Below, in pieces: positions 1 through 64,000 of a stretch of DNA of 64,000 bases (position 1 is the first letter of the stretch; each line of letters starts with the position of its first letter). The DNA lies in NCBI RefSeq assembly GCF_009909235.1, contig NZ_JAAAPO010000002.1:124001-188000 (forward strand). Reading direction: 5' to 3'. The notes beneath the pieces were generated by a model. It saw only the letters and a list, made by a program, of their open reading frames with translations. It was not told the origin of the DNA and searched no databases. Source of the DNA: Novosphingobium ovatum (GTDB lineage: Bacteria; Pseudomonadota; Alphaproteobacteria; Sphingomonadales; Sphingomonadaceae). The translations under genes and the position numbers were made by a program.

Positions 1-496
1 GCGCGCTGGCCTGGCTGCCCGCGATCAGCCCGATACCCAGATCGCTGGCCACCTGCGCCGCATCATCCGGGCGCAGACTGCGCAAATCGGTCAGCGGCAG
101 GCCATCTGCGTCAAAGGGTTGGACGAACCATTCACCATGGCCGCCGGTGGTTGCGACCAGTACGCGGCCATCATCGGATTGTGCCCGCGCCATCGCCGCG
201 ATCAGCCCCAGCGTGGGATAGCCAGCCACGGGCACGTCCCACGCCACGCCCAGCGCGCGCGCCGCCGCCAGCCCGATCCGCACGCCGGTAAAGCTGCCCG
301 GCCCCAGACCCACCGCGATCCGCCCCGCGCGTCCCGCATCAGGCAGAGCGGCGATCATCGGCACCAGCGCTTCGGCGTGGCCGCGGCCCAATTGGCGGAA
401 TTCCCCGGCCAACAGCGCGCCATCGACCGATAGCGCGACCGAACAGGCCTCGGTCGTGCATTCGATGGTCAGCACCCGGTCAGACGGCGCGCTCAT
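1..496 (-). CDS. tsaB: TsaB, tRNA threonylcarbamoyladenosine biosynthesis protein (3' end outside window)
   Basis: TsaB partners TsaD and TsaE in making t6A37 on ANN-decoding tRNAs. Reading the complement from the ATG at 496, the protein opens MSAPSDRVLTIECTTEACSV. It continues with the ASKHA-fold features of the TsaB/YeaZ family: GLGPGSFTGVRIG near residue 70, then ARALGVAWDVPVAGYPTL. About 165 codons are present and the frame runs off the left edge, so the C-terminal part is missing. nfuA lies upstream on the same strand after a gap of about 110 bases. The family assignment is from motif recognition. Confidence 0.9.
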   Translation of the reverse strand, partial: MSAPSDRVLTIECTTEACSVALSVDGALLAGEFRQLGRGHAEALVPMIAALPDAGRAGRIAVGLGPGSFTGVRIGLAAARALGVAWDVPVAGYPTLGLIAAMARAQSDDGRVLVATTGGHGEWFVQPFDADGLPLTDLRSLRPDDAAQVASDLGIGLIAGSQASA

Positions 497-609
497 GCGG
501 CGGCCGCCAATGGAGGGGAAGGGAGCAAGGCGGGGGATGTGTGCATCGGGAAGAACGGTGTGGGGCGACTGTCTATGTTATCGGGAATAGTGTGATGGCG
601 CTTGCCATT

Positions 610-1197
610 TCAGGCGGCGCGCACCTCGACGACTTCGGGAACGTAATATTTGATCAGGCTTTCGATGCCGTTCTTCAGCGTGGCCGAAGACGACGGACAG
701 CCCGAACAGGCGCCCTGCATCTGCAGATAGACAATGCCTTCGCGATAGCCGCGATAGGCCACATCGCCGCCGTCATTGGCAACGGCCGGGCGGATGCGCG
801 TTTCGATCAGGTCCAGGATCTGGTCGACGATGTCGGCATCGGCCGGGTCATGGCCGATGCCCGCGCTGTCCGATTCGCTGTCGGCGGGGACGCTGATGCC
901 TGCCGCGCTGCCGGGGGCGAACAGCGGGGCTTCGGCGATGAAATGGTCCAGCAGCATGGCGACCACCTGCGGCTTGAGCTGGCCCCAATCGCTGCCGGGG
1001 CCGGCCGTTACCGAAATGAAATCGCGGCCAAAAAAGACGCCCGTGACATCGCCTAGCGAAAACAGCGCATTTGCCAGCGGCGAGGCCTGCGCGGCCTCGT
1101 CATCGGTGAAGTCGCGCGTGCCATCGGCCATCACGATGCGGCCGGGCAGGAATTTCAATGTTGCGGGATTGGGGGTGGTTTCGGTTTCTATGAACAT
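610..1197 (-). CDS. nfuA: NfuA/NifU-like iron-sulfur cluster scaffold
   Basis: Cytoplasmic carrier that assembles and hands on Fe-S clusters. The 195-residue product has the two parts expected for the family. The N-terminal Nfu domain begins MFIETETTPNP and includes LKFLPG. The C-terminal NifU domain (about 122-195) carries the cluster-binding CSGC (Cys164, Cys167) within GACSGCPSS. The chosen ATG at 1197 gives the conserved family N-terminus. An in-frame ATG at 1209, adding MAVS, has a better-placed GGA upstream and is a real alternative. The gene precedes tsaB on the same strand and diverges from the M16 protease gene. Confidence 0.93.
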   Translation of the reverse strand: MFIETETTPNPATLKFLPGRIVMADGTRDFTDDEAAQASPLANALFSLGDVTGVFFGRDFISVTAGPGSDWGQLKPQVVAMLLDHFIAEAPLFAPGSAAGISVPADSESDSAGIGHDPADADIVDQILDLIETRIRPAVANDGGDVAYRGYREGIVYLQMQGACSGCPSSSATLKNGIESLIKYYVPEVVEVRAA

Positions 1198-1353
1198 ACT
1201 TACCGCCATGTATATTCCGTGTCTGCTGGTCAAGTGGCTTGCGGTGACTTGTCGGGCAATTGTGGGCGAACTGGCGAACCACCGCATCAGATCGCTCCGG
1301 TTGGGCCGGTTGTTCACTGGCCTTTAATGTGATCGCCTTCTATACCTTGGGCC

Positions 1354-4296
1354 ATGAACCGTTTTGTGCGCGTGCTTCGCCTTCCCGCCCTTGCCCTGAT
1401 CATGGCTGTGCCGATGCTGGTGGTGGGGGCCGCGCCTGCCCCCGCAAGGCAAAGCGGCACTGCCGCCAGCCTGCCGCCCAGCGCCCTGCCGCCCCTGCCG
1501 CCGCAGACCGATCCGTGGCTGTATCGCGGCAGTGATGTACCGCATGACCGCGACTGGACCTTTGGCACGCTGCCCAATGGCTTGCGCTGGGCGGTGCGCA
1601 ACAATCAGGTGCCGCCGGGGCAGGTGTCGATCCGCATCCGCATCGATGCGGGCGCAATGCACGAGCGCAAGGGCGAGGAAGGCTTTGCCCATTTGCTGGA
1701 GCATCTGGTGTTTCGTCAGTCGAAATATCTGGGCCAGGCGCAGGCGATCCCGACATGGCAGCGGCTGGGCGCGACATTCGGCAGCGACACCAATGCCGAG
1801 ACGACGCCCACCCAGACGGTGTTCAAGATCGACCTGCCCGACGCCACGCCCCAGACGTTGGACGAGAGTTTCCAGCTGTTGTCGGGGATGATGATCGCCC
1901 CCGTCCTGTCCGAGGCCAACATCCGCGCCGAGGCGCCGATCGTGCTGGCTGAAAAGCGCGAGCGCGGCGGCGCGGCCGAGCGGGTGGTCGACGGGACGCG
2001 CTGGCTGATGGCGGCCGGGCAGCCGTTGGCCGACCACGCCACCATCGGCAGCGTGGAAAGCATTACCGGCGCGCATGAGGCCAGCGTCAATGGCTTTCAC
2101 CAGCGCTGGTATCGGCCTGAAAACGCGGTGATTGTGGTGTCGGGCGATGCCGATCCGCGGCTGATGGCGGCCTTGATCCAGAAATGGTTTGGCGATTGGC
2201 CAGCGGTGGGGGCGCATACGCCCGCGCCTGACTTTGGCGCGCCCGTCACGCCGCCGGGGGGCGATCCGGCATGGCCCTTTGCCGGGGCGCGGGTGCTGGT
2301 TGAACCCACCCAATCGCGCAAGTTCATCTTTGGCGTGGTGCGCCCGTGGAAGGAAAAGCTGGACACCATCGTCTATAATCAGGGCCTGATGCTGGACATG
2401 CTGGCGCAGTTGGTGATTAACCGCAGGCTGGAGGCCAAGGCGCGCGCCGGGGGCAGTTTCCTGTCGGCCACGGTCGATCAGCAAAGCGAGAGCCGGTCGG
2501 TCGAGGGCACGTTTGTCCTGATCGCGCCGATGGATGGCGATTGGAAAAAGGCGCTGCACGATGTGCGCAGCGTCATTGCCGAGGCGCTGGACCGTCCCCC
2601 CACGACCGAGGAAGTCGCGCGCGAGGTGGCCGAAATCAACGTCATCTTTGAATCGCAGGTGCAGCAGCGCGCCTTGCTGCCCGGCGCGCGGGTGGCCGAT
2701 GATCTGATTCAGGCGGTGGATATTCATGAAACGGTGGCCTCGCCCACGGCGGTGCTGGACATCTTCCGCCGCTCGGTGCCGCAGTTCACGCCCGCCGCCG
2801 TTCACGCCCATGCCAAGGCGCTGTTTACCGGCAAGGCGGTGCGCGCATTGTATATCACTCCGCAGGCTGGTGAGGCCGACGAGGCATCTTTGCGCGCCGC
2901 CATGCAGGAACGCGTCGCCGCCGACGCCCAGTCGCATGTTGCCGCACAGACGCTGAAATTCGCTGATCTGCCCGCGCTGGGCCAGCCCGGCCCCATGCCG
3001 CAGGTGGAACGCACCGGCTTGCTGGGGATCGAGCAGATGGATCTGGGCAATGGCGTGGCCGCGCAGATCTGGCCCACCCGCGATGATCCGGGCCGCGTCA
3101 CGGTCAAGGTCCGCTTTGGCGCGGGCTATCGCGCGTTTACCCCGGCCACTGCGCCCTATGCGCAATTGGGCGACATGGCGCTGGTGCCTTCGGGCTTTGG
3201 CGTGGTGGGGCAGAACGACATCGACCGTCTGATGTCGGGCCGCAAGATGGGCTATGATTTCCGTATCGAGGACGGTTACTTCCAGTTCAGCGCCGATACG
3301 CGCGACGAGGATCTGGCCGATCAGCTGTACCTGTTCGCGGCCAAGCTGGCCCAGCCGCGCTGGGATGCCTCGCCCGTGGCGCGGGCCAAGGCGGCGGCCG
3401 TGGCGCAATATACCGGTTATGATGCCAGCCCCGGCGGCGTGCTGGCGCGCGATCTGCGCAGCCTGCAACGCGGTGGCGATCAGCGCTTTGCCCCGCCATC
3501 GCCCTCGCAGTTGCAGGCCACCAGCCTGGACGGCTTCCGCCAGGTGTGGGGACCGCTTCTGGCCAGTGGCCCGGTAGAGGTGCAGATCTTTGGCGACTTC
3601 GACCGGGCCAAGGGGATCGAGGCCTTGCGCCGCACATTTGGCGCGTTGCCACCGCGTGGGCCATTGGCGCCCGATGTGTTGGCCCGCGATGTGACGCTGG
3701 CCGCGCCGTCGGACACGCCGGTTGTGTTGCACCACAAGGGGGATGCCAATCAGGCCGCCGCCGTGATCAGCTGGCCCACCGGGGCCGGGGTGGCCAATAT
3801 CACCGAATCGCGCCAGTTGGAGGTGCTTTCGCAGGTGTTCGCCAACCGCTTGATGGAGGCGCTGCGCGAAAAGGCCGGGGCCAGCTATGCGCCGCAGGTG
3901 GCGTCGGACTGGCCGCTGGACCTGCCATCGGGGGGCACGATCACCGCGCTGGCCCAGTTGCAGCCCGACATGGTGCCGCAATTCTTTGCCACTGCCGACA
4001 AGATCGCCCGCGATCTGGCCGCGCAACCACTGGGGCCGGACGAGATGGCCCGCGTGATGGAGCCGCTGCGCCAACAGATCAGCCGTGCCAGCAGCAGCAC
4101 CGCCTTCTTCATGTCGCAGATCGAGGGGGCAACGCAGGAACGCGCCCGCTATGCCAAGCTGCGCAGCCTCTATCCCGACTATACGCAGGTGAGTCCGCAG
4201 GTGCTGCAACAATTGGCGCAGCGCTATCTGGTGGCGGGCCGGGCGTGGCGTCTGGCGGTGTTGCCGCAGGGCGGGGCGACGCCGGTGGGGCGTTGA
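1354..4296 (+). CDS. M16 family zinc metallopeptidase, exported
   Basis: Peptidase of the pitrilysin/insulinase family, probably periplasmic. The 980 residues start with a basic, hydrophobic segment ending at an Ala-rich site (about 1-32), which looks like a signal peptide. The inverted zinc motif HLLEH (His113, Glu116, His117) lies in the first M16 domain. The length matches fused two-lobe M16 proteins, with a second catalytically silent half after about residue 530. A CTATAC sequence sits 9 bases before the ATG but I see no matching -35. The substrate cannot be told from sequence. The strand opposite is open for most of this length, but only as a codon-bias shadow. Confidence 0.93.
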   Translation: MNRFVRVLRLPALALIMAVPMLVVGAAPAPARQSGTAASLPPSALPPLPPQTDPWLYRGSDVPHDRDWTFGTLPNGLRWAVRNNQVPPGQVSIRIRIDAGAMHERKGEEGFAHLLEHLVFRQSKYLGQAQAIPTWQRLGATFGSDTNAETTPTQTVFKIDLPDATPQTLDESFQLLSGMMIAPVLSEANIRAEAPIVLAEKRERGGAAERVVDGTRWLMAAGQPLADHATIGSVESITGAHEASVNGFHQRWYRPENAVIVVSGDADPRLMAALIQKWFGDWPAVGAHTPAPDFGAPVTPPGGDPAWPFAGARVLVEPTQSRKFIFGVVRPWKEKLDTIVYNQGLMLDMLAQLVINRRLEAKARAGGSFLSATVDQQSESRSVEGTFVLIAPMDGDWKKALHDVRSVIAEALDRPPTTEEVAREVAEINVIFESQVQQRALLPGARVADDLIQAVDIHETVASPTAVLDIFRRSVPQFTPAAVHAHAKALFTGKAVRALYITPQAGEADEASLRAAMQERVAADAQSHVAAQTLKFADLPALGQPGPMPQVERTGLLGIEQMDLGNGVAAQIWPTRDDPGRVTVKVRFGAGYRAFTPATAPYAQLGDMALVPSGFGVVGQNDIDRLMSGRKMGYDFRIEDGYFQFSADTRDEDLADQLYLFAAKLAQPRWDASPVARAKAAAVAQYTGYDASPGGVLARDLRSLQRGGDQRFAPPSPSQLQATSLDGFRQVWGPLLASGPVEVQIFGDFDRAKGIEALRRTFGALPPRGPLAPDVLARDVTLAAPSDTPVVLHHKGDANQAAAVISWPTGAGVANITESRQLEVLSQVFANRLMEALREKAGASYAPQVASDWPLDLPSGGTITALAQLQPDMVPQFFATADKIARDLAAQPLGPDEMARVMEPLRQQISRASSSTAFFMSQIEGATQERARYAKLRSLYPDYTQVSPQVLQQLAQRYLVAGRAWRLAVLPQGGATPVGR

Positions 4297-4314
4297 TCCG
4301 CGCCATAAGGGCAG

Positions 4315-4343
4315 GGGGCAGGTGGCAACATCGGCCCCTTTTG
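4315..4343 (+). terminator. Possible terminator after M16 protease gene
   Basis: GGGGC (4315-4319) pairs with GCCCC (4334-4338) around a 14-base loop, followed by a short T-run. The stem is short and the loop large, so this is a weak call. Confidence 0.35.
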
Positions 4344-4418
4344 CCGCTGAGGGCGCGCCATTGGCCCTGTTTCAGCGCAAAATCGTCATTTGCGGTCAGG
4401 CTGATCGTAAACGGATGC

Positions 4419-4446
4419 TTTGCTAATCGGTCTGGCGCAGCTATGG
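4419..4446 (+). promoter_or_regulatory. Promoter-like TTTGCT-N16-CTATGG upstream of DAHP synthase
   Basis: The hexamers are separated by exactly 16 bases. The same spacing and nearly the same hexamers occur before the tRNA-Ala pair, rpsA, rpsF and purB in this window. They resemble the alphaproteobacterial housekeeping consensus (CTTGAC, CTATAT). Predicted from sequence only. Confidence 0.45.
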
Positions 4447-4523
4447 CCGTGCCCCGCCCGAAGCCCGGGGAATCACGCAGGTAATCACCTGCGCCCCATA
4501 CGCATATCGGGATAATGTGGTTG

Positions 4524-4539
4524 TGTACGGGACGGTACA
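4524..4539. promoter_or_regulatory. Inverted repeat in DAHP synthase leader (possible operator)
   Basis: TGTAC and GTACA arms with a 6-base centre form a perfect dyad about 95 bases before the start codon. It could be a repressor site or an RNA hairpin. Its total length (16) is shorter than the 18-bp TyrR box, so I do not assign a regulator. Confidence 0.35.
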
Positions 4540-4634
4540 TGAAAAGGCAAGCCCTTTCATCCGCCCCTATGCCGCCGCCAAACACAAGCAGGTGGCCCAA
4601 ACCCACCCGCATACGGACGAAGTGAGGAACGAAA

Positions 4635-6005
4635 GTGGCAAGCAACTGGACTCCCGGTAGCTGGAAGAATTCGCAAGCGTATGAAGCCCGGCACCTGCCG
4701 CGCTATGAGGACGCAGCGGCTCTGTCGCGCGTCGAGGAGACGCTGGCCACGTTTCCCCCCTTGGTTTTTGCGGGCGAAGTGCGTCAGCTAAAGGCCGATC
4801 TGGCCAAGGTGGCCGGTGGTCGCGGTTTCCTGCTGCAGGGCGGTGACTGCGCCGAAACCTTTGCCGATCTGACCGCCAACAACATTCGCGACAGCTTCCG
4901 CGTGATGCTGCAAATGGCCGTCGTGCTGACCTATGCCAGCAAGCAGCCGGTGGTGAAGGTGGGCCGCATGGCGGGCCAGTTCGCCAAGCCGCGCTCGTCA
5001 GATGTCGAGACGATCGATGGCGTGACGCTGCCCAGCTATTTCGGCGATATTGTCAATGACATCGCCTTCACGCCCGAATCGCGCCGCAACGATCCTGATC
5101 GCATGCTGCGCGGCTACAGCCTGTCGGCCGCGACGCTCAACCTGATCCGTGCGTTCTCCACCGGCGGCTATGCCAATCTGCGTCAGGTGCACAAATGGAC
5201 GCTGGAGCACATCAACGACAGCCCGTGGGCCGCGCGTTTTGCCGAAACGGCCGACCGCATCTCCGAGGCGCTGGACTTCATGGCGGCCTGTGGCATCGAC
5301 CCGGAAACCGTGCCCCAGTTCGAAGGCACCAGCTTCTATACCAGCCACGAGGCGCTGTTGCTGCCTTATGAGGAGGCGCTGACCCGTCAGGATTCGCTGA
5401 CCGGCGACTGGTATGATTGCTCGGCGCATATGCTGTGGATTGGTGACCGCACGCGCTTTGAAAACTCGGCCCATGTCGAGTTCCTGCGCGGCGTGGGCAA
5501 CCCCATCGGCATCAAGTGCGGCCCCAGCCTCAAGCCGGACGCGCTGCTGGGCATGCTGGACCTGCTGGACCCCACGCATGAGGCGGGCCGCATCACGCTG
5601 ATCGCGCGCTTTGGCCATGACAAGGTGGTCGACGGTCTGGCCCCACTGGTCGAGGCGGTGAAGGCCAGCGGCCATCAGGTGGTGTGGAGCTGTGACCCGA
5701 TGCACGGCAATGTGATCAAGACCGAGAGCGGGTTGAAGACCCGTCCGTTCGAACGCATCCGCGCCGAGATCGAGGGCTTCTTTGGCGTCCACCGCGCATT
5801 GGGCACGCATGCGGGCGGCATCCATCTGGAGATGACCGGCCGTAACGTCACCGAATGCACCGGCGGCGGCATCGACATCACCGACGAAGGTCTGGCCGAA
5901 TGCTATGCCACCAATTGCGACCCGCGCCTGAACGCGGCGCAGTCGATCGAGCTGGCGTTTGAAATTGCCGACATGATCAATCTGGAAGCCTCGGCCAAGG
6001 GCTGA
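4635..6005 (+). CDS. Class II 3-deoxy-7-phosphoheptulonate (DAHP) synthase
   Basis: Condenses phosphoenolpyruvate with erythrose 4-phosphate, the first step of the shikimate pathway. The 456 residues match the plant/Mycobacterium-type (class II) family in length. Recognisable features are WTPGSW near the N-terminus, [39 protein letters not shown], and the C-terminal [15 protein letters not shown] with a metal-binding His and Glu. The start is a GTG preceded by GAGGAA at a normal distance; no ATG fits the conserved N-terminus. A leader with inverted repeats and a promoter-like element precede it. aroA lies 40 kb away. Confidence 0.96.
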
Positions 6006-6029
6006 GCCCTTTCGCCGCTGCGACACAGC

Positions 6030-6060
6030 AAAGGGCGGTCCCATCCGGGGCCGCCCTTTT
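6030..6060 (+). terminator. Rho-independent terminator after DAHP synthase gene
   Basis: AAAGGGCGG and CCGCCCTTT form a stem around a short loop with a terminal T-run. It lies 25 bases after the stop codon and directly before the convergent quinone oxidoreductase gene, which it may also serve. Confidence 0.8.
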
Positions 6061-6071
6061 GGCATGCGGGC

Positions 6072-7049
6072 TCAGACCCGCAACAGTGTTGAACCCGTGG
6101 TGGCGCGCGCCTCCAGCGCGGTGTGGGCGGCGGCGGCTTGCGCCAGTGGCCACGTCTGGCCAATCGTCACCCGCAGTTTGCCGGTCAACAGCATGTCCCA
6201 CAGCCGGGCGATGCCCGCTGCGCGTTCCTCGGGCGTGACGTAATAGTCGAACAGGCGGGGGCGGGTGACGAACAGCGATCCCGCGCCCGCCAGTTGCGTC
6301 AGCGCGACACCCGTTACCGGCCCGCTGGCATTGCCAAAGCTGACGATCGTGCCGCGCCGCGCCATCGCCCCCAGCGAGATCGGCCAACTGGACGCGCCAA
6401 CCCCGTCATAGCTGATGGCAACGCCGGTGCCGCCGGTGGCGGCGCGGATCTGTTCCACCGCGTCGGGGGCATCGGCCAACACTACCACTTGCGCCCCACA
6501 GGCGCGGGCGATCTCGGCCTTGGGCGCGCTGCCGACGGTGGCGATCACCCGCGCGCCAATCGCGGTCAGCCATTGCACCAGCAATTGCCCCACGCCGCCC
6601 GCCGCCGCATGGACCAGCACCCAGTCACCGGGGGCGGCCCGCGCCGCGCGCTCGGCCAGAAATTCGGTGGTGCAGCCCTTGAGCATGACCGCCGCCGCCG
6701 TTTCATGGGCAATGCCATCGGGCAAACGGAACAATTCACGCGCCGGCACAATCCGCGCCGTGGCATAGGCGCCCAGTGTCGGGCCAAAGGTGGCAACGCG
6801 GTCGCCGGGAACGAAATCGGTGACGTCCGGCCCTACGGCTTCCACCACGCCCGAGGCTTCGCTGCCCAGACCGCAGGGCAGGGCAACCGGATAGAGGCCC
6901 GAGCGGTAATAGGTGTCGATGAAGTTCAACCCCACCGCCACATTGCGCATCAGCACTTCGCCCGGACCGGGGGCGGGCAGGGTGACGTCCTGCCAGGCGA
7001 TGACATCGGGGCCGCCGTGGCGGGTGAACATGGCCGTGGTGGCGCGCAT
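6072..7049 (-). CDS. NADPH:quinone oxidoreductase, zinc-independent MDR family
   Basis: Medium-chain dehydrogenase/reductase of the quinone oxidoreductase (QOR) type, likely reducing quinones with NADPH in the cytoplasm. The 325 residues show GLNFIDTYYRSGLYP near residues 40-54, GSEASGVVEAVG, and the nucleotide-binding AAAGGVGQ (148-155). The structural-zinc cysteine cluster of alcohol dehydrogenases is absent. The start at 7049 is chosen because AGGAG lies 6 bases upstream; an ATG six codons earlier lacks a site. Physiological substrate unknown. Confidence 0.9.
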   Translation of the reverse strand: MRATTAMFTRHGGPDVIAWQDVTLPAPGPGEVLMRNVAVGLNFIDTYYRSGLYPVALPCGLGSEASGVVEAVGPDVTDFVPGDRVATFGPTLGAYATARIVPARELFRLPDGIAHETAAAVMLKGCTTEFLAERAARAAPGDWVLVHAAAGGVGQLLVQWLTAIGARVIATVGSAPKAEIARACGAQVVVLADAPDAVEQIRAATGGTGVAISYDGVGASSWPISLGAMARRGTIVSFGNASGPVTGVALTQLAGAGSLFVTRPRLFDYYVTPEERAAGIARLWDMLLTGKLRVTIGQTWPLAQAAAAHTALEARATTGSTLLRV

Positions 7050-7112
7050 CGTGGTCTCCTGTGGCATATGCCTGTCGGGCGATGCCGCAGCCCGGCGCCA
7101 GAGGCAAGCCGA

Positions 7113-8156
7113 TCAGTCGTCCAGCGCCACCACCCGCCCTTCGCGGGCCGAGGTAAAGGCGGCCTCGATCACTTGGCAAACGGCCAGCATTTCGGCAGGG
7201 GAGCAGGGCAGGGGGCCACCGTTCAACGCCCCCGCGACCAAGGCATAGAACCGCTCTTGCGATCCCATGGGGGCCGGGATCTGCGCCGTTGCACCTTCGC
7301 CATCGTGCCAGATCAGCGGATCACCATCCACCGCCCAACCAGCGTCACCGGGGCGCAGGCCAGCCACCAGCATGTCTTCCTGAGGGTCCAGCGCCGATTT
7401 TACCACTGCGCCCATCGTGCCATAGACGGCAAAGCGCGGATGGCCGCCCATCGGGCCATTGGGGGCGTTCAAACTGGCCTGCAAAACCACGCGCATGTCG
7501 GGGTAGCGCAGCACCACATGGGCAAAATCATCCGCCCGCCCGCCATGGCGCAGCGCCGCGATATCGGCCGACACCGCATCGGGCCGCCCGAACAGCACCA
7601 GCGCCTGATCCACCAGATGCGGCCCCAGATCATACCACACGCCTGATCCGGGGGCGCCATCTTCGCGCCAGCGGTCGCGGACGGTGGGGCGGAACCGGTC
7701 GAAATGCGATTCGAAATGCGTCACCCGCCCGATCTGCCCGCTGGCGATGGCATCGCGCACCGCCAGAAAGCAGGTGTCCCACCGCCGGTTGTGAAAGGTG
7801 ATGAGATGCCGCCCGCAAGCCTTTGCCAGATCGACCAGTTCCACCGCCTGCGCGTGGGTCAGGGCCATGGGCTTGTCCACCACCACATGCTTGCCCGCGC
7901 GCAGGGCGCGGGCCGCGACATCGGCGTGGCTGGCGGTGGGGGTGGCGATCACCACCAGTTGCGTGGCCGGATCGGCCAGCGCGGCGTCCACATCGGGCTG
8001 TGCGCGGATCGCCGGGTCCAGCGCTGCGATCTCGTCCACCCGGCTGGAGACGATGGTGGTCAGCGCCAGCCCGGCGCAAGCCCGGATCAGCGGCGCGTGA
8101 AACACCCGCCCCGCCATGCCATAGCCGATCAGCGTTGTGGGGATGGGGGCGGTCAT
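7113..8156 (-). CDS. Gfo/Idh/MocA family NAD(P)-dependent oxidoreductase
   Basis: A 347-residue Rossmann-fold oxidoreductase, probably acting on a sugar or cyclitol derivative. The N-terminal dinucleotide motif GYGMAG is at 11-16. ATPTASHADVA follows the fourth strand, and the family's catalytic lysine lies in DKP (94-96). The C-terminal half has the usual alpha/beta domain with GSGVWYDLGPHLVDQAL. ATG at 8156 has GGAGA upstream. The gene follows the quinone reductase on the same strand but the gap of about 60 bases does not prove an operon. Substrate not predictable. Confidence 0.88.
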   Translation of the reverse strand: MTAPIPTTLIGYGMAGRVFHAPLIRACAGLALTTIVSSRVDEIAALDPAIRAQPDVDAALADPATQLVVIATPTASHADVAARALRAGKHVVVDKPMALTHAQAVELVDLAKACGRHLITFHNRRWDTCFLAVRDAIASGQIGRVTHFESHFDRFRPTVRDRWREDGAPGSGVWYDLGPHLVDQALVLFGRPDAVSADIAALRHGGRADDFAHVVLRYPDMRVVLQASLNAPNGPMGGHPRFAVYGTMGAVVKSALDPQEDMLVAGLRPGDAGWAVDGDPLIWHDGEGATAQIPAPMGSQERFYALVAGALNGGPLPCSPAEMLAVCQVIEAAFTSAREGRVVALDD

Positions 8157-8354
8157 GGGGTGTCTCCGGCAAGGGGGTGTGGGCATGGCTGTATCGCGCG
8201 GGCCCGCCTCTGCCAAACCCCATACGTAGGCTTTGCGCAATCCGCCTGTCGGGCACAGATCGGGGCTGGCCGGGGCAAGGGCTTCATGCTTTTCTACACT
8301 GGGCGCCAAGCGGCGGGGGCATGCATGCCATCCCGCCACAACAGAGAGGATCAC

Positions 8355-9968
8355 ATGGGCACGGGGATGCAGGATTGGCCGCTGCGGATTGGCACGATCA
8401 TTGACCATGCCGAACGGCAGCACGCCACGCGCGAAATCGTCAGCCGCAGTTGCGAAGGGCCGATCACCCGCACCACCTATGCGCAGGTGGCGCAGCGGTC
8501 GCGGCGGTTGGCGGGCGCGTTGATCGCCATGGGCATTCAGCCGGGCGACCGCGTGGCAACGCTGGCATGGAACAACGCCCGCCATCTGGAGTGCTGGTAT
8601 GGCATTTCGGGCGCGGGGGCGGTGTGCCACACGGTCAATCCGCGCCTGTACGAGGAGCAGATCGCCTTTATCATCAATGATGCCGACGATCAGGTGATCT
8701 TTGCCGACCTGACCTTTGTGGCCTTGCTGGAAAAGGTGGCGGATCGTTGTCTGGCCGGGCGCAAGCTGGTGCTGTTGACCGACCGCGCGCATATGCCCAC
8801 CGACACCACGCTGGACCTGATCTGTTACGAGGAACTGCTGGAAAGCGGCGACCCCGCGACATCATGGGTTGAGGTGGACGAGAACGCGCCCGCCGGGCTG
8901 TGCTATACCTCTGGCACCACCGGCGCGCCCAAGGGGGTGGTCTATACCCACCGGTCGAACATCCTGCATGCGCTGATGATGCATGGCGGCAATGCGCTGG
9001 CCCTGACCGAGCGCAGCGTGGTGATGCCGGTGGTGCCGATGTGCCATGCCAATGCCTGGACGCTGGCCTTTTCCGCGCCGATGACCGGGGCAAAGCTGGT
9101 GCTGCCGGGGCCAAAGATGGATGGCGGTTCGCTGGTCGAACTGATCCATGGCGAGGGCGTCACCATGTCGGCGGGTGTGCCCACGGTGTGGATCGATGTG
9201 GCCGCCCGGCTGAAGGAAAGCGGGCGCGGCACGTTGCGCCGGGTGATCACCGCTGGTTCGGCCTGTCCGCGCTGGATGATGGGGGCGTTCGATGATCTGG
9301 GGGTGGAACTGGTCCACGCCTGGGGCATGACCGAACTCTCGCCGCTGGGCAGCTTTGCCCCCTTGCGCGCCGAAATGGACGATTGGGACGACGAGGCCAA
9401 GCTGAACCAGAGGCTGAAGCAGGGCGCGGCGCCGTATGGTGTCGATCTGCGGCTGGTGGATGATGCGGGCACTGAGCTGCCGCGCGATGGCGTGACGGGT
9501 GGGCGGTTGCAGGCGCGCGGGCCGGCCGTGGTCAGCGAATATTTCAAGGGCGCCGGCGGTAAGGTGCTGGACGATGAGGGCTGGTTCAACACCGGCGACA
9601 TTGCCACCATCGACGCCCACGGCTTTGTCCAGATCACCGACCGCACCAAGGACGTGATCAAGTCGGGCGGCGAATGGATCAGCTCGATCGAATTGGAGAA
9701 CGAGGCGTCCAGCCATCCCGCCATCCGCGAGGCCGCCGCCATTGGCCTGCCACATGACCGTTGGGGCGAACGCCCGATGCTGGTTTGCGTCCGGCGCGAA
9801 GGCGCCCATGTCGAGGCGCATGAAGTGCTGGAATGGCTGCGCGACAAGGTGGCCAAATGGTGGCTGCCCGATGCCATCGTCTTTGCCGATGACCTGCCGC
9901 ACACCGCCACGGGCAAGCTGGACAAGGTGACGCTGCGCAAGCGCTACGAGGGCTTTACCCTGTCGTGA
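8355..9968 (+). CDS. Fatty-acyl-CoA synthetase (AMP-binding ligase)
   Basis: Activates a carboxylic acid, most likely a medium or long fatty acid, to its CoA thioester through an acyl-adenylate. The 537 residues carry the adenylate-forming P-loop [11 protein letters not shown] (184-194), AWGMTELSP, the hinge region [16 protein letters not shown] and the C-terminal catalytic Lys in TGKLDK. This pattern is closest to the FadK/AlkK-like long-chain ligases. AGAGAGGA precedes the ATG. A terminator hairpin follows. The nearby CoA-ester lyase could share a pathway, but that is inference. Confidence 0.9.
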
Positions 9969-9976
9969 TCAGAGGC

Positions 9977-10003
9977 GGGGCGGCGCAAGGGCCGCCCCCT
10001 TTT
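9977..10003 (+). terminator. Terminator after acyl-CoA synthetase gene
   Basis: GGGGCGGC pairs with GCCGCCCC around GCAAGG and is followed by CTTTT. It sits between two convergent genes, so it may work in both directions. Confidence 0.7.
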
Positions 10004-10010
10004 GCCGCGT

Positions 10011-10907
10011 TCAGGCCGTGGCCTTGGCGATGCGCTGGGCCAGCGCCACCAGCCGCCGCGCATCGTCCAGATGCAACAGTTCGGCCATTTTGCCCGCGAC
10101 CTGAATCGCGCCTTTGCCCGCGTTTTCGGGCAGCGCAAAGGCATCGATCACCGCCTGCGCCCAGGTCAGATCGGCCTGCGACGGCGAAAACACCGCGTTG
10201 CAGGGATCGACCTGCGCGGGATGGATCAACGTCTTGCCGTCAAAGCCAAAGATCGCGCCCTGTTCGGCCTCGGCGGAGAAGCGGGCCAGATCGCGGAATT
10301 CGTTGCACACCCCGTCCAGCACGCACAGCCCATGCGCGCGCGCCGCCGCCACGGCCAGCGCCAGCATCGGGGCAATCGCCATGCGGTCGGGGGTCTGGCG
10401 CGACCGCATCTCCTTGGCCAGATCGTTCGGCCCGATCACCCACGCCGACAGTCGCGTCGATTTGGCCAGCGCGCCAATCTCGTCCAGCCGCAGCACTGAT
10501 CCGGCAGTTTCGATCATCGTCCACAATTGCAATTCGGTCGGCGCGCCGGTCAGCGCCTCATGGTAACGCAGCACGTCCCGCGGCGAGGCAACCTTTGGCA
10601 CCAGAATGGCGTCCGCCCCGGCGCGGGCCAGCGCCTCCAGATCGTCGGCCCCCCATGGCGTGTCCAGCCCGTTGACGCGGATCACCAGCTCACGATGGCC
10701 AAAACCGCCGGTATAGGCCGCCTTCAACGCGCCCTCGCGGGCGTCCTCCTTGGCCTCGGGCGCGACGGCATCCTCCAGATCCAGGATGATGACATCGGCA
10801 GGCAGGGTGCGCGCCTTGGCGATGGCCTTGGCGTTGTTGGCGGGCATGAACAGGGCGCTGCGGCGCGGCCGGGTGGCCAGCATGGCAAGGCGGGCGGTAT
10901 TGGGCAT
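10011..10907 (-). CDS. HpcH/HpaI-family CoA ester lyase (citrate lyase beta-like)
   Basis: Member of the CitE/malyl-CoA lyase superfamily, which cleaves or condenses 3-hydroxyacyl-CoA type esters with a divalent metal. The 298 residues show RRSALFMPANN near the N-terminus, the metal/active-site ILDLEDAVAP (41-50), RVNGLDTPW, a metal-binding Glu in MIETAGSVL, and GFDGKTLIHPAQ near the end. The start is the ATG giving MPNTARLAML; upstream sequence in frame is not conserved-looking. The exact substrate (malyl-, citramalyl- or methylmalyl-CoA) is uncertain. Confidence 0.88.
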   Translation of the reverse strand: MPNTARLAMLATRPRRSALFMPANNAKAIAKARTLPADVIILDLEDAVAPEAKEDAREGALKAAYTGGFGHRELVIRVNGLDTPWGADDLEALARAGADAILVPKVASPRDVLRYHEALTGAPTELQLWTMIETAGSVLRLDEIGALAKSTRLSAWVIGPNDLAKEMRSRQTPDRMAIAPMLALAVAAARAHGLCVLDGVCNEFRDLARFSAEAEQGAIFGFDGKTLIHPAQVDPCNAVFSPSQADLTWAQAVIDAFALPENAGKGAIQVAGKMAELLHLDDARRLVALAQRIAKATA

Positions 10908-11081
10908 GAGGCGTATCCCTTTGCGGCGGCAGGCGTCCAGCCCTGCGCATCGCCGCGCACCCTGCCCAAAGAGCCACGCGGGAACAAGCCGCCTTCGCAA
11001 ATGCACAGGGACTTTTCGCCCTATGGCAAAGCACAGGGGCAGCGAGGCACCGGGCGGCCCGCGGCGCGCCGCTGTTACGCG

Positions 11082-11513
11082 CTAAAAACCGCCGGCAAAG
11101 CTGTTCTCGTCGTTCAGCGCCGACAGATTGAGCACCAGCACCATCCGGTCACCAATCGGCGCCAGCCCCTCAATAAAGCTGTAGTCGCTGGCGTTGGGCG
11201 GTGGTTGCAGCGGGGCATCGCCCAGATCGATCAGATCGGACACCGATTCGACAATCAGCCCCGATGATTTGCCGGCAATGTCGACAACGATGATCGCGTG
11301 TCGCTCATCCGGGTCGGTGCCGCCCCAGCCCAGCCGCGTGGCCAGATCGATCACCGGCAGGATGCTGCCGCGCAGATTGGCCATGCCCGCCACGTAATGA
11401 GGCACCCCCGGCACCCGAGTCACGGGCGACCATGCGCGAATTTCCCGGATGGCGGTGATATCCAGCCCGAACAGCTGTCCACCCACCTCGAACGTGATCA
11501 GTTCACGTGCCAT
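11082..11513 (-). CDS. CheW-domain coupling protein
   Basis: Chemotaxis-type adaptor that links receptors to a CheA kinase. The 143 residues form one CheW domain: ELITFEVGGQLFGLDI at the start, then IREIRAW, VPHYVAGMANLRGSILPVIDL and a C-terminal MVLVLNLSAL. No other chemotaxis gene is in the window, so its array is elsewhere or it serves another signalling complex. The start at 11513 puts the domain at the N-terminus and has a GGGGTG upstream. An in-frame ATG at 11594 would add 27 residues and cannot be excluded. Confidence 0.88.
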   Translation of the reverse strand: MARELITFEVGGQLFGLDITAIREIRAWSPVTRVPGVPHYVAGMANLRGSILPVIDLATRLGWGGTDPDERHAIIVVDIAGKSSGLIVESVSDLIDLGDAPLQPPPNASDYSFIEGLAPIGDRMVLVLNLSALNDENSFAGGF

Positions 11514-11631
11514 GCCGCACCGCACCCCAAAAAAATCAGAACAGGGCGGCATTGTCACCGCCCCGGCCGTGGGTGCAATCGTAACTGCATTCATTTCCGC
11601 GCCAATTGTGCCGATCTGGCACAGGGCAGGA

Positions 11632-12132
11632 TCAGACCTGCGCGGTGAAGCCACCGAATTTGCCGCGCAGGAACAACATGGGGTTGCCTTCGCGGCGCAC
11701 GGCCATCTCTTCGACGGCGCCCAGCACGAACACATGGTCGCCCGCGTCCTGCACCGATGCGATGGTGCATTCGATGGTCAGTAAACATCCGTCCAGCAGC
11801 GGCAGCCCGCGCCCCGAGAGGCTGTAGTCAACGCCGGCGAACTTGTCGCCCTTGCCCGCCAATTGCCCGCACAGCGCGGCCTGATCGGCGCCCAGCACGT
11901 TGACGGCAAAGCGGCCGGTTTGTTCGATCGCACCCCAACTGGCCGAACGGCGGTCGGGCAGAAAGCCCACCAGCGGCGGGTCCAGCGAGACGGAGGTGAA
12001 GGTGCCCACTACCAGCACCAGCGGCGACCCGTCCGCCGCGACAGAGGTGATGGCGGCCACGCCGGTGGGGTAGTGGCCCATCACCTGACGGAACAGGGCG
12101 GAATCAAAGGCGGTGGTGGCAGTGGCGCTCAC
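11632..12132 (-). CDS. Flavin reductase family protein (FMN-binding split barrel)
   Basis: Probable NAD(P)H:flavin oxidoreductase that supplies reduced flavin to a partner monooxygenase. The 166 residues follow the HpaC/RutF pattern: FRQVMGHYPTGVAAIT, then TFTSVSLDPPLVGFLP, FAVNVLG, and a central HVFVLGAVE with the conserved His. A GTG at 12132 is taken as start because it fits the family length and has GGGGA upstream. The only upstream ATG (12240) would add 36 unlike residues. No monooxygenase gene adjoins it, so the partner is unknown. Confidence 0.85.
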   Translation of the reverse strand: MSATATTAFDSALFRQVMGHYPTGVAAITSVAADGSPLVLVVGTFTSVSLDPPLVGFLPDRRSASWGAIEQTGRFAVNVLGADQAALCGQLAGKGDKFAGVDYSLSGRGLPLLDGCLLTIECTIASVQDAGDHVFVLGAVEEMAVRREGNPMLFLRGKFGGFTAQV

Positions 12133-12257
12133 GTGGATGGTCCCCGGTCTGATGCCGGTTGCCCCGGCCTTGATGCACAGCCGTGCCAGACCTTTTTCGA
12201 TGCTGCAAGTGCGAGATGGCGAAATATCCGAATTCGCCAACCCCGCGCGGCGCGGCC

Positions 12258-13319
12258 CTATGGATGGGCCACCACCGTCCGCCCACGCAGCGGCAGCACG
12301 CCGCGCGCATTGCCATGCGGGAACAGCGCGCGGAACCGGGCGATCTGGTCGGACGAGGCGGTGATCGGTTGTTGCAGCACCACCCAGCGCACGTTTTTGG
12401 GGAAATCGCCGCTTTCCAATTGGGCGGCGATGTCGCCTTCGGGTTCGTCACAGGTGGCCCCGAACGAGGCGGGCGCTGTCAGCGACCCGGCATAGCGCCA
12501 CGAGGGCGCTAGCGGCCCCAGCACTCGCCCGGGGGCAAAGCCGGGGACGCTAATCGCTCCGCCTTGGGTGCTGCGCGGCAGGTCGGCGCGGTTCAGGATC
12601 TTGGCCAGTTCGGGGTGCGGCGCGCCGGGCCGGATCAACGCCCCGATCACCAGCAATGGATCGGTCTGCGCCGAGGATGCGGCGCGATCACAAGGCTTTG
12701 CCCCTTCGCGCAGAAAGACGAAATGCACCTCCATCGGCGCCAGATCGCCATCGATGCTGTGTTCGGACGGGGTGTGGAAATGGAACTGCAGCAGGTTGTA
12801 CCGCACGCCGCCCACCTGAATGCTGCTGCTGCCGGGCGGGACATTGGCCTTGAGCGTGGCCCATTCGGCGTCGATGCCGCTCGCCGGGTCATGGGTGTTG
12901 ACCACCGACAGAGTCGTGCTGGGCGCCCAATTGGCGATGATTGGCACGGGATAGATCGCGCTGGCCATCTGATGCGTGGCAATGTCGATCGGCGATTGGC
13001 GCAGGGCGGGCGAGACCGGATGTTCGCCCCCTTCGGGTGCCGCGTGTCCGCCCCCGTGCGGGCCGCTCTGCGGGCCGCCATGCTCGGCGCCGTGGGCAGC
13101 AGGGGGGGCGGCATGATCGGCGTTGTGTTCGACCGGCATTGCCTTGATCGTGGGATGCGGGCGCGGCCGTACCGGCCGTCCGATCGATTGCGGCGCGGCA
13201 CTGGGGGGCTGGAAACCGGGGCGAAACGCGGCGGCACTGGCCCCGCGCCCTTGCGCCAGCAAAGGCGCGGCCACCGCCAGAACCAACCCGGCGCTCACCA
13301 ACACAACCTGCCGCTTCAT
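12258..13319 (-). CDS. Alpha-class carbonic anhydrase, exported, with His-rich linker
   Basis: Interconverts CO2 and bicarbonate in the periplasm. The 353 residues begin with a signal peptide (about 1-22, ending LLAQG). A linker rich in Pro, Gly and His follows, with seven histidines at 65-100. The catalytic domain starts at RQSPIDI. Zinc ligands are visible as His180 and His182 in QFHFHTPSEHS and His199 in MEVHF, the alpha-class pattern. The ATG at 13319 is preferred to a GTG three codons upstream. The His-rich linker is unlike the compact human enzymes and could help metal capture. Neighbouring genes give no functional clue. Confidence 0.93.
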   Translation of the reverse strand: MKRQVVLVSAGLVLAVAAPLLAQGRGASAAAFRPGFQPPSAAPQSIGRPVRPRPHPTIKAMPVEHNADHAAPPAAHGAEHGGPQSGPHGGGHAAPEGGEHPVSPALRQSPIDIATHQMASAIYPVPIIANWAPSTTLSVVNTHDPASGIDAEWATLKANVPPGSSSIQVGGVRYNLLQFHFHTPSEHSIDGDLAPMEVHFVFLREGAKPCDRAASSAQTDPLLVIGALIRPGAPHPELAKILNRADLPRSTQGGAISVPGFAPGRVLGPLAPSWRYAGSLTAPASFGATCDEPEGDIAAQLESGDFPKNVRWVVLQQPITASSDQIARFRALFPHGNARGVLPLRGRTVVAHP

Positions 13320-13429
13320 CACCTGCACTCCACCCGAAAAACCTGCCTCATGCCTAACAGAGCGGCCCCAGAACGTGGTGAAGTGGTGGATATGTGATGG
13401 TGCGTAGTCAGGTGGGGCGGTGTGCCTGT

Positions 13430-15754
13430 TCAGGCCGGCTTTACAAAGCTGTCCAGCACCCGCTTGCGCCCGGCCGTGTCAAAGTCGATCTCCAGCTTGT
13501 TCCCATCCTGCACGGCGATGGTGCCAGATCCGAACTTTTCATGGAACACCCGGTCACCCTTGCGCAGGTCAAGCCGGGGCTTGGCGGCGGAACTGACTGC
13601 GCTGCGGGTGTTTTCGGCGATGCGGCGCGCGGGGGCCAGCGGCTGCGCGCTGGCCCGTTGCCAGCCCGGCCCACGATGGTCGGCGCGCTGTGGGCGGTCC
13701 TGCGCGACATGGGCAAAGGGATCGGCCCGGTCATTCCACCCCGCCCGCCACAGTGAAGCGCCTCCGCTCAGGCTGCTTTCCTCGGCCACATGGGCGGGGG
13801 GCATCTCGGCGATGAAGCGGCTGGGGATCGAACTGGTCCATTGGCCATAGATCCGTCGATTGGCCGCGTGGCTGATGGTGCACTGGCGCCGCGCGCGGGT
13901 GATCGCGACATAGGCCAGACGCCGTTCTTCCTCCAGACTGGCCAGCCCGCCCTCGTCCAGCGAGCGTTGCGAGGGGAACACGCCTTCCTCCCATCCGGGC
14001 AGGAAAACATGGCTGAATTCCAGCCCCTTGGCGGCGTGGATCGTCATGATCGTCACCTTTTCGGTGTCGTCATTGGCGTCATTGTCCATCACCAGACTGA
14101 CGTGTTCCAGAAAACTGCCCAGCGATTCATAATCTTCCATCGCGCGGGCCAGTTCGGTCAGGTTTTCCAGTCGCCCGGCGCTCTCGGCGCTTTTCTCCGC
14201 CTGCAACGCCCCGGTATAGCCGCTTTCGTCCAGCACCACGCGCGCCAGTTCGGCCGGGCTGGAGGTGCGCTCCATATCGCGCCAGCGGGCAAAATCGCGC
14301 ATCAGCGCCAACAAAGTGCCGCGCGCGCGCGCGGGCAGTTCATCGGTGTCGGCAATATGCAGCGCGGCGGCGGCCAGCGGCATCCCCTGCGCGCGGGCAT
14401 AGCGGTGCAGCTTTTCCAGCGTCTTGTCGCCCAGCCCCCGCTTGGGCGTGTTATAGATCCGTTCAAACGCCAGATCGTCGGACGGCTGTGCGATCAACCG
14501 CAAATAGGCCAGGGCGTCGCGGATTTCGGCGCGTTCGTAAAAGCGAAAGCCGCCGATGATGCGATAGGCAAGGCCGATGCTGATGAAGCGGTCTTCAAAC
14601 TCGCGCGTCTGGAACTGCGCGCGCACCAGAATGGCGATGTGGTCCAGCGGCAGGCCTTCGCGCTCCAGCCGCTCGATCTCCTCGCCCACGCGTCGCGCTT
14701 CTTCTGGCCCGTCCCACACGCCGATGACGCGCACCTTGTCGCCGCCGGTCGCCTCGGTCCACAACTGCTTGCCCAGACGCTCGCTGTTCTCGCGGATCAG
14801 GCCCGCCGCCGCGCCCAGAATATGCGGGGTCGAGCGATAGTTCTGCTCCAGCCGGATCACTTTGGCGCCGGGGAAATCCTGTTCAAACCGCAGGATATTG
14901 GCGACTTCGGCCCCGCGCCAGCTATAGATCGACTGATCATCATCGCCCACGACACAGATGTTGGCCGGCTGCCCTGCGCCCTTTTGCGCCATCAGCCGCA
15001 GCCACAGATACTGGACCGAGTTGGTGTCCTGATATTCGTCCACCATGATATATTTGAACCGCTGCTGATATTGCTCCAGCACGTCACGGTGGCGGCGCAG
15101 GATCGCCAGCACATGCAGCAACAGGTCGCCAAAATCACAGGCGTTCAGCGCCAGCATCCGCTGTTGGTACAGGCGATAGAAATGCTGCCCCTTGCCATTG
15201 GCATAGGCCTCGCTTTCGCCCGCATCCAGATCGTCGGGCAGGATGCCGCGGTTCTTCCAGCGGTCGATGCAACTGGCCAATTGCCGCGCGGGCCAGCGCT
15301 TTTCGTCCAGCCCCTCGGCGACGATCAACTGCTTCAGCAGGCGCAACTGGTCATCGGTGTCGATGATGGTGAAATTGTTTTGCAACCCCACCAGTTCGGC
15401 ATGGCGGCGCAGCATCTTGGCCGCGATGGCGTGGAACGTGCCCAGCCATGGCATCCCCTCAACCGCCGGGCCGATCAGATGGCCCACACGCTCGCGCATT
15501 TCACGCGCGGCCTTATTGGTGAAGGTGACGCACAGGATTTCGGATGGCCAAGCCAGCCTTTGCCCGATGATATTGCCCAGACGCGCGGTCAGCGCCGCAG
15601 TTTTGCCCGTGCCGGCACCGGCCAGCATCAGCACCGGCCCCTGTGTGGTCAGCACCGCCTCGCGCTGGGGCGGGTTGAGGCGCGAAAGCCATTCAGGCTC
15701 CTGACCCAAGGGGAAGGGGGAGAGCGCGGCGGAATCGGGGGGCAATTGGTCCAT
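13430..15754 (-). CDS. uvrD: UvrD/PcrA-type ATP-dependent 3'-5' DNA helicase
   Basis: Superfamily 1A helicase for repair and removal of proteins from DNA. The 774 residues carry Q-motif LNPPQREAV, Walker A AGAGTGKT (45-52), motif Ia VTFTNKAAREM, motif II VDEYQDTN, motif III GDDDQSIYSWRGA, motif IV EQNYRST, motif V TIHAAKGLEF and motif VI VAITRAR. The last stretch (KGDRVFHEKFGSGTI) is the small C-terminal RNA-polymerase-binding fold known in PcrA/UvrD. The start at 15754 gives MDQLPPDS; the upstream frame is unlike the family. It diverges from a transporter gene. Confidence 0.96.
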   Translation of the reverse strand: MDQLPPDSAALSPFPLGQEPEWLSRLNPPQREAVLTTQGPVLMLAGAGTGKTAALTARLGNIIGQRLAWPSEILCVTFTNKAAREMRERVGHLIGPAVEGMPWLGTFHAIAAKMLRRHAELVGLQNNFTIIDTDDQLRLLKQLIVAEGLDEKRWPARQLASCIDRWKNRGILPDDLDAGESEAYANGKGQHFYRLYQQRMLALNACDFGDLLLHVLAILRRHRDVLEQYQQRFKYIMVDEYQDTNSVQYLWLRLMAQKGAGQPANICVVGDDDQSIYSWRGAEVANILRFEQDFPGAKVIRLEQNYRSTPHILGAAAGLIRENSERLGKQLWTEATGGDKVRVIGVWDGPEEARRVGEEIERLEREGLPLDHIAILVRAQFQTREFEDRFISIGLAYRIIGGFRFYERAEIRDALAYLRLIAQPSDDLAFERIYNTPKRGLGDKTLEKLHRYARAQGMPLAAAALHIADTDELPARARGTLLALMRDFARWRDMERTSSPAELARVVLDESGYTGALQAEKSAESAGRLENLTELARAMEDYESLGSFLEHVSLVMDNDANDDTEKVTIMTIHAAKGLEFSHVFLPGWEEGVFPSQRSLDEGGLASLEEERRLAYVAITRARRQCTISHAANRRIYGQWTSSIPSRFIAEMPPAHVAEESSLSGGASLWRAGWNDRADPFAHVAQDRPQRADHRGPGWQRASAQPLAPARRIAENTRSAVSSAAKPRLDLRKGDRVFHEKFGSGTIAVQDGNKLEIDFDTAGRKRVLDSFVKPA

Positions 15755-15876
15755 GGCGGCGGAACGCTTAGAGAACAAATGTCCCGCGCACAAGTCATTG
15801 GCAAGTCCACGCTCGCGCTTTTCCCCGCTTTTAGGGGTTGACCCGCAGGCACCATTCGACGCACCCCCTGTGCCCC

Positions 15877-17169
15877 ATGAGCCAGAGCAAGATTCACCCC
15901 GTCCGCCAGCATTCCCGCATTCTGACCGCCGCCTTGGTGGGGACATCGGTGGAATTTTATGACTTCTATATTTTCGCCACAGCGACGGCGCTGGTCTTTG
16001 GCCCGACCTTTTTTCCAGAGGCAGCGCCCGGACGGCAATTGCTGCTGGCGTTCCTGACCTTTGGCATCGCCTTTGTCGCGCGGCCGGTGGGGGCGATTGC
16101 CTTTGGCCATTTCGGTGACCGGGTGGGCCGCAAAAGCACGCTGGTTGCCTCGCTGATGCTGATGGGGGGCTCGACGCTGGCGGTGGCGTTTTTGCCGACG
16201 TATCAACAGGCGGGCATTCTGGCGCCGATCCTGCTGTGCATCTGCCGCTTTGGTCAGGGCTTTGGTCTGGGCGGCGAATGGGGCGGGGCGGCCTTGCTGG
16301 CGGTGGAAAACGCGCCCAAGGGCTGGGAAATGCGCTTTGGCAGCGCGCCGCAATTGGGCGCGCCGGTGGGCTTTCTGGCGGCCAATGGGCTGTTTCTGGC
16401 GCTGGGCCTCTCGATGCCGGATGCTGATTTCAAGGCGTGGGGTTGGCGTGTGCCGTTCCTGCTCTCGGTCGTTCTGGTGGGCGTGGGGCTGTGGGTGCGG
16501 GTGAAAATCACCGAAACCGCCGCCTTTGCCAAGGAACGCGCCGCGCATCACGCGCCGCCTGCCGTGCCTTTTGGCGAACTGGTGCGCAACCATCTGCCCG
16601 CGCTGGTCTGGGGCAGCGCCGGGGTGGTGGCATGTTTCGCTCTGTTTTATCTGTCGACCGCCTTTGCCTTGGCACAGGGGACGGGGGTGCTGAAATATGC
16701 CCGCACCGGGTTCCTGACCGCGCAGTTGGCGGCCAATGTGTTTCTGGCGGCGGGCATCATCATGGCGGCGATCTGGTCGGATCGCTATGGCGCGCATCGG
16801 GTGCTGGCATGGGGCGCAGGCGCAGGCGCGGTGATCGGCATGGTGTTCTGGTTCGGCCTGGCCAGCGGCAGCCTGTGGGTGGTGTTCGCCACGCTGTCTG
16901 CAGCGCTGTTTGCCATGGGCATGGCCTATGGCCCACTGGGTGGATGGCTGGCGACGTTGTTCCCGGTACAGGTGCGCTATTCGGGCGTGTCGATGGCGTT
17001 CAACGTGGGCGGGATCATCGGCGGCGCGTTTACGCCAATCATCGCGCAACAATTCGTGGATGCGGGCAAGGGGCCTTGGGTGGGCGTGTTGCCGCTGGCG
17101 GCGGCGATCATCACGCTGATCGGCATCGCCCAGACGCGCCGCCGGCCGGACCTGCGCCCGGCCGGCTGA
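15877..17169 (+). CDS. MFS transporter, metabolite:H+ symporter (MHS) type
   Basis: Inner-membrane carrier of 430 residues with about twelve predicted hydrophobic segments. The MHS/ProP-like pattern is clear: TSVEFYDFYIFATATALVFGPTFFP across the first membrane span, GHFGDRVGRKSTL as the loop 2-3 signature, and a GQGFGLGGEWGGAALLAVE stretch. MHS members carry dicarboxylates, shikimate, proline/betaine or similar compounds; the substrate here is not predictable. The ATG at 15877 begins MSQSKIHPVRQHS and has no strong ribosome site; the upstream TTG in frame adds unlike residues. Confidence 0.9.
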   Translation: MSQSKIHPVRQHSRILTAALVGTSVEFYDFYIFATATALVFGPTFFPEAAPGRQLLLAFLTFGIAFVARPVGAIAFGHFGDRVGRKSTLVASLMLMGGSTLAVAFLPTYQQAGILAPILLCICRFGQGFGLGGEWGGAALLAVENAPKGWEMRFGSAPQLGAPVGFLAANGLFLALGLSMPDADFKAWGWRVPFLLSVVLVGVGLWVRVKITETAAFAKERAAHHAPPAVPFGELVRNHLPALVWGSAGVVACFALFYLSTAFALAQGTGVLKYARTGFLTAQLAANVFLAAGIIMAAIWSDRYGAHRVLAWGAGAGAVIGMVFWFGLASGSLWVVFATLSAALFAMGMAYGPLGGWLATLFPVQVRYSGVSMAFNVGGIIGGAFTPIIAQQFVDAGKGPWVGVLPLAAAIITLIGIAQTRRRPDLRPAG

Positions 17170-17201
17170 CGGCCCAACCATTTAAGCGCCGGCTGACGCG
17201 G

Positions 17202-17768
17202 TTATTCTTCGGCGGGGGCCGCCGGGATCTTGCGCAGCAGGGTGATCTTGGCCTTGCCCACCTTGCGGTCGGACTCGATGTCAAAGCCGCGCACGCGCGG
17301 TTCTTCATCGGCATGGGTTTCCAGCGCCACCCATGTGCCTTCGCCAATCCAGCCCAGCCGGGCCAGCTTGTCGATCGCCACCTGTCCTGCGCCCGTGCCA
17401 TATGGCGGGTCCAGCAGCACCAGATCATAGGGCACCTTTGCCGGGCCCAGCGCCATCACCGAACCGGCGCGCACATCACAGCGTGGCTGTGCGCGCAGGG
17501 CGGCGATATTGGCGCGGATGGCGCGCACGGCGCCCGGTGCCATTTCGGCAAACAGACAGCTCTCGGCCCCGCGCGACAAGGCCTCCAGCCCCAGCGCGCC
17601 CGAGCCTGCGAACAGGTCGGCCACGCGCAGGCCCTCGAAATCGCCCAGCCGCGACATCAGCATCGAGAACAAGGTCTCACGCGTGCGGTCGGCGGTGGGG
17701 CGGGTGTCGTCGCCCTCTGGTGCCTGCAATTTGCGGCCGCGCCATTCGCCAGAGATGATGCGGATCAT
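17202..17768 (-). CDS. rsmD: 16S rRNA (guanine(966)-N2)-methyltransferase RsmD
   Basis: Methylates G966 of 16S rRNA using SAM. The 188-residue length is typical. MIRIISGEWRGRKL opens the protein, RPTADRTRETLFSML follows, the SAM-binding motif is DLFAGSGALGLEA (51-63), and the catalytic DPPY is at 120-123. Its ATG overlaps the stop of the upstream pseudouridine synthase gene (ATGA), so the two rRNA-modifying enzymes are probably translationally coupled. It converges with the MHS transporter gene, leaving about 30 bases between them. Confidence 0.96.
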   Translation of the reverse strand: MIRIISGEWRGRKLQAPEGDDTRPTADRTRETLFSMLMSRLGDFEGLRVADLFAGSGALGLEALSRGAESCLFAEMAPGAVRAIRANIAALRAQPRCDVRAGSVMALGPAKVPYDLVLLDPPYGTGAGQVAIDKLARLGWIGEGTWVALETHADEEPRVRGFDIESDRKVGKAKITLLRKIPAAPAEE

Positions 17769-19594
17769 GCCTGCGAGCCCCCCTTGTCGATCTTCAGCCC
17801 CTTGCGGAAACGCTCGACCGCCTGCGGGTGGATCTGGATCGCCGCGCCACGCGGCAGGTCCAGCAGTTCGAACGGGCCGTAACGGATGCGCATCAACCGG
17901 CTGACCTGCAGGCCCAGATGCTCCAGCACACGGCGCACTTCGCGGTTCTTGCCCTCGGTCAGGGTCAGTTCGATCCACTGGTTGCGGCCGGTGCGGCGCT
18001 CCATGTTGGCGTCGATGCGGCTGTAACGCACGCCTTCGATTTCCACGCCCTCGATCAGCTCTTCCAACTGATCCTGGGTGATGTCGCCAAATGTGCGGGC
18101 GCGATAGGTGCGCGGGATGCCACTGGAAGGCAGCTCCATGGCGCGCTTCAACTCGCCATCATTGGTCAGCAGCAACAGGCCTTCGGTGTTGATGTCCAGA
18201 CGGCCGACCGGCATCACGCGCGGCGCGCCCTCGGGCAGGGCATTGCGCAGCGCGGTATAGATGGTCGGGCGACCGGCCGGATCACGCTCGGCGGTGATCA
18301 GACCGTCCGGCTTGTGAAAGGCATAGATCACCGTGGCTTCTGGCGCGCTGACGGGTTGATCATCGACGGTGATGTCCTTCAGGCTGGTCAGCAACAGCGC
18401 GGGGGTGTCGATCACCACCTCGCCCTGCTTGACCCGGCCTTCGGCAATCAGCCGCTCGACATCGCGGCGCGAGGCGATACCGGCGCGGGCCAGCAGCTTG
18501 GCGATGCGTTCGCCTTCCTCACCCTCGGCGCGCAAAGGGTTGGCGCTGTGGGTGATGGCGCGCGTGATGTTGCGGCGGGGCCGCTCGGTCAGGCGCTGGT
18601 TAGGCTGGGCATAGCCGTGGCCGGCGACGCGGCCCGGTCGCTCGGGGCCGTCGTTGCGGGGGCCGCGTTCGCCACGCACCGGCCGCTCGCCACGGGGCGC
18701 GCGCTCGGGCCGGTCATTGCGCTGGGGGCGGTCGTTGCGCTGGGGCCGTTCGGCCCGCTGCGGGCGGTCACCATGGGGCCGATCCGAGCGTTGCGGCCGG
18801 TCGCCATAGGGCCGGTCACCATAGGGGCGATCACCACGCGGGGCGCGATCCGGGCGCGGGCCACGGTCATCGCGCGGGCCACGCTCAGGCCGGGGGCCGC
18901 GATCGCCATAGGGACGCTCACCGGGGCGGCCATCACGCTGGGGGCGATCACCATAGGGGCGATCCGAGCGCTGGGGGCGATCGCCAAAGCCGCGCTGGGG
19001 ACGGTCACCCTGCGGGCGGTCGCCACGCGGCGCGCGGTCATCACGCACAGGGCGGTTTTCCCAAGGCGCGCGGATATCGCCGCGCGGGGCGCGCTCATCG
19101 CGGTCAAAGCGTTGCGGACGGCCGTCACGCTGCGGGCGATCACCATAGGGACGGGCAGGGCGTTCGCCGCGTTCGGCGCGATCCGGGCGCGGGCCGCGAT
19201 CGGGGCGATCGCCATAGGGGCGGGCAGGGCGCTCACCGCGTTCGGCGCGATCCGGGCGCGGGCCGCGATCGGGGCGATCGCCATAGGGGCGGGCAGGACG
19301 CTCACCGCGTTCGGGACGATCGCCACGGTCGGGGCGCGGCGGGCGCGGACCTTTGCCACGGGCCTCACGCGGGTCGCCCAGCCATTCGGCGCGGCGACGG
19401 TCAGCGTCGGTCATGGGCCGGTCACGGCCAGCGTTGCGGCCGCCACGCGCAGGCTTTTTGGCGGGGGCGTCACCGGCCGGCGCGTCCGAAGCGCGGGGCG
19501 AGCGGGTCAGCACTTTGCGCGGGGCATCACCACGCGCGGACGAAGAACGAGGGGGCCGCGAAGGGCCACGGGGCGTTTTGGGAGGAAGAGCCAT
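17765..19594 (-). CDS. rluB: rRNA pseudouridine synthase (RluB/RsuA family) with very long disordered N-terminus
   Basis: The C-terminal ~250 residues are a normal RluB/RsuA-type enzyme that makes pseudouridine in rRNA. They contain an S4 RNA-binding domain (RIAKLLARAGIASRRDVERLI, from about residue 360) and the catalytic GRLDINTEGLLLLTND, with the nucleophilic Asp near residue 467. The first ~350 residues are low complexity, dominated by Arg, Pro, Asp and Gly in repeats such as RPDRAERGERPARPYGD. They are probably disordered and strongly RNA-binding, and part is encoded by 69-bp tandem DNA repeats. Family members are usually 240-300 residues, though extensions are known in Proteobacteria. 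It overlaps rsmD by four bases. Confidence 0.92.
   Translation of the reverse strand: MALPPKTPRGPSRPPRSSSARGDAPRKVLTRSPRASDAPAGDAPAKKPARGGRNAGRDRPMTDADRRRAEWLGDPREARGKGPRPPRPDRGDRPERGERPARPYGDRPDRGPRPDRAERGERPARPYGDRPDRGPRPDRAERGERPARPYGDRPQRDGRPQRFDRDERAPRGDIRAPWENRPVRDDRAPRGDRPQGDRPQRGFGDRPQRSDRPYGDRPQRDGRPGERPYGDRGPRPERGPRDDRGPRPDRAPRGDRPYGDRPYGDRPQRSDRPHGDRPQRAERPQRNDRPQRNDRPERAPRGERPVRGERGPRNDGPERPGRVAGHGYAQPNQRLTERPRRNITRAITHSANPLRAEGEEGERIAKLLARAGIASRRDVERLIAEGRVKQGEVVIDTPALLLTSLKDITVDDQPVSAPEATVIYAFHKPDGLITAERDPAGRPTIYTALRNALPEGAPRVMPVGRLDINTEGLLLLTNDGELKRAMELPSSGIPRTYRARTFGDITQDQLEELIEGVEIEGVRYSRIDANMERRTGRNQWIELTLTEGKNREVRRVLEHLGLQVSRLMRIRYGPFELLDLPRGAAIQIHPQAVERFRKGLKIDKGGSQA
19144..19326. 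repeat. 69-bp tandem repeat coding for RluB N-terminal units
   Basis: Copies start at 19144, 19213 and 19282 with only a few base differences; the third is partial. The period is 23 codons, so each copy keeps frame and encodes one RGPRPDRAERGERPARPYGD-like unit. Looser versions continue over roughly 18640-19350. Confidence 0.85.
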
Positions 19595-19737
19595 GGCGGC
19601 CCCTTACGCGCAATACGGGCATCCGTCAAAATCTGGCGGGCGGGCGGCAAATTCTATGGGCATAAGCGTCTCGTTGGGGGATGGCCTTCGCGGCAATACC
19701 GGCTAGTCTGGCAACAAAGTGCAAAGGATCAAGACAC

Positions 19738-21456
19738 ATGGCCGCCACCGCCGCGACTGCTGCGACCACTGATCAGCCCGCCCCGGCGCCCCGCCCGCGG
19801 CCAAAGGGGCTGGCGCTCGTGCGTGTGGCGCTCTCCACGCGCAAATCGGCCTGCATGCTGGGTTTCGGCTTTTCCAGCGGGCTGCCTTTTGCGCTGCTGA
19901 TCGGCACGCTCAACGCCTGGCTGGGCGAGGTGGGGATCAAGCTGGCGACCATTGGCGTGCTGTCGTGGATCGGCCTGTCCTATTCGTTCAAATTCCTGTG
20001 GGCGCCGCTGGTCGATCGCCTGCCGCTGCCGGTGCTGGAGCGTCTGGGGCGGCGGCGCAGCTGGATCCTGCTGTGCCAGATCGTGCTGACGGCGGGGTTT
20101 GGCGGGCTGGCGCTGACCAATCCGGTGGCGGCGATCGGGCCGTTTGCGGTGCTGGCCTTCATCGCCGCCTTTGCCAGCGCAACACAGGATATCGCCATCG
20201 ACGCATGGCGCATCGACGTTGCCGATGAGCAATCCTCGGTCGAGCTGCTCTCGGCCATCTCACAGTTTGGCTATCGCATTGCGTCCATCGTGGGCGGCGC
20301 GCTGGCGCTGATGCTGGCCGCGCGGATGAGCTGGCCTGCCGTGTTCGCGTTGATGGCGGTGGTGATGGCGGCGATCATGCTGGTGACGCTGGCCGCGCCC
20401 GACACGCCGCGCGGTGAACTGGGCCAGTTGCACGAAACGCTGGGCGCGGTGGGCGAATTGCGCCCCAATGCCCGCGCGGCGCTGTTGTTTGTGGTGCTGG
20501 CCAGTTGGACCTGGGCGGTGGTGACGGTGGGCAGCTTCATGATCCGCGTGCTCAGCCCCGCGCCGGGCAGCGCCAAACCGCCCAGCGTGGCCGAATTTAC
20601 CAAGGGCAGCGGGCCGTGGATCGTGGTGGCGACGGTGGTGGTGCCCTTTGTCATGGCGGCCATCGCCAACGGGCTGAAGACGCGCGGGCGATACGTGTTG
20701 GCGCAGGCCGAAGGCGCGCCCTCGGCCGTGCGGGGCATTGCCAACCATGTGTACGCCGCGCTGGTGGCCCCCTTGGCCGAACTGGCGCAAAGGCTGGGCG
20801 CGGGCGTGGTGGTGGTGATGGGCTTCATCCTCACCTATGCGCTCTCGTATAATCTGTGGTCCAGCTTTGCCTTTCCGTTTTATCTCGATCACCTGCACTA
20901 TACCAAGGATCAGGTGGCATTCGCCTCCAAGATTTTCGGCATTTTCATGACGATGCTGGGGATCAGCCTGGGGGGATACCTGTTCGCGCGGCTGGGGCGG
21001 TTTCCGACTGTTCTGCTGGGCGCGATCCTGCCGGCGTTCGGCAATCTGCTCTATGCCGATCTGGCCGATGGCGGGCATGTGATCGACGCCTTTGCGCGAG
21101 TGACCGGGATTGGTTTTGTCGCTGACGCGTTGGGATCAGATCTGCGCATGACACGGCTGTTGCTGGCGATCTGCTATGAAAACATCGCCACCGGCATCGC
21201 GGGGACGGCCTTTGTCGCCTATGTCTCCAGCGTGGTGTCGCGCCGGTTCACCGCGATCCAATACGCGCTGTTGTCATCCCTGACGTTTCTGGTGGGCACA
21301 TTGGGGCGCGGTGTCGCGGGCGAGGCGTTTGACGCCTATGGCTATGGCCCGGTGTTTCGCGCGATGGCGCTGGCCGGCGTGGTCAGCGTGTCCTTCGTGG
21401 TGTTTGAATGGGCGCGCGTTGCCCGGATCGAGCGGCGCGCGGCCAAGCAGGCTTAA
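19738..21456 (+). CDS. ampG: AmpG-family muropeptide permease
   Basis: Inner-membrane MFS carrier that imports GlcNAc-anhydromuramyl peptides for cell-wall recycling. The 572 residues show AmpG hallmarks: GFSSGLPFAL near 45, KFLWAPLVDR (85-94), RRRSWILLCQ and QDIAIDAWRIDVAD (150-163). It is longer than the E. coli protein (491) because of extra hydrophilic sequence around residues 270-350, where another membrane pair may lie. The ATG at 19738 follows AAAGGA; the upstream ATG at 19681 adds a non-conserved leader. It diverges from the pseudouridine synthase gene and its stop codon overlaps that of folC. Confidence 0.9.
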   Translation: MAATAATAATTDQPAPAPRPRPKGLALVRVALSTRKSACMLGFGFSSGLPFALLIGTLNAWLGEVGIKLATIGVLSWIGLSYSFKFLWAPLVDRLPLPVLERLGRRRSWILLCQIVLTAGFGGLALTNPVAAIGPFAVLAFIAAFASATQDIAIDAWRIDVADEQSSVELLSAISQFGYRIASIVGGALALMLAARMSWPAVFALMAVVMAAIMLVTLAAPDTPRGELGQLHETLGAVGELRPNARAALLFVVLASWTWAVVTVGSFMIRVLSPAPGSAKPPSVAEFTKGSGPWIVVATVVVPFVMAAIANGLKTRGRYVLAQAEGAPSAVRGIANHVYAALVAPLAELAQRLGAGVVVVMGFILTYALSYNLWSSFAFPFYLDHLHYTKDQVAFASKIFGIFMTMLGISLGGYLFARLGRFPTVLLGAILPAFGNLLYADLADGGHVIDAFARVTGIGFVADALGSDLRMTRLLLAICYENIATGIAGTAFVAYVSSVVSRRFTAIQYALLSSLTFLVGTLGRGVAGEAFDAYGYGPVFRAMALAGVVSVSFVVFEWARVARIERRAAKQA

Positions 21457-22781
21457 TCCGGGAATTCCAGATTGCGGCGCAGCACGTCGCCCGCCAGATA
21501 AAGCGAGCCGCAGATCAGCACATCGCCCTGTTCGGGCAGGGCGGCGATGGCGGCTTCGACATCATCGCAGGGGCGTACAGGCAGCGGGGTGTGCGCGGCA
21601 AAATCCTCGGGCGTATGCGCGTCATGACCCGGCGCGGGCACGACCGAGACCGAGAGCAAACGATCCGTCAGCGGCGTGACAATCGCCGAAGGGTCCTTGT
21701 TCGCCAGCATGCCCATGATCAGATGCACCGGCGGGCGGGTGGCGAAATGGCGGGCGATGGCCGCGCCCGCATCAGGGTTGTGACCACCGTCCAGCCACAC
21801 TTCGCGCGTGGGATTGGCGCGGCGGGCCAGCGCGACCAGCGGGCCTTCGTTCAGCAATTGCAGGCGCGCGGGCCAGCGGGCGGCGCGGATGCCCTGTGCC
21901 ATCGCTTCTGGCGTTACCGTCAGGCGCGATTGCGCGCGCAACATGGCGACCGCCAGCGCGGCATTCTCGGCCTGATGGCGCCCGGCCAGCATCGGCAGCG
22001 GCAGGTCCAGCGTGCCGGCGGCATCGCGATAGGCGATGGTATCGCCAATCTGCGCCGACCAGTCACGCCCACGGCGCAGCCATGGCGCGCCCGATGCGGC
22101 CGTCAGCGCGGCGATCTGTTTCTCGGCACGGGGCGGGTAATCCAGCGTCACCAGCGGGGCGTGCGGCCGCGTGATCCCGGCCTTTTCCCAGGCGATGCGG
22201 GCCAGCGGGTCGGCAGGCGCGCCGTCTTCGGGGCGCAGCAGAAAGCCTTCGTGGTCAATGCCCAGCGTGGCGATGCCGGTGACCAGCGGGTCGGGGATGA
22301 CATTGGTCGCGTCCAGCCGCCCGCCCAAACCCACCTCGATCACGCAGGCGTCGGCGGGCGTCTCGGCAAAGGCGAGGAAGATCGCGGCGGTTGTCACCTC
22401 GAAGAAGGACGGCCCCAGATCGCCGCCCGCCTCATTGGCGTCCAGCACGCGGGCCAGCAGATCGGCCAGATGATCGTCGGATATCAGCGCCCCGTTCAGC
22501 CGGATGCGCTCGTTATAGCGGACCAGATGCGGCTTGGTGGCGGAATGGACGCTCAGCCCCTGCGCCTCCAGCATGTGGCGCAAATAGGTACAGGTGCTGC
22601 CCTTGCCATTGGTGCCCGCGACATGGAACACCGGGGGCAGGCGGCGCTGGGGATTGCCCAGGCGGTCCAGCAGCCCCTCGATGATCTCCAGCCCCAAACG
22701 GCCCTGCGGCACCGACAATGCGCCCAGTCGCGCCAGTTGCGCGGCCACGCGCGGGTGGTCGGAAATGGCAAAGTCCTTCAC
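21453..22781 (-). CDS. folC: Bifunctional dihydrofolate/folylpolyglutamate synthase FolC
   Basis: Adds glutamate to dihydropteroate and to folates. The 442 residues have the Mur-ligase fold signature: P-loop AGTNGKGSTCTYL (55-67), SPHLVRYNERI-like sequence KPHLVRYNERI, and GLGGRLDATN. The C-terminal domain has the expected DGGHNPDAG. The start is the GTG at 22781, giving MKDFAISDHPRV, with GGGTGG upstream. It is the last gene of the row trpB-trpA-accD-folC, the common alphaproteobacterial order, and meets ampG tail to tail. Confidence 0.95.
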   Translation of the reverse strand: MKDFAISDHPRVAAQLARLGALSVPQGRLGLEIIEGLLDRLGNPQRRLPPVFHVAGTNGKGSTCTYLRHMLEAQGLSVHSATKPHLVRYNERIRLNGALISDDHLADLLARVLDANEAGGDLGPSFFEVTTAAIFLAFAETPADACVIEVGLGGRLDATNVIPDPLVTGIATLGIDHEGFLLRPEDGAPADPLARIAWEKAGITRPHAPLVTLDYPPRAEKQIAALTAASGAPWLRRGRDWSAQIGDTIAYRDAAGTLDLPLPMLAGRHQAENAALAVAMLRAQSRLTVTPEAMAQGIRAARWPARLQLLNEGPLVALARRANPTREVWLDGGHNPDAGAAIARHFATRPPVHLIMGMLANKDPSAIVTPLTDRLLSVSVVPAPGHDAHTPEDFAAHTPLPVRPCDDVEAAIAALPEQGDVLICGSLYLAGDVLRRNLEFPD

Positions 22782-22803
22782 CGCACCACCCTTGTCTGCG
22801 TCC

Positions 22804-23664
22804 TCAGGCGGCCCTGGCCGGGGTCAGGTAACCCAGCACCGTGGCCAGCGTTGCCTTCAGGTCGTGGCGCTTGACCACCATGTCGACCATGCCATGCGCG
22901 TGCAGATATTCGGCGCGCTGGAACCCTTCGGGCAGCTTTTCGCGGATGGTGTCCTGAATGACGCGCTGCCCGGCAAAGCCGATCAGACAGCCCGGTTCGG
23001 CAATATGCACATCGCCCAGCATCGCATAGGACGCCGTCACGCCGCCGGTCGTCGGATCGGTCAGAACGACGATATAGGGCAGGCCTGCCGCGTTCAGGCG
23101 ACGCACCGCAACGGTGGTCTTGGGCATCTGCATCAGCGAGAGGATGCCCTCCTGCATGCGCGCGCCACCAGCGGCGGTGACGATGACATAGCCGCATTTT
23201 TCCTTGAGCGCGCGTTCGGCGCCCGCGACAAAGGCCGCGCCCACCGCCATGCCCATCGATCCACCCATGAAGTGGAAGTCCTGCACGCCCAGCACCACCT
23301 TGATGCCCTCGACCGTGCCGACCGCGTTGGTCAGCGCGTCAGGGTGCGGGTTGGCCGCGCGCGCCGCCTTCATCCGCGCCGGATAAGGCTTGGAGTCGCG
23401 GAATTTCAGCGGGTCTTCCTTGACCTTGGGCGTGGGCAGGACGGTAAAACCGGTGTCCAGCAGATGCGCCATGCGGGCGTCCGTGCCAATGCGGCCATGG
23501 TGTTCACACCGGGGGCAAACCGACAGATTTGCCTCATATTCCTTGGTGAACAGCATCTCGCCACAGTTGCGGCACTTCACCCACAGGTTGTCGGGGGTGC
23601 TGTCTTCCTCTTTCTTGGTGCCAAGCGAGGAGAGCGAATTGCGAACTTTGTTGAGCCAGCTCAT
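22804..23664 (-). CDS. accD: Acetyl-CoA carboxylase carboxyltransferase subunit beta
   Basis: With AccA, transfers the carboxyl group from biotin to acetyl-CoA, the committed step of fatty acid synthesis. The 286 residues begin MSWLNKVRN. The N-terminal zinc ribbon uses Cys31, Cys34, Cys50 and Cys53. The crotonase-fold domain shows [17 protein letters not shown] and [12 protein letters not shown]. The ATG overlaps the trpA stop (ATGA), so it is translationally coupled to the tryptophan genes. The trpA-accD-folC order is usual in alphaproteobacteria. Confidence 0.97.
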
Positions 23665-24461
23665 GCGGTTGCCTTAGCGCCATGAACGGCGTCTGCCAAG
23701 GCGGCGGTGAGCGCGCGCACAGGTTCTGCCGCATCGGCGCCATGCGTGGCAACCAGATCAACCAGCGCGCTGCCCACCACCACGCCATCGGCATGGGCGG
23801 CAAAGGCGGCGGCCTGATCGGGTGTGCGCACGCCAAAGCCGACGACGACCGGGATGTCGGTGGCCGATTTGATGCGGTCCATGGCGTCCTTGATCGAATC
23901 GACGGCGGCCTGCTGCTTGCCCGTCACGCCCGCGACCGAGACGTAATACAGGAAGCCCGACGAACCGTTCAGCACCGCGGGCAAACGCGCCGTGTCAGTG
24001 GTGGGGGTGGCCAGGCGGATGAAGTCCACGCCCGCCGCGCGCAGGGCAGGACCGATTTCGCTGTCTTCCTCGGAGGGGATGTCGACGCAGATGATGCCAT
24101 CGACGCCCGCATCCTGACATTGCGCGGCAAACCATTCCGGCCCGCGCGCGATCATCGGATTGGCATAGCCCATCAGCACCAGCGGCACATCGGGGTGCCG
24201 GGCGCGGAACGCCTTGGCGATGGCAAAGATCGTGGCGGTCTTGGTACCGGCGGCCAGCGCGCGCAGATTGGCGGCCTGAATCGCCGGGCCATCGGCCATG
24301 GGGTCGGTGAACGGCATGCCCAGCTCGATCACATCGGCGCCACCGGCCACCAGCGCGTCCAGAATGGCGGGCGTGGCGTCCGGCGTGGGATCACCCCCGG
24401 TGACAAAGGTCACAAGGGCAGGGCGGCCTTTGGCAAAGGCGGCGGAAAGACGGGCGCTCAC
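23661..24461 (-). CDS. trpA: Tryptophan synthase alpha chain
   Basis: Cleaves indole-3-glycerol phosphate to indole and passes it to TrpB. The 266 residues contain the catalytic Glu46 ([11 protein letters not shown]) and Asp57 (MADGPAIQ), and the phosphate-binding GFGVRTPDQ near the C-terminus. The GTG start overlaps the trpB stop codon (GTGA), and the stop overlaps the accD ATG, so all three are coupled. The beginning [25 protein letters not shown] is as expected for the family. Confidence 0.97.
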
Positions 24462-25678
24462 AGTTCCACCCCCAGCTTGTCGGCAATGGTGAAGATGTCC
24501 TTGTCGCCGCGGCCGGACAGGTTGACGATGATGATCTTGTCCTTGTCCATTTGCGGGGCCAGCTTGGGCAGGGCGGCCAGCGCGTGGGCCGATTCCAGCG
24601 CCGGGATGATGCCCTCCAGCGAACAGCACAGCTGGAACGCCTCGACCGCTTCATCGTCGTTCACCGGCAGATATTTCACCCGCCCGATCTCGTGCAGCCA
24701 GCTATGCTCCGGCCCGATGCCGGGGTAATCCAGACCGGCGCTGATCGAATGCGCCTCGGTGATCTGGCCGTCCTCGTCCTGCAACAGATAGGTCTTATTG
24801 CCATGCAGGATGCCCGGCTTGCCCCCGGTCAGCGATGCGGCGTGGGCATTGGTATCAACGCCATGGCCACCGGCCTCGATCCCGACCATCGCCACATCGG
24901 CGTCATCCAGAAACGGATGGAACAGGCCGATGGCGTTGCTGCCACCGCCCACCGGCGCGATCAGCATATCGGGCAGGCGGCCCGTGCGCGCCAGCATCTG
25001 GGCGCGGGCTTCGCGGCCGATCACGCTTTGGAAATCGCGGACCAGTTCGGGATAGGGGTGCGGGCCGGCGGCGGTGCCGATGATGTAGAACGTGTCATGC
25101 ACGTTCGCCACCCAATGGCGCAGCGCCTCGTTCATCGCGTCCTTCAGCGTGGCAGCGCCGCTGGTGACAGGCACCACCTCGGCGCCCAACAGCTTCATGC
25201 GGAAGACGTTGGGCTGTTGGCGGGCGACGTCGGTCGCGCCCATGAAGATCGTGCAGGACAGGCCAAAGCGGGCGCAGACGGTGGCGGTGGCCACGCCATG
25301 CTGGCCCGCGCCGGTTTCGGCGATGATCTTGGTCTTGCCCATGCGGATCGCCAGCAGGATCTGGCCGATGCAATTGTTGATCTTGTGCGCGCCGGTGTGG
25401 TTCAGCTCCTCGCGCTTGAACCAGATCTGCGCGCCGCCCCAATGCTCCGTCAGGCGGGGCGCGAAATACAGCGGGCTGGGACGGCCCACGTAATGCTCCA
25501 GCAGATCCTCGAACTCGGCCTTGAAGGCGGGGTCGGCCTTGGCGGCCTTGTACTCGCGCTCCAGATCCAGGATCAGCGGCATCAGCGTTTCGGCGACATA
25601 GCGCCCGCCGAACTGACCGAAGTGGCCATTTTCGTCCGGCAGATTGCGCAGCGAATTGGGAGCAAGGGGTGCGTTCAT
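24458..25678 (-). CDS. trpB: Tryptophan synthase beta chain
   Basis: PLP enzyme joining indole and serine to make tryptophan. The 406 residues include [12 protein letters not shown], the PLP lysine Lys99 in [20 protein letters not shown], the phosphate-cradling GGGSNAIG and the C-terminal SGRGDKD. It is the first gene of the trpB-trpA-accD-folC row. No clear ribosome site precedes the ATG. trpF is nearby on the same strand, but an outer-membrane-type gene on the opposite strand separates them. Confidence 0.97.
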
Positions 25679-25980
25679 GATGGGTCAAGCGCCTGCCACG
25701 CCCGCGCGCCGCTGTCCAGAGGATGCGCGCATGTCCCATGGGGCGAATTATGCCTTTGGTCAGGGGCGGGAGGGCGGCATCGGTCTGTCGCGCCCACGCC
25801 ACGGCGTACCTTTGACGACAATTAAGGCGTGGGCTGCCGCAATCGCGGTTTGCCGCGGGGTTGCGTCATAACCTGAAAGGTTTCTGACAATCGCCTGAAA
25901 ATCGGGTTCATTTTCCCGACAGGCGGTGGCGCGCAATCCGGTTGTCGGGTGCTGAACCCCACAGCAACACGGAGATTTCT
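25679..25980. other. Divergent intergenic region between trpB and outer-membrane protein gene
   Basis: About 300 bases that must hold promoters for both directions. I see a dyad, CCCGACA (25915-25921) with TGTCGGG (25943-25949), just before the plus-strand gene. No promoter is convincing: the best plus-strand candidate, TTGCGT with GACAAT, has a 19-base spacer. I found no tryptophan-rich leader peptide for trpB. Confidence 0.4.
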
Positions 25981-26451
25981 ATGCGTCTGGTTCTTCTCAC
26001 GCTCGGCCTGTCGATGGCGGCGGCCACGCCTGCCCTTGCCCAAAGCGGCAGCGGGGAATACGGGGCACGCGCCGAAGTGCGCAGCGGCCTTGGCTGGCAG
26101 GATGGGCAAAGTGCGCAAGCCACCCTGGGTGCGGCAATTGGCTATGACTTTGCCACGGGCGGCGGCACCTTTGTCGGTGTCGAACAGTCGGTGGACAAGG
26201 TGCTGACCAGTCAGGACAAGACTCGCTTTGCCACCACCGCGCGCTTTGGCACGGCCCTTACGCCCAAGGACAAGGTCTATGGCCTGGCCGGCTACCAGTA
26301 TGGCGTGGGCCCCAATGCCACGCAGGTGGGTGCGGGTGTCGAGCACAATTTCGGCCCGGTCTATGGCAAGGTCGAATATCGCCACAATTTCAGTGAGGAT
26401 CAGGCCCGCGACAGCAACGCCGCCCTTGTCGGCTTTGGCGTGCGGTTCTGA
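25981..26451 (+). CDS. Small outer-membrane beta-barrel (opacity/porin-like) protein
   Basis: A 156-residue exported protein. The signal peptide is clear (MRLVLLTLGLSMAAATPALA, cut about residue 20). The mature part alternates polar and hydrophobic residues (GAAIGYDF, TFVGVEQSV, VYGLAGYQYGVG, GAGVEHNFG) and ends in aromatic FGVRF, the terminal Phe expected of barrels inserted by BAM. The size suits an 8-strand OmpA/Opa-like barrel. GGAGA lies 6 bases before the ATG. A hairpin follows the stop. Specific function unknown. Confidence 0.8.
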   Translation: MRLVLLTLGLSMAAATPALAQSGSGEYGARAEVRSGLGWQDGQSAQATLGAAIGYDFATGGGTFVGVEQSVDKVLTSQDKTRFATTARFGTALTPKDKVYGLAGYQYGVGPNATQVGAGVEHNFGPVYGKVEYRHNFSEDQARDSNAALVGFGVRF

Positions 26452-26472
26452 CCTCTAACCGATCCCTCCCGG

Positions 26473-26506
26473 CAAAGGGGTGGTGGGCTTGCCTGCCACC
26501 CCTTTG
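26473..26506. terminator. Hairpin between convergent omp-like gene and trpF
   Basis: CAAAGGGGTGG pairs perfectly with CCACCCCTTTG around a 12-base loop. There is no long T-run on the plus side. Its place between convergent genes suggests a bidirectional terminator. Confidence 0.6.
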
Positions 26507-26511
26507 TGGCG

Positions 26512-27150
26512 TCAGGATTCCCGCGCGGCGCGGCAGAATTGGGCGATTTTGGCCGCGTCCTTGATCCCGCGCCCGCTTTCCACGCCAGACGAGACATCGA
26601 CGAAATCGGCGCCGGTGATGCGGATGGCTTCGGCCACATTGGTCGCGTCCAGCCCTCCGGCCAAAATCCACGGTAAGGGGTGGCGGCGACCAGCCAACAA
26701 GCTCCAGTCGATGCGCAGCCCTGTGCCGCCCCGCAGGTCGTGGTCTTCGGGCGGCTTAGCATCATATAAAACGCGATCGACGGCTCTAGCATAAATGTTG
26801 GCTTGGTTCAGACTTTCCCTGATGCCAATCGCCTTCCAAGTTTCCAGTCCATGCCGACTACGAATTTGTTCGGCCTGTTTATTGCTTTCTGTCCCATGCA
26901 ATTGGATCACGTCCAGCGCCACAACGTTGCACGCATGGGTCAGGAAATCACCTGCAGGATTAACAAACAGCCCCACGACCTTGGCCCGGCCCGCCACATG
27001 CGCGGCCAGCGCGGCGGCCTGTTCCACGCTGACATTGCGCGGGCTTTTGGGAAAGAACACCAGCCCGACATGGGTCGCGCCAGCCGCCAGCGCGGCATCG
27101 ACGCCCGCCCTGTCCGACAGGCCGCAAATCTTGATCGCCATCTTGGTCAT
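26512..27150 (-). CDS. trpF: Phosphoribosylanthranilate isomerase
   Basis: Third step of tryptophan synthesis, an Amadori rearrangement on a TIM barrel. The 212 residues have the N-terminal IKICGL with the catalytic Cys, GLVFFPKSPRNV, DVIQLHG with the catalytic Asp, LAGGLDATNV and a C-terminal DVSSGVE. The ATG at 27150 is chosen over one three codons downstream because of the AAGGG upstream. Ten bases separate it from the acetyltransferase gene, and pyrF follows at once, so pyrF - acetyltransferase - trpF are likely one transcript. Confidence 0.96.
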   Translation of the reverse strand: MTKMAIKICGLSDRAGVDAALAAGATHVGLVFFPKSPRNVSVEQAAALAAHVAGRAKVVGLFVNPAGDFLTHACNVVALDVIQLHGTESNKQAEQIRSRHGLETWKAIGIRESLNQANIYARAVDRVLYDAKPPEDHDLRGGTGLRIDWSLLAGRRHPLPWILAGGLDATNVAEAIRITGADFVDVSSGVESGRGIKDAAKIAQFCRAARES

Positions 27151-27160
27151 GCCCGCGCCC

Positions 27161-27664
27161 TTACCCCAAAGCGCAGGCCAGCACCACCATCGAGAGATGA
27201 TCGCCCCCAACGCCCGGGAACGGCCGTGTCTCACCCGTGCGGGCATAGCCGCGCCGCTGATAATAAGCGATCAGTTCGGGTCGGGCGGAAATGACCGTCA
27301 TTTCCATTGTCTGCGCGGCAAAATGGTCGCGCGCGGCCTCATGCGCCGCGGCGATCAGCGCGCGGCCGATGCCTCCCGCCTGCAACGCGGGGTCAACGCA
27401 AAGCATCCCCAGATAGGCCACGCCCGCGCCCCGATCGGTGACGCACACGCATCCCGCCAGCGCGCCCGCAGCGCCATCGCGCACCAGCACGCGCACCGTG
27501 GAATCGGCCAACAGCGCCTGCAATTCGGCCAAGGTGATCCGCTCGTCCGACAACAGATCGGCCTCATGCGTCCAGCCGCGCCGGGCGCTGTCACCGCGAT
27601 AGCCGCTTTCCACCAGCGCCTTGAGGGCGGCGGCATCACCGGGGTCAGCCATGCGGATCGGCAT
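27161..27664 (-). CDS. GNAT family N-acetyltransferase
   Basis: A 167-residue acetyltransferase of unknown substrate. The GNAT core is visible: MPIRMADPGDAAALKALVESGY at the start, motif A in VAYLGMLCVDPALQAGGIGRALI with the acetyl-CoA-binding QAGGIG, and ELIAYYQRRGYARTGETRPF at the end. It sits between pyrF (5-base gap) and trpF (10-base gap), so it is co-transcribed with them. That position alone does not make it a nucleotide or tryptophan enzyme. Confidence 0.87.
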   Translation of the reverse strand: MPIRMADPGDAAALKALVESGYRGDSARRGWTHEADLLSDERITLAELQALLADSTVRVLVRDGAAGALAGCVCVTDRGAGVAYLGMLCVDPALQAGGIGRALIAAAHEAARDHFAAQTMEMTVISARPELIAYYQRRGYARTGETRPFPGVGGDHLSMVVLACALG

Positions 27665-27669
27665 GGGAA

Positions 27670-28347
27670 TTACAGCGTGCCCTCGATCGCGCGGGCGGCG
27701 GCCAGCGGGTCTTCGGCGCGGGTGATCGGGCGGCCAATGACCAGCACGCTGGCCCCGGCATCGCGCGCCATGCGCGGGCTGACCGAACGCTTTTGATCGC
27801 CCAGCGAGCCATCGGGCAAACGCAGCCCCGGCACGACGAAAAAGCCGTCCTTCCACTGCTTCTTGATCGCGCCCACCTCGTGGCCGGAACAGACGATGCC
27901 GTCCAGACCCGCGCTATGCGCCAGATCGGCCAGACGCAGCGCCTGATCGTGGGCGTTGGCCGACACGCCGATGCTGGTCAGATCATCATCGTCCAGACTG
28001 GTCAGCACCGTCACGGCCACCACCTTGGTGTTTTCGCCTGCGGCTGCCTTGGCGTCCTCCATCATGGCGCGGCCACCGGCAGCGTGGATCGTCACGATGC
28101 TGGGCTGCAGCACATGGATCGCCTGCATGGCGGCGGCCACCGTATTGGGAATATCGTGCAGTTTCAGATCCAGAAAGATCGGCAGGCCCACCTTGGCCAA
28201 TTCATGCACGCCATGGTGCCCATGCGCGCAAAAGAATTCCAGCCCCAGCTTGATCCCGCCGACATGGTCCTTGACCTTGCGGGCCAGCGCCTCGGCGGCG
28301 TCCAGACGGGGCAGGTCCAATGCGACGTAGATGGGGTTGTGGTGCAT
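27670..28347 (-). CDS. pyrF: Orotidine 5'-phosphate decarboxylase
   Basis: Last step of UMP synthesis. The 225 residues carry the catalytic array in DLKLHDIPNT (Asp60, Lys62, Asp65) and the C-terminal phosphate-binding VIGRPITRAEDP. The ATG at 28347 (MHHNPIYVALD) has AGAGAAG upstream, and that site lies inside the end of the preceding LapA-like gene two bases away, implying coupled translation. Confidence 0.97.
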   Translation of the reverse strand: MHHNPIYVALDLPRLDAAEALARKVKDHVGGIKLGLEFFCAHGHHGVHELAKVGLPIFLDLKLHDIPNTVAAAMQAIHVLQPSIVTIHAAGGRAMMEDAKAAAGENTKVVAVTVLTSLDDDDLTSIGVSANAHDQALRLADLAHSAGLDGIVCSGHEVGAIKKQWKDGFFVVPGLRLPDGSLGDQKRSVSPRMARDAGASVLVIGRPITRAEDPLAAARAIEGTL

Positions 28348-28349
28348 GG

Positions 28350-28676
28350 TCACTTCTCTGTTCTGTGTCCGGCCTGTTCGGCGTCCAATTGTGTCTTTGT
28401 CGCCAGAGGCGGCGTGGGCGTGGATGCCCGAATGGTGTTTTCCAGCGTGGCGATGCGGCGTTTCAATCGCCAGCCAATCGCCTTTGCCCGAATCCACATC
28501 GGAACAAGGCCCGCCAGAAAGAATGCCAATGCGACAAACCCGACCGGCCAGTCCAGATGCAGATAGCCGCTATCGAGCGGCCACACGTTGACCGAGGCCA
28601 ATTGCCAGTTCATCGCCACAAAGGCAGAAACCACCACCGCGATCAGCACCCAGATGATGGTGCGGATGATATCCAT
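28350..28676 (-). CDS. LapA-domain (DUF1049) inner-membrane protein
   Basis: A 108-residue membrane protein. Two hydrophobic segments (about 6-24 and 44-63) flank a periplasmic loop with WPLDSGYLHLDWP. A basic, probably helical cytoplasmic tail (RAKAIGWRLKRRIATLE) follows. This is the LapA/DUF1049 layout; in E. coli the related protein works with LapB in controlling LPS synthesis. No lapB is visible here. It lies directly upstream of pyrF, a neighbourhood seen in other alphaproteobacteria. Confidence 0.8.
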   Translation of the reverse strand: MDIIRTIIWVLIAVVVSAFVAMNWQLASVNVWPLDSGYLHLDWPVGFVALAFFLAGLVPMWIRAKAIGWRLKRRIATLENTIRASTPTPPLATKTQLDAEQAGHRTEK

Positions 28677-28859
28677 GGCCAAACGCCCCTTTGCGTACCC
28701 TTGCGGTCGATTGCGCCATGCCATGGCGGCGATGGCAATCCTCTGGGCACGCAACCTAGGGCGGTTTTGCCCCAAAGGGAAGGGGGCAAAGGGGGGATCA
28801 GCCCGGCAACGCCGGGGTCATGCCGCAGCATTTCCCCAAGCGCGCCAGACTGTTACCGA

Positions 28860-30173
<1,314 letters not shown>

Positions 30174-30238
30174 GGTGTCCTCCGTGTGCGGGTCTGTGGG
30201 TCAGGGGGCGCGGGATGCGCGCGTGTCTTGGCCGCGCC

Positions 30239-30266
30239 GCTAGGCCGGGACGCGCCCAAACGCAAG
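30239..30266 (-). promoter_or_regulatory. Promoter-like CTTGCG-N16-CCTAGC upstream of purB
   Basis: On the minus strand, CTTGCG (30266-30261) and CCTAGC (30244-30239) are 16 bases apart, the same spacing as the elements before rpsA, rpsF and the tRNA-Ala pair. The -10 half is the weakest match of the set. Confidence 0.35.
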
Positions 30267-30302
30267 GGTTGAGGCCCCGAAAAGCGCCCAAGACGCAAAT
30301 CA

Positions 30303-30340
30303 CCCCCGCCACATCGCCCGGTTAGGGGGCGTGGCGGGGG
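30303..30340 (-). terminator. GC-rich hairpin after mipZ
   Basis: CCCCCGCCAC (30303-30312) pairs with GTGGCGGGGG (30331-30340). It lies about 50 bases beyond the mipZ stop codon on the minus strand and before the purB upstream region. The T-run is imperfect. Confidence 0.5.
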
Positions 30341-30390
30341 CGGTGCGACCCGTCAGGCGGGGGTATAGGGGTGGGGCGGGCGGCGGACCG

Positions 30391-31386
30391 TCAGGCCGCG
30401 ACCGAGCCTGCGGCCAGATCGGCGACAATATCGGGCATCGGCAGGTTTTCGGCGCGGGGCGCGTATTCCTCGATGTTCAGATCGGCCATCAGGGTGGTGA
30501 TTTCATCACGGGCCTGCGCCTTCATGTGGTGCAGGCTGGGGATGTGGCGCAGGTCCAGATGGGTCAGGCCCAGCAGGAACAGCTCGCGGTAGGCAACGCG
30601 TTCGCTCATGCCCGATCCCACGCGGAAACCGACATTGGGGGCCAGGCGGGCCAGCGCCGCCTCGAACCGGGCCTGGTTGTGGCTGGAACCCGAACGCAGG
30701 CGGTTGGGCATCACCAGCCAGTCGAGGTCAGACAGGTTGCGGCGCAGGCGCTCCTCGCGCAACTCGCTGACCATGCGCGAGAAAAAGCCCGCGCTGACGA
30801 CTTCGAGCGTGGTCGGGTTGAACCGGCCCAGCAGGTCCAGATCGACAAAGGAGCTGTTGATCGGCGTCAGCAGCGTGTCGGCCATGGCGATCGCCCGGCG
30901 GGCCAGCGGCGAATCCGAACCGGCAACGTCAATGATGATATAGTCGGATTTCCACCCGATGCGGGCAATTTCCTGACACAACAACGCGCCCGTGGTGTGG
31001 GCAACGGCGGTATAGGTCGGGCTGGGCAGATCGACATCCAGCCGGCGCGAGGTCGCCTCGCGGAAGGAGAGGGCGCGCGCCAGCGACTGCTGCCGGAAGT
31101 CCAGATCGATGGCCGATACCGAATAGCCCGCATCGCACAGCGCGATGCAGGTATGGAACGCCAGCGTCGACTTGCCAACGCCACCTTTTTCATTGGCGAC
31201 CACGATGATCCGCCCATCGGGGCGCGGCCGCGAGGCAATATCATTGACCACGACCAGCGGATGTTCGCCCTCGTGATTGACATTGCGGCGCGGGGCCGAC
31301 GCGCTGGGCGGCGGGGTGATGCGGATCGGTTTCGTATCGGCAGCCTGAGGCAGTCTGAACAAGCGCTTGAACACGCGGCGATCCAT
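30391..31386 (-). CDS. mipZ: MipZ-type ParA-family ATPase, division-site positioning
   Basis: In Caulobacter, MipZ forms a polar gradient with ParB and keeps FtsZ away from the poles. This 331-residue product has the deviant Walker A of the ParA/MinD group (KGGVGKST, 67-74), a switch-like IDLDFRQQSLAR, and MipZ-typical SFVDLDLLGRFNPTTLE and a late YRELFLLGLTHLDL. It carries about 57 extra residues before the ATPase core, starting with a basic amphipathic MDRRVFKRLFRLP. No parB lies alongside, which is also the case in Caulobacter. The start is the only ATG near; the ribosome site is weak. Confidence 0.9.
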   Translation of the reverse strand: MDRRVFKRLFRLPQAADTKPIRITPPPSASAPRRNVNHEGEHPLVVVNDIASRPRPDGRIIVVANEKGGVGKSTLAFHTCIALCDAGYSVSAIDLDFRQQSLARALSFREATSRRLDVDLPSPTYTAVAHTTGALLCQEIARIGWKSDYIIIDVAGSDSPLARRAIAMADTLLTPINSSFVDLDLLGRFNPTTLEVVSAGFFSRMVSELREERLRRNLSDLDWLVMPNRLRSGSSHNQARFEAALARLAPNVGFRVGSGMSERVAYRELFLLGLTHLDLRHIPSLHHMKAQARDEITTLMADLNIEEYAPRAENLPMPDIVADLAAGSVAA

Positions 31387-31617
31387 TCGTGGTAAGTGTT
31401 TCCCCGAGATTCGGAGGCGATGGATTTGAAGATCCAGATTCGTTCCGATTCCTGTGGAAATATACTTAAAATTTACGCGTTAGGAAGCGGTAATGCGTGG
31501 CGGTCACGTCAATCATTGCACTGCAAAATCGCCGGAAATGCAGCAGGGTACTTACGTCAAATTACGGATTTATGGCAATTTTGACCTTGGCATCCGGCAT
31601 CGCCGCATTCTTGCGAA

Positions 31618-32520
31618 TCAGACCAGCCCTCGCGATCGCAGCGATACATGGCCTTCCTTGCCGATGATCACATGATCATGGACCGCGATGTTCAACAGCC
31701 GCGCGGCTTCGGCGATTCGCACCGTCACTTGAATGTCGGCCTTGCTGGGTTCTGGCGAACCGGACGGGTGGTTGTGGACAATGATCAGCGAGGCCGCCCC
31801 CACATCCAGCGCCCGCCGCAACACTTCGCGCGGGTGGATCGCGGCTTCGTCCAGACTGCCATCGCAGACGTGTTCGTCGCGGATCAGGCGGAATTTTGTG
31901 TCCAGATACAGCACCCGCACCCGCTCGACCGTCAGATGCGCCATGTCGATCGTCAGATAGGCGATCAGGGCCGACCAACTGCTCAACACCGGGGCCTCGG
32001 TCGCCATGGTGCGGGCCAGACGGCGTGCCGTCACCGCCACGATGCGCAGCGCCGCCGCGCTGGTGTCGCCCATGCCGGGGTGCCCAGCCAGCGCGTCGAC
32101 ATCGGCGTTCAACGCCGCTGCCAATGATCCGTACCGCGCCAAAAGCGTGCGCGCGACCGGCTTTGTATCGCGGCGCGGAATGGCCAGCATCAGCAGATAT
32201 TCCAGCAATTCGTGATCAGCCAGAGCGTCATCACCGCCATGCAACAGGCGCTGGCGCAACCGGGCGCGGTGGCCGGTGGGGTCATGTGCGGCCTGTGCCA
32301 GCGGCCGGTGCGCCGGCGCCGGGGTGGAGGGCGCGGCGGCGTTGCGCTTTGCGGGCCGGGAGGTGTGATGCGGGACGGTGGTGCGCGGTGGCTGAACCGG
32401 GGGCGCGTCGGAGTCGTCCAGCGCGTCAAAGGGGGTTGGCGGCACTTCCTGCAAAGACGATGCGTCTGGCATTGCGCCAGAAGGTGCCTTTGCCGTGCCA
32501 AACAGATCCCGTTCCCCCAT
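31618..32520 (-). CDS. radC: RadC-family JAB/MPN-domain protein
   Basis: A 300-residue protein. The N-terminal ~90 residues are Pro/Ala-rich and probably disordered. A helix-hairpin-helix-like part follows (LLEYLLMLAIPRRDTKPVARTLL...HPGMGD), then the RadC JAB domain with metal motif HNHPSGSPEPSKAD and a distant Glu. The family was once tied to DNA repair, but its biochemical role is unsettled. The start at 32520 has GGGGGCGG upstream; an ATG four codons earlier lacks a site. It faces the ydbH homologue divergently. Confidence 0.9.
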   Translation of the reverse strand: MGERDLFGTAKAPSGAMPDASSLQEVPPTPFDALDDSDAPPVQPPRTTVPHHTSRPAKRNAAAPSTPAPAHRPLAQAAHDPTGHRARLRQRLLHGGDDALADHELLEYLLMLAIPRRDTKPVARTLLARYGSLAAALNADVDALAGHPGMGDTSAAALRIVAVTARRLARTMATEAPVLSSWSALIAYLTIDMAHLTVERVRVLYLDTKFRLIRDEHVCDGSLDEAAIHPREVLRRALDVGAASLIIVHNHPSGSPEPSKADIQVTVRIAEAARLLNIAVHDHVIIGKEGHVSLRSRGLV

Positions 32521-32606
32521 GGCCGCCCCCATCGAATGGTCTTACGCTGACTGGCTCTATGCGAACAGCTTGCCGCCTTAGGGATTTTTGCGCAAGAGAG
32601 CGGGTG

Positions 32607-35600
32607 ATGGCAGCCATGGACAACAGCACGGGGCCGACCCCGCCACAGGACGACAGCCCGTTGGCCGCCGCGCCGCAGCAAAGCCGCCCCTGGCGGTTGC
32701 GGCGGCGGTGGTGGGCGCTGGGCGTGGGGCTGGCGGCGCTGGGGCTGGGCTGGGCGGAACGGCTGACTATTGCCGATTCGCTGGTGGCCAATGGGCTGGC
32801 GCGGCTGCATTTGCCGGGGCGCTACCGGGTGGTGGAACTGGACGCGACGCGGGCGGTGCTGGCCGATGTGGTGCTGGGTGATCCGTCGCATCCCGATTTT
32901 ATGTCCGAAATGGTGGAATTGCGCTGGGGCCTGTCGGGCGGCATGCCGCAATTGGCCAGTGTGCGGCTGGTGCGACCGCATCTGGTCGGGCGGATCGTCG
33001 ATGGGCAATTCAGTCTGGGCAGTCTGGACCCTTTGTGGCGGACGCCCTCTGCCGCGCCGTTTCGGATGCCCGACATGGCGGTGGCGGTTGAACATGGAAC
33101 TGCCGTGATTTCAGGGGATTACGGTCAGGTTGGCGTGGCTCTGGCGGGGGCTGGGGGCTTGCGCGGGGGCTTTGCCGGGGTGGTGGCGGTGGCCGCGCCC
33201 AAATTGCGCGCGGGCGACTGCACCGCGAGCGCCGGCCTGCGCGGATCGTTGACAATTTCACATGAAATTCCACGCTTTACGGGGCCTTTGCAGGTGGTGG
33301 ACGGGCGCTGCGGCGGCTTGCGTCTGGGGCGTGCCGATCTGTCTTTGACGGCGGAACTGTCGGCCCCGCTGGACGCCGTCAAGGCGCGGGTGACCGGGCG
33401 GGCGGGGGCTGTTTCGGCAGGGGGTGGGTCGGCCCGGCAGGTGGGGGGCGATGTGCGCCTGTCGCTGGGCCAAGGGCGGCTGGACGCGGTGTGGAATGTT
33501 GTCGCTGACAACATTATGGTGGCAACTAAACCCGGTTATGGCGCAAACATCACCCGCCTGACCAGCACGGGCCGCGCGCGCGGTGCGTTGACTGCCGCCA
33601 CATTGGAGGCCGAGGGCGATTGGCGCGCGCAGGGCGTGGCCGCTTTGCCGCAGACCTTGGCGGCGATGGCGCGCGCCGGGCAGGGCGGGGGCGGTGCGCT
33701 GACCGGCGTGATCACCCCGCTGACAACTGCTCTGCGGCGCGAGTTGTCGGGCGGCAGTGGCGAGGGGACCTTTACCCTGCGGCGGCGTGGCGAAGGCGTC
33801 AGCGTGATCGTGCCGCTTGCGCGTTGGAACGGGCGCAGCGGGCGGGCTTTGTTGCGGGCGGATCGGCTGTCCTATGTCCGTCGCGGCGCGGGCGCGGCGC
33901 GGATTGCGGGCACTTGGGCCAGTGCCGGGGCCGGTTTGCCGCAGATGCGGGGCATGTTCCAAAGCGCGCCTGCGGGCGGTGTTCGGGTCAGCGCCAGTGT
34001 GGCGCCCTATCGCGCCGGGGGCTGGCAACTGGGCGCGCCGGAATTGCGGCTGGATGTGGGCGTGGGCGGCGCGGTGGCGCTGTCGGGCCGGGCGGAGGTG
34101 TCGGGTGCGCTGGGCGATCTGCGCCTGACGGGCCTGAGCTTGCCGCTGAACGTCACCAGTCGGCGCGGGGGGTGGCAGGTCTTGCCCCAATGCGCCGACA
34201 TCGGTTTTGACCGGATCGCGCGGGGCGACATGGCGCTGGACCATGGGCGGGTGCGATTGTGCCCCACAGGGCGCGCGGGCGGGGTGGCGATTGCGCCCGG
34301 AGACGCAGCGCAGGTCGGGCTGATGGTGCCCGCACTGACGCTGCGCGGCAGTGCCCAAGGCGCCCCGATTTCGCTGCGTTCCGGGCCGATCCGGCTGGAG
34401 GGGCCGGCCGATGGGTTGCGGTTGAACATGCGCGATCTGGCGCTGGCCTTGGGGGATCAGACGCGGTTGAGCATCGCCAGCCTGACCGGCGCCATGGCGC
34501 GTGGCGGGATGGTGCGCGCCGGTATTGGCGGCACGGTATCGGGCATCAGCGCCGATGTGGCAGGCCTGCCGGTGCAGCTGCGTCAGGGTGCGGCCGATTG
34601 GACGCTGGGCGGCGATGGCCCGGCGCTGACCCATCTGCGGGTGCTGCTGTCCGATCCACAGCCACTGGCCCGGTTTGAGCCGGTGGCGTTGCGCGATGGC
34701 GATATCCGCGTGGCGCAGGGCACGATCTTTGCCGAGGGGCGGTTGGTCGCCCCCGGGGCAGACCGCGAATTGGTACAGATTCGCGCGGTGCAGGACACCA
34801 CCACCGGGCGCGGCAGCGCCGATCTGGCGGTCAATGCGCTGACCTTTGACGGGCGGATGCAGCCCGATACGCTCAGCGCTTTGGCCCGTGGCGTGGTGGC
34901 CAATGTGGCGGGCAGCGTGTCGGCCAAGGCGCGGATCGCGTGGGACGCGCGCGGCGTTACCCATTCCAGCGGCAGCGTGACCACTGACGGGCTGGACTTT
35001 GCCGCGCCCGTGGGGCCGGTGCGGGGCGTTGCCGGCACGGTGGCGTTCACCGATCTGCTGGGGCTGGTCACCGCGCCGCACCAGACCTTGCGCGTGGCCA
35101 GTATCAACCCCGGCATCGAGGTGACCAATGGCACCTTCCGCTTTGCCATGGAGCCGGGGCTGGTGCTCTCGGTCGAGGACGCGCGCTGGCCGTTTCTGGA
35201 CGGCACGCTGGAGCTGTTGCCGACCCGGTTGCGGCTGGGCAATTCGGTCGAGCGGCGCTTTGCCCTGAAGGCGCAAGGCATTGATACCGCCAAGTTCCTG
35301 TTGCAGATGGAGGCGCAGAACATTGCCGCCACCGGCCATTTCGACGGGCTGTTGCCGTTGGTGTTTGACGCCAATGGTGGCCGGATCGAGGGTGGCGAAT
35401 TGCGTTCGGCAGCGCCGGGCGGATCGGTCTCCTATCTGGGCGTGCTGACGTATAAAGACCTCTCGCCCATGGGGAATTACGCGTTCAAGGCGCTGCGCTC
35501 GCTGGCCTACCGCGAGATGGTGATCGGCATGGATGGCTCGATCGCGGGCGAGGTGGTGACCCGCGTGCGCCTGACCGGCGTGCGGCAGGGGCAGGGCACA

Positions 35601-35834
35601 ACCCGCAATTTCATCACCCGCCAGTTGGCCGCGTTGCCGATCGAGTTCAACATCAATATCCGCGCGCCGTTCTATCAATTGTTCCGTTCGTTGCGGGCGA
35701 CCTATGACACGGCCTTTGTTGTCGATCCGCGCGAACTGGGGCTGGTGGGGGCCGATGGCCGACCGATCGGCCAGCCCGCGCCCAAACCCGCAACCACTTC
35801 CATTCAGCCATCAGTCAGCGAGAAACGTCCATGA
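32607..35834 (+). CDS. ydbH: YdbH-family AsmA-like envelope lipid-transport protein
   Basis: A 1075-residue protein with one N-terminal membrane anchor (about 35-52, after basic RLRRRW). A long periplasmic region rich in beta-strands follows, as in AsmA-like bridge proteins that carry phospholipids to the outer membrane. The C-terminal third (DGLDFAAPVGPVRGVAGTVAF, then VLTYKDLSPMGNYAFKALRSLAYREM) fits the YdbH/PF11739 domain. Identification is strengthened by the two genes that follow, homologues of E. coli ynbE and ydbL. The stop overlaps the ynbE ATG (ATGA). The start is the ATG at 32607, nine bases before another. Confidence 0.88.
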   Translation: MAAMDNSTGPTPPQDDSPLAAAPQQSRPWRLRRRWWALGVGLAALGLGWAERLTIADSLVANGLARLHLPGRYRVVELDATRAVLADVVLGDPSHPDFMSEMVELRWGLSGGMPQLASVRLVRPHLVGRIVDGQFSLGSLDPLWRTPSAAPFRMPDMAVAVEHGTAVISGDYGQVGVALAGAGGLRGGFAGVVAVAAPKLRAGDCTASAGLRGSLTISHEIPRFTGPLQVVDGRCGGLRLGRADLSLTAELSAPLDAVKARVTGRAGAVSAGGGSARQVGGDVRLSLGQGRLDAVWNVVADNIMVATKPGYGANITRLTSTGRARGALTAATLEAEGDWRAQGVAALPQTLAAMARAGQGGGGALTGVITPLTTALRRELSGGSGEGTFTLRRRGEGVSVIVPLARWNGRSGRALLRADRLSYVRRGAGAARIAGTWASAGAGLPQMRGMFQSAPAGGVRVSASVAPYRAGGWQLGAPELRLDVGVGGAVALSGRAEVSGALGDLRLTGLSLPLNVTSRRGGWQVLPQCADIGFDRIARGDMALDHGRVRLCPTGRAGGVAIAPGDAAQVGLMVPALTLRGSAQGAPISLRSGPIRLEGPADGLRLNMRDLALALGDQTRLSIASLTGAMARGGMVRAGIGGTVSGISADVAGLPVQLRQGAADWTLGGDGPALTHLRVLLSDPQPLARFEPVALRDGDIRVAQGTIFAEGRLVAPGADRELVQIRAVQDTTTGRGSADLAVNALTFDGRMQPDTLSALARGVVANVAGSVSAKARIAWDARGVTHSSGSVTTDGLDFAAPVGPVRGVAGTVAFTDLLGLVTAPHQTLRVASINPGIEVTNGTFRFAMEPGLVLSVEDARWPFLDGTLELLPTRLRLGNSVERRFALKAQGIDTAKFLLQMEAQNIAATGHFDGLLPLVFDANGGRIEGGELRSAAPGGSVSYLGVLTYKDLSPMGNYAFKALRSLAYREMVIGMDGSIAGEVVTRVRLTGVRQGQGTTRNFITRQLAALPIEFNINIRAPFYQLFRSLRATYDTAFVVDPRELGLVGADGRPIGQPAPKPATTSIQPSVSEKRP

Positions 35835-36088
35835 ATGTCCCGGCATTGACCAAAGCCGCCCGGCTTGCGACAGTTTGCCCGATGAGGGAAGCAGGCAAGC
35901 GGGGGCGTCGTTGGGGCGCAATGATGGTGCTGATGGTGGGCGCCACGATGGCGGGAGGCTGCATTTCGGTGCAGGCGCCCGAAAAACCCATCGTGATCGA
36001 GCTGAACATCAACATCAAGCAGGAGGTGGCGTACAAATTGTCGAGCGACGCCACCAAGACGATCGAAACCAATCGGGACGTGTTCTGA
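35831..36088 (+). CDS. ynbE: YnbE-family small outer-membrane lipoprotein
   Basis: An 85-residue protein. After a basic N-terminus, a hydrophobic segment (about 30-43) ends in MAGGC, a loose lipobox with Cys44. The mature part has the YnbE pattern IVIELNINIKQEVAYKL followed by an acidic C-terminus. In E. coli, YnbE multimers join YdbH in an intermembrane bridge. Start and stop overlap the flanking genes by ATGA and TGATG, so the three are translated together. An internal ATG at 35882 could be the true start. Confidence 0.85.
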   Translation: MNVPALTKAARLATVCPMREAGKRGRRWGAMMVLMVGATMAGGCISVQAPEKPIVIELNINIKQEVAYKLSSDATKTIETNRDVF

Positions 36089-36483
36089 TGAGCAAGGTGA
36101 ACGGGATCAGGATGGGTGTGATGGCGCTGGCGCTGGGCGCGGGCGTGATGGTGGCGGGGGCTGCGCAGGCGCAGGACCGCGACCCGGCCTATGCCGCCGC
36201 GCGCGCCGCCGGGCAGGTGGGCGAAAAGCCCGATGGCTATCTGGGCGTGGTGGGGGCGGCCCCGGCCGAGATCCAGCGCATGGTGGTGGACCTGAACATC
36301 CGGCGCAAGGCGATCTATGCCACCCGCGCGCAGGCCCAGAACAGCACCATCGACAAATATGCCGAGATCACCGGATGCAAGCTGATCGCCCAGACCGTGC
36401 CTGGCGAGAAATACATGGACCCGAGCGGGGCATGGCAGACTCGCGGTGGGGACGCGCCAGTGCGGCGGCCCGATTGCCCGTGA
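36088..36483 (+). CDS. ydbL: YdbL-family (DUF1318) periplasmic protein
   Basis: A 131-residue exported protein: signal peptide about 1-28 (ending AGAAQAQ), then the DUF1318 core with GEKPDGYLGVV, LNIRRKAIYATRAQ and ITGCKLI. In E. coli, YdbL is thought to assist assembly of the YdbH-YnbE bridge. Its ATG shares a base with the ynbE stop codon (TGATG). It completes the ydbH-ynbE-ydbL operon here; about 400 bases without a gene follow. Confidence 0.87.
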   Translation: MSKVNGIRMGVMALALGAGVMVAGAAQAQDRDPAYAAARAAGQVGEKPDGYLGVVGAAPAEIQRMVVDLNIRRKAIYATRAQAQNSTIDKYAEITGCKLIAQTVPGEKYMDPSGAWQTRGGDAPVRRPDCP

Positions 36484-36883
36484 TCGGGGCCTGGACGCAT
36501 GTTGTCTGATGCGCGCGGCGCGAGGCGTTTGATGTATGGCGCGCGTTTCGCCTGATGAAACAGCGCGGTGCAATTGCTGATGCCTGCGCGCGGGCGGCGC
36601 ATTCAATCGTGGATAACACCTGCACGCGGGCCCGGTAACGCGCATGTGATTCGCGCAAGGAAGGCCGTTCAGGGCCCAATTCCCCACCTTTCCCCCGCCA
36701 GACCCCGCATAGGAATGCAGTTTGGCCACGGGAAAATCCCGATTTTACGCATTCCTGTCCTTCTGGTTGACTTGGGTCCCCCCCCCGCTTAAGGGGTCCG
36801 CGCCCCTGGCGGGCGGCAAGACGTGCATGCGCACCCTTTGCACTGGGGCCGATATGGCGGCACAAGGGCACAAGGAGGCAAGC
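36484..36883. other. Intergenic region upstream of F0 ATP synthase operon
   Basis: About 400 bases without a supported gene. It contains a run of nine C (36778-36786) placed between a good -35 (GTTGAC, 36766) and a poor -10 (CTTAAG, 36788), and short GC-rich dyads near 36786-36815. The left half shows no clear signal. Confidence 0.5.
36766..36793 (+). promoter_or_regulatory. Candidate promoter with C9 tract in its spacer, upstream of atpI
   Basis: GTTGAC and CTTAAG are 16 bases apart and the spacer is mostly a nine-C homopolymer. The -35 is near consensus and the -10 is weak. It would give a leader of about 85 bases before atpI. Confidence 0.3.
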
Positions 36884-37204
36884 ATGAGCGAGGAGCCAAA
36901 CGCACGGGACCCTATCGGGGAGGTAGCGCGGATCGACGCACTGGACGAGCGGCTGAAGGCCGCCCGCGAGCGCGAAGAGGCACGCACCAAGCCGAGCGTG
37001 GGCGCAGAGGCCGATGCGAATTACCGCATGGGCAGCCGCGTCCTTGCCGAGCTGATCGGGGGGATCGGCGGTGGTGCGTTCATCGGCTGGGTCATTGACC
37101 ATTTTGCCGGGACCACGCCCTGGGGACTGATGGTGGTGATGGCGCTGGGCATCATTGTCGCTTTCAGAAACATCATCCGGATTTCCAGCCATCCGCAAGG
37201 GTGA
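36884..37204 (+). CDS. atpI: AtpI/AtpZ-family ATP synthase accessory protein
   Basis: A 106-residue protein at the head of the F0 operon, the usual place for the AtpI assembly factor. The first ~50 residues are polar and charged. Two membrane helices follow: VLAELIGGIGGGAFIGWVID (about 53-72) and WGLMVVMALGIIVAF. AAGGAGG lies 6 bases before the ATG. In other bacteria AtpI aids assembly of the c-ring or magnesium uptake; which applies here is unknown. Confidence 0.88.
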   Translation: MSEEPNARDPIGEVARIDALDERLKAAREREEARTKPSVGAEADANYRMGSRVLAELIGGIGGGAFIGWVIDHFAGTTPWGLMVVMALGIIVAFRNIIRISSHPQG

Positions 37205-37276
37205 CGGGTCCCGCAACGATGCGGGCGGTCATTCGGGCGGGCAGGTTCAACATACTAAAGGCAAGAGGGCTTAGAC

Positions 37277-38065
37277 GTGGCAGCCGAACAGGGTTCCGTC
37301 GATCCGATGCACCAGTTCAAGATCGAGCCGCTTTTCGGCACCGATCACTTGAGCCTCTTCGGGCATAATATCGCCTTTACCAATTCCTCGCTGTGGATGC
37401 TGATCACCACTGTGGCGATCACCGTGTTCGTGGCCGGTGGCATGAAGCGCCAGCTGGTGCCGGGCCGTTGGCAGATGGCCGTGGAATCGATGACCGGGTT
37501 CATCGACAATCTGCTGGCCGCCAATGTTGGCCCCGCCGGCAAGAAGTATGTGCCTTACATCTTCTCGCTGTTCATGTTCATCCTGTTCGCCAACCTGCTG
37601 GGGCTGCTGCCCTTGGCGCTGGTGGGCGTGCATCCCTTTACCTTTACCAGCCACTTCTCGGTCACGGGCGTGCTGGCGATCCTGTCCTTCGCGATTGTGC
37701 TGATCGTCGGTTTTGCCCGCCATGGCCTGCATTTCTTCAGTCTGTTCGTGCCGCATGGCACGCCGGTGTGGCTGTTGTGGCTGATCCCCTTCATCGAACT
37801 GATCTCGTTCCTGGTTCGCCCGTTCAGCCTCGCGCTGCGACTGTTTGTGGCGATGATGGCCGGCCACGTGCTGCTTGAGGTGCTCTCGAGCTTCGTGATC
37901 ACCTCGGCCAACTCGGGCGTGTTGTGGGGTTCGGTTGTGGGCATTCCCAGCTTCCTGCTGATGATTGCCATCTGCGCGCTGGAATTCCTGGTCGCCGGCA
38001 TTCAGGCTTACGTTTTTGCGCTGTTGACGTCGCTGTACCTCAACGACGCCGAAAATCTGCACTAA
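37277..38065 (+). CDS. atpB: F0F1 ATP synthase subunit a
   Basis: Membrane stator subunit forming the proton half-channels. The 262 residues have about five or six helices. The family's essential Arg lies in [23 protein letters not shown], and late charged positions are in [23 protein letters not shown]. The start is a GTG ([10 protein letters not shown]) preceded by AGAGGG. It follows atpI by about 70 bases and precedes the c-subunit gene. Confidence 0.97.
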
Positions 38066-38108
38066 GTTACATCGTTTCAACATAGAATTCGCAAAAGGAG
38101 TCATGGAA

Positions 38109-38336
38109 ATGGACGCAACTGCCGCCAAGCTCATCGGTGCTGGTCTGGCCGCTATCGGTGCCGGCATGGCCGCCATCGGCGTGGGCAACGTCTTTGGTTC
38201 GTTCCTGGAAAGCGCGCTGCGCAACCCGGGCGCCGCTGACGGCCAGCAGGGCCGCCTGTTCATCGGCTTCGCCGCCGCCGAACTTCTGGGTCTGCTCTCG
38301 TTCGTCGTGGCGATGATCCTGATCTTCGTCGCCTGA
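38109..38336 (+). CDS. atpE: F0F1 ATP synthase subunit c
   Basis: Proteolipid of the proton-driven rotor ring, 75 residues in two helices. Helix 1 has the glycine-rich [17 protein letters not shown], the polar loop has RNPGA, and helix 2 carries the proton-binding Glu in [11 protein letters not shown] take the ATG at 38109 because AAAAGGAG then lies 8 bases away; the in-frame ATG at 38103 would leave only two. Next genes encode the b-type stalk subunits. Confidence 0.96.
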
Positions 38337-38504
38337 CGAAGTGTGGTGGATGGCCGGGGCGGGTTTTGGCCCGCCCGGCCGTTCGCTGTCTTGAATTGAA
38401 CCGGCCTGTCTTTGCGTTGGGGAACCACGCGCGGAGGCACTGCCATCCAGCCGGGCGCCTGATTGGGCCTGCGCGGCGGGACGCAAACGAACCGGATACT
38501 TCCG

Positions 38505-38996
38505 ATGCCTCAGATTTCGCAGTTATCCGAAACCTATGCCAGCCAGATCTTCTGGGCGCTGATCTTTTTTGGTTTCGTCTTCTTTGTCATCGGCCGCGGC
38601 ATGGTGCCCAAGGTGATGGCGACGGTGGCAAGCCGCGACAAGCAGATCGCCGACGACCTGGCTGCCGCTGAGGCTGCTCGCCGGGCTGCGGATGAAGCGG
38701 ATGCCAAGTGGAAGGGCGAAGCCGCCGACCAGCGCGCCAACGCGCAGGCCGTCATCGCCGCCGCCAAGGCCGATGCCGCCAAGGCTGCCGAAGCCCGTCT
38801 GGCTGCCGCTGGCGCCACCATCGACGCCCGTCTGGCCGAAGCCGACGCGCGCATTGCCACCGCTCGACAGGGCGCTCTGGCCGAAATCGAAACCGTGGCC
38901 AGCGAAGCGGCCGGCGATATCGTCGCCCGCCTGGCCGGGATTTCCGTTGATGCGGGCGCTGCCCGCGCGGCGGTGAAGGAGGTTCTCCATGGCTAA
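38505..38996 (+). CDS. F0F1 ATP synthase b/b' subunit (first of pair)
   Basis: Peripheral stalk subunit of 163 residues. One N-terminal membrane helix (FWALIFFGFVFFVIGRGMVPK, about 15-33) is followed by a long charged, Ala-rich coiled coil. Photosynthetic and alphaproteobacteria encode two different b-type subunits, and this upstream gene corresponds by position to b'. The start MPQISQLSETYASQ fits the family. It overlaps the following b gene by eight bases. Confidence 0.93.
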   Translation: MPQISQLSETYASQIFWALIFFGFVFFVIGRGMVPKVMATVASRDKQIADDLAAAEAARRAADEADAKWKGEAADQRANAQAVIAAAKADAAKAAEARLAAAGATIDARLAEADARIATARQGALAEIETVASEAAGDIVARLAGISVDAGAARAAVKEVLHG

Positions 38997-39546
38997 CGCC
39001 ACCAGCCTGATCCTGCTGGCCGCCGGTGCCGCCCACGAAGCGGGCGAAGCGGTCCACCACGCCGAACCGGCCGCCTTTGGCCTGACGCCCGGCATGTGGG
39101 TGGCGCTCTCGATGGCCACGCTGCTGGTCATCATGCTGATCCTCAAGGTGCCCGCCACCCTGGCCAAGGGTCTGGACAGCGGCATCGACGAGATCCGCAA
39201 GCAACTGGACGAAGCCAAGGCCCTGCGCGCCGAAGCCGAGGCGTTGAAGCAGCAGTATGCTGCGCGCATCGCCAACGCCGAAAAGGACGCGGTGGCTATG
39301 CTGGACCACGCCAAGACCGAAGCTCAGGCGATCATCGCCAAGGCTGAGGCCGACACCAGCGCGGTGATTGCGCGTCGTGAAAAGATGGCTGCCGACAAGA
39401 TCGACGCAGCTGAACGCGCCGCCATTACCGAACTGCGCGTCAAGGCGGCCGATGCGGCTGCGGTCGCGGCCAAGGGTCTGATCGCCAGCCAGTACAGCGC
39501 TGCGGCCGATCAGACTCAGGTGGACGCGGCTATCGCCGGTCTGTGA
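38989..39546 (+). CDS. atpF: F0F1 ATP synthase subunit b (second of pair)
   Basis: Second stalk subunit, 185 residues. A hydrophobic, His-containing N-terminal leader (MANATSLILLAAGAAHEAGE) precedes the membrane helix (about 36-53), then a coiled coil made of A/E/K-rich heptads. AAGGAGG lies inside the end of the preceding gene, which it overlaps by eight bases, so the two stalk subunits are made together. The operon closes with a strong terminator. F1 genes are not in the window. Confidence 0.94.
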   Translation: MANATSLILLAAGAAHEAGEAVHHAEPAAFGLTPGMWVALSMATLLVIMLILKVPATLAKGLDSGIDEIRKQLDEAKALRAEAEALKQQYAARIANAEKDAVAMLDHAKTEAQAIIAKAEADTSAVIARREKMAADKIDAAERAAITELRVKAADAAAVAAKGLIASQYSAAADQTQVDAAIAGL

Positions 39547-39570
39547 TCTGAGCCTTCGGTTCTGAAACAG

Positions 39571-39600
39571 AAAAAGCCCCGCCTCGGCGGGGCTTTTTTT
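39571..39600. terminator. Strong bidirectional terminator between atpF and gloB
   Basis: AAAAAGCCCCGCC and GGCGGGGCTTTTT form a near-perfect stem with a two-base loop, ending in seven T. The A-run on the left gives a T-run on the other strand, so it can end both the atp operon and gloB. Confidence 0.92.
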
Positions 39601-39622
39601 ATACGCGCGGGGCAGGGCGGGC

Positions 39623-40381
39623 TTAGAAGCTGTTCTTGGCCTCACGCAGGGCGGCAAAGGCGGTGACGGCGTCTGTCCCCCAACGGGCCTGAATGGCTGC
39701 CGTATCGGTCCGCAGGAAGGGGTTGGTGACCAGTTCGCGCGACAGCGGAAAGGGGACCGTGGGCGTTCCCGCCGCGCGTAGGGTGGTGATCTGCGCGGCG
39801 TAATCGGCCAGCGCCGCGTTGTCGGGATCGGCATGCAGCGCGAATCGCGCGTTGCTGGCGCTGTATTCATGCGCGCAATAGAGCATCGTGTCGGCCGGCA
39901 GCGCCCGCAGCCGCAGCAGTGAGGCCCAGAATTGCGGCGCGGTGCCTTCGAACATCCGCCCACAGCCCAGCGCGAACAGCGCGTCACCCACAAAGGCCAC
40001 CGCCGCCTGTGGCAGGTGATAGGCGACATGGCCCAGCGTATGCCCGCCAACGTTCAGCACCTGCGCCGTATAGCCGCCCAGCGCCACCGTATCGCCCTGA
40101 TCGACGGTGCGGTCCACGCCCTCGATCTTGTCCGCATCGCCAGCGGGAGCGGCGATGGCGCAGCCCGTTGCTGCCTTGATCGCCGCATTCCCGCCCGCGT
40201 GATCGGCGTGCCAATGGGTGTTCCAGATCTGCGTGATCGTCCACCCCATCGCCGCCGCTTGCCGCAGATATTCGTCGGCATCGGGGGTGTCGATGCAAGC
40301 CGTCTCGCCACTGTCGGGATCGTGGATCAGAAAGCCGTAATTGTCGGACAGGCAGGGGAATTGGTGGATGAGGAGGGGCAT
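39623..40381 (-). CDS. gloB: Hydroxyacylglutathione hydrolase (glyoxalase II)
   Basis: Hydrolyses S-lactoylglutathione to lactate and glutathione in methylglyoxal detoxification. The 252 residues carry the metallo-beta-lactamase motif THWHADH near residue 56, then GHTLGHVAYH, FVGDALFALGCGRMFEG and CAHEYSASNARF, the glyoxalase II set of metal ligands. The N-terminus MPLLIHQFPCLSDNYGFLI is typical. The ribosome site is weak. A low-GC region begins within about 100 bases upstream. Confidence 0.95.
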   Translation of the reverse strand: MPLLIHQFPCLSDNYGFLIHDPDSGETACIDTPDADEYLRQAAAMGWTITQIWNTHWHADHAGGNAAIKAATGCAIAAPAGDADKIEGVDRTVDQGDTVALGGYTAQVLNVGGHTLGHVAYHLPQAAVAFVGDALFALGCGRMFEGTAPQFWASLLRLRALPADTMLYCAHEYSASNARFALHADPDNAALADYAAQITTLRAAGTPTVPFPLSRELVTNPFLRTDTAAIQARWGTDAVTAFAALREAKNSF

Positions 40382-40443
40382 GTGTGAGGGCTGCCTTGCT
40401 TTGGCGTTTAGGTGGCTTTGTGTAGCCGTTTTGCCTCCGGCGG

Positions 40444-40463
40444 GCAAAGGGCTAGCCCTTTGC
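40444..40463. repeat. Perfect 20-bp palindrome
   Basis: GCAAAGGGCTAGCCCTTTGC reads identically on both strands. It marks the step from GC-rich host sequence to the low-GC islet, and could be a REP-like intergenic element. Confidence 0.8.
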
Positions 40464-40605
40464 AATCCCGATAACCAATCAGCTTTCGGGATAAATTTGG
40501 GAAAGTGTTTTATTCATTGGGTTGCGATTCTGCGCTCAATGCAAGTTGATATAGTGCGAGCGCAGAGCCTGTTTTTTAGTCAACCAGTTCTAGCCATTAG
40601 AAAGA

Positions 40606-40623
40606 GCGTCACGAATGTGACGC
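40606..40623. repeat. Inverted repeat GCGTCAC-gaat-GTGACGC
   Basis: Perfect 7-bp arms with a 4-base loop. There is no T-run, so it does not look like a terminator on either strand. Confidence 0.7.
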
Positions 40624-40649
40624 CCCTTGGTTTTGTAGGTCAGTTAGGA

Positions 40650-40670
40650 AATCCTCCTGTAAGGAGGATT
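40650..40670. repeat. Inverted repeat AATCCTCCT-gta-AGGAGGATT
   Basis: Perfect 9-bp arms with a 3-base loop, about 100 bases beyond the end of the EcsC-type gene. The AGGAGG arm also looks like a ribosome binding site but no start codon follows at a useful distance. Confidence 0.7.
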
Positions 40671-40773
40671 GCCAATTGGGTGAATGCGAGATTAATGTTT
40701 AGCTTTTTAATTATAACGCCGAGATCATAGAATATATTTACATTTGTAGCCAGGCGCATGGAAGATTGGCGGA

Positions 40774-41445
40774 TCATCTATTTTTAATTTGCCATCGATC
40801 AAAGTAATCCGACTTGTAGTCATTCATCATTTTTTTAGACATTTGAGTTGAAAAATAATAATTCAAACTTGCGCCGATGACCCCGCCGATAATGGGGATG
40901 AGCTTTCCAGCCTGAATTTTAGTGATTTTCACGCCAATTATTTTGGCGATTTCCATAATCAAGCGGATCACGGGGGCGCTTGCTGGGCCCTTTTTGGCTA
41001 AATTTTCCGCAGCTACCTTTGCTACGGTCGCGCGGATTGCTGCTTGCGCGGTTTGCTCAATGCCAAGGGCAGTCATGAAGATCGCCTGTGACCGCTGATT
41101 GTGTAGGTCATTTTCTGGTTCGAAGCCATTCAGCAAGGCCAGTTTTTGATTCAGCCAATATAATTGGGCTGCCATATTCGCAATGTCGGCGCCAGCGAGG
41201 GTGATTGTTGTGGTAATGCCACCTACACCGCTGGTCAGTCCGCTTGCGGCGCAATATTTTGCACAGGTATCTGCGTATTTCTGGGATAAGCGTTCGATAT
41301 ATGTATAATTGTGTGCGTTATTTGCGAAGTCTGCGGGGCAGGTGATGTCCATGCCCATCAACTTGGCATCTCGAACGACTCCTTCCGGATCGACGTTGAG
41401 TACATAGTCCTTGATCTTTTCAAGGATAGACACATCTTCCGACAT
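40774..41445 (-). CDS. EcsC-family protein in a low-GC islet
   Basis: A 223-residue protein resembling the EcsC family (PF12787), named after a Bacillus locus but without an agreed biochemical function. Features are a charged N-terminus, a Gly/Ala/Thr-rich helix (ASGLTSGVGGITTTITLAGAD, about 68-88), and a late hydrophobic KLIPIIGGVIGASLNYYF before a basic tail. Its base composition is clearly poorer in G+C than its neighbours, with AT-ending codons and Lys/Asn/Ile-rich protein, suggesting recent acquisition. The ATG at 41445 is chosen because AGGAG is 8 bases upstream; the one at 41451 is too close. Confidence 0.75.
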   Translation of the reverse strand: MSEDVSILEKIKDYVLNVDPEGVVRDAKLMGMDITCPADFANNAHNYTYIERLSQKYADTCAKYCAASGLTSGVGGITTTITLAGADIANMAAQLYWLNQKLALLNGFEPENDLHNQRSQAIFMTALGIEQTAQAAIRATVAKVAAENLAKKGPASAPVIRLIMEIAKIIGVKITKIQAGKLIPIIGGVIGASLNYYFSTQMSKKMMNDYKSDYFDRWQIKNR

Positions 41446-41544
41446 TCGCATCGCTCCTATATGGATCTGCGAAAAAGTTCGCTAATCAATATTTTCTTGA
41501 AGAGATGTTTATTGGCAGGTGATCTGCGCGTTGGTCAAGCAAAC

Positions 41545-41581
41545 AAAAGCCCGCCCGGTGCGCACACCGAGCGGGCCTTTT
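41545..41581 (-). terminator. Terminator after rpsA
   Basis: On the minus strand, GCCCGCTCGGTG and CACCGGGCGGGC pair with one mismatch around a short loop, followed by TTTTGTTTG. It begins about 33 bases after the rpsA stop codon. Confidence 0.85.
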
Positions 41582-41613
41582 CGTTCAGGCAAAGCCTTGA
41601 GGCGTGAAGAACC

Positions 41614-43317
41614 TTAGTTCTTGCTGGCCTTCAGGGCGGCGCCCAGGATGTCGCCCAGCGAGGCGCCGGCATCCGACGAACCGTACTGTTCGACGGCTTC
41701 CTTTTCCTCGTGCAGCTGACGCGCCTTGATCGAGAAGCTGGGCTTCTTCGAGCGGTCGAAACCGGTGACCATGGCGTCGATCTTCTGACCAACCTGGAAG
41801 CGGTCGGGGCGCTGCTCGTCGCGGTCGCGGCCCAGATCGCTGCGCTTGATGAAGCCGGTGGCGCCATCGTCGCCAGCCTGCACTTCCAGACCGCCGTCGC
41901 GCACTTCCAGAACCGTCACGGTGACGACTTCGTTGCGCTTGAGGTTCGAACCCGAAGCGGCCACGCCGCCAGCGGCAGGGGCGCCCTTTTCGAGCTGCTT
42001 CATGCCCAGGCTGATGCGCTCCTTCTCGACGTCAACGTCCAGAACGATCGCCTTGACCTGCTCACCCTTGCGGTGCAGCGCCAGCGCGTCTTCGCCCGAG
42101 ATGCCCCAAGCGATGTCCGACATGTGAACCATGCCGTCGACTTCGCCATCCAGGCCGATGAACAGGCCGAATTCGGTGGCGTTCTTGACTTCGCCCTCGA
42201 CGGTCGAACCAACCGGGTGCTTCTCGGCGAAGGCTTCCCAGGGGTTCTGCTGCGCCTGCTTCAGGCCCAGCGAGATGCGGCGCTTGTCGGAATCGACTTC
42301 CAGCACCAGCACGTCGACTTCCTGCGAGGTCGAAACGATCTTGCCGGGGTGGACGTTCTTCTTGGTCCACGACATTTCCGAAACGTGCACCAGACCTTCG
42401 ATGCCCGGCTCCAGTTCGACGAAGGCACCATATTCGGTGATGTTCGTGACGGTGCCCGACAGCTTGGCGCCCACGGGGTACTTGGCGGCGACGCCATCCC
42501 ACGGATCGCTTTCCAGCTGCTTCATGCCCAGCGAGATGCGCTGCGTCTCGTGGTTGATGCGCACGATCTGGACGCGCACGGTGTCGCCGATGGCGATCAC
42601 TTCGCTCGGGTGGTTGACGCGCTTGTAGCTCATGTCGGTGACGTGCAGCAGGCCGTCGATGCCGCCCAGGTCAACGAACGCACCGTAATCGGTGATGTTC
42701 TTGACGACGCCGTCGATGATCTGGCCTTCGGTCAGGTTCTGGATCAGGCCCGAACGCTGTTCAGCGCGGGTTTCTTCCAGCACGGCGCGGCGCGACACGA
42801 CGATGTTGCCACGGCGACGGTCCATCTTCAGGATCTGGAAGGGCTGCGGCACATCCATCAGCGGGGTGACGTCGCGCACGGGGCGGATGTCAACCTGCGA
42901 GCCGGGCAGGAACGCCACAGCGCCGTCGAGGTCGACGGTGAAGCCACCCTTGACGCGGCCAAAGATCACGCCTTCGACGCGCTTGCCTTCGCCAAATTCG
43001 TTTTCCAGCTTGTCCCAAGCGGCTTCGCGGCGAGCGCGGTCGCGCGACAGCATGGCTTCGCCGTCGGCGTTTTCAACGCGGTCGACGTAAACTTCGACTT
43101 CGTCACCAACCTTCAGACCGTGGGGCTGGCCAGCCATCGCGAATTCGCGCAGCGGCACGCGGCCTTCGCTCTTCAGGCCCACGTCGATGACGGCCTTGTC
43201 GTTTTCGATGGCGGTGACGGTGCCCTTGACCACGCGGCCTTCAAAGCCGCCGCCGGCGGCGCCGCCCAGCGATTCGTCAAGGAGAGCCGCGAAATCGTCG
43301 CGGGTCGGGGTGCTCAT
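41614..43317 (-). CDS. rpsA: 30S ribosomal protein S1
   Basis: Binds mRNA and recruits it to the 30S subunit. The 567 residues hold six S1 (OB-fold) repeats. The third and fourth show the classic GVVKNITDYGAFVDLGGIDG and GTVTNITEYGAFVELEPG with RISLGMKQ endings. A short N-terminal segment binds the ribosome through S2. GAAGGA lies 8 bases before the ATG. The leader from the proposed promoter is about 160 bases and contains a perfect CCTGCA-TGCAGG hairpin, a plausible site for the autoregulation known for S1. The cmk-rpsA order is widespread. Confidence 0.98.
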   Translation of the reverse strand: MSTPTRDDFAALLDESLGGAAGGGFEGRVVKGTVTAIENDKAVIDVGLKSEGRVPLREFAMAGQPHGLKVGDEVEVYVDRVENADGEAMLSRDRARREAAWDKLENEFGEGKRVEGVIFGRVKGGFTVDLDGAVAFLPGSQVDIRPVRDVTPLMDVPQPFQILKMDRRRGNIVVSRRAVLEETRAEQRSGLIQNLTEGQIIDGVVKNITDYGAFVDLGGIDGLLHVTDMSYKRVNHPSEVIAIGDTVRVQIVRINHETQRISLGMKQLESDPWDGVAAKYPVGAKLSGTVTNITEYGAFVELEPGIEGLVHVSEMSWTKKNVHPGKIVSTSQEVDVLVLEVDSDKRRISLGLKQAQQNPWEAFAEKHPVGSTVEGEVKNATEFGLFIGLDGEVDGMVHMSDIAWGISGEDALALHRKGEQVKAIVLDVDVEKERISLGMKQLEKGAPAAGGVAASGSNLKRNEVVTVTVLEVRDGGLEVQAGDDGATGFIKRSDLGRDRDEQRPDRFQVGQKIDAMVTGFDRSKKPSFSIKARQLHEEKEAVEQYGSSDAGASLGDILGAALKASKN

Positions 43318-43380
43318 AAAAGAGTCCTTCAAATATAATTTTCCGGCCAGGCGGTTGTTTCCGCCGGTCTTTCCTCCGTT

Positions 43381-43395
43381 CCTGCACCATGCAGG
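43381..43395. repeat. Hairpin in rpsA leader
   Basis: CCTGCA and TGCAGG arms with a 3-base loop, about 65 bases before the rpsA start codon on the minus strand. It may be part of a structured leader. Confidence 0.5.
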
Positions 43396-43482
43396 CCCGG
43401 GCCAAAAAGGGCCGAACCGCCCGCGCCGCCGGATGCGAACGCAGGCATTCGCGCAAGGCAACCCCCACGCGAACCCGGCGCG

Positions 43483-43510
43483 CCTATGGCATACCTATCC
43501 AAAAAGCAAG
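43483..43510 (-). promoter_or_regulatory. Promoter-like CTTGCT-N16-CATAGG upstream of rpsA
   Basis: Minus-strand CTTGCT (43510-43505) and CATAGG (43488-43483) with a 16-base spacer. Position and form match the element before the tRNA-Ala pair. rpsA would have a leader of roughly 160 bases. Confidence 0.5.
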
Positions 43511-43537
43511 GAAATTCGCCAGTTGGCGCTTACCCGC

Positions 43538-43625
43538 GCAGGGCCTCGACATTGGTGATGGTCAGGCCCGCAGGGCCTCGACAATGGCGTTGGTCAGGCC
43601 CGCAGGGCCTCGACAATGGCGATGG
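43538..43625. repeat. 32-bp tandem repeat, about 2.7 copies, at the 3' end of cmk
   Basis: Copies begin at 43538, 43570 and 43602, each with GCAGGGCCTCGACA(A/T)TGG. The rightmost copy is the true cmk C-terminus (VEALRA). The other two lie beyond the stop codon, which itself falls within the unit. The period is not a multiple of three. Confidence 0.88.
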
Positions 43626-44210
43626 CGGCGGCGATGGCGGCGTTGCGGTCCAGATCAGAGGTGTCCAGCGTGACCGCGCCTTGCGCGGCGCGCAAGGGGG
43701 CTTGCGCGCGGTTGCGGTCACGCTCGTCACGGGCCGCCAGATCCGCCGCGATCCCCTCCAGCGAGGCCGCGCGGCCCTGAGCCAGCATTTCGGCATGCCG
43801 GCGCGCGGCGCGGGCGGCAACGCTGGCCACTACGAACAGCTTTACCGGCGTTTCAGGCGCAATCACCGTGCCGATGTCGCGGCCGTCCAGCACCGCGCCC
43901 CCGGCCTGCGTGGCAAAGGCCCGCTGCCGCTCGTACAGCGCCTGACGCACGCCCGCATGTACCGACACGCGACTGGCCAGCCCCCCAGTTGCCTCGGATC
44001 GCAGTTCGGGATCGTCCAGCAGGCTGTCGGCAAAGCCGCAGGCCGCCAGCGCGTCCATGGCGTCATCGGGATTACCCCCGTTCAGCGCCACCTGCCGCCC
44101 GACCGCGCGGTACAGCAAGCCGGTGTCCAGATGCGGCAGGCCGTAATGGGTGGCCAGTGCCTTGGCGATGGTGCCTTTGCCACTGGCGGTGGGGCCATCG
44201 ACAGCGATGA

Positions 44211-44214
<4 letters not shown>
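43594..44214 (-). CDS. cmk: Cytidylate kinase
   Basis: Phosphorylates CMP and dCMP. The 206 residues contain the P-loop GPTASGKGTIA (7-17), LDTGLLYRAV, LDGRDIGTVIAP and the LID-type RDERDRNR. The ATG overlaps the stop of the upstream small membrane protein gene (ATGA). The 3' end is tandemly duplicated: two further copies of the last codons and stop lie downstream. It precedes rpsA by about 280 bases. Confidence 0.96.
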
Positions 44215-46365
<2,151 letters not shown>

Positions 46366-46403
46366 GGTTCCCGCGCGCAGGCTCGCAAGGGCGCGTGTGA
46401 CAC

Positions 46404-46444
46404 GGAAATATGCCGCCTGCCCGGATGGGGGGGGCGGCATTTCC
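46404..46444 (+). terminator. Hairpin after TIGR02300 gene
   Basis: GGAAATATGCCGCC pairs with GGCGGCATTTCC, with one unpaired base, around a G-rich loop. There is no T-run, so termination strength is doubtful. Confidence 0.5.
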
Positions 46445-46540
46445 ATAGGGGCGGCGGACGGGTTTGCGCTGTGCCGTCCTGACGAAACGGCGGTTTTTGC
46501 AAAAAAATTCGTCAAAAATTCCGGGCAGGTGAAAAAAGCT

Positions 46541-46568
46541 CTTGCCAATGTCCGCGCCCCGTCATAGT
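46541..46568 (+). promoter_or_regulatory. Promoter-like CTTGCC-N16-CATAGT upstream of tRNA-Ala genes
   Basis: The element has AT-rich sequence just before it (46500-46535, UP-element-like) and a GC-rich stretch after the -10, as in stringently controlled stable RNA promoters. The first tRNA begins about 75 bases downstream. Confidence 0.55.
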
Positions 46569-46643
46569 GGGGCGGCCCGGCCGGAAGGCAGGGCGGAAAC
46601 ATCAGCCACCCAGGGTGGTGTTTTCGGAATTTTGAATGGTTAC

Positions 46644-46719
46644 GGGGCCTTAGCTCAGCTGGGAGAGCGCCTGCATGGCATGCAGGAGGTCAGCGGTTCG
46701 ATCCCGCTAGGCTCCACCA
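46644..46719 (+). tRNA. tRNA-Ala(GGC), copy 1
   Basis: The 76-base cloverleaf folds completely: acceptor GGGGCCT/AGGCTCC, D-arm GCTC-GAGC, anticodon arm CCTGC-ATGGCAT-GCAGG with anticodon GGC, T-arm GCGGTTCGATCCCGC, and an encoded CCA. It reads GCC/GCU alanine codons. Confidence 0.97.
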
Positions 46720-46742
46720 TTCGAAATGTCAGTTCCTTACGT

Positions 46743-46818
46743 GGGGCCTTAGCTCAGCTGGGAGAGCGCCTGCATGGCATGCAGGAGGTCAGCGGTTCGA
46801 TCCCGCTAGGCTCCACCA
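46743..46818 (+). tRNA. tRNA-Ala(GGC), copy 2
   Basis: Base-for-base identical to copy 1 over all 76 positions and only 23 bases downstream, giving a 99-bp direct repeat. It is probably co-transcribed with copy 1. Two terminator-like hairpins follow. Confidence 0.97.
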
Positions 46819-46862
46819 AGGGAACCGACGATATATGGTTTCGCTTCCATCAGGGGCGACAC

Positions 46863-46896
46863 GCTGGCCGACGAGTTTTCGTCCGCCGGCGTTTTT
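46863..46896 (+). terminator. First of twin terminator hairpins after the tRNA-Ala pair
   Basis: GCTGGC-c-GACGA, loop GTTT, TCGTC-c-GCCGGC, then GTTTTT. The 11-bp stem has a central C-C mismatch and ends directly in the T-run, the layout of an intrinsic terminator. Confidence 0.75.
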
Positions 46897-46918
46897 CGCT
46901 TGATGGTCGGTCGATCAC

Positions 46919-46952
46919 GCTGGTCAGCGAGGTTTCGCTCACCGGCGTTTTT
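46919..46952 (+). terminator. Second of twin terminator hairpins
   Basis: GCTGGT-c-AGCGA, loop GGTT, TCGCT-c-ACCGGC, then GTTTTT. It is exactly 56 bases after the first, with the same stem lengths, mismatch and T-run, but several paired positions changed on both arms. It lies 72 bases before ffh. Confidence 0.75.
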
Positions 46953-47024
46953 CGCGTGATGCGGGCCGGAAGGTTTTGGGGTTTTGGGCGGCGCTTTTCG
47001 CGCTCCGGCAAAAGGGTTTGATCG

Positions 47025-48545
47025 ATGTTTGACAATCTGTCCGATCGCCTTGGCGGTGTGTTCGAGAAGCTGCGTGGGCGTGGCGCGCTGAAAGAGCAGG
47101 ACGTCCGCGACGCGATGCGCGAAGTGCGAATCGCCCTGCTGGAAGCCGACGTTGCCCTGCCGGTCGTGCGCCGTTTTATCGATGACGTCACCGAAAAGGC
47201 CGTGGGCCAGTCGGTGCTGCGCTCGGTTACGCCGGGGCAGCAGGTGGTCAAGATCGTCAATGACGCGCTGGTCGAGATGCTGGGCGGCACGGATGTCCCC
47301 GGTCTGGACCTGAATGCGGCGCCCCCGGTGGTGATCATGATGGTCGGCCTGCAAGGTTCGGGCAAGACCACCAGCACGGCCAAGCTGGGCAAGCTGCTGA
47401 AGGAAAAGCAGGGCAAGAAGGTGTTGATGGCGTCGCTGGACGTCAACCGCCCGGCAGCTCAGGAGCAGTTGAAGGTATTGGGCGAGCAGGTGGGCGTGGC
47501 GACGCTGCCGATCGTCGCTGGCCAGATGCCGACCGATATTGCCGCCCGCGCGCTGGCTTCGGCCAAGTTGCAGGCGGTGGACGTGCTGCTGCTGGATACG
47601 GCGGGCCGTCTGCACGTCGACGCGCAGTTGATGGACGAGATGAAGGCGGTTGCCGCCACGACCTCGCCGCGCGAAACGCTGTTGGTGGTCGATTCGCTGA
47701 CCGGTCAGGACGCGGTCAACGTCGCGCAAAGCTTTGCCGGTGAGGTGGACCTGACCGGCGTCATCCTGACCCGCATGGATGGCGACGCGCGTGGTGGTGC
47801 GGCGCTCTCGATGCGCCATGTCACGGGCAAGCCGATTAAATTTGCCGGTGTCGGCGAAAAGCTGGACGCGCTGGAGGTGTTCAACCCCGGCCGCGTGGCG
47901 GGCCGCATTCTGGGCATGGGCGACGTCGTCTCGCTGGTCGAGAAGGCTGCCGCTGCGGTCGAGGCGGAAGATGCCGAAAAGATGGCCGCCCGCATGGCCA
48001 AGGGTCAGTTCGACATGAACGACCTGCGCACCCAGCTGCGTCAGATGCAGAAGATGGGCGGGCTGGGCATGCTGGCGGGCATGCTGCCGGGCATGAAAAA
48101 GGCCAAGGCCGCCATGGACGCCAGCGGCATGAGCGATCGCACGCTGTTGCGCATGGACGCGATCATCGGTTCGATGACGCCCAAGGAGCGCGAAAAGCCC
48201 GACCTGTTGAACGCCAAGCGCAAGATCCGCATCGCCAAGGGCGCGGGCGTGCAGGTGCAGGACATCAACAAGCTCATCAAGATGCACCAGGAAATGGAGC
48301 GCGCGATGAAGCAAATCAAGAAGATGGGTGGCCTCAAGGGCCTTGCCGCGATGTTTGGCAAGGGCGGCTTGGGCGGCGCGCTGGGCGGCATGGGCATGGG
48401 GGGCGCTGGTGGCGCCGACATGCTGGGCGGTCCGGGCGCGGGCAATATTCCGGGCATGACCGGCGGCGCGGGTCTGGGCGGGCTGGGTGGCTTGCCGGGT
48501 CTGGGTGGCGGTGCGCCCGATCTGTCGAAACTGTTTAAGAAATAA
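47025..48545 (+). CDS. ffh: Signal recognition particle protein Ffh (SRP54)
   Basis: GTPase that, with 4.5S RNA, delivers nascent membrane proteins to FtsY. The 506 residues have the helical N domain (1-~90), G domain with P-loop GLQGSGKTT (108-116), [16 protein letters not shown] (191-195) and TRMDGD (249-254; most homologues have TKLDGD). The Met-rich M domain ends in a Gly/Met-rich tail. AAAGGG precedes the ATG. rpsP follows after 26 bases, so ffh heads the rpsP-rimM-trmD-rplS operon. Confidence 0.98.
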
Positions 48546-48571
48546 CGCTATTTCATTGGAAAGGTAACACA

Positions 48572-48937
48572 ATGTCGGTTTCTATGCGTCTGTCGCGTGG
48601 CGGTTCCAAGAAGCGCCCCTATTACAAGATCGTCGTCGCCAACGCCACCGCCCCCCGCGATGGCAAGTTCCTGGAGCAGGTTGGCACCTACAACCCGATC
48701 CTGCCCAAGGATTCGGCTGACCGCGTGCGTCTGATCGAAGACCGCGTGAAGTACTGGCTGGGCGTTGGCGCGCAGCCGACCGACCGCGTTGCCCGCATTC
48801 TGGACAAGGCCGGTCTGAAGGAACGCGCCCCCACCAACAACCCGCAGAAGGCTGAGCCGGGCAAGAAGGCCAAGGAACGCGCCGAGGACAAGGCTGCCAA
48901 GGCTGCTGAAGCCGCTGAAGCTGCTGCTGCCGAATAA
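48572..48937 (+). CDS. rpsP: 30S ribosomal protein S16
   Basis: Small-subunit protein important for 30S assembly. The 121 residues start [24 protein letters not shown], followed by VGTYNPI and [13 protein letters not shown]. After the ~80-residue core, an Ala/Lys/Glu-rich tail is added, as in other alphaproteobacteria. The stop shares a base with the rimM start (TAATG). Confidence 0.98.
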
Positions 48938-49443
48938 TGGCGGTGGACCGGCCCGTGACGATGGCCGCTGTTGCGGCGGCGCATGGCATCACGGGTGAGC
49001 TCCGCCTCAAGCTGTTTGGGGAAGGCGCGGGGGCGTTGAAACGCTACCGCGCCTTCAACAACGGCACCTTGACGCTGAAATCGATCAAGGATGACGGCAA
49101 GGGGGGCGCGATTGCCCGCTTTGCCGAAGTCCCTGATCGGACAGCAGCGGAAAAGCTGCGGGGTACGGCTTTGACCGTCCCGCGCTCGGCCATGCCGCAT
49201 CTGGCGCCGGGCGAATATTATTACGCCGACCTGCTGGGCCTGCCGGCGGTGTCGACCAGTGGCGATGCGCTGGGCACGGTCATCGCGGTCGACAATTTTG
49301 GCGCCGGCGACATTCTGGAAATTGAACGCCCGGTGGGCGAGGACGGCAAGAAGCATCGTTTCATGGTGCCAATGCGTGTCGAGGCGGTGCCCGAATGGGA
49401 CGGCGCCCGTGTGGTGGTCGAGGACGCCTACGCGCAGGAGTGA
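48937..49443 (+). CDS. rimM: 16S rRNA processing/ribosome maturation factor RimM
   Basis: Binds S19 and helps 30S head maturation. The 168 residues show AAVAAAHGITGELRLKLFG at the start, then the PRC-barrel part with GEYYYADLLGLPAV, ILEIERP and HRFMVPM. Its ATG overlaps the rpsP stop by one base. In most genomes trmD follows at once, but here three other genes come between. Confidence 0.96.
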   Translation: MAVDRPVTMAAVAAAHGITGELRLKLFGEGAGALKRYRAFNNGTLTLKSIKDDGKGGAIARFAEVPDRTAAEKLRGTALTVPRSAMPHLAPGEYYYADLLGLPAVSTSGDALGTVIAVDNFGAGDILEIERPVGEDGKKHRFMVPMRVEAVPEWDGARVVVEDAYAQE

Positions 49444-49447
49444 GCCT

Positions 49448-49762
49448 ATGGCCATGCTGATTTCATGCCTGCTGGCGCTGTTTTCGGCGGCGGTGCCTTA
49501 TGCGCTGGCGCTGGTGTTGGCGCAGGCCTGCCCACAATGGGGGCGGGACAGAACGCGCTGGGTGGCGGCCGCGCCTTTGTCGCTGTTGGCGCTGGCGGTG
49601 TCGGGAGCGTTGTTGCTGGACGCCTTTACCACCCCGCTCGACGTGTGTGGCCCCGATTGCCGCGATTATGCGCTGTTGCTGGGCGGTGGCGGGCTGGTGC
49701 TGGCGGTGCTGCTGGGCCTGCTGGGTCTTGCCGCTGCTGGGGCTGCGTTGAAAAAGCGGTGA
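49448..49762 (+). CDS. Small predicted membrane protein, unknown family
   Basis: A 104-residue protein starting 4 bases after rimM. Three hydrophobic segments are visible (about 2-25, 38-58 and 74-98). The loop between the last two has TPLDVCGPDCRDYA with two cysteines four apart, presumably outside the cytoplasm. I do not recognise the family. Its place after rimM suggests co-transcription with the ribosomal operon. It may belong with the next two genes, but nothing in its sequence proves that. Confidence 0.6.
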   Translation: MAMLISCLLALFSAAVPYALALVLAQACPQWGRDRTRWVAAAPLSLLALAVSGALLLDAFTTPLDVCGPDCRDYALLLGGGGLVLAVLLGLLGLAAAGAALKKR

Positions 49763-49821
49763 ACGCGGTCAGGTGATCTCGATCTTGGCGGGACTGGCCT
49801 TGGCGTGATAGCCAGCGGCCG

Positions 49822-50400
49822 ATGTCGCCCCAATTTTCCCATTCCGATCATGCCGCGCTGTGGGCGCGGCTGTGTGCGCATACCATCGGCCCTGCCGATG
49901 CGGCGCAGAGCTTTGCCGCGCGACTGGCTCATGAAAACGGCTGGGACGCGGCGTATGCCGACAGGGTGATACAGGAATACCGCCGCTTCTGCTTTCTGGC
50001 GGTGGCTTCGGGCCATCCGGTCACGCCCAGCGATGCGGTCGATCAGGTCTGGCACCTGCATCTGGCCTATACCCGCGATTATTGGGAGCGGTTCTGCCCC
50101 GATGTCCTGCGCCGTGCGCTGCACCATGGCCCGACAGCGGGCGGGGCGGTGGAACTGGCGCGTTATCACGAACAATATGGGCAAACCTTGCGCAGCTATG
50201 AGGCGGTGTTTGGCCCGGCGCCTGCCGATCTGTGGCCGGACGCGATGCAGCGGCTGGTGGTCGATCCCTTGGCCCGGCGGGTGCATCCCCGGCAAGGGAT
50301 GGTGGTCCCCCGCGCGCGGTTGCGGCTGTGGCTGGCACTGGCCGGGGCGGGCGGCGGCGTTTTGGGGCTGGTCATCGGTTTCGCGCTGAGGCAGGTGTAA
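49822..50400 (+). CDS. GRDP-like (glycine-rich domain-containing-protein-like) protein with C-terminal membrane anchor
   Basis: A 192-residue protein. Residues 73-91 (VDQVWHLHLAYTRDYWERF) match the VDxVWHxH...Y core of the GRDP-like domain (PF07173), with His78 and His80 and then Cys92. A C-terminal hydrophobic helix (about 168-188) ends two residues before the stop, so the domain is probably tail-anchored and cytoplasmic. The next gene encodes a TIGR04222-type membrane protein, a frequent partner or fusion in other genomes as far as I recall. Function unknown. Confidence 0.72.
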   Translation: MSPQFSHSDHAALWARLCAHTIGPADAAQSFAARLAHENGWDAAYADRVIQEYRRFCFLAVASGHPVTPSDAVDQVWHLHLAYTRDYWERFCPDVLRRALHHGPTAGGAVELARYHEQYGQTLRSYEAVFGPAPADLWPDAMQRLVVDPLARRVHPRQGMVVPRARLRLWLALAGAGGGVLGLVIGFALRQV

Positions 50401-50437
50401 GGGCACGGGCGCGCATTGCAATTCGGGGGTGATTGTT

Positions 50438-51256
50438 ATGGATGGTTCGGTGTTTGCCGGGGTGTTTGTGGGTTTGATGGTGGCCGCGATGGTGGCCAGT
50501 TGGTTGTTGCCGCGCATGTTCCGGCCCAGCGGGGCGGGTGGCGCTGTGACCGATCCGCTGGAACTGGCCTGTCTTGCGGGCGGCATCCCCCGCTATGTCG
50601 AGGCATTGGTGACGCGGCTGATGGCGCGCGGCTGTCTGGGCATGGATGAGGATCAGCGGTTCACGGTGCTGTTGCGCGATGGGCGCACGGGGGCGGAAAA
50701 CGAGCTGTTGAACAACGCGCAGGGCGCGGATTTCGCCCAATTGCTCAAGGTGATGCGGCCCTATGGCCAGACGGTGGTCGATGGGCTGGTGGAACGCGGG
50801 TTGTGGGCCAATGAGGGCGCGCTGTGGCAGCAGCGCTTCTGGCGCACGGGGCCTTATGTGCTGGTGCTGTTGATTGGCGGCGCGCGCTGGGCGATCGGTT
50901 ATCAGGCCGAGGAAGAGGTCGGCGGGCTGGGCATCCTGATGGCGCTGCTGGCGATCATTGCCTATTACAACTTCAAGGCCGGCGAGCGCCGCACCACTGG
51001 CGGTCAGGCCGCGCTGGAGGCAGCGCAAGCCAGCAGCGAGCGTCTGAAGCGCGCCCCCACGCAAGAGGAGGCCGCAACGGCCGTAGCGCTGTTTGGCACG
51101 GCGGTGCTGGCCGGATCGGCGCTGAACGGGCTGCACCTGCTGCGCACGGCCGGGGCCAGTGATGCCGAATATGACCACCACGATTCGTCCAATTTCTGGG
51201 GCGAGAACCATGTCGTGGGCGGTTGCGGCGGTTGCAGTTCGGACAGTTCGGACTGA
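50438..51256 (+). CDS. TIGR04222-type membrane protein with Gly/Cys/Ser tail
   Basis: A 272-residue membrane protein. It has an N-terminal helix (5-24), a soluble part of about 110 residues ([11 protein letters not shown], then [16 protein letters not shown]), two further helices (139-155, 163-178) and a C-terminus ending [12 protein letters not shown]. This layout and tail match the TIGR04222 family of unknown function. The ATG at 50438 has GGGGGTG upstream; a GTG three codons earlier overlaps that site. It lies between the GRDP-like gene and trmD. Confidence 0.72.
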
Positions 51257-51320
51257 TCGCTGCAGGGGGCGGCGGCAAACGGGCTTGCAGGCGACCCATG
51301 TTGCGGGCAAGGGGCAGGGC

Positions 51321-52055
51321 ATGAGTTTTGCCGCCACCGTTTGCACGCTGTACCCCGACATGTTCCCCGGCCCGCTGGGGATCAGCCTGGCTGGTCGCGC
51401 CCGAGACGAGGGCAAGTGGTCGATCGACACGGTGCAGATCCGCGACTTTGCGACTGACAAGCACCGCACGGTTGATGACACGCCCGCAGGCGGCGGCGCA
51501 GGTATGGTGCTCAAGGTTGACGTGCTGGCCCGCGCCATTGATCACGCGCGCGAAAACGGCCCCGCAGACCGCCCGGTGATCGCCATGACGCCGCGTGGAA
51601 AGCCGCTGACGCAGGCCCGCGTGCGCGAATTGGCGGACGGCCCCGGCGTCATCCTGCTGTGCGGCCGGTTCGAGGGTTATGATGAGCGGATTTTCGCCGG
51701 ACGCGCGGTTGAAGAGGTATGCATTGGCGATATCGTGCTGTCGGGCGGCGAACCGGCGGCTTTGATGCTGCTTGATGCTTGCATTCGGCTGCTTCCCGGC
51801 GTAATGGGCGCGGCTTCTAGTGGGGATGAAGAGTCGTTCGAGTCCGGACTGCTTGAATACCCGCAATATACCCGACCCACCCAGTGGGAAGGGGCCACGA
51901 TCCCCGAAGTGCTGCGATCAGGGGATCATGGTAAGATCGCCGCCTGGCGGAAACAACAGGCTGTGGATCATACTCGGTCACGCAGGCCGGACCTTTGGGA
52001 GCGTTATTGTGACGCTCGGGGCCTGTCTGCCTCTGATGCGCAGCGCGGAAAATGA
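51321..52055 (+). CDS. trmD: tRNA (guanine(37)-N1)-methyltransferase
   Basis: Makes m1G37 in tRNAs reading CNN and some other codons, preventing frameshifts. The 244 residues belong to the SPOUT class: [30 protein letters not shown], and the trefoil-knot [14 protein letters not shown] with [12 protein letters not shown]. The start [13 protein letters not shown] fits the family. It is separated from rimM by three membrane-type genes and lies 14 bases from rplS. Confidence 0.97.
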
Positions 52056-52068
52056 TAGGTAACGTCAA

Positions 52069-52437
52069 GTGAACCTGATTCAGCAGATCGAGGCCGAGGA
52101 AATCGCCAAGGCCGCCAAGGACATTCCGGAATTCCGCCCCGGTGACACGCTGCGCGTCGGCGTGAAGGTCGTCGAAGGCGACCGCACCCGCGTTCAGGCC
52201 TACGAAGGCGTGTGCATCGCGCGTTCGAACCGTGGCATCAACTCGAACTTCACCGTTCGCAAGATGTCGTTCGGTGAAGGCGTGGAGCGTGTGTTCCCGC
52301 TGTACTCGCCCAACGTCGAGAGCATCACTGTGGTGCGTCGTGGCGTCGTGCGTCGTGCCAAGCTGTACTATCTGCGTGGCCGCACCGGCAAACGCGCTCG
52401 TATTGCCGAGCGTCGCGACACCCGCGGCGAAGGCTGA
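52069..52437 (+). CDS. rplS: 50S ribosomal protein L19
   Basis: Sits at the 30S-50S interface. The 122 residues begin [14 protein letters not shown], with [37 protein letters not shown] and [16 protein letters not shown]. The start is a GTG after AGGTAACG. It closes the ffh-rpsP-rimM-(three genes)-trmD-rplS operon and is followed by a strong hairpin. Confidence 0.97.
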
Positions 52438-52486
52438 GCCGGGAGGGCGTAACGCCCACACGCCGCGATACGGTCAACCGTGTAAG

Positions 52487-52520
52487 GGGCGTCCCGGCCA
52501 AAGCGCCGGGGCGCCCTTTT
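52487..52520 (+). terminator. Terminator after rplS
   Basis: GGGCGTCCCGGC and GCCGGGGCGCCC pair over 12 positions with one G-T wobble, around a six-base loop, followed by TTTT. It lies 50 bases after the stop codon. Confidence 0.85.
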
Positions 52521-52588
52521 CGCATGCGCGCCACGTCGTGGTCTGATTTTTCCACCGCTTCCCTTGCGTAAAGGCCACTGTCCTTGCG

Positions 52589-54910
52589 ATGCCTGTCCTC
52601 ACGATGCCAGATTTGCCAACTGCCCGAATGGTCGCCCGCCTGTGCGCGGGGGTGTGGTTGTGTGCAGTGTCCGGCGTGGCGCTGGCCGCAGGCGTGCCCG
52701 CAGGTGGCGCTGTGACGGCGCCCGCCGCCGCTGGCCCCAGCGTGTCTGGCGCTGTGACGTTCGAGCGCGCCTTTGCCAGCCCGTCGCTCAATGGTGCCGC
52801 GCCGCGCGGGCTGAAGCTGTCGCCTGATGGCCGCTGGCTGACGGTGCTGCGCGGGCGCGCCAACGACCGCGAGCAGCAGGACCTGTGGGGCTATGACCGG
52901 CAGAGTGGCCAATGGAAGATGCTGGTCGATTCGACCAAGCTGTCGTCCGGCCGCGCCCTGACCGAGGCAGAGCGGATGCAGCGCGAGCGCGCCCGCATCG
53001 GCGATCTCAAGGGCATTGTCAGCTACCACTGGGCCACCGATGGGCAGAGCCTGCTGGTGCCGCTGGATGGCGAATTGTTTCTGGTGGCGCTGGATGGGAC
53101 CGCCCATCGTATCGAGGGGGCAGGGGCCGATACGCTCAACCCCAGCCTCAGCCCCAAGGGGGGCTATCTCTCGTTCGTGCGCGACCGGCGGTTGTGGGTG
53201 CTGCCGCTGAAGGGCGGCGCAGCGCAGGCCGTCACGCCCGAGGAGCCGGCCGCCACCGTCCATTGGGGCGAGGCTGAGTTCGTCGCCCAAGAGGAAATGG
53301 CGCGCATGGCGGGCAGCTGGTGGTCGCCCGATGACCGCCGCATCGCCGTCGAGCGCTTTGACGATGCGGGCGTGGCGATTGTCACCCGCGCCGCGATCGG
53401 GGCGACCGGCACACAGGTCTATGCGCAGCCCTATCCGGCGGCGGGCACTCCCAATGCGCAGGTGTCGCTGTGGGTGATGGGGGCCGATGGTTCCGGCCGG
53501 GTGCGGGTGGATCTGGGGACGGACCCCGACATCTATCTGGCGCGGGTCGATTGGGCCCCGGACGGCAGCGCGCTGTATGTCCAGCGGCAGGACCGCGCCC
53601 AGACCCGGCTGGACATGCTCAAGGTCGATCCTGCCACCGGCGCTGCCACGCTGTTGTTCAGCGAAAAGGCGCGCGCGGGCCATTGGAGCAACCTGTCCGA
53701 CAGCTACCGCTTCCTGCGCGATGGCAGCCTGATCTGGTGGTCGGAGCGCGATGGTTTCGGTCACCTCTATCACTATACCCCCGGCGCGGACGGCGGCCAG
53801 TGGCGGCAATTGACCCATGGCGAATGGGTGGTGACCGGGCTGGAAGGCGTCGACCAAAAGGCGCATCGCCTGATCTTTACCGGCACACGCGACGATGTGC
53901 TGGCGCCGCAGGTCTATGCGCTGGATTACGCGCATGCCGGTGCCACGCCGCGGCGGTTGACCGACCCGGCCTATGTCAACGCGGTCACCGTGGACAAGAG
54001 CGGGCAGACGCTGGTCATCACGCGCCAGGCGCAGGCACAGCCGCCCCAGACCTATCTGGCGGGGGCCGATGGTGCGCGTCTGGCCTGGGTCGAGGAAAAC
54101 GCCGTGACCGGCGCGCACCCCTATGCACCCTATCTGGCGGCGCACCGCGCGCCCACATTCGGCACGATCCGCGCCGATGATGGCACGCTGTTGCATTGGA
54201 AAATGATCACGCCGGTGATGGAACCGGGCAAGCGCTATCCGGTGTTCTTTGAACATTACGGCGGCCCGCATGCGCAGGTGGTGAACCGGGGCTGGACCGG
54301 AGCGCTGGCGCAGGCGATCGTCGCCAAGGGTTATATCTATTTCGAGCTGGACAATCGCGGCAGCCCCAATCGCGGGGTGGACTTCGAACGCGCCATCCAT
54401 CACGCCATGGGCAGTGTCGAGGTGGCCGACCAACTGGCCGGTGCGCGCCATCTGGCCAGCCTGCCCTTTGTCGATCCGGCCAAGATCGCCACCTATGGCT
54501 GGTCCTATGGCGGGTACATGACGCTGAAAATGCTGGCCGCCAATCCGGGCGTTTATGCCGCAGGGATCGCGGGCGCGCCGGTGACCAAGTGGGAGCTGTA
54601 TGACACCCACTATACCGAGCGCTATCTGGGCGATCCGCGTGTGGTGCCGCAGGTCTATGCCCGCGCCAACGCGCTGGAAGGGGCCAGCAACATCAGTGAT
54701 CCGCTGTTGCTGATCCACGGCATGGCGGATGACAATGTGGTGTTCGAACATGCCTCGGCGCTGATTGCGCGGATGCAGGGACAGGCCAAACCGTTTGAAA
54801 TGATGCTCTACCCCGGCCATACGCACCGCGTGTCCGGCCCGCGTATCAGCGTCCATCTGTGGAACACGATTTTTGCGTTTCTGGCACGGCATGGAGTGAC
54901 GCCGCCGTAA
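52589..54910 (+). CDS. Dipeptidyl peptidase IV-like serine peptidase (S9B), exported
   Basis: Probably removes N-terminal dipeptides in the periplasm. The 773 residues start with a signal peptide (hydrophobic core about 15-33). A beta-propeller N domain (LSPDGRWL, LSPKGGYLSFVRDRRLW repeats) and the catalytic alpha/beta-hydrolase follow: nucleophile Ser639 in GWSYGGY, Asp in HGMADDNV and His in GHTHR. FVAQEEMARMAGSWWSPD carries the paired Glu motif that binds the substrate amino terminus. The start could also be one of two ATGs slightly downstream. Confidence 0.94.
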   Translation: MPVLTMPDLPTARMVARLCAGVWLCAVSGVALAAGVPAGGAVTAPAAAGPSVSGAVTFERAFASPSLNGAAPRGLKLSPDGRWLTVLRGRANDREQQDLWGYDRQSGQWKMLVDSTKLSSGRALTEAERMQRERARIGDLKGIVSYHWATDGQSLLVPLDGELFLVALDGTAHRIEGAGADTLNPSLSPKGGYLSFVRDRRLWVLPLKGGAAQAVTPEEPAATVHWGEAEFVAQEEMARMAGSWWSPDDRRIAVERFDDAGVAIVTRAAIGATGTQVYAQPYPAAGTPNAQVSLWVMGADGSGRVRVDLGTDPDIYLARVDWAPDGSALYVQRQDRAQTRLDMLKVDPATGAATLLFSEKARAGHWSNLSDSYRFLRDGSLIWWSERDGFGHLYHYTPGADGGQWRQLTHGEWVVTGLEGVDQKAHRLIFTGTRDDVLAPQVYALDYAHAGATPRRLTDPAYVNAVTVDKSGQTLVITRQAQAQPPQTYLAGADGARLAWVEENAVTGAHPYAPYLAAHRAPTFGTIRADDGTLLHWKMITPVMEPGKRYPVFFEHYGGPHAQVVNRGWTGALAQAIVAKGYIYFELDNRGSPNRGVDFERAIHHAMGSVEVADQLAGARHLASLPFVDPAKIATYGWSYGGYMTLKMLAANPGVYAAGIAGAPVTKWELYDTHYTERYLGDPRVVPQVYARANALEGASNISDPLLLIHGMADDNVVFEHASALIARMQGQAKPFEMMLYPGHTHRVSGPRISVHLWNTIFAFLARHGVTPP

Positions 54911-54995
54911 CAAATGCCAGCTTGTCGTTATGCGGCTTTGCGTCTCAGGTCGCGTGCAACAGGTCCCTGCAACGGGGGCCGCAGGAGTGAGTACA

Positions 54996-56021
54996 ATGGG
55001 TTATCGCGTAGTCGTCGTGGGCGCCACCGGCAATGTGGGCCGCGAAATGCTGAACATCCTGGCCGAGCGGGAATTCCCGATCGACGAGATCGCCGCTGTC
55101 GCTTCGGCCCGTTCGCAGGGCACCGAGATCGATTTTGGTGAAACCGGCAAGAAGCTGAAGGTGCAGAACGTCGAGCACTTTGACTTCACCGGCTGGGATA
55201 TCGCGCTGTTTTCGGCCGGTTCCGGCCCGACGAAGATCTATGCCCCCAAGGCGGCGGCCGCTGGCTGCGTGGTGATCGATAACAGCTCGCTTTATCGCAT
55301 GGACCCGGACGTGCCGCTGATCGTGCCCGAGGTGAACCCGGACGCCATCGATGGCTATACCAAGCGCAACATCATCGCCAACCCCAACTGCTCGACCGCG
55401 CAGATGGTCGTCGCGCTCAAGCCCCTGCACGACAAGGCCAAGATCAAGCGCGTCGTCGTCGCCACCTATCAGTCGGTGTCGGGCGCCGGCAAGGAAGGCA
55501 TGGACGAGCTGTTCGAGCAGAGCCGCGCCATTTTCGTGGGCGATCCGGTCGAGCCCAAGAAGTTCACCAAGCAGATCGCCTTTAACGTGATCCCGCATAT
55601 CGACGTCTTCCTGGATGATGGTTTCACCAAGGAAGAGTGGAAGATGGTGGCCGAGACCAAGAAGATCCTGGACCCCAAGATCAAGCTGACCGCCACCTGC
55701 GTGCGCGTGCCGGTGTTCATCGGCCACTCCGAAGCGCTGAACATCGAGTTCGAGAACGAAATCAGCGCCACCGAAGCACAGGACATCCTGCGTGAAGCGC
55801 CGGGCGTGATGCTGATCGACAAGCGTGAAGACGGCGGTTACGTGACGCCGGTGGAATGCGTGGGCGACTATGCCACCTTCATCAGCCGCGTGCGCGAGGA
55901 CAGCACCGTGGACAACGGCCTGTCGCTGTGGTGCGTGTCGGACAACCTGCGCAAGGGTGCCGCGCTGAACGCGGTGCAGATCGCCGAACTGCTGGGCCGC
56001 CGCCACCTGAAGAAGGGCTGA
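54996..56021 (+). CDS. asd: Aspartate-semialdehyde dehydrogenase
   Basis: Reduces aspartyl phosphate to aspartate semialdehyde, feeding lysine, threonine, methionine and cell-wall diaminopimelate. The 341 residues show VVGATGNVGREML (8-20), the active-site Cys132 in NPNCSTAQ, SVSGAGKEGMDEL and CVRVPVFIGHSEA with the catalytic His. AGGAG is 8 bases before the ATG at 54996. The next gene starts three bases after the stop. Confidence 0.97.
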   Translation: MGYRVVVVGATGNVGREMLNILAEREFPIDEIAAVASARSQGTEIDFGETGKKLKVQNVEHFDFTGWDIALFSAGSGPTKIYAPKAAAAGCVVIDNSSLYRMDPDVPLIVPEVNPDAIDGYTKRNIIANPNCSTAQMVVALKPLHDKAKIKRVVVATYQSVSGAGKEGMDELFEQSRAIFVGDPVEPKKFTKQIAFNVIPHIDVFLDDGFTKEEWKMVAETKKILDPKIKLTATCVRVPVFIGHSEALNIEFENEISATEAQDILREAPGVMLIDKREDGGYVTPVECVGDYATFISRVREDSTVDNGLSLWCVSDNLRKGAALNAVQIAELLGRRHLKKG

Positions 56022-56024
56022 GGC

Positions 56025-56639
56025 TTGAGCAAAGCTCAGGCGTGGATGCTGGTGGCGCTGGCCGCTGGCATCCCGCTCAGCATTCAGGGGGCGCTGTACC
56101 CGCAGAACACATGGTTGCAGGTGGGGCCGGTGATTGCCGCCCTGCCTGTTTTCCTGTGGGCCTTGCGCCGCTGCCCGGTCAGTGATGCCGCGGCGGGTGG
56201 TGCCTGCGTTTTCCTGCTGCTGCATCTGGTGGCGGCGCGCTGGTCCTATTCGTTCACGCCCTATCAGGACTGGGGGCGGGCGCTGGGGCTGGATGTGAAC
56301 GCGGTGCTGGGGGCACAGCGCAACATGTTCGACCGGCTGATCCACATCAGCTTTGGCCTGCTGGTCAGCCCGTTGATCGCTGAATGCGCCGAGCGCTATG
56401 GCCGCCTGTCCCGGCGTTGGGCGGTGATGGTGGCGGTGCTGGGCGTGTTTGCGGTCAGTTCGCTGTATGAAATCTTTGAATGGTCGCTGACGATGACGCT
56501 CTCACCGGCAGAAGCGGGCGCCTATAATGGCGAGCAGGGCGATATCTATGACGGCCAAAAGGATATGGCCTGCGCCAATCTGGCGGCATTGCTGATGGTG
56601 CCGGTCCTGTTGTTCCGCCGCTTGCCAAGAGAGAGATGA
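56025..56639 (+). CDS. YjdF/DUF2238-family membrane protein
   Basis: A 204-residue inner-membrane protein with about five or six helices. The DUF2238 signature is present in RNMFDRLIHISFGLLVSPLI, SSLYEIFEWSL and GEQGDIYDGQKDM. Function is unknown. It is taken to start at the TTG three bases after asd, with AAGG upstream; an ATG seven codons in (56046) is possible. Its stop overlaps the hydrolase start (ATGA). Confidence 0.82.
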   Translation: MSKAQAWMLVALAAGIPLSIQGALYPQNTWLQVGPVIAALPVFLWALRRCPVSDAAAGGACVFLLLHLVAARWSYSFTPYQDWGRALGLDVNAVLGAQRNMFDRLIHISFGLLVSPLIAECAERYGRLSRRWAVMVAVLGVFAVSSLYEIFEWSLTMTLSPAEAGAYNGEQGDIYDGQKDMACANLAALLMVPVLLFRRLPRER

Positions 56640-57406
56640 TGACCAACGTGACCACCCAATTCATCACCGGCTTTGGCGGGGCAAAGCTGGCTGTGCATGT
56701 GGCCGGGCCGCAGGATGGGTGGCCGTTGGTGCTGGTGCATGGGCTGTTTTCCAGCGCGGCAGTCAATTGGGTGAAATATGGCCATGCGGCGCGTCTGGCC
56801 GATGCCGGGTATCGGGTGATCATGCCCGATCTGCGCGCCCACGGGCACAGCGCCGCGCCACATGACCCGGCCGCCTATCCCGAGGACGTGCTGGTCGATG
56901 ATCTGCTGGCGCTGATCGAGGCGTTCGGGCTGGAAGAGGGCGGCTATGACCTTGGCGGCTTTTCGCTGGGGGCGCGGACGGTAACGCGTGCCGTGCTGGC
57001 GGGGGCTGCGCCGCGTCGGCTGGTGCTGGGCGGCATGGGGCTGGAAGGGCTGGCCGGCTGGGCCAAGCGCAGCGCGTTCTTCATCGATGTGATCGACCGG
57101 TTCGGCACCATCAAGCAGGGCGACCCGGCCTATTACGCGCAACAATTCATGAAGGTGCAGGCGATCGACCCGGTTGCCGCGCGCCTGTTGCTGGGCAGCG
57201 TGGATGACACGCCGCCCGACGAATTGCTGCGCCTGACGCTGCCGGTGTTGGTGGTGTGCGGCGAGGAGGACATGGACAATGGCAGCGCCCCGCGTCTGGC
57301 CCGCCGCCTGCCCAATGCCCGCTATGTCGAGATCCCCGGCACCCACATGAGCAGCGTTACCCAGCGCCAGTTGAGCGAGGCCATTCTGGCGTTTGTCGCC
57401 GAATAA
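56636..57406 (+). CDS. Alpha/beta hydrolase
   Basis: A 256-residue serine hydrolase of unknown substrate. The oxyanion-hole strand is VLVHGLFSS, MPDLRAHGHSA follows, the nucleophile elbow is GFSLG with Ser110, and the acid and His are in GEEDMDNG and GTHMSS. It resembles small esterases and haloperoxidase-like hydrolases. Two adjacent ATGs can serve as start; the first overlaps the upstream stop by four bases. It converges with amn, leaving only 14 bases. Confidence 0.88.
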   Translation: MMTNVTTQFITGFGGAKLAVHVAGPQDGWPLVLVHGLFSSAAVNWVKYGHAARLADAGYRVIMPDLRAHGHSAAPHDPAAYPEDVLVDDLLALIEAFGLEEGGYDLGGFSLGARTVTRAVLAGAAPRRLVLGGMGLEGLAGWAKRSAFFIDVIDRFGTIKQGDPAYYAQQFMKVQAIDPVAARLLLGSVDDTPPDELLRLTLPVLVVCGEEDMDNGSAPRLARRLPNARYVEIPGTHMSSVTQRQLSEAILAFVAE

Positions 57407-57420
57407 CGCGGCCCTGCCAC

Positions 57421-58854
57421 TTACCTGAACGGCGGTTCCTTGAACGCGCGCAGCTTGCGGCTGTGCAGGCGGTCGCCTTCGGCGCGCAACAGGTCCACCG
57501 CCGTGGTGCCAATCGCCAGATGGGCGGCAATCGCCTCCTCGTAAAAGCGGTTGGCCTGCCCCGGCAGCTTGATCTCGCCATGCAGTGGCTTGTCTGAAAC
57601 GCACAGCAGCGTCCCATAGGGCACCCGGAAACGATAGCCTTGCGCCGCGATGGTGGCGCTTTCCATGTCGATCCCCACCGCCCGGCTGAGGCTGAAACGG
57701 TGGGCCGATTGGGTATAGCGCAACTCCCAATTGCGGTCGTCGGTGGTGACGACCGTGCCGGTGCGCATCCGCTTTTTCAGATTGGCGCCGGTCTGGCCGC
57801 TGATGATCTCGGCGGCGCGGGCCAATGCCACCTGCACCTCGGCGATGGCGGGGATGGGGATTTCGGGCGGCAGGACACAGTCCAGCACATGGTCATCGCG
57901 CAAATAGGCATGGGCCAGCACATAGTCGCCAATGCGTTGCGTATCGCGCAGGCCGCCGCAATGGCCGATCATCAGCCACGCCTCTGGGCGCAGCACGGCC
58001 AGATGGTCGCAGATGGTTTTGGCGTTGGACGGGCCCACGCCGATATTGACCAGTGTGATGCCCGAGCCATCCGCGCGGCACAGGTGATAGGCGGGCATCT
58101 GGTGCCGCCGCCATGCCGTGTCAGACAGTAGCGCGCGGGCATTATCCACAGGCTTTTCCACCAGTAATCCACCGGCACCCGACAGGGTTGTATACCCATC
58201 TGTCCCCAGCATGCCGCCCGCCCAATCGACGAATTCATCGACATAGCGGTGATAGTTGGTGAACAGGACAAAGCGTTGAAAATGCTCTGGCTTTGTCCCG
58301 GTGTAATGCGCCAGACGAGCAAGGCTGAAATCGGTGCGCAAACCATCGAACAGCGCCAGCGGGATCTGGCCGTTGCCGTCATCGTCGACCGACATCAGTC
58401 CATCGGCCAGTTCATCTCCAATCAGCGCCAGTTCGGTGGTGGGAAAATGCGCCGCCAGATCGGCCGGGCGCACGCGCAATCCCGCGCTGGCGTCATAGAC
58501 ATAGGGGAATGGGATCTGTTGCGTCGAGCGGCCCACCTCGATCTCGATATCGTAATCCTTGGCCAGCAGACCCAATTGTTCGGTCAGGTAATGGGCAAAC
58601 AGCGCCGGGCGCGTGACGGTGGTGCAATATGTGCCCGCCGCGTTCAGCCGGCCAAAGGCGCGGCCACCGTCCGGGCTGGTTTCGCGCCCGGCATAATGCA
58701 CCCGCAATTCGGGGTAGCACCAGGCGCGCTCGATCACGCGGTCTTCGGGGGGCAGCGTGCCGTGCCGTGCAAAGCTTTCGATATCGGCGCGCAGTGTGGC
58801 GACTGCGGCATCATGGATCCGCGTCAGATCGGCAATCACGGTTTCTGTTTTCAT
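57421..58854 (-). CDS. amn: AMP nucleosidase
   Basis: Splits AMP into adenine and ribose 5-phosphate, balancing the adenylate pool. The 477 residues match the long bacterial Amn. The N-terminal regulatory half includes YCTTVTRPALFAHYL, and the catalytic half has the phosphorylase-like GVGPSNAKTICDHLAVLRP, IGHCGGLRD, GIDMESATIAAQGYRF and CVSDKPLHGEIK. No strong ribosome site is visible before the ATG at 58854. It diverges from the amidohydrolase gene. Confidence 0.94.
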   Translation of the reverse strand: MKTETVIADLTRIHDAAVATLRADIESFARHGTLPPEDRVIERAWCYPELRVHYAGRETSPDGGRAFGRLNAAGTYCTTVTRPALFAHYLTEQLGLLAKDYDIEIEVGRSTQQIPFPYVYDASAGLRVRPADLAAHFPTTELALIGDELADGLMSVDDDGNGQIPLALFDGLRTDFSLARLAHYTGTKPEHFQRFVLFTNYHRYVDEFVDWAGGMLGTDGYTTLSGAGGLLVEKPVDNARALLSDTAWRRHQMPAYHLCRADGSGITLVNIGVGPSNAKTICDHLAVLRPEAWLMIGHCGGLRDTQRIGDYVLAHAYLRDDHVLDCVLPPEIPIPAIAEVQVALARAAEIISGQTGANLKKRMRTGTVVTTDDRNWELRYTQSAHRFSLSRAVGIDMESATIAAQGYRFRVPYGTLLCVSDKPLHGEIKLPGQANRFYEEAIAAHLAIGTTAVDLLRAEGDRLHSRKLRAFKEPPFR

Positions 58855-58963
58855 GGGCGTAAGCTAATCCGGATTGATGACAATGCCAATGCGGCCTGTG
58901 CGGATCACGTGGCGGGGCATTATCCGCGTGGTGAATGGGTGACAGGGGGCGCTTCGGTGGGGC

Positions 58964-58993
58964 CTTGACGGTGTAAGTGTGGCAGGGAATAGT
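58964..58993 (+). promoter_or_regulatory. Candidate promoter CTTGAC-N18-AATAGT before amidohydrolase gene
   Basis: The -35 is a perfect match to the alphaproteobacterial consensus. The -10 is approximate and the spacer is 18 bases. It lies about 70 bases before the start codon. Confidence 0.4.
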
Positions 58994-59061
58994 GCGCGCC
59001 GGGGGGAAGGGCCGCGCCCGCGCCATGCGGGGGGCACCATTTGCACAAGAGGGACAAAACC

Positions 59062-60099
59062 ATGACGATCAGGAGCATCCTGAAGGGCCGTATTCGCCGG
59101 TCGATTTCTGTCAGCGCTGTCATTGTTGGGGCCGCCGCCCTGACCGCGCCCGCTTTGGCCGCGCCCGCGGGTGATCCGCCGCCGGTGATCGACGTGCACG
59201 TCCACGCGGGCGAGTTTCCCGGTGGTGGCATGACGGTATGCCCCAACGCCGCGCAATTCCTGGCGTCCGATCCCAAAGGCCCCGAGGCGCCGTTCGGCTG
59301 GTCGGGCGAGGATTGCAGCCCGCGCCTGTATCCGTCCGCGCCGGGCCAGTATCTGAGCGATGTCGCGGCCGAGATGAAGCGGTTGAACGTCACCGCCGTG
59401 GTGTTTGGCAAGCCGGACGACGTCAAGAAGTTCATGGCCGCCGCCCCCGGCCGGGTGATCCCCGGTACCGGTTTCAACAGCGTGGCCAATGGCGCCGATC
59501 CGGCGCAGTTGAAGATGCTGGAACTGGCCTTTACCGAGGGCGGGTTCAAGGTGATGGGCGAGATCGGCCTGCAATATGAGGGCATTTCGCCCAGCGATGA
59601 GCGCGCCGAACCCTATTTCGCTCTGGCCGAAAAGCTGGACATTCCGGTTGCCATCCATATGGGCACGGGCGGTTCGGGGCGCGCCAATGTCGCCATGCCC
59701 AAATTCCGTGGCTCGATGGGCAATCCGCTGCTGCTGGAGGAACTGCTGGCACGCCACCCCAAGCTGCGGGTGTGGATCATGCATGCCGGCTATCCCATGG
59801 CCGAAAACCTGCTGACGCTGTTGCAGGCCAACAGCCATGTCCATGTCGATATCGCCGGTCTGGTCTGGTCGTATCCGCTGAAGGAAGTGAATGCCTATAT
59901 CAAGCGGATCGTCGATGGCGGTTTTGGCGACCGCATCATGTTTGGTACCGATCAGATGATGTGGCCCAAGCTGATGGCCTATTCGATCAGCATCGTGCAG
60001 AACGCCGACTATCTGACGCCGCAGCAAAAGCGCGACATCCTGTATAACAACGCGGCGCGTTTCCTGCGTCTGCCGGCGGCCGCGCAGCCTGCCAAGTAA
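59062..60099 (+). CDS. Exported amidohydrolase family protein (Amidohydro_2 type)
   Basis: A 345-residue metal-dependent hydrolase. The signal peptide (about 1-34) ends APALAAPA. The TIM-barrel metal motif DVHVHAG (His46, His48) follows. Later ligands are AIHMGTGGSG, WIMHAGYPM and FGTDQMMWP with the metal Asp. This is the amidohydrolase-related family that includes decarboxylases and lactonases, so the reaction may not be amide hydrolysis. GAGGGA precedes the ATG; a TTG seven codons upstream is less likely. Confidence 0.87.
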   Translation: MTIRSILKGRIRRSISVSAVIVGAAALTAPALAAPAGDPPPVIDVHVHAGEFPGGGMTVCPNAAQFLASDPKGPEAPFGWSGEDCSPRLYPSAPGQYLSDVAAEMKRLNVTAVVFGKPDDVKKFMAAAPGRVIPGTGFNSVANGADPAQLKMLELAFTEGGFKVMGEIGLQYEGISPSDERAEPYFALAEKLDIPVAIHMGTGGSGRANVAMPKFRGSMGNPLLLEELLARHPKLRVWIMHAGYPMAENLLTLLQANSHVHVDIAGLVWSYPLKEVNAYIKRIVDGGFGDRIMFGTDQMMWPKLMAYSISIVQNADYLTPQQKRDILYNNAARFLRLPAAAQPAK

Positions 60100-60117
60100 G
60101 CCAGCGCGTTGGCAAAT

Positions 60118-60153
60118 GGGGCTGGTGCGTCAAACGGCGCGCCGGCCCTTTTT
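60118..60153 (+). terminator. Terminator after amidohydrolase gene
   Basis: GGG-g-CTGGTGCG pairs with CGCGCCGGCCC, with one bulge and some G-T wobbles, followed by TTTTT. It ends about 30 bases before the rplI terminator on the other strand. Confidence 0.6.
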
Positions 60154-60183
60154 GTGTGCCCGCTGCTGTCGCGGCAGGCATGG

Positions 60184-60214
60184 AAAAAGGGCGCCGAGGT
60201 TTCCCCCGGCGCCC
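60184..60214 (-). terminator. Terminator after rplI
   Basis: On the minus strand GGGCGCCG and CGGCGCCC form an 8-bp stem directly followed by TTTTT. It lies about 45 bases after the rplI stop. Confidence 0.85.
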
Positions 60215-60257
60215 CAATTCTTGTGCCTTGCGGCAACCCGTTGACGCGGCGAACCGA

Positions 60258-60857
60258 TTACTCGGCGTCGGCCTCGGCAGCGTCGTCCAGCAAGTCGGCC
60301 GGGATTTCGCCCGGTTCGGCATTGGGATCATACGCTTCGGTGAAGCCACCGGTTTCGGTGTCAAACATCGCGGCCATGACGTCCACGCCCTGCGACTGCA
60401 GTTCGGCTTCGTCGGGCGAACGGGCAACGTTCACCTTGACGTTCACCGACACTTCGGGGTGCAGAGCGACGCGAACGTCGAACACGCCGATGGTCTTGAT
60501 CGGGCGTTCCAGCACGATCATCGCCTTGCTGACCTTGGCGCCATCGGCGTTCAGGGCATCGACGATGTCACGGACCGACACCGAACCATACAGGTGGCCA
60601 GCGTTCGAGGCGGCGCGGATCAGCACAGCCTGCTTGCCGTCAACGTCGCCCGACTGGGCAACAGCAGCCTCGCGGGCGGCTTCGTTGCGCTTCAGGATTT
60701 CTTCGCGCTGGGCTTCGAAAACCTTGCGGTTGGCTTCGTTGGCGCGCAGCGCCTTCTTGTTGGGCAGCAGGAAGTTGCGGGCGTAGCCGTCCTTGACGGA
60801 CACGACATCGCCGATCTGGCCCAGCTTCTCGATGCGTTCGAGGAGAATGATCTGCAT
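60258..60857 (-). CDS. rplI: 50S ribosomal protein L9
   Basis: Elongated large-subunit protein that limits mRNA slippage. The 199 residues have the N-terminal domain MQIILLERIEKLGQIGDVVSVKDGYARNFLLP, a long connecting helix (about 40-75) and a C-terminal domain (LYGSVSVRDIVDAL). An acidic tail of some 50 residues beyond the core is seen in many sphingomonad L9 proteins, as far as I recall. It follows rpsR by 12 bases. Confidence 0.97.
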   Translation of the reverse strand: MQIILLERIEKLGQIGDVVSVKDGYARNFLLPNKKALRANEANRKVFEAQREEILKRNEAAREAAVAQSGDVDGKQAVLIRAASNAGHLYGSVSVRDIVDALNADGAKVSKAMIVLERPIKTIGVFDVRVALHPEVSVNVKVNVARSPDEAELQSQGVDVMAAMFDTETGGFTEAYDPNAEPGEIPADLLDDAAEADAE

Positions 60858-60869
60858 GGGTCTTCTCCC

Positions 60870-61094
60870 TTACTTGACGAGGTAGGGCAGCAGGCCCAGG
60901 TGACGGGCGCGCTTGATCGCCTGGCTCAGTTCGCGCTGCTTCTTGGCCGAAACGGCGGTGATGCGGCTGGGAACGATCTTGCCACGTTCAGACATGAAGC
61001 CCTGCAGCAGGCGGATGTCCTTGTAGTCGATCTTGGGCGAGTTCTTGCCCGAGAAGGGGCAGCTCTTGCGACGACGGAAAAATGCACGAGCCAT
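60870..61094 (-). CDS. rpsR: 30S ribosomal protein S18
   Basis: The 74 residues include [53 protein letters not shown] in overlapping parts, and the end [10 protein letters not shown]18 binds S6 in the platform of the 30S subunit. The gene lies three bases after rpsF and before rplI, the standard order. Confidence 0.98.
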
Positions 61095-61097
61095 GGA

Positions 61098-61460
61098 TCA
61101 AGCCTCCTCGCGTTCGCGGCGACGGCTGCGCTCGCGGTCGTTCTTGCGCATCTGGACCGACGGGCCAGCTTCCAGCTCATCAACGCGGACGGTGATGAAG
61201 CGGATGATGTCTTCGTTGATGCCGATCTGGCGCTCCAGCTCGGCGGTGACGCCGGCGGGGGCTTCCACGTTCAGCATCACAAAGTGCGCCTTGCGATTGC
61301 GCTTGATCTTGTAGGCGAGGCTCTTGAGACCCCAGGTTTCGGTCTTGGTGACCTTGCCCCCGTTGGACTCGATGATCTCGGTGGCGGTGGCGGCCAGCGC
61401 ATCAACTTGCGCTTGGCTCAGGTCCTGGCGGGCCAGGAACACGTGCTCATAAAGAGCCAC
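61098..61460 (-). CDS. rpsF: 30S ribosomal protein S6
   Basis: Partner of S18. The 120 residues begin (M)[21 protein letters not shown], contain [22 protein letters not shown], and end in a basic RRREREEA tail. The GTG at 61460 is chosen as start because AAGGAA lies 8 bases away and it gives the conserved N-terminus. ATGs five and six codons upstream would add only MMKEAA. A promoter-like element lies about 125 bases upstream, leaving room for a leader that could bind S6:S18. Confidence 0.96.
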
Positions 61461-62070
61461 GGCAGCTTCCTTCATCATGATAACCGATCGCTGGCTGATC
61501 CGCGGGATTGCGGGGCCCCTCCGGCTTTCTTCGCATAACCTGTGGCGCGGGCTGCGACATCCGCACTTGCAGTAGGTTGCGGCCCATAGCGATTTTGGCG
61601 GGCAAAGCAAGCGGATTTGCGCGGGTTTGGGCGGATTGCGGGGGGGCAAGTTGATGGTTGCGCCAAATGCAAGTTGATAAAACCCATGCGCGGGGGCGCT
61701 ATGTACAAAAGCCAGAAAAAAACGCGCCGGATGCGCGTGGGCAATGCTGGACCAACGATGGCAAAGAGCGGGCAGGGGGGGCAGCATCATCGCGCGGCGA
61801 TGGGCGGCAGCGCTGTGGTCAGCGTGGCGGCCCCATCGGCATGGCGCATAGGCGGCATCGCGGCGCGGCGGCGGCCCTGTGGGCGGCGCGCTTCGTGGCG
61901 GCTGCGGGCGCGATCATATCGCCGTGGGCGGGGTGTAGGACAGAGCCTGTCGTGGCGGGCGGTGCATGGGGGCTAAAGTGCTGATCTGCTGTGGGTAAGC
62001 GGGGCGATGCGCATGCTCTTCCACTTCCACCATCGCCCTGTCTGCCGTAATGTGCTGGGGGAGGGGCGTT
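61461..62070. other. Intergenic region between rpsF and pentapeptide-repeat gene
   Basis: About 600 bases. On the minus strand it holds the proposed rpsF promoter (61584-61611) and leader. The part from 61620 to 62070 is GC-rich and open in two plus-strand frames, but those translations are Arg/Gly-rich without any recognisable domain, so I do not call a gene. No clear plus-strand promoter was found. Confidence 0.45.
61584..61611 (-). promoter_or_regulatory. Promoter-like CTTGCT-N16-CTATGG upstream of rpsF
   Basis: Minus-strand CTTGCT (61611-61606) and CTATGG (61589-61584), 16 bases apart. The same form is found before rpsA, the tRNA-Ala genes and the DAHP synthase gene. Confidence 0.5.
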
Positions 62071-63456
62071 ATGGGTTTTGCTTTTACGTTTGTGGCGGTC
62101 GTTGGGGGTGCCCTTTATGCGTGGCCGTATCGGGCCGCGTTGTTTGCGCCCTGTGCCGAAGATGCGCGCTATTGTCGGCCATTGAAGCTGCTGTTTCTGG
62201 TCGCGGCGGTTTTTGCCGCACTCTTTTGTTTCGATCTTGTCGCGCGTTGGGATGTGCTGGCGCCTGTGCGCGATTGGGTGCGGCGCGGCCCGATTTTGGG
62301 GCCGCTGTTCTTCTATGATCTGGGGCAAGATCACGCGCCTGAATGGAAAGACCGCTTTGGCGCGCTGGGCGTTGTGCTGGCGGCGGTTGTCGGCTTGGCG
62401 TTCTGGCACTGGCGCGACGTAAATGTGCGGCGGGACCTGACGCTGAAGCGCGAGGATTTGGACAAAAAGGCCGAGGACTTGCGATTGAAAGAGCGCCAGC
62501 AACAGGGTGTGGATGCTGATCGGCACCTGAAGGAATACGCCGAAATCCAGTTGCAGGCGGCGGGGGACTTTGCTGCGGGCATCGATCCAGACGTGCGCAA
62601 TGTGTTGCAGATCACCGCTCTACAGCGATTGCGCCCCTATTTGCGGGGTGAAAAGGGCGAAGAACTGAAACGCGCCGCGTTTGAACTGTTCATGACCGGG
62701 CATGCCGCCGCGATGGAGCGGAATGCGGCGTTGGCGGAATTGGTCAGCCAAATCCCTGAAAGGATGAGGCAAGGTGTGAAGGATTTGGACGAGTGGATTG
62801 ATGGCGCGATTACTGATGCCCGAATACAGATGAATCGTGTTGATCGTGAACGGGCGGCCATTCTGCGCGAGGAATGGCGCGCCGTCCTGCGCAGCGGATA
62901 TCCTTTGCAAAGGCGCCGGTTCGATCTTTTGGATTTTGAGTGGGTTGAACTGGATCAGGGGGCGACGCTGGCGCGAGGATCGTTCATCGGCACTAGCTTT
63001 GCCAAAGCCACGATGGTGGGCGTCGACCTGACTGGCGCAATGTTGATGGGGGCATGTTTTGCCGGCGCGCGGATGGAGGCGGCCCGTCTGCGTTTTGCAA
63101 AAGCGCAGGCATCTGACTGGTCTGAATCTGACTTGCGTCACGCCAAATGTAACGGCGCGTCCTTGGTTGGTGCAGTGATGGAAAAGGCGCAATTGCAAGG
63201 TAGCGATTTGGGGCGGGCAGATTTGCGTTACGCAACCGTCGATGGGGTCTCGTTGGACGGAGCCATCATGCCTTCGGCACGTCATTTGGTGAATGCGTCG
63301 TTTCAAAACGCCGTTTTCGACGATGACACCGTGTTGCGGGTTGGCTGGCAGGAGTTGGGCGATATTGCGCGTTATGAGGCCCGCGAAGCCTTCCGCCAGC
63401 GCGGCGCGCGGCATGTGGATGACGTGCGGCCTGTCGAAGATGCACCTCCGGTCTGA
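62071..63456 (+). CDS. Pentapeptide-repeat membrane protein
   Basis: A 461-residue protein of unknown function in three parts. Three hydrophobic helices come first (about 1-19, 38-56 and 97-114). A charged coiled-coil-like stretch follows (about 120-155, rich in K, E, D, L). A soluble helical region then leads to a C-terminal pentapeptide-repeat block (about 300-425) with A(D/N)LxG-like units such as GVDLTGAML, ESDLRHAKCNGASL and GSDLGRADLRYATV, predicted to form a right-handed quadrilateral beta-helix. GGAGGGG before the ATG at 62071 decides the start over one seven codons upstream. It stands alone, between ribosomal genes and a methyltransferase. Confidence 0.85.
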   Translation: MGFAFTFVAVVGGALYAWPYRAALFAPCAEDARYCRPLKLLFLVAAVFAALFCFDLVARWDVLAPVRDWVRRGPILGPLFFYDLGQDHAPEWKDRFGALGVVLAAVVGLAFWHWRDVNVRRDLTLKREDLDKKAEDLRLKERQQQGVDADRHLKEYAEIQLQAAGDFAAGIDPDVRNVLQITALQRLRPYLRGEKGEELKRAAFELFMTGHAAAMERNAALAELVSQIPERMRQGVKDLDEWIDGAITDARIQMNRVDRERAAILREEWRAVLRSGYPLQRRRFDLLDFEWVELDQGATLARGSFIGTSFAKATMVGVDLTGAMLMGACFAGARMEAARLRFAKAQASDWSESDLRHAKCNGASLVGAVMEKAQLQGSDLGRADLRYATVDGVSLDGAIMPSARHLVNASFQNAVFDDDTVLRVGWQELGDIARYEAREAFRQRGARHVDDVRPVEDAPPV

Positions 63457-63533
63457 TCCCTGCGGCGCCTATTTGCACAGTGCCTGTATTCCAAAGGCCC
63501 TGATACGCCGATCAGCGCGCGGCCATGACCTCA

Positions 63534-64000
63534 TTACCGCGCATCGTAATAGGCGGGCATTTGGTTTGCCCGCAGTGGGCTTTGCGATTTTGTGCCCATA
63601 AAGAAAAAGCCGCTGGAAGCGTCATCGTTCTGCGGCGCATTTTGCCGTGACTGGATAAACCGGATCCAGAAAAAACAGGACGTGATCAGCGCCGTCAACT
63701 TTGCGCCAAAACCCAATGATCGCAGGAAATAGCGTATCGACCAAAGCAGCATGATGCCCGGGCCAAGCAGTGAGCCCGCGCGGATTTGCGTGAAGTTGCG
63801 GAAAAGCCATCGGTGGCCGGACCGGGTAAAGCGCGTGAAGTCATACGCGCCTTCATGGACATGCTGCATGAACGGCGTTTCGGCATAAACCACGCCATCA
63901 TCCGCCAGCACGCGAAAGATCTCATGCACGACCAGGGCCGGGTCCAGCACGTGCTCCAAAACCGCCTGTATGACGACCGCATCAAACACGCCATCTTTGG
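63534..64000 (-). CDS. Class I SAM-dependent methyltransferase (N-terminus outside window)
   Basis: About 155 C-terminal residues are present and the frame continues past the right edge. VFDAVVIQAVLEHVLDPALVVHEIFRVLADDGVVYAETPF carries, in pieces, the post-motif II and III sequence of class I methyltransferases, with the acid and His after the fourth strand (LEHV). A hydrophobic segment (LLGPGIMLLWSIRYFL) and FMGTKS follow. This type often sits in polysaccharide or lipid-modification loci, but no neighbour supports that here. The SAM-binding glycine loop lies outside the window. Confidence 0.82.
   Translation of the reverse strand, partial: KDGVFDAVVIQAVLEHVLDPALVVHEIFRVLADDGVVYAETPFMQHVHEGAYDFTRFTRSGHRWLFRNFTQIRAGSLLGPGIMLLWSIRYFLRSLGFGAKLTALITSCFFWIRFIQSRQNAPQNDDASSGFFFMGTKSQSPLRANQMPAYYDAR

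Follow-up and report, generated by a model that had tools for sequence, protein, structure and literature searches.

A conserved gene pair between rimM and trmD: a GRDP-like protein and a TIGR04222 membrane protein with a cysteine tail, a possible tail-maturation system

What are three membrane-protein genes doing between rimM and trmD? The question arises in Novosphingobium ovatum, in the window analysed here: 64,000 nucleotides of contig NZ_JAAAPO010000002.1, from a genome (G000) of 3.57 Mb. There, rimM, ORF1, ORF2, ORF3, and trmD are co-directional on the plus strand (Table 1), with intergenic gaps of 4, 59, 28, and 64 nt, in that order. The preliminary description had reported three same-strand genes with short gaps at this site, and all three are real. 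The start codon of ORF3 is either GTG at 50429 or ATG at 50438. A promoter and terminator scan yielded signal no better than that of shuffled sequences.

TIGR04222 proteins are orphans regarded as candidate substrates for enzymes that modify peptides. For other members of the family, or for cysteine peptides, MNIO enzymes and SbtM-like radical SAM maturases are the presumed modifiers. In plants, GRDP proteins influence growth, development, and tolerance of stress; we know of no biochemical activity for them. Our literature search found no paper linking GRDP-like proteins with TIGR04222.

Table 1. Features of the rimM–trmD region (window coordinates)
Feature	Position	Strand	Description
rpsP	48572..48937	+	flank
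rimM	48937..49443	+	upstream flank
ORF1, 104 aa	49448..49762	+	three hydrophobic helices, C-x3-C loop; no family match
ORF2, 192 aa	49822..50400	+	WHxH (GRDP-like-related) helical domain and C-terminal TM anchor, residues about 168-191
ORF2 conserved core D74-Q-V-W77-H78-L-H80	50041..50061	+	18 diverse bacterial proteins compared
ORF2 second conserved His element H101-H102-G-P104	50122..50133	+	sequence conservation
ORF3, 275 aa	50429..51256	+	TIGR04222 membrane protein; DUF2207_C relation via its relatives
ORF3 C-terminal tail (C266, C269)	51218..51253	+	no variation among 53 aligned relatives; disorder predicted
trmD	51321..52055	+	downstream flank
rplS	52069..52437	+	flank

A constant pair and a passenger

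A survey of 149 genomes of the host's family, the Sphingomonadaceae, found TIGR04222 above the curated cut-off in 13. A WHxH protein is encoded directly upstream in all 13, the window genome included, and the pair sits between rimM and trmD in each of the other 12. The best 80 ORF2 relatives were taken from an independent scan of named genomes. TIGR04222 lies directly downstream in 80 of 80 of these loci, a sample that over-represents the paired form because it comprises the closest relatives of ORF2. The two genes overlap, or are at most 20 nt apart, in 76 of 79 loci. The adjacency count proposed in the preliminary description, of GRDP-like genes beside TIGR04222 genes, comes out complete in both sets, with all 12 of the other family genomes and all 80 of the named loci. 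There is strong support for co-function of ORF2 and ORF3, far beyond chance pairing, and the pair is almost certainly one functional unit.

The proposed three-gene module is not supported by this comparison. Of the 92 related loci, just two yielded an ORF1 homologue, located there at a different position, immediately before trmD; for this reason ORF1 was rejected as a conserved third component. Judged from sequence comparison, ORF1 is a lineage-specific passenger outside the conserved module. Co-occurrence beyond close relatives holds for ORF2 with ORF3 (fusions included) and is not supported for ORF1. The cysteine loop of ORF1, given at first as Cys-x4-Cys, is actually spaced C-x3-C (CGPDC). 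Profile searches with ORF1 gave no family match, including those of the PADLOC (defence) and PHROGs (phage) libraries, which returned nothing credible.

The rimM–trmD interval of several other loci (L020, L023, L024, L066, L079, L105, L107, L115, and L125) encodes small membrane proteins with three helices and a length of about 110 aa; many of them end in a similar short stretch of acidic residues and Phe (DTFE or ETFE, for instance). ORF1 resembles these proteins in layout, but lacks an ending of this type.

The ORF2 domain and the ORF3 tail

ORF2 carries the sequence VDQVWHLHL along with one C-terminal hydrophobic helix, and so is tail-anchored with the core originally noted. In a comparison of 18 diverse bacterial proteins, residues D74, W77, and H78 do not vary; H80 is nearly invariant, its replacement by Phe in some relatives counting against the mechanism proposed below; and H102 is conserved as well. 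Its description as GRDP-like holds through transitive homology, but not through a direct Pfam match: ORF2 has no match to PF07173 at E values up to 1. The ORF2 profile nevertheless retrieves the bacterial proteins L136 (E 5e-11) and L137 (E 4e-10), which score 28.3 and 27.0 bits, respectively, and pass the PF07173 cut-off of 22.7 bits. Because its profile finds proteins that pass PF07173, ORF2 is a member of a wider GRDP-like superfamily.

ORF3 is a TIGR04222-type membrane protein, as first described, scoring 120 bits on the profile (cut-off, 43 bits). It exhibits the layout of that family: several transmembrane segments, followed by a low-complexity C-terminal tail of Ser, Gly, and Cys. Hydropathy and the predicted structure together indicate long helices at residues 6-30, 129-159, and 165-183, and a disordered tail at residues 247-268. 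Transmembrane counts by hydropathy vary, and the model contains no continuous fourth transmembrane helix. The tail motif CGGC is invariant among 53 aligned ORF3 relatives.

Predicted models of ORF2 and ORF3 (pLDDT 89 for each) were compared with known structures by Foldseek and VIA-align, which gave generic helical matches and no convincing one; PDB sequence searches with the two proteins gave nothing meaningful. Catalysis by ORF2 cannot be read from structure, because these comparisons found no solved fold like its model, which counts against the mechanism proposed below. The conserved histidines and the invariant CGGC do fit metal or thiol chemistry, in keeping with the earlier suggestion of metal or redox chemistry drawn from the VWHxH histidines and paired cysteines.

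Fusions and cysteine tails elsewhere

In the window, the GRDP-like domain and the cysteine tail are on separate polypeptides, with the tail on ORF3. In other genomes they are joined. Three genomes from outside the host's family (G568, G677, and G557) encode TIGR04222 fused to a WHxH domain in one polypeptide, as do the cyanobacteria Gloeothece verrucosa and Planktothrix agardhii, the latter with a protein that ends in CGGG repeats. The order in the fused form is GRDP-TM-TIGR04222-CGGC. Family genomes that lack TIGR04222 display yet another arrangement, in which a Cys/Gly tail stands on the WHxH protein itself, after the domain and one or more hydrophobic segments.

A wider profile (A5) was built from the GRDP-like domain and searched in 299 genomes of the host's phylum, finding relatives in 21. 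At least three cysteines are present within the last 40 residues of 22 of 45 distinct bacterial GRDP-like proteins, versus 8 of 213 control ORFs (p 3e-13); the 45 proteins lack phylogenetic independence, short tail stubs enter a few of the A5 matches, and the controls are greedy ORFs. The tails are of several types: CGGC, CSS, CAGPH repeats, and CVPS repeats. Several GRDP-like proteins have no cysteine tail, which counts against the mechanism proposed below. One locus (L216:1-2292, from G699; also L224) contains two tandem GRDP-like genes whose products terminate in AxCAGPH repeats.

A similar coupling is present in plants. GRDP2 proteins (for example, AtGRDP2) join the GRDP-like domain (DUF1399, PF07173) to a cysteine-bearing glycine region with the consensus [CG]GGGCGG[GC] (PMC4299439), which is close to the bacterial GCGGGGCGGCGG. 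The plant form, however, is a single polypeptide with an RNP-1 motif between the two parts, whereas the tail in the window is on a partner membrane protein; moreover, ORF2 itself falls below the PF07173 threshold.

A proposed mechanism

These features suggest a model in which a single machine would be divided between ORF2 and ORF3. ORF3 would serve as a membrane scaffold displaying a flexible Gly/Ser/Cys tail with its invariant CGGC, and ORF2 would be a membrane-tethered helical GRDP-like domain whose conserved Asp and His residues (D74, H78, H101/H102, and usually H80) are probable metal ligands. It would then act on the cysteine tail, most likely through oxidative or other covalent modification of Cys or Gly, and the mature tail could bind copper or another soft metal, or else serve as a redox device.

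Parts of this model differ in strength. The pairing, the fusions, the conserved and cysteine-enriched tails, and the lack of MNIO are observations; the metal site, the catalysis, and the final role are inferred. The GRDP-like domain probably acts directly with or on the tail. That it matures or metal-loads the tail, forming a RiPP-like system without MNIO, is a tentative reading that we nonetheless prefer; that it is an enzyme that modifies the tail is likewise tentative, so the activity is best termed putative.

In fused forms with two detected transmembrane segments, the domain and the tail probably lie on the same (cytoplasmic) side, because a basic stretch usually follows the second segment, before the tail. 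Antoine et al. (2025; PMC12452194) consider TIGR04222 tails to be periplasmic. In that case, the tail and domain would be separated after insertion, which counts against the model.

Metal handling or peptide maturation?

The alternative that survives best is non-enzymatic metal handling. The cysteine tail would bind copper or zinc, and the His site of the GRDP-like domain would act as a metallochaperone or sensor that exchanges the metal, with no covalent change. The invariant CGGC and the conserved Asp and His residues are consistent with this reading, as are tail sequences that vary freely except for Cys and Gly, and the window genome's module includes no known modification enzyme. We consider it unlikely, however, since GRDP-like genes also occur near double-glycine-leader or short cysteine peptides and exporters, in neighbourhoods that resemble peptide maturation.

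One such neighbourhood (L238:1774-7059) comprises three tandem double-glycine-leader cysteine peptides, two GRDP-like genes, HlyD, and a C39-peptidase ABC exporter. By gene content it looks like a bacteriocin- or RiPP-like cluster, with no obvious modifier other than the GRDP-like proteins. Another, on an Aureibacter plasmid (L242:4768-6394), encodes a 33-aa cysteine peptide ending GHCSNCGHCSASF just before the GRDP-like gene. Downstream of that gene are a 310-aa protein, with a C-terminus that is PqqD-like by eye (no profile match), and a TonB-dependent receptor.

Enzyme or recognition element?

A second alternative retains modification and assigns it to other proteins: the GRDP-like domain would be a recognition or leader part, and both GRDP-tail and TIGR04222-tail proteins would be substrates of an MNIO, radical SAM, or JmjC enzyme encoded nearby or elsewhere. 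Some plasmid loci favour this reading. The E. coli plasmids pEC16II (L239:3605-6830) and pHUSEC41-3 (L240), mobilizable and 7.9 kb in size, carry an operon for a GRDP-like protein, an ABC transporter, and a JmjC_2 protein, which thus adjoins a GRDP protein with a cysteine tail (ending SVCGCSGKGCGAGCSCNSR in pEC16II). At least 80% of this operon is present in 29 of 5426 complete E. coli genomes, and the literature that we found describes no function for it. A Streptomyces plasmid combines a gene annotated as radical SAM with a 42-aa peptide and a GRDP protein with a cysteine tail. Both plasmid settings also resemble peptide maturation, and in that respect count in favour of the main model, but another enzyme could be the modifier in the E. 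coli and Streptomyces clusters. The many cysteine tails in cis also accord with a recognition role.

MNIO enzymes provide one of the closest precedents, as TIGR04222 proteins have been associated with them (PMC12452194), and ORF3 likewise is a TIGR04222 protein with a disordered Gly/Ser/Cys tail. A distant MNIO gene is present in 8 of the 13 pair-bearing family genomes, again as a recognition role might predict. The pair nonetheless is independent of MNIO: PF05114 has no match in the window genome (control genomes give matches), nor in 4 of the 12 others, so that 5 of 13 lack it altogether. None of the GRDP genes examined lies next to an MNIO gene. MNIO as a hidden partner was rejected on these grounds, being absent from the window genome and elsewhere far from the pair. 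Instead, the constant partner is the GRDP-like gene, a pairing to which PMC12452194 makes no reference (0 occurrences of GRDP). The L238 cluster, where GRDP-like proteins are the only candidate modifiers, and the D-x3-H...H conservation, which resembles a functional site, also argue against a mere recognition part, and we regard this alternative as distinctly unlikely.

Other TIGR04222 genes have a different neighbour. In two loci (L179:6622-8598 and L180:6012-8186), a TIGR04222 gene is followed directly by one for a radical SAM protein, with no MNIO or GRDP gene nearby. The model that these radical SAM proteins resemble most is that of SbtM (TIGR04082), a thio(seleno)oxazole maturase, although they score below its cut-off. 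In contrast, there is no radical SAM gene beside the window pair. Gene adjacency of this kind suggests that the modifiers of TIGR04222 may be interchangeable.

A third alternative is a structural or envelope-stress scaffold akin to DUF2207 proteins, with the tail Cys and Gly as a low-complexity linker and the GRDP-like protein as an adaptor. Loss of the Streptococcus mutans DUF2207 protein lowers acid and oxidative tolerance (PMC10457818). The DUF2207_C domain (PF20990) is matched weakly by 5 of 12 ORF3 relatives (best E 5e-5), though not by ORF3 itself, and the two types of protein share a Gly/Ser-rich C-terminus. ORF3, however, has no extracellular N-terminal domain and does have an invariant cysteine pair. 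A linker accounts poorly for a CGGC retained by all 53 relatives, or for cysteine enrichment across unrelated tail types, making this alternative quite improbable.

The rimM–trmD site

The pair is demonstrably bracketed by rimM and trmD in 62 of the 80 loci; some of the others end at contig ends, and at least nine have neither gene nearby. Protein distances for ORF2 correlate with those for rimM at r 0.82, compared with r 0.83 for rimM and trmD; across ORF2 and ORF3 the range is 0.82-0.84. Horizontal transfer into the site is not favoured as the main history, because both proteins follow rimM in their distances no less closely than trmD does. Vertical inheritance at the rimM–trmD site, with many losses, fits these distances. 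Within the host's genus, ORF2 is limited to 9 of 99 genomes, two of the nine having cis-tailed forms.

The interval itself is loose. Among pair-less family genomes, rimM and trmD are close together in only 2 of 10, and only 5 of the 62 bracketed pairs lie within 200 nt of both genes; other genes, some on the opposite strand, occupy the remainder. The place thus is inherited, but the loose interval gives no sign of selected coupling to ribosomal-protein expression, and the earlier claim that the location serves expression at that level is not borne out. A three-membrane-gene module tuned to ribosomal-protein expression by its place in the rpsP operon is highly improbable: the shared strand and short gaps in the window favour it, as does the position of the pair in many genera, but ORF1 is not conserved, the interval holds other, sometimes opposite-strand, genes, and at least nine of the 80 pairs have neither flanking gene in their vicinity.

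A thioredoxin-reductase-like FAD oxidoreductase with the sequence CPVCDGY (L021:7108-8025; equivalents in L022, L026, L027, and L028) recurs beside the pair in this interval, on the opposite strand.

Significance

Viewed most broadly, GRDP-like (WHxH) proteins might constitute an unrecognised metal-dependent enzyme family of bacteria and plants that modifies, in cis or in trans, Cys/Gly tails or cysteine peptides. On this view, the Sphingomonadales pair would be a split, membrane-bound form that replaces MNIO or radical SAM enzymes on TIGR04222. This wider proposal is possible, if rather doubtful. Linking GRDP-like and TIGR04222 proteins through fusion, pairing, and the shared tail provides a testable biochemical hypothesis for both families, along with tractable bacterial models. 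If the GRDP-like domain does prove to be an enzyme, it would represent a new class of modification, with a branch in plants.
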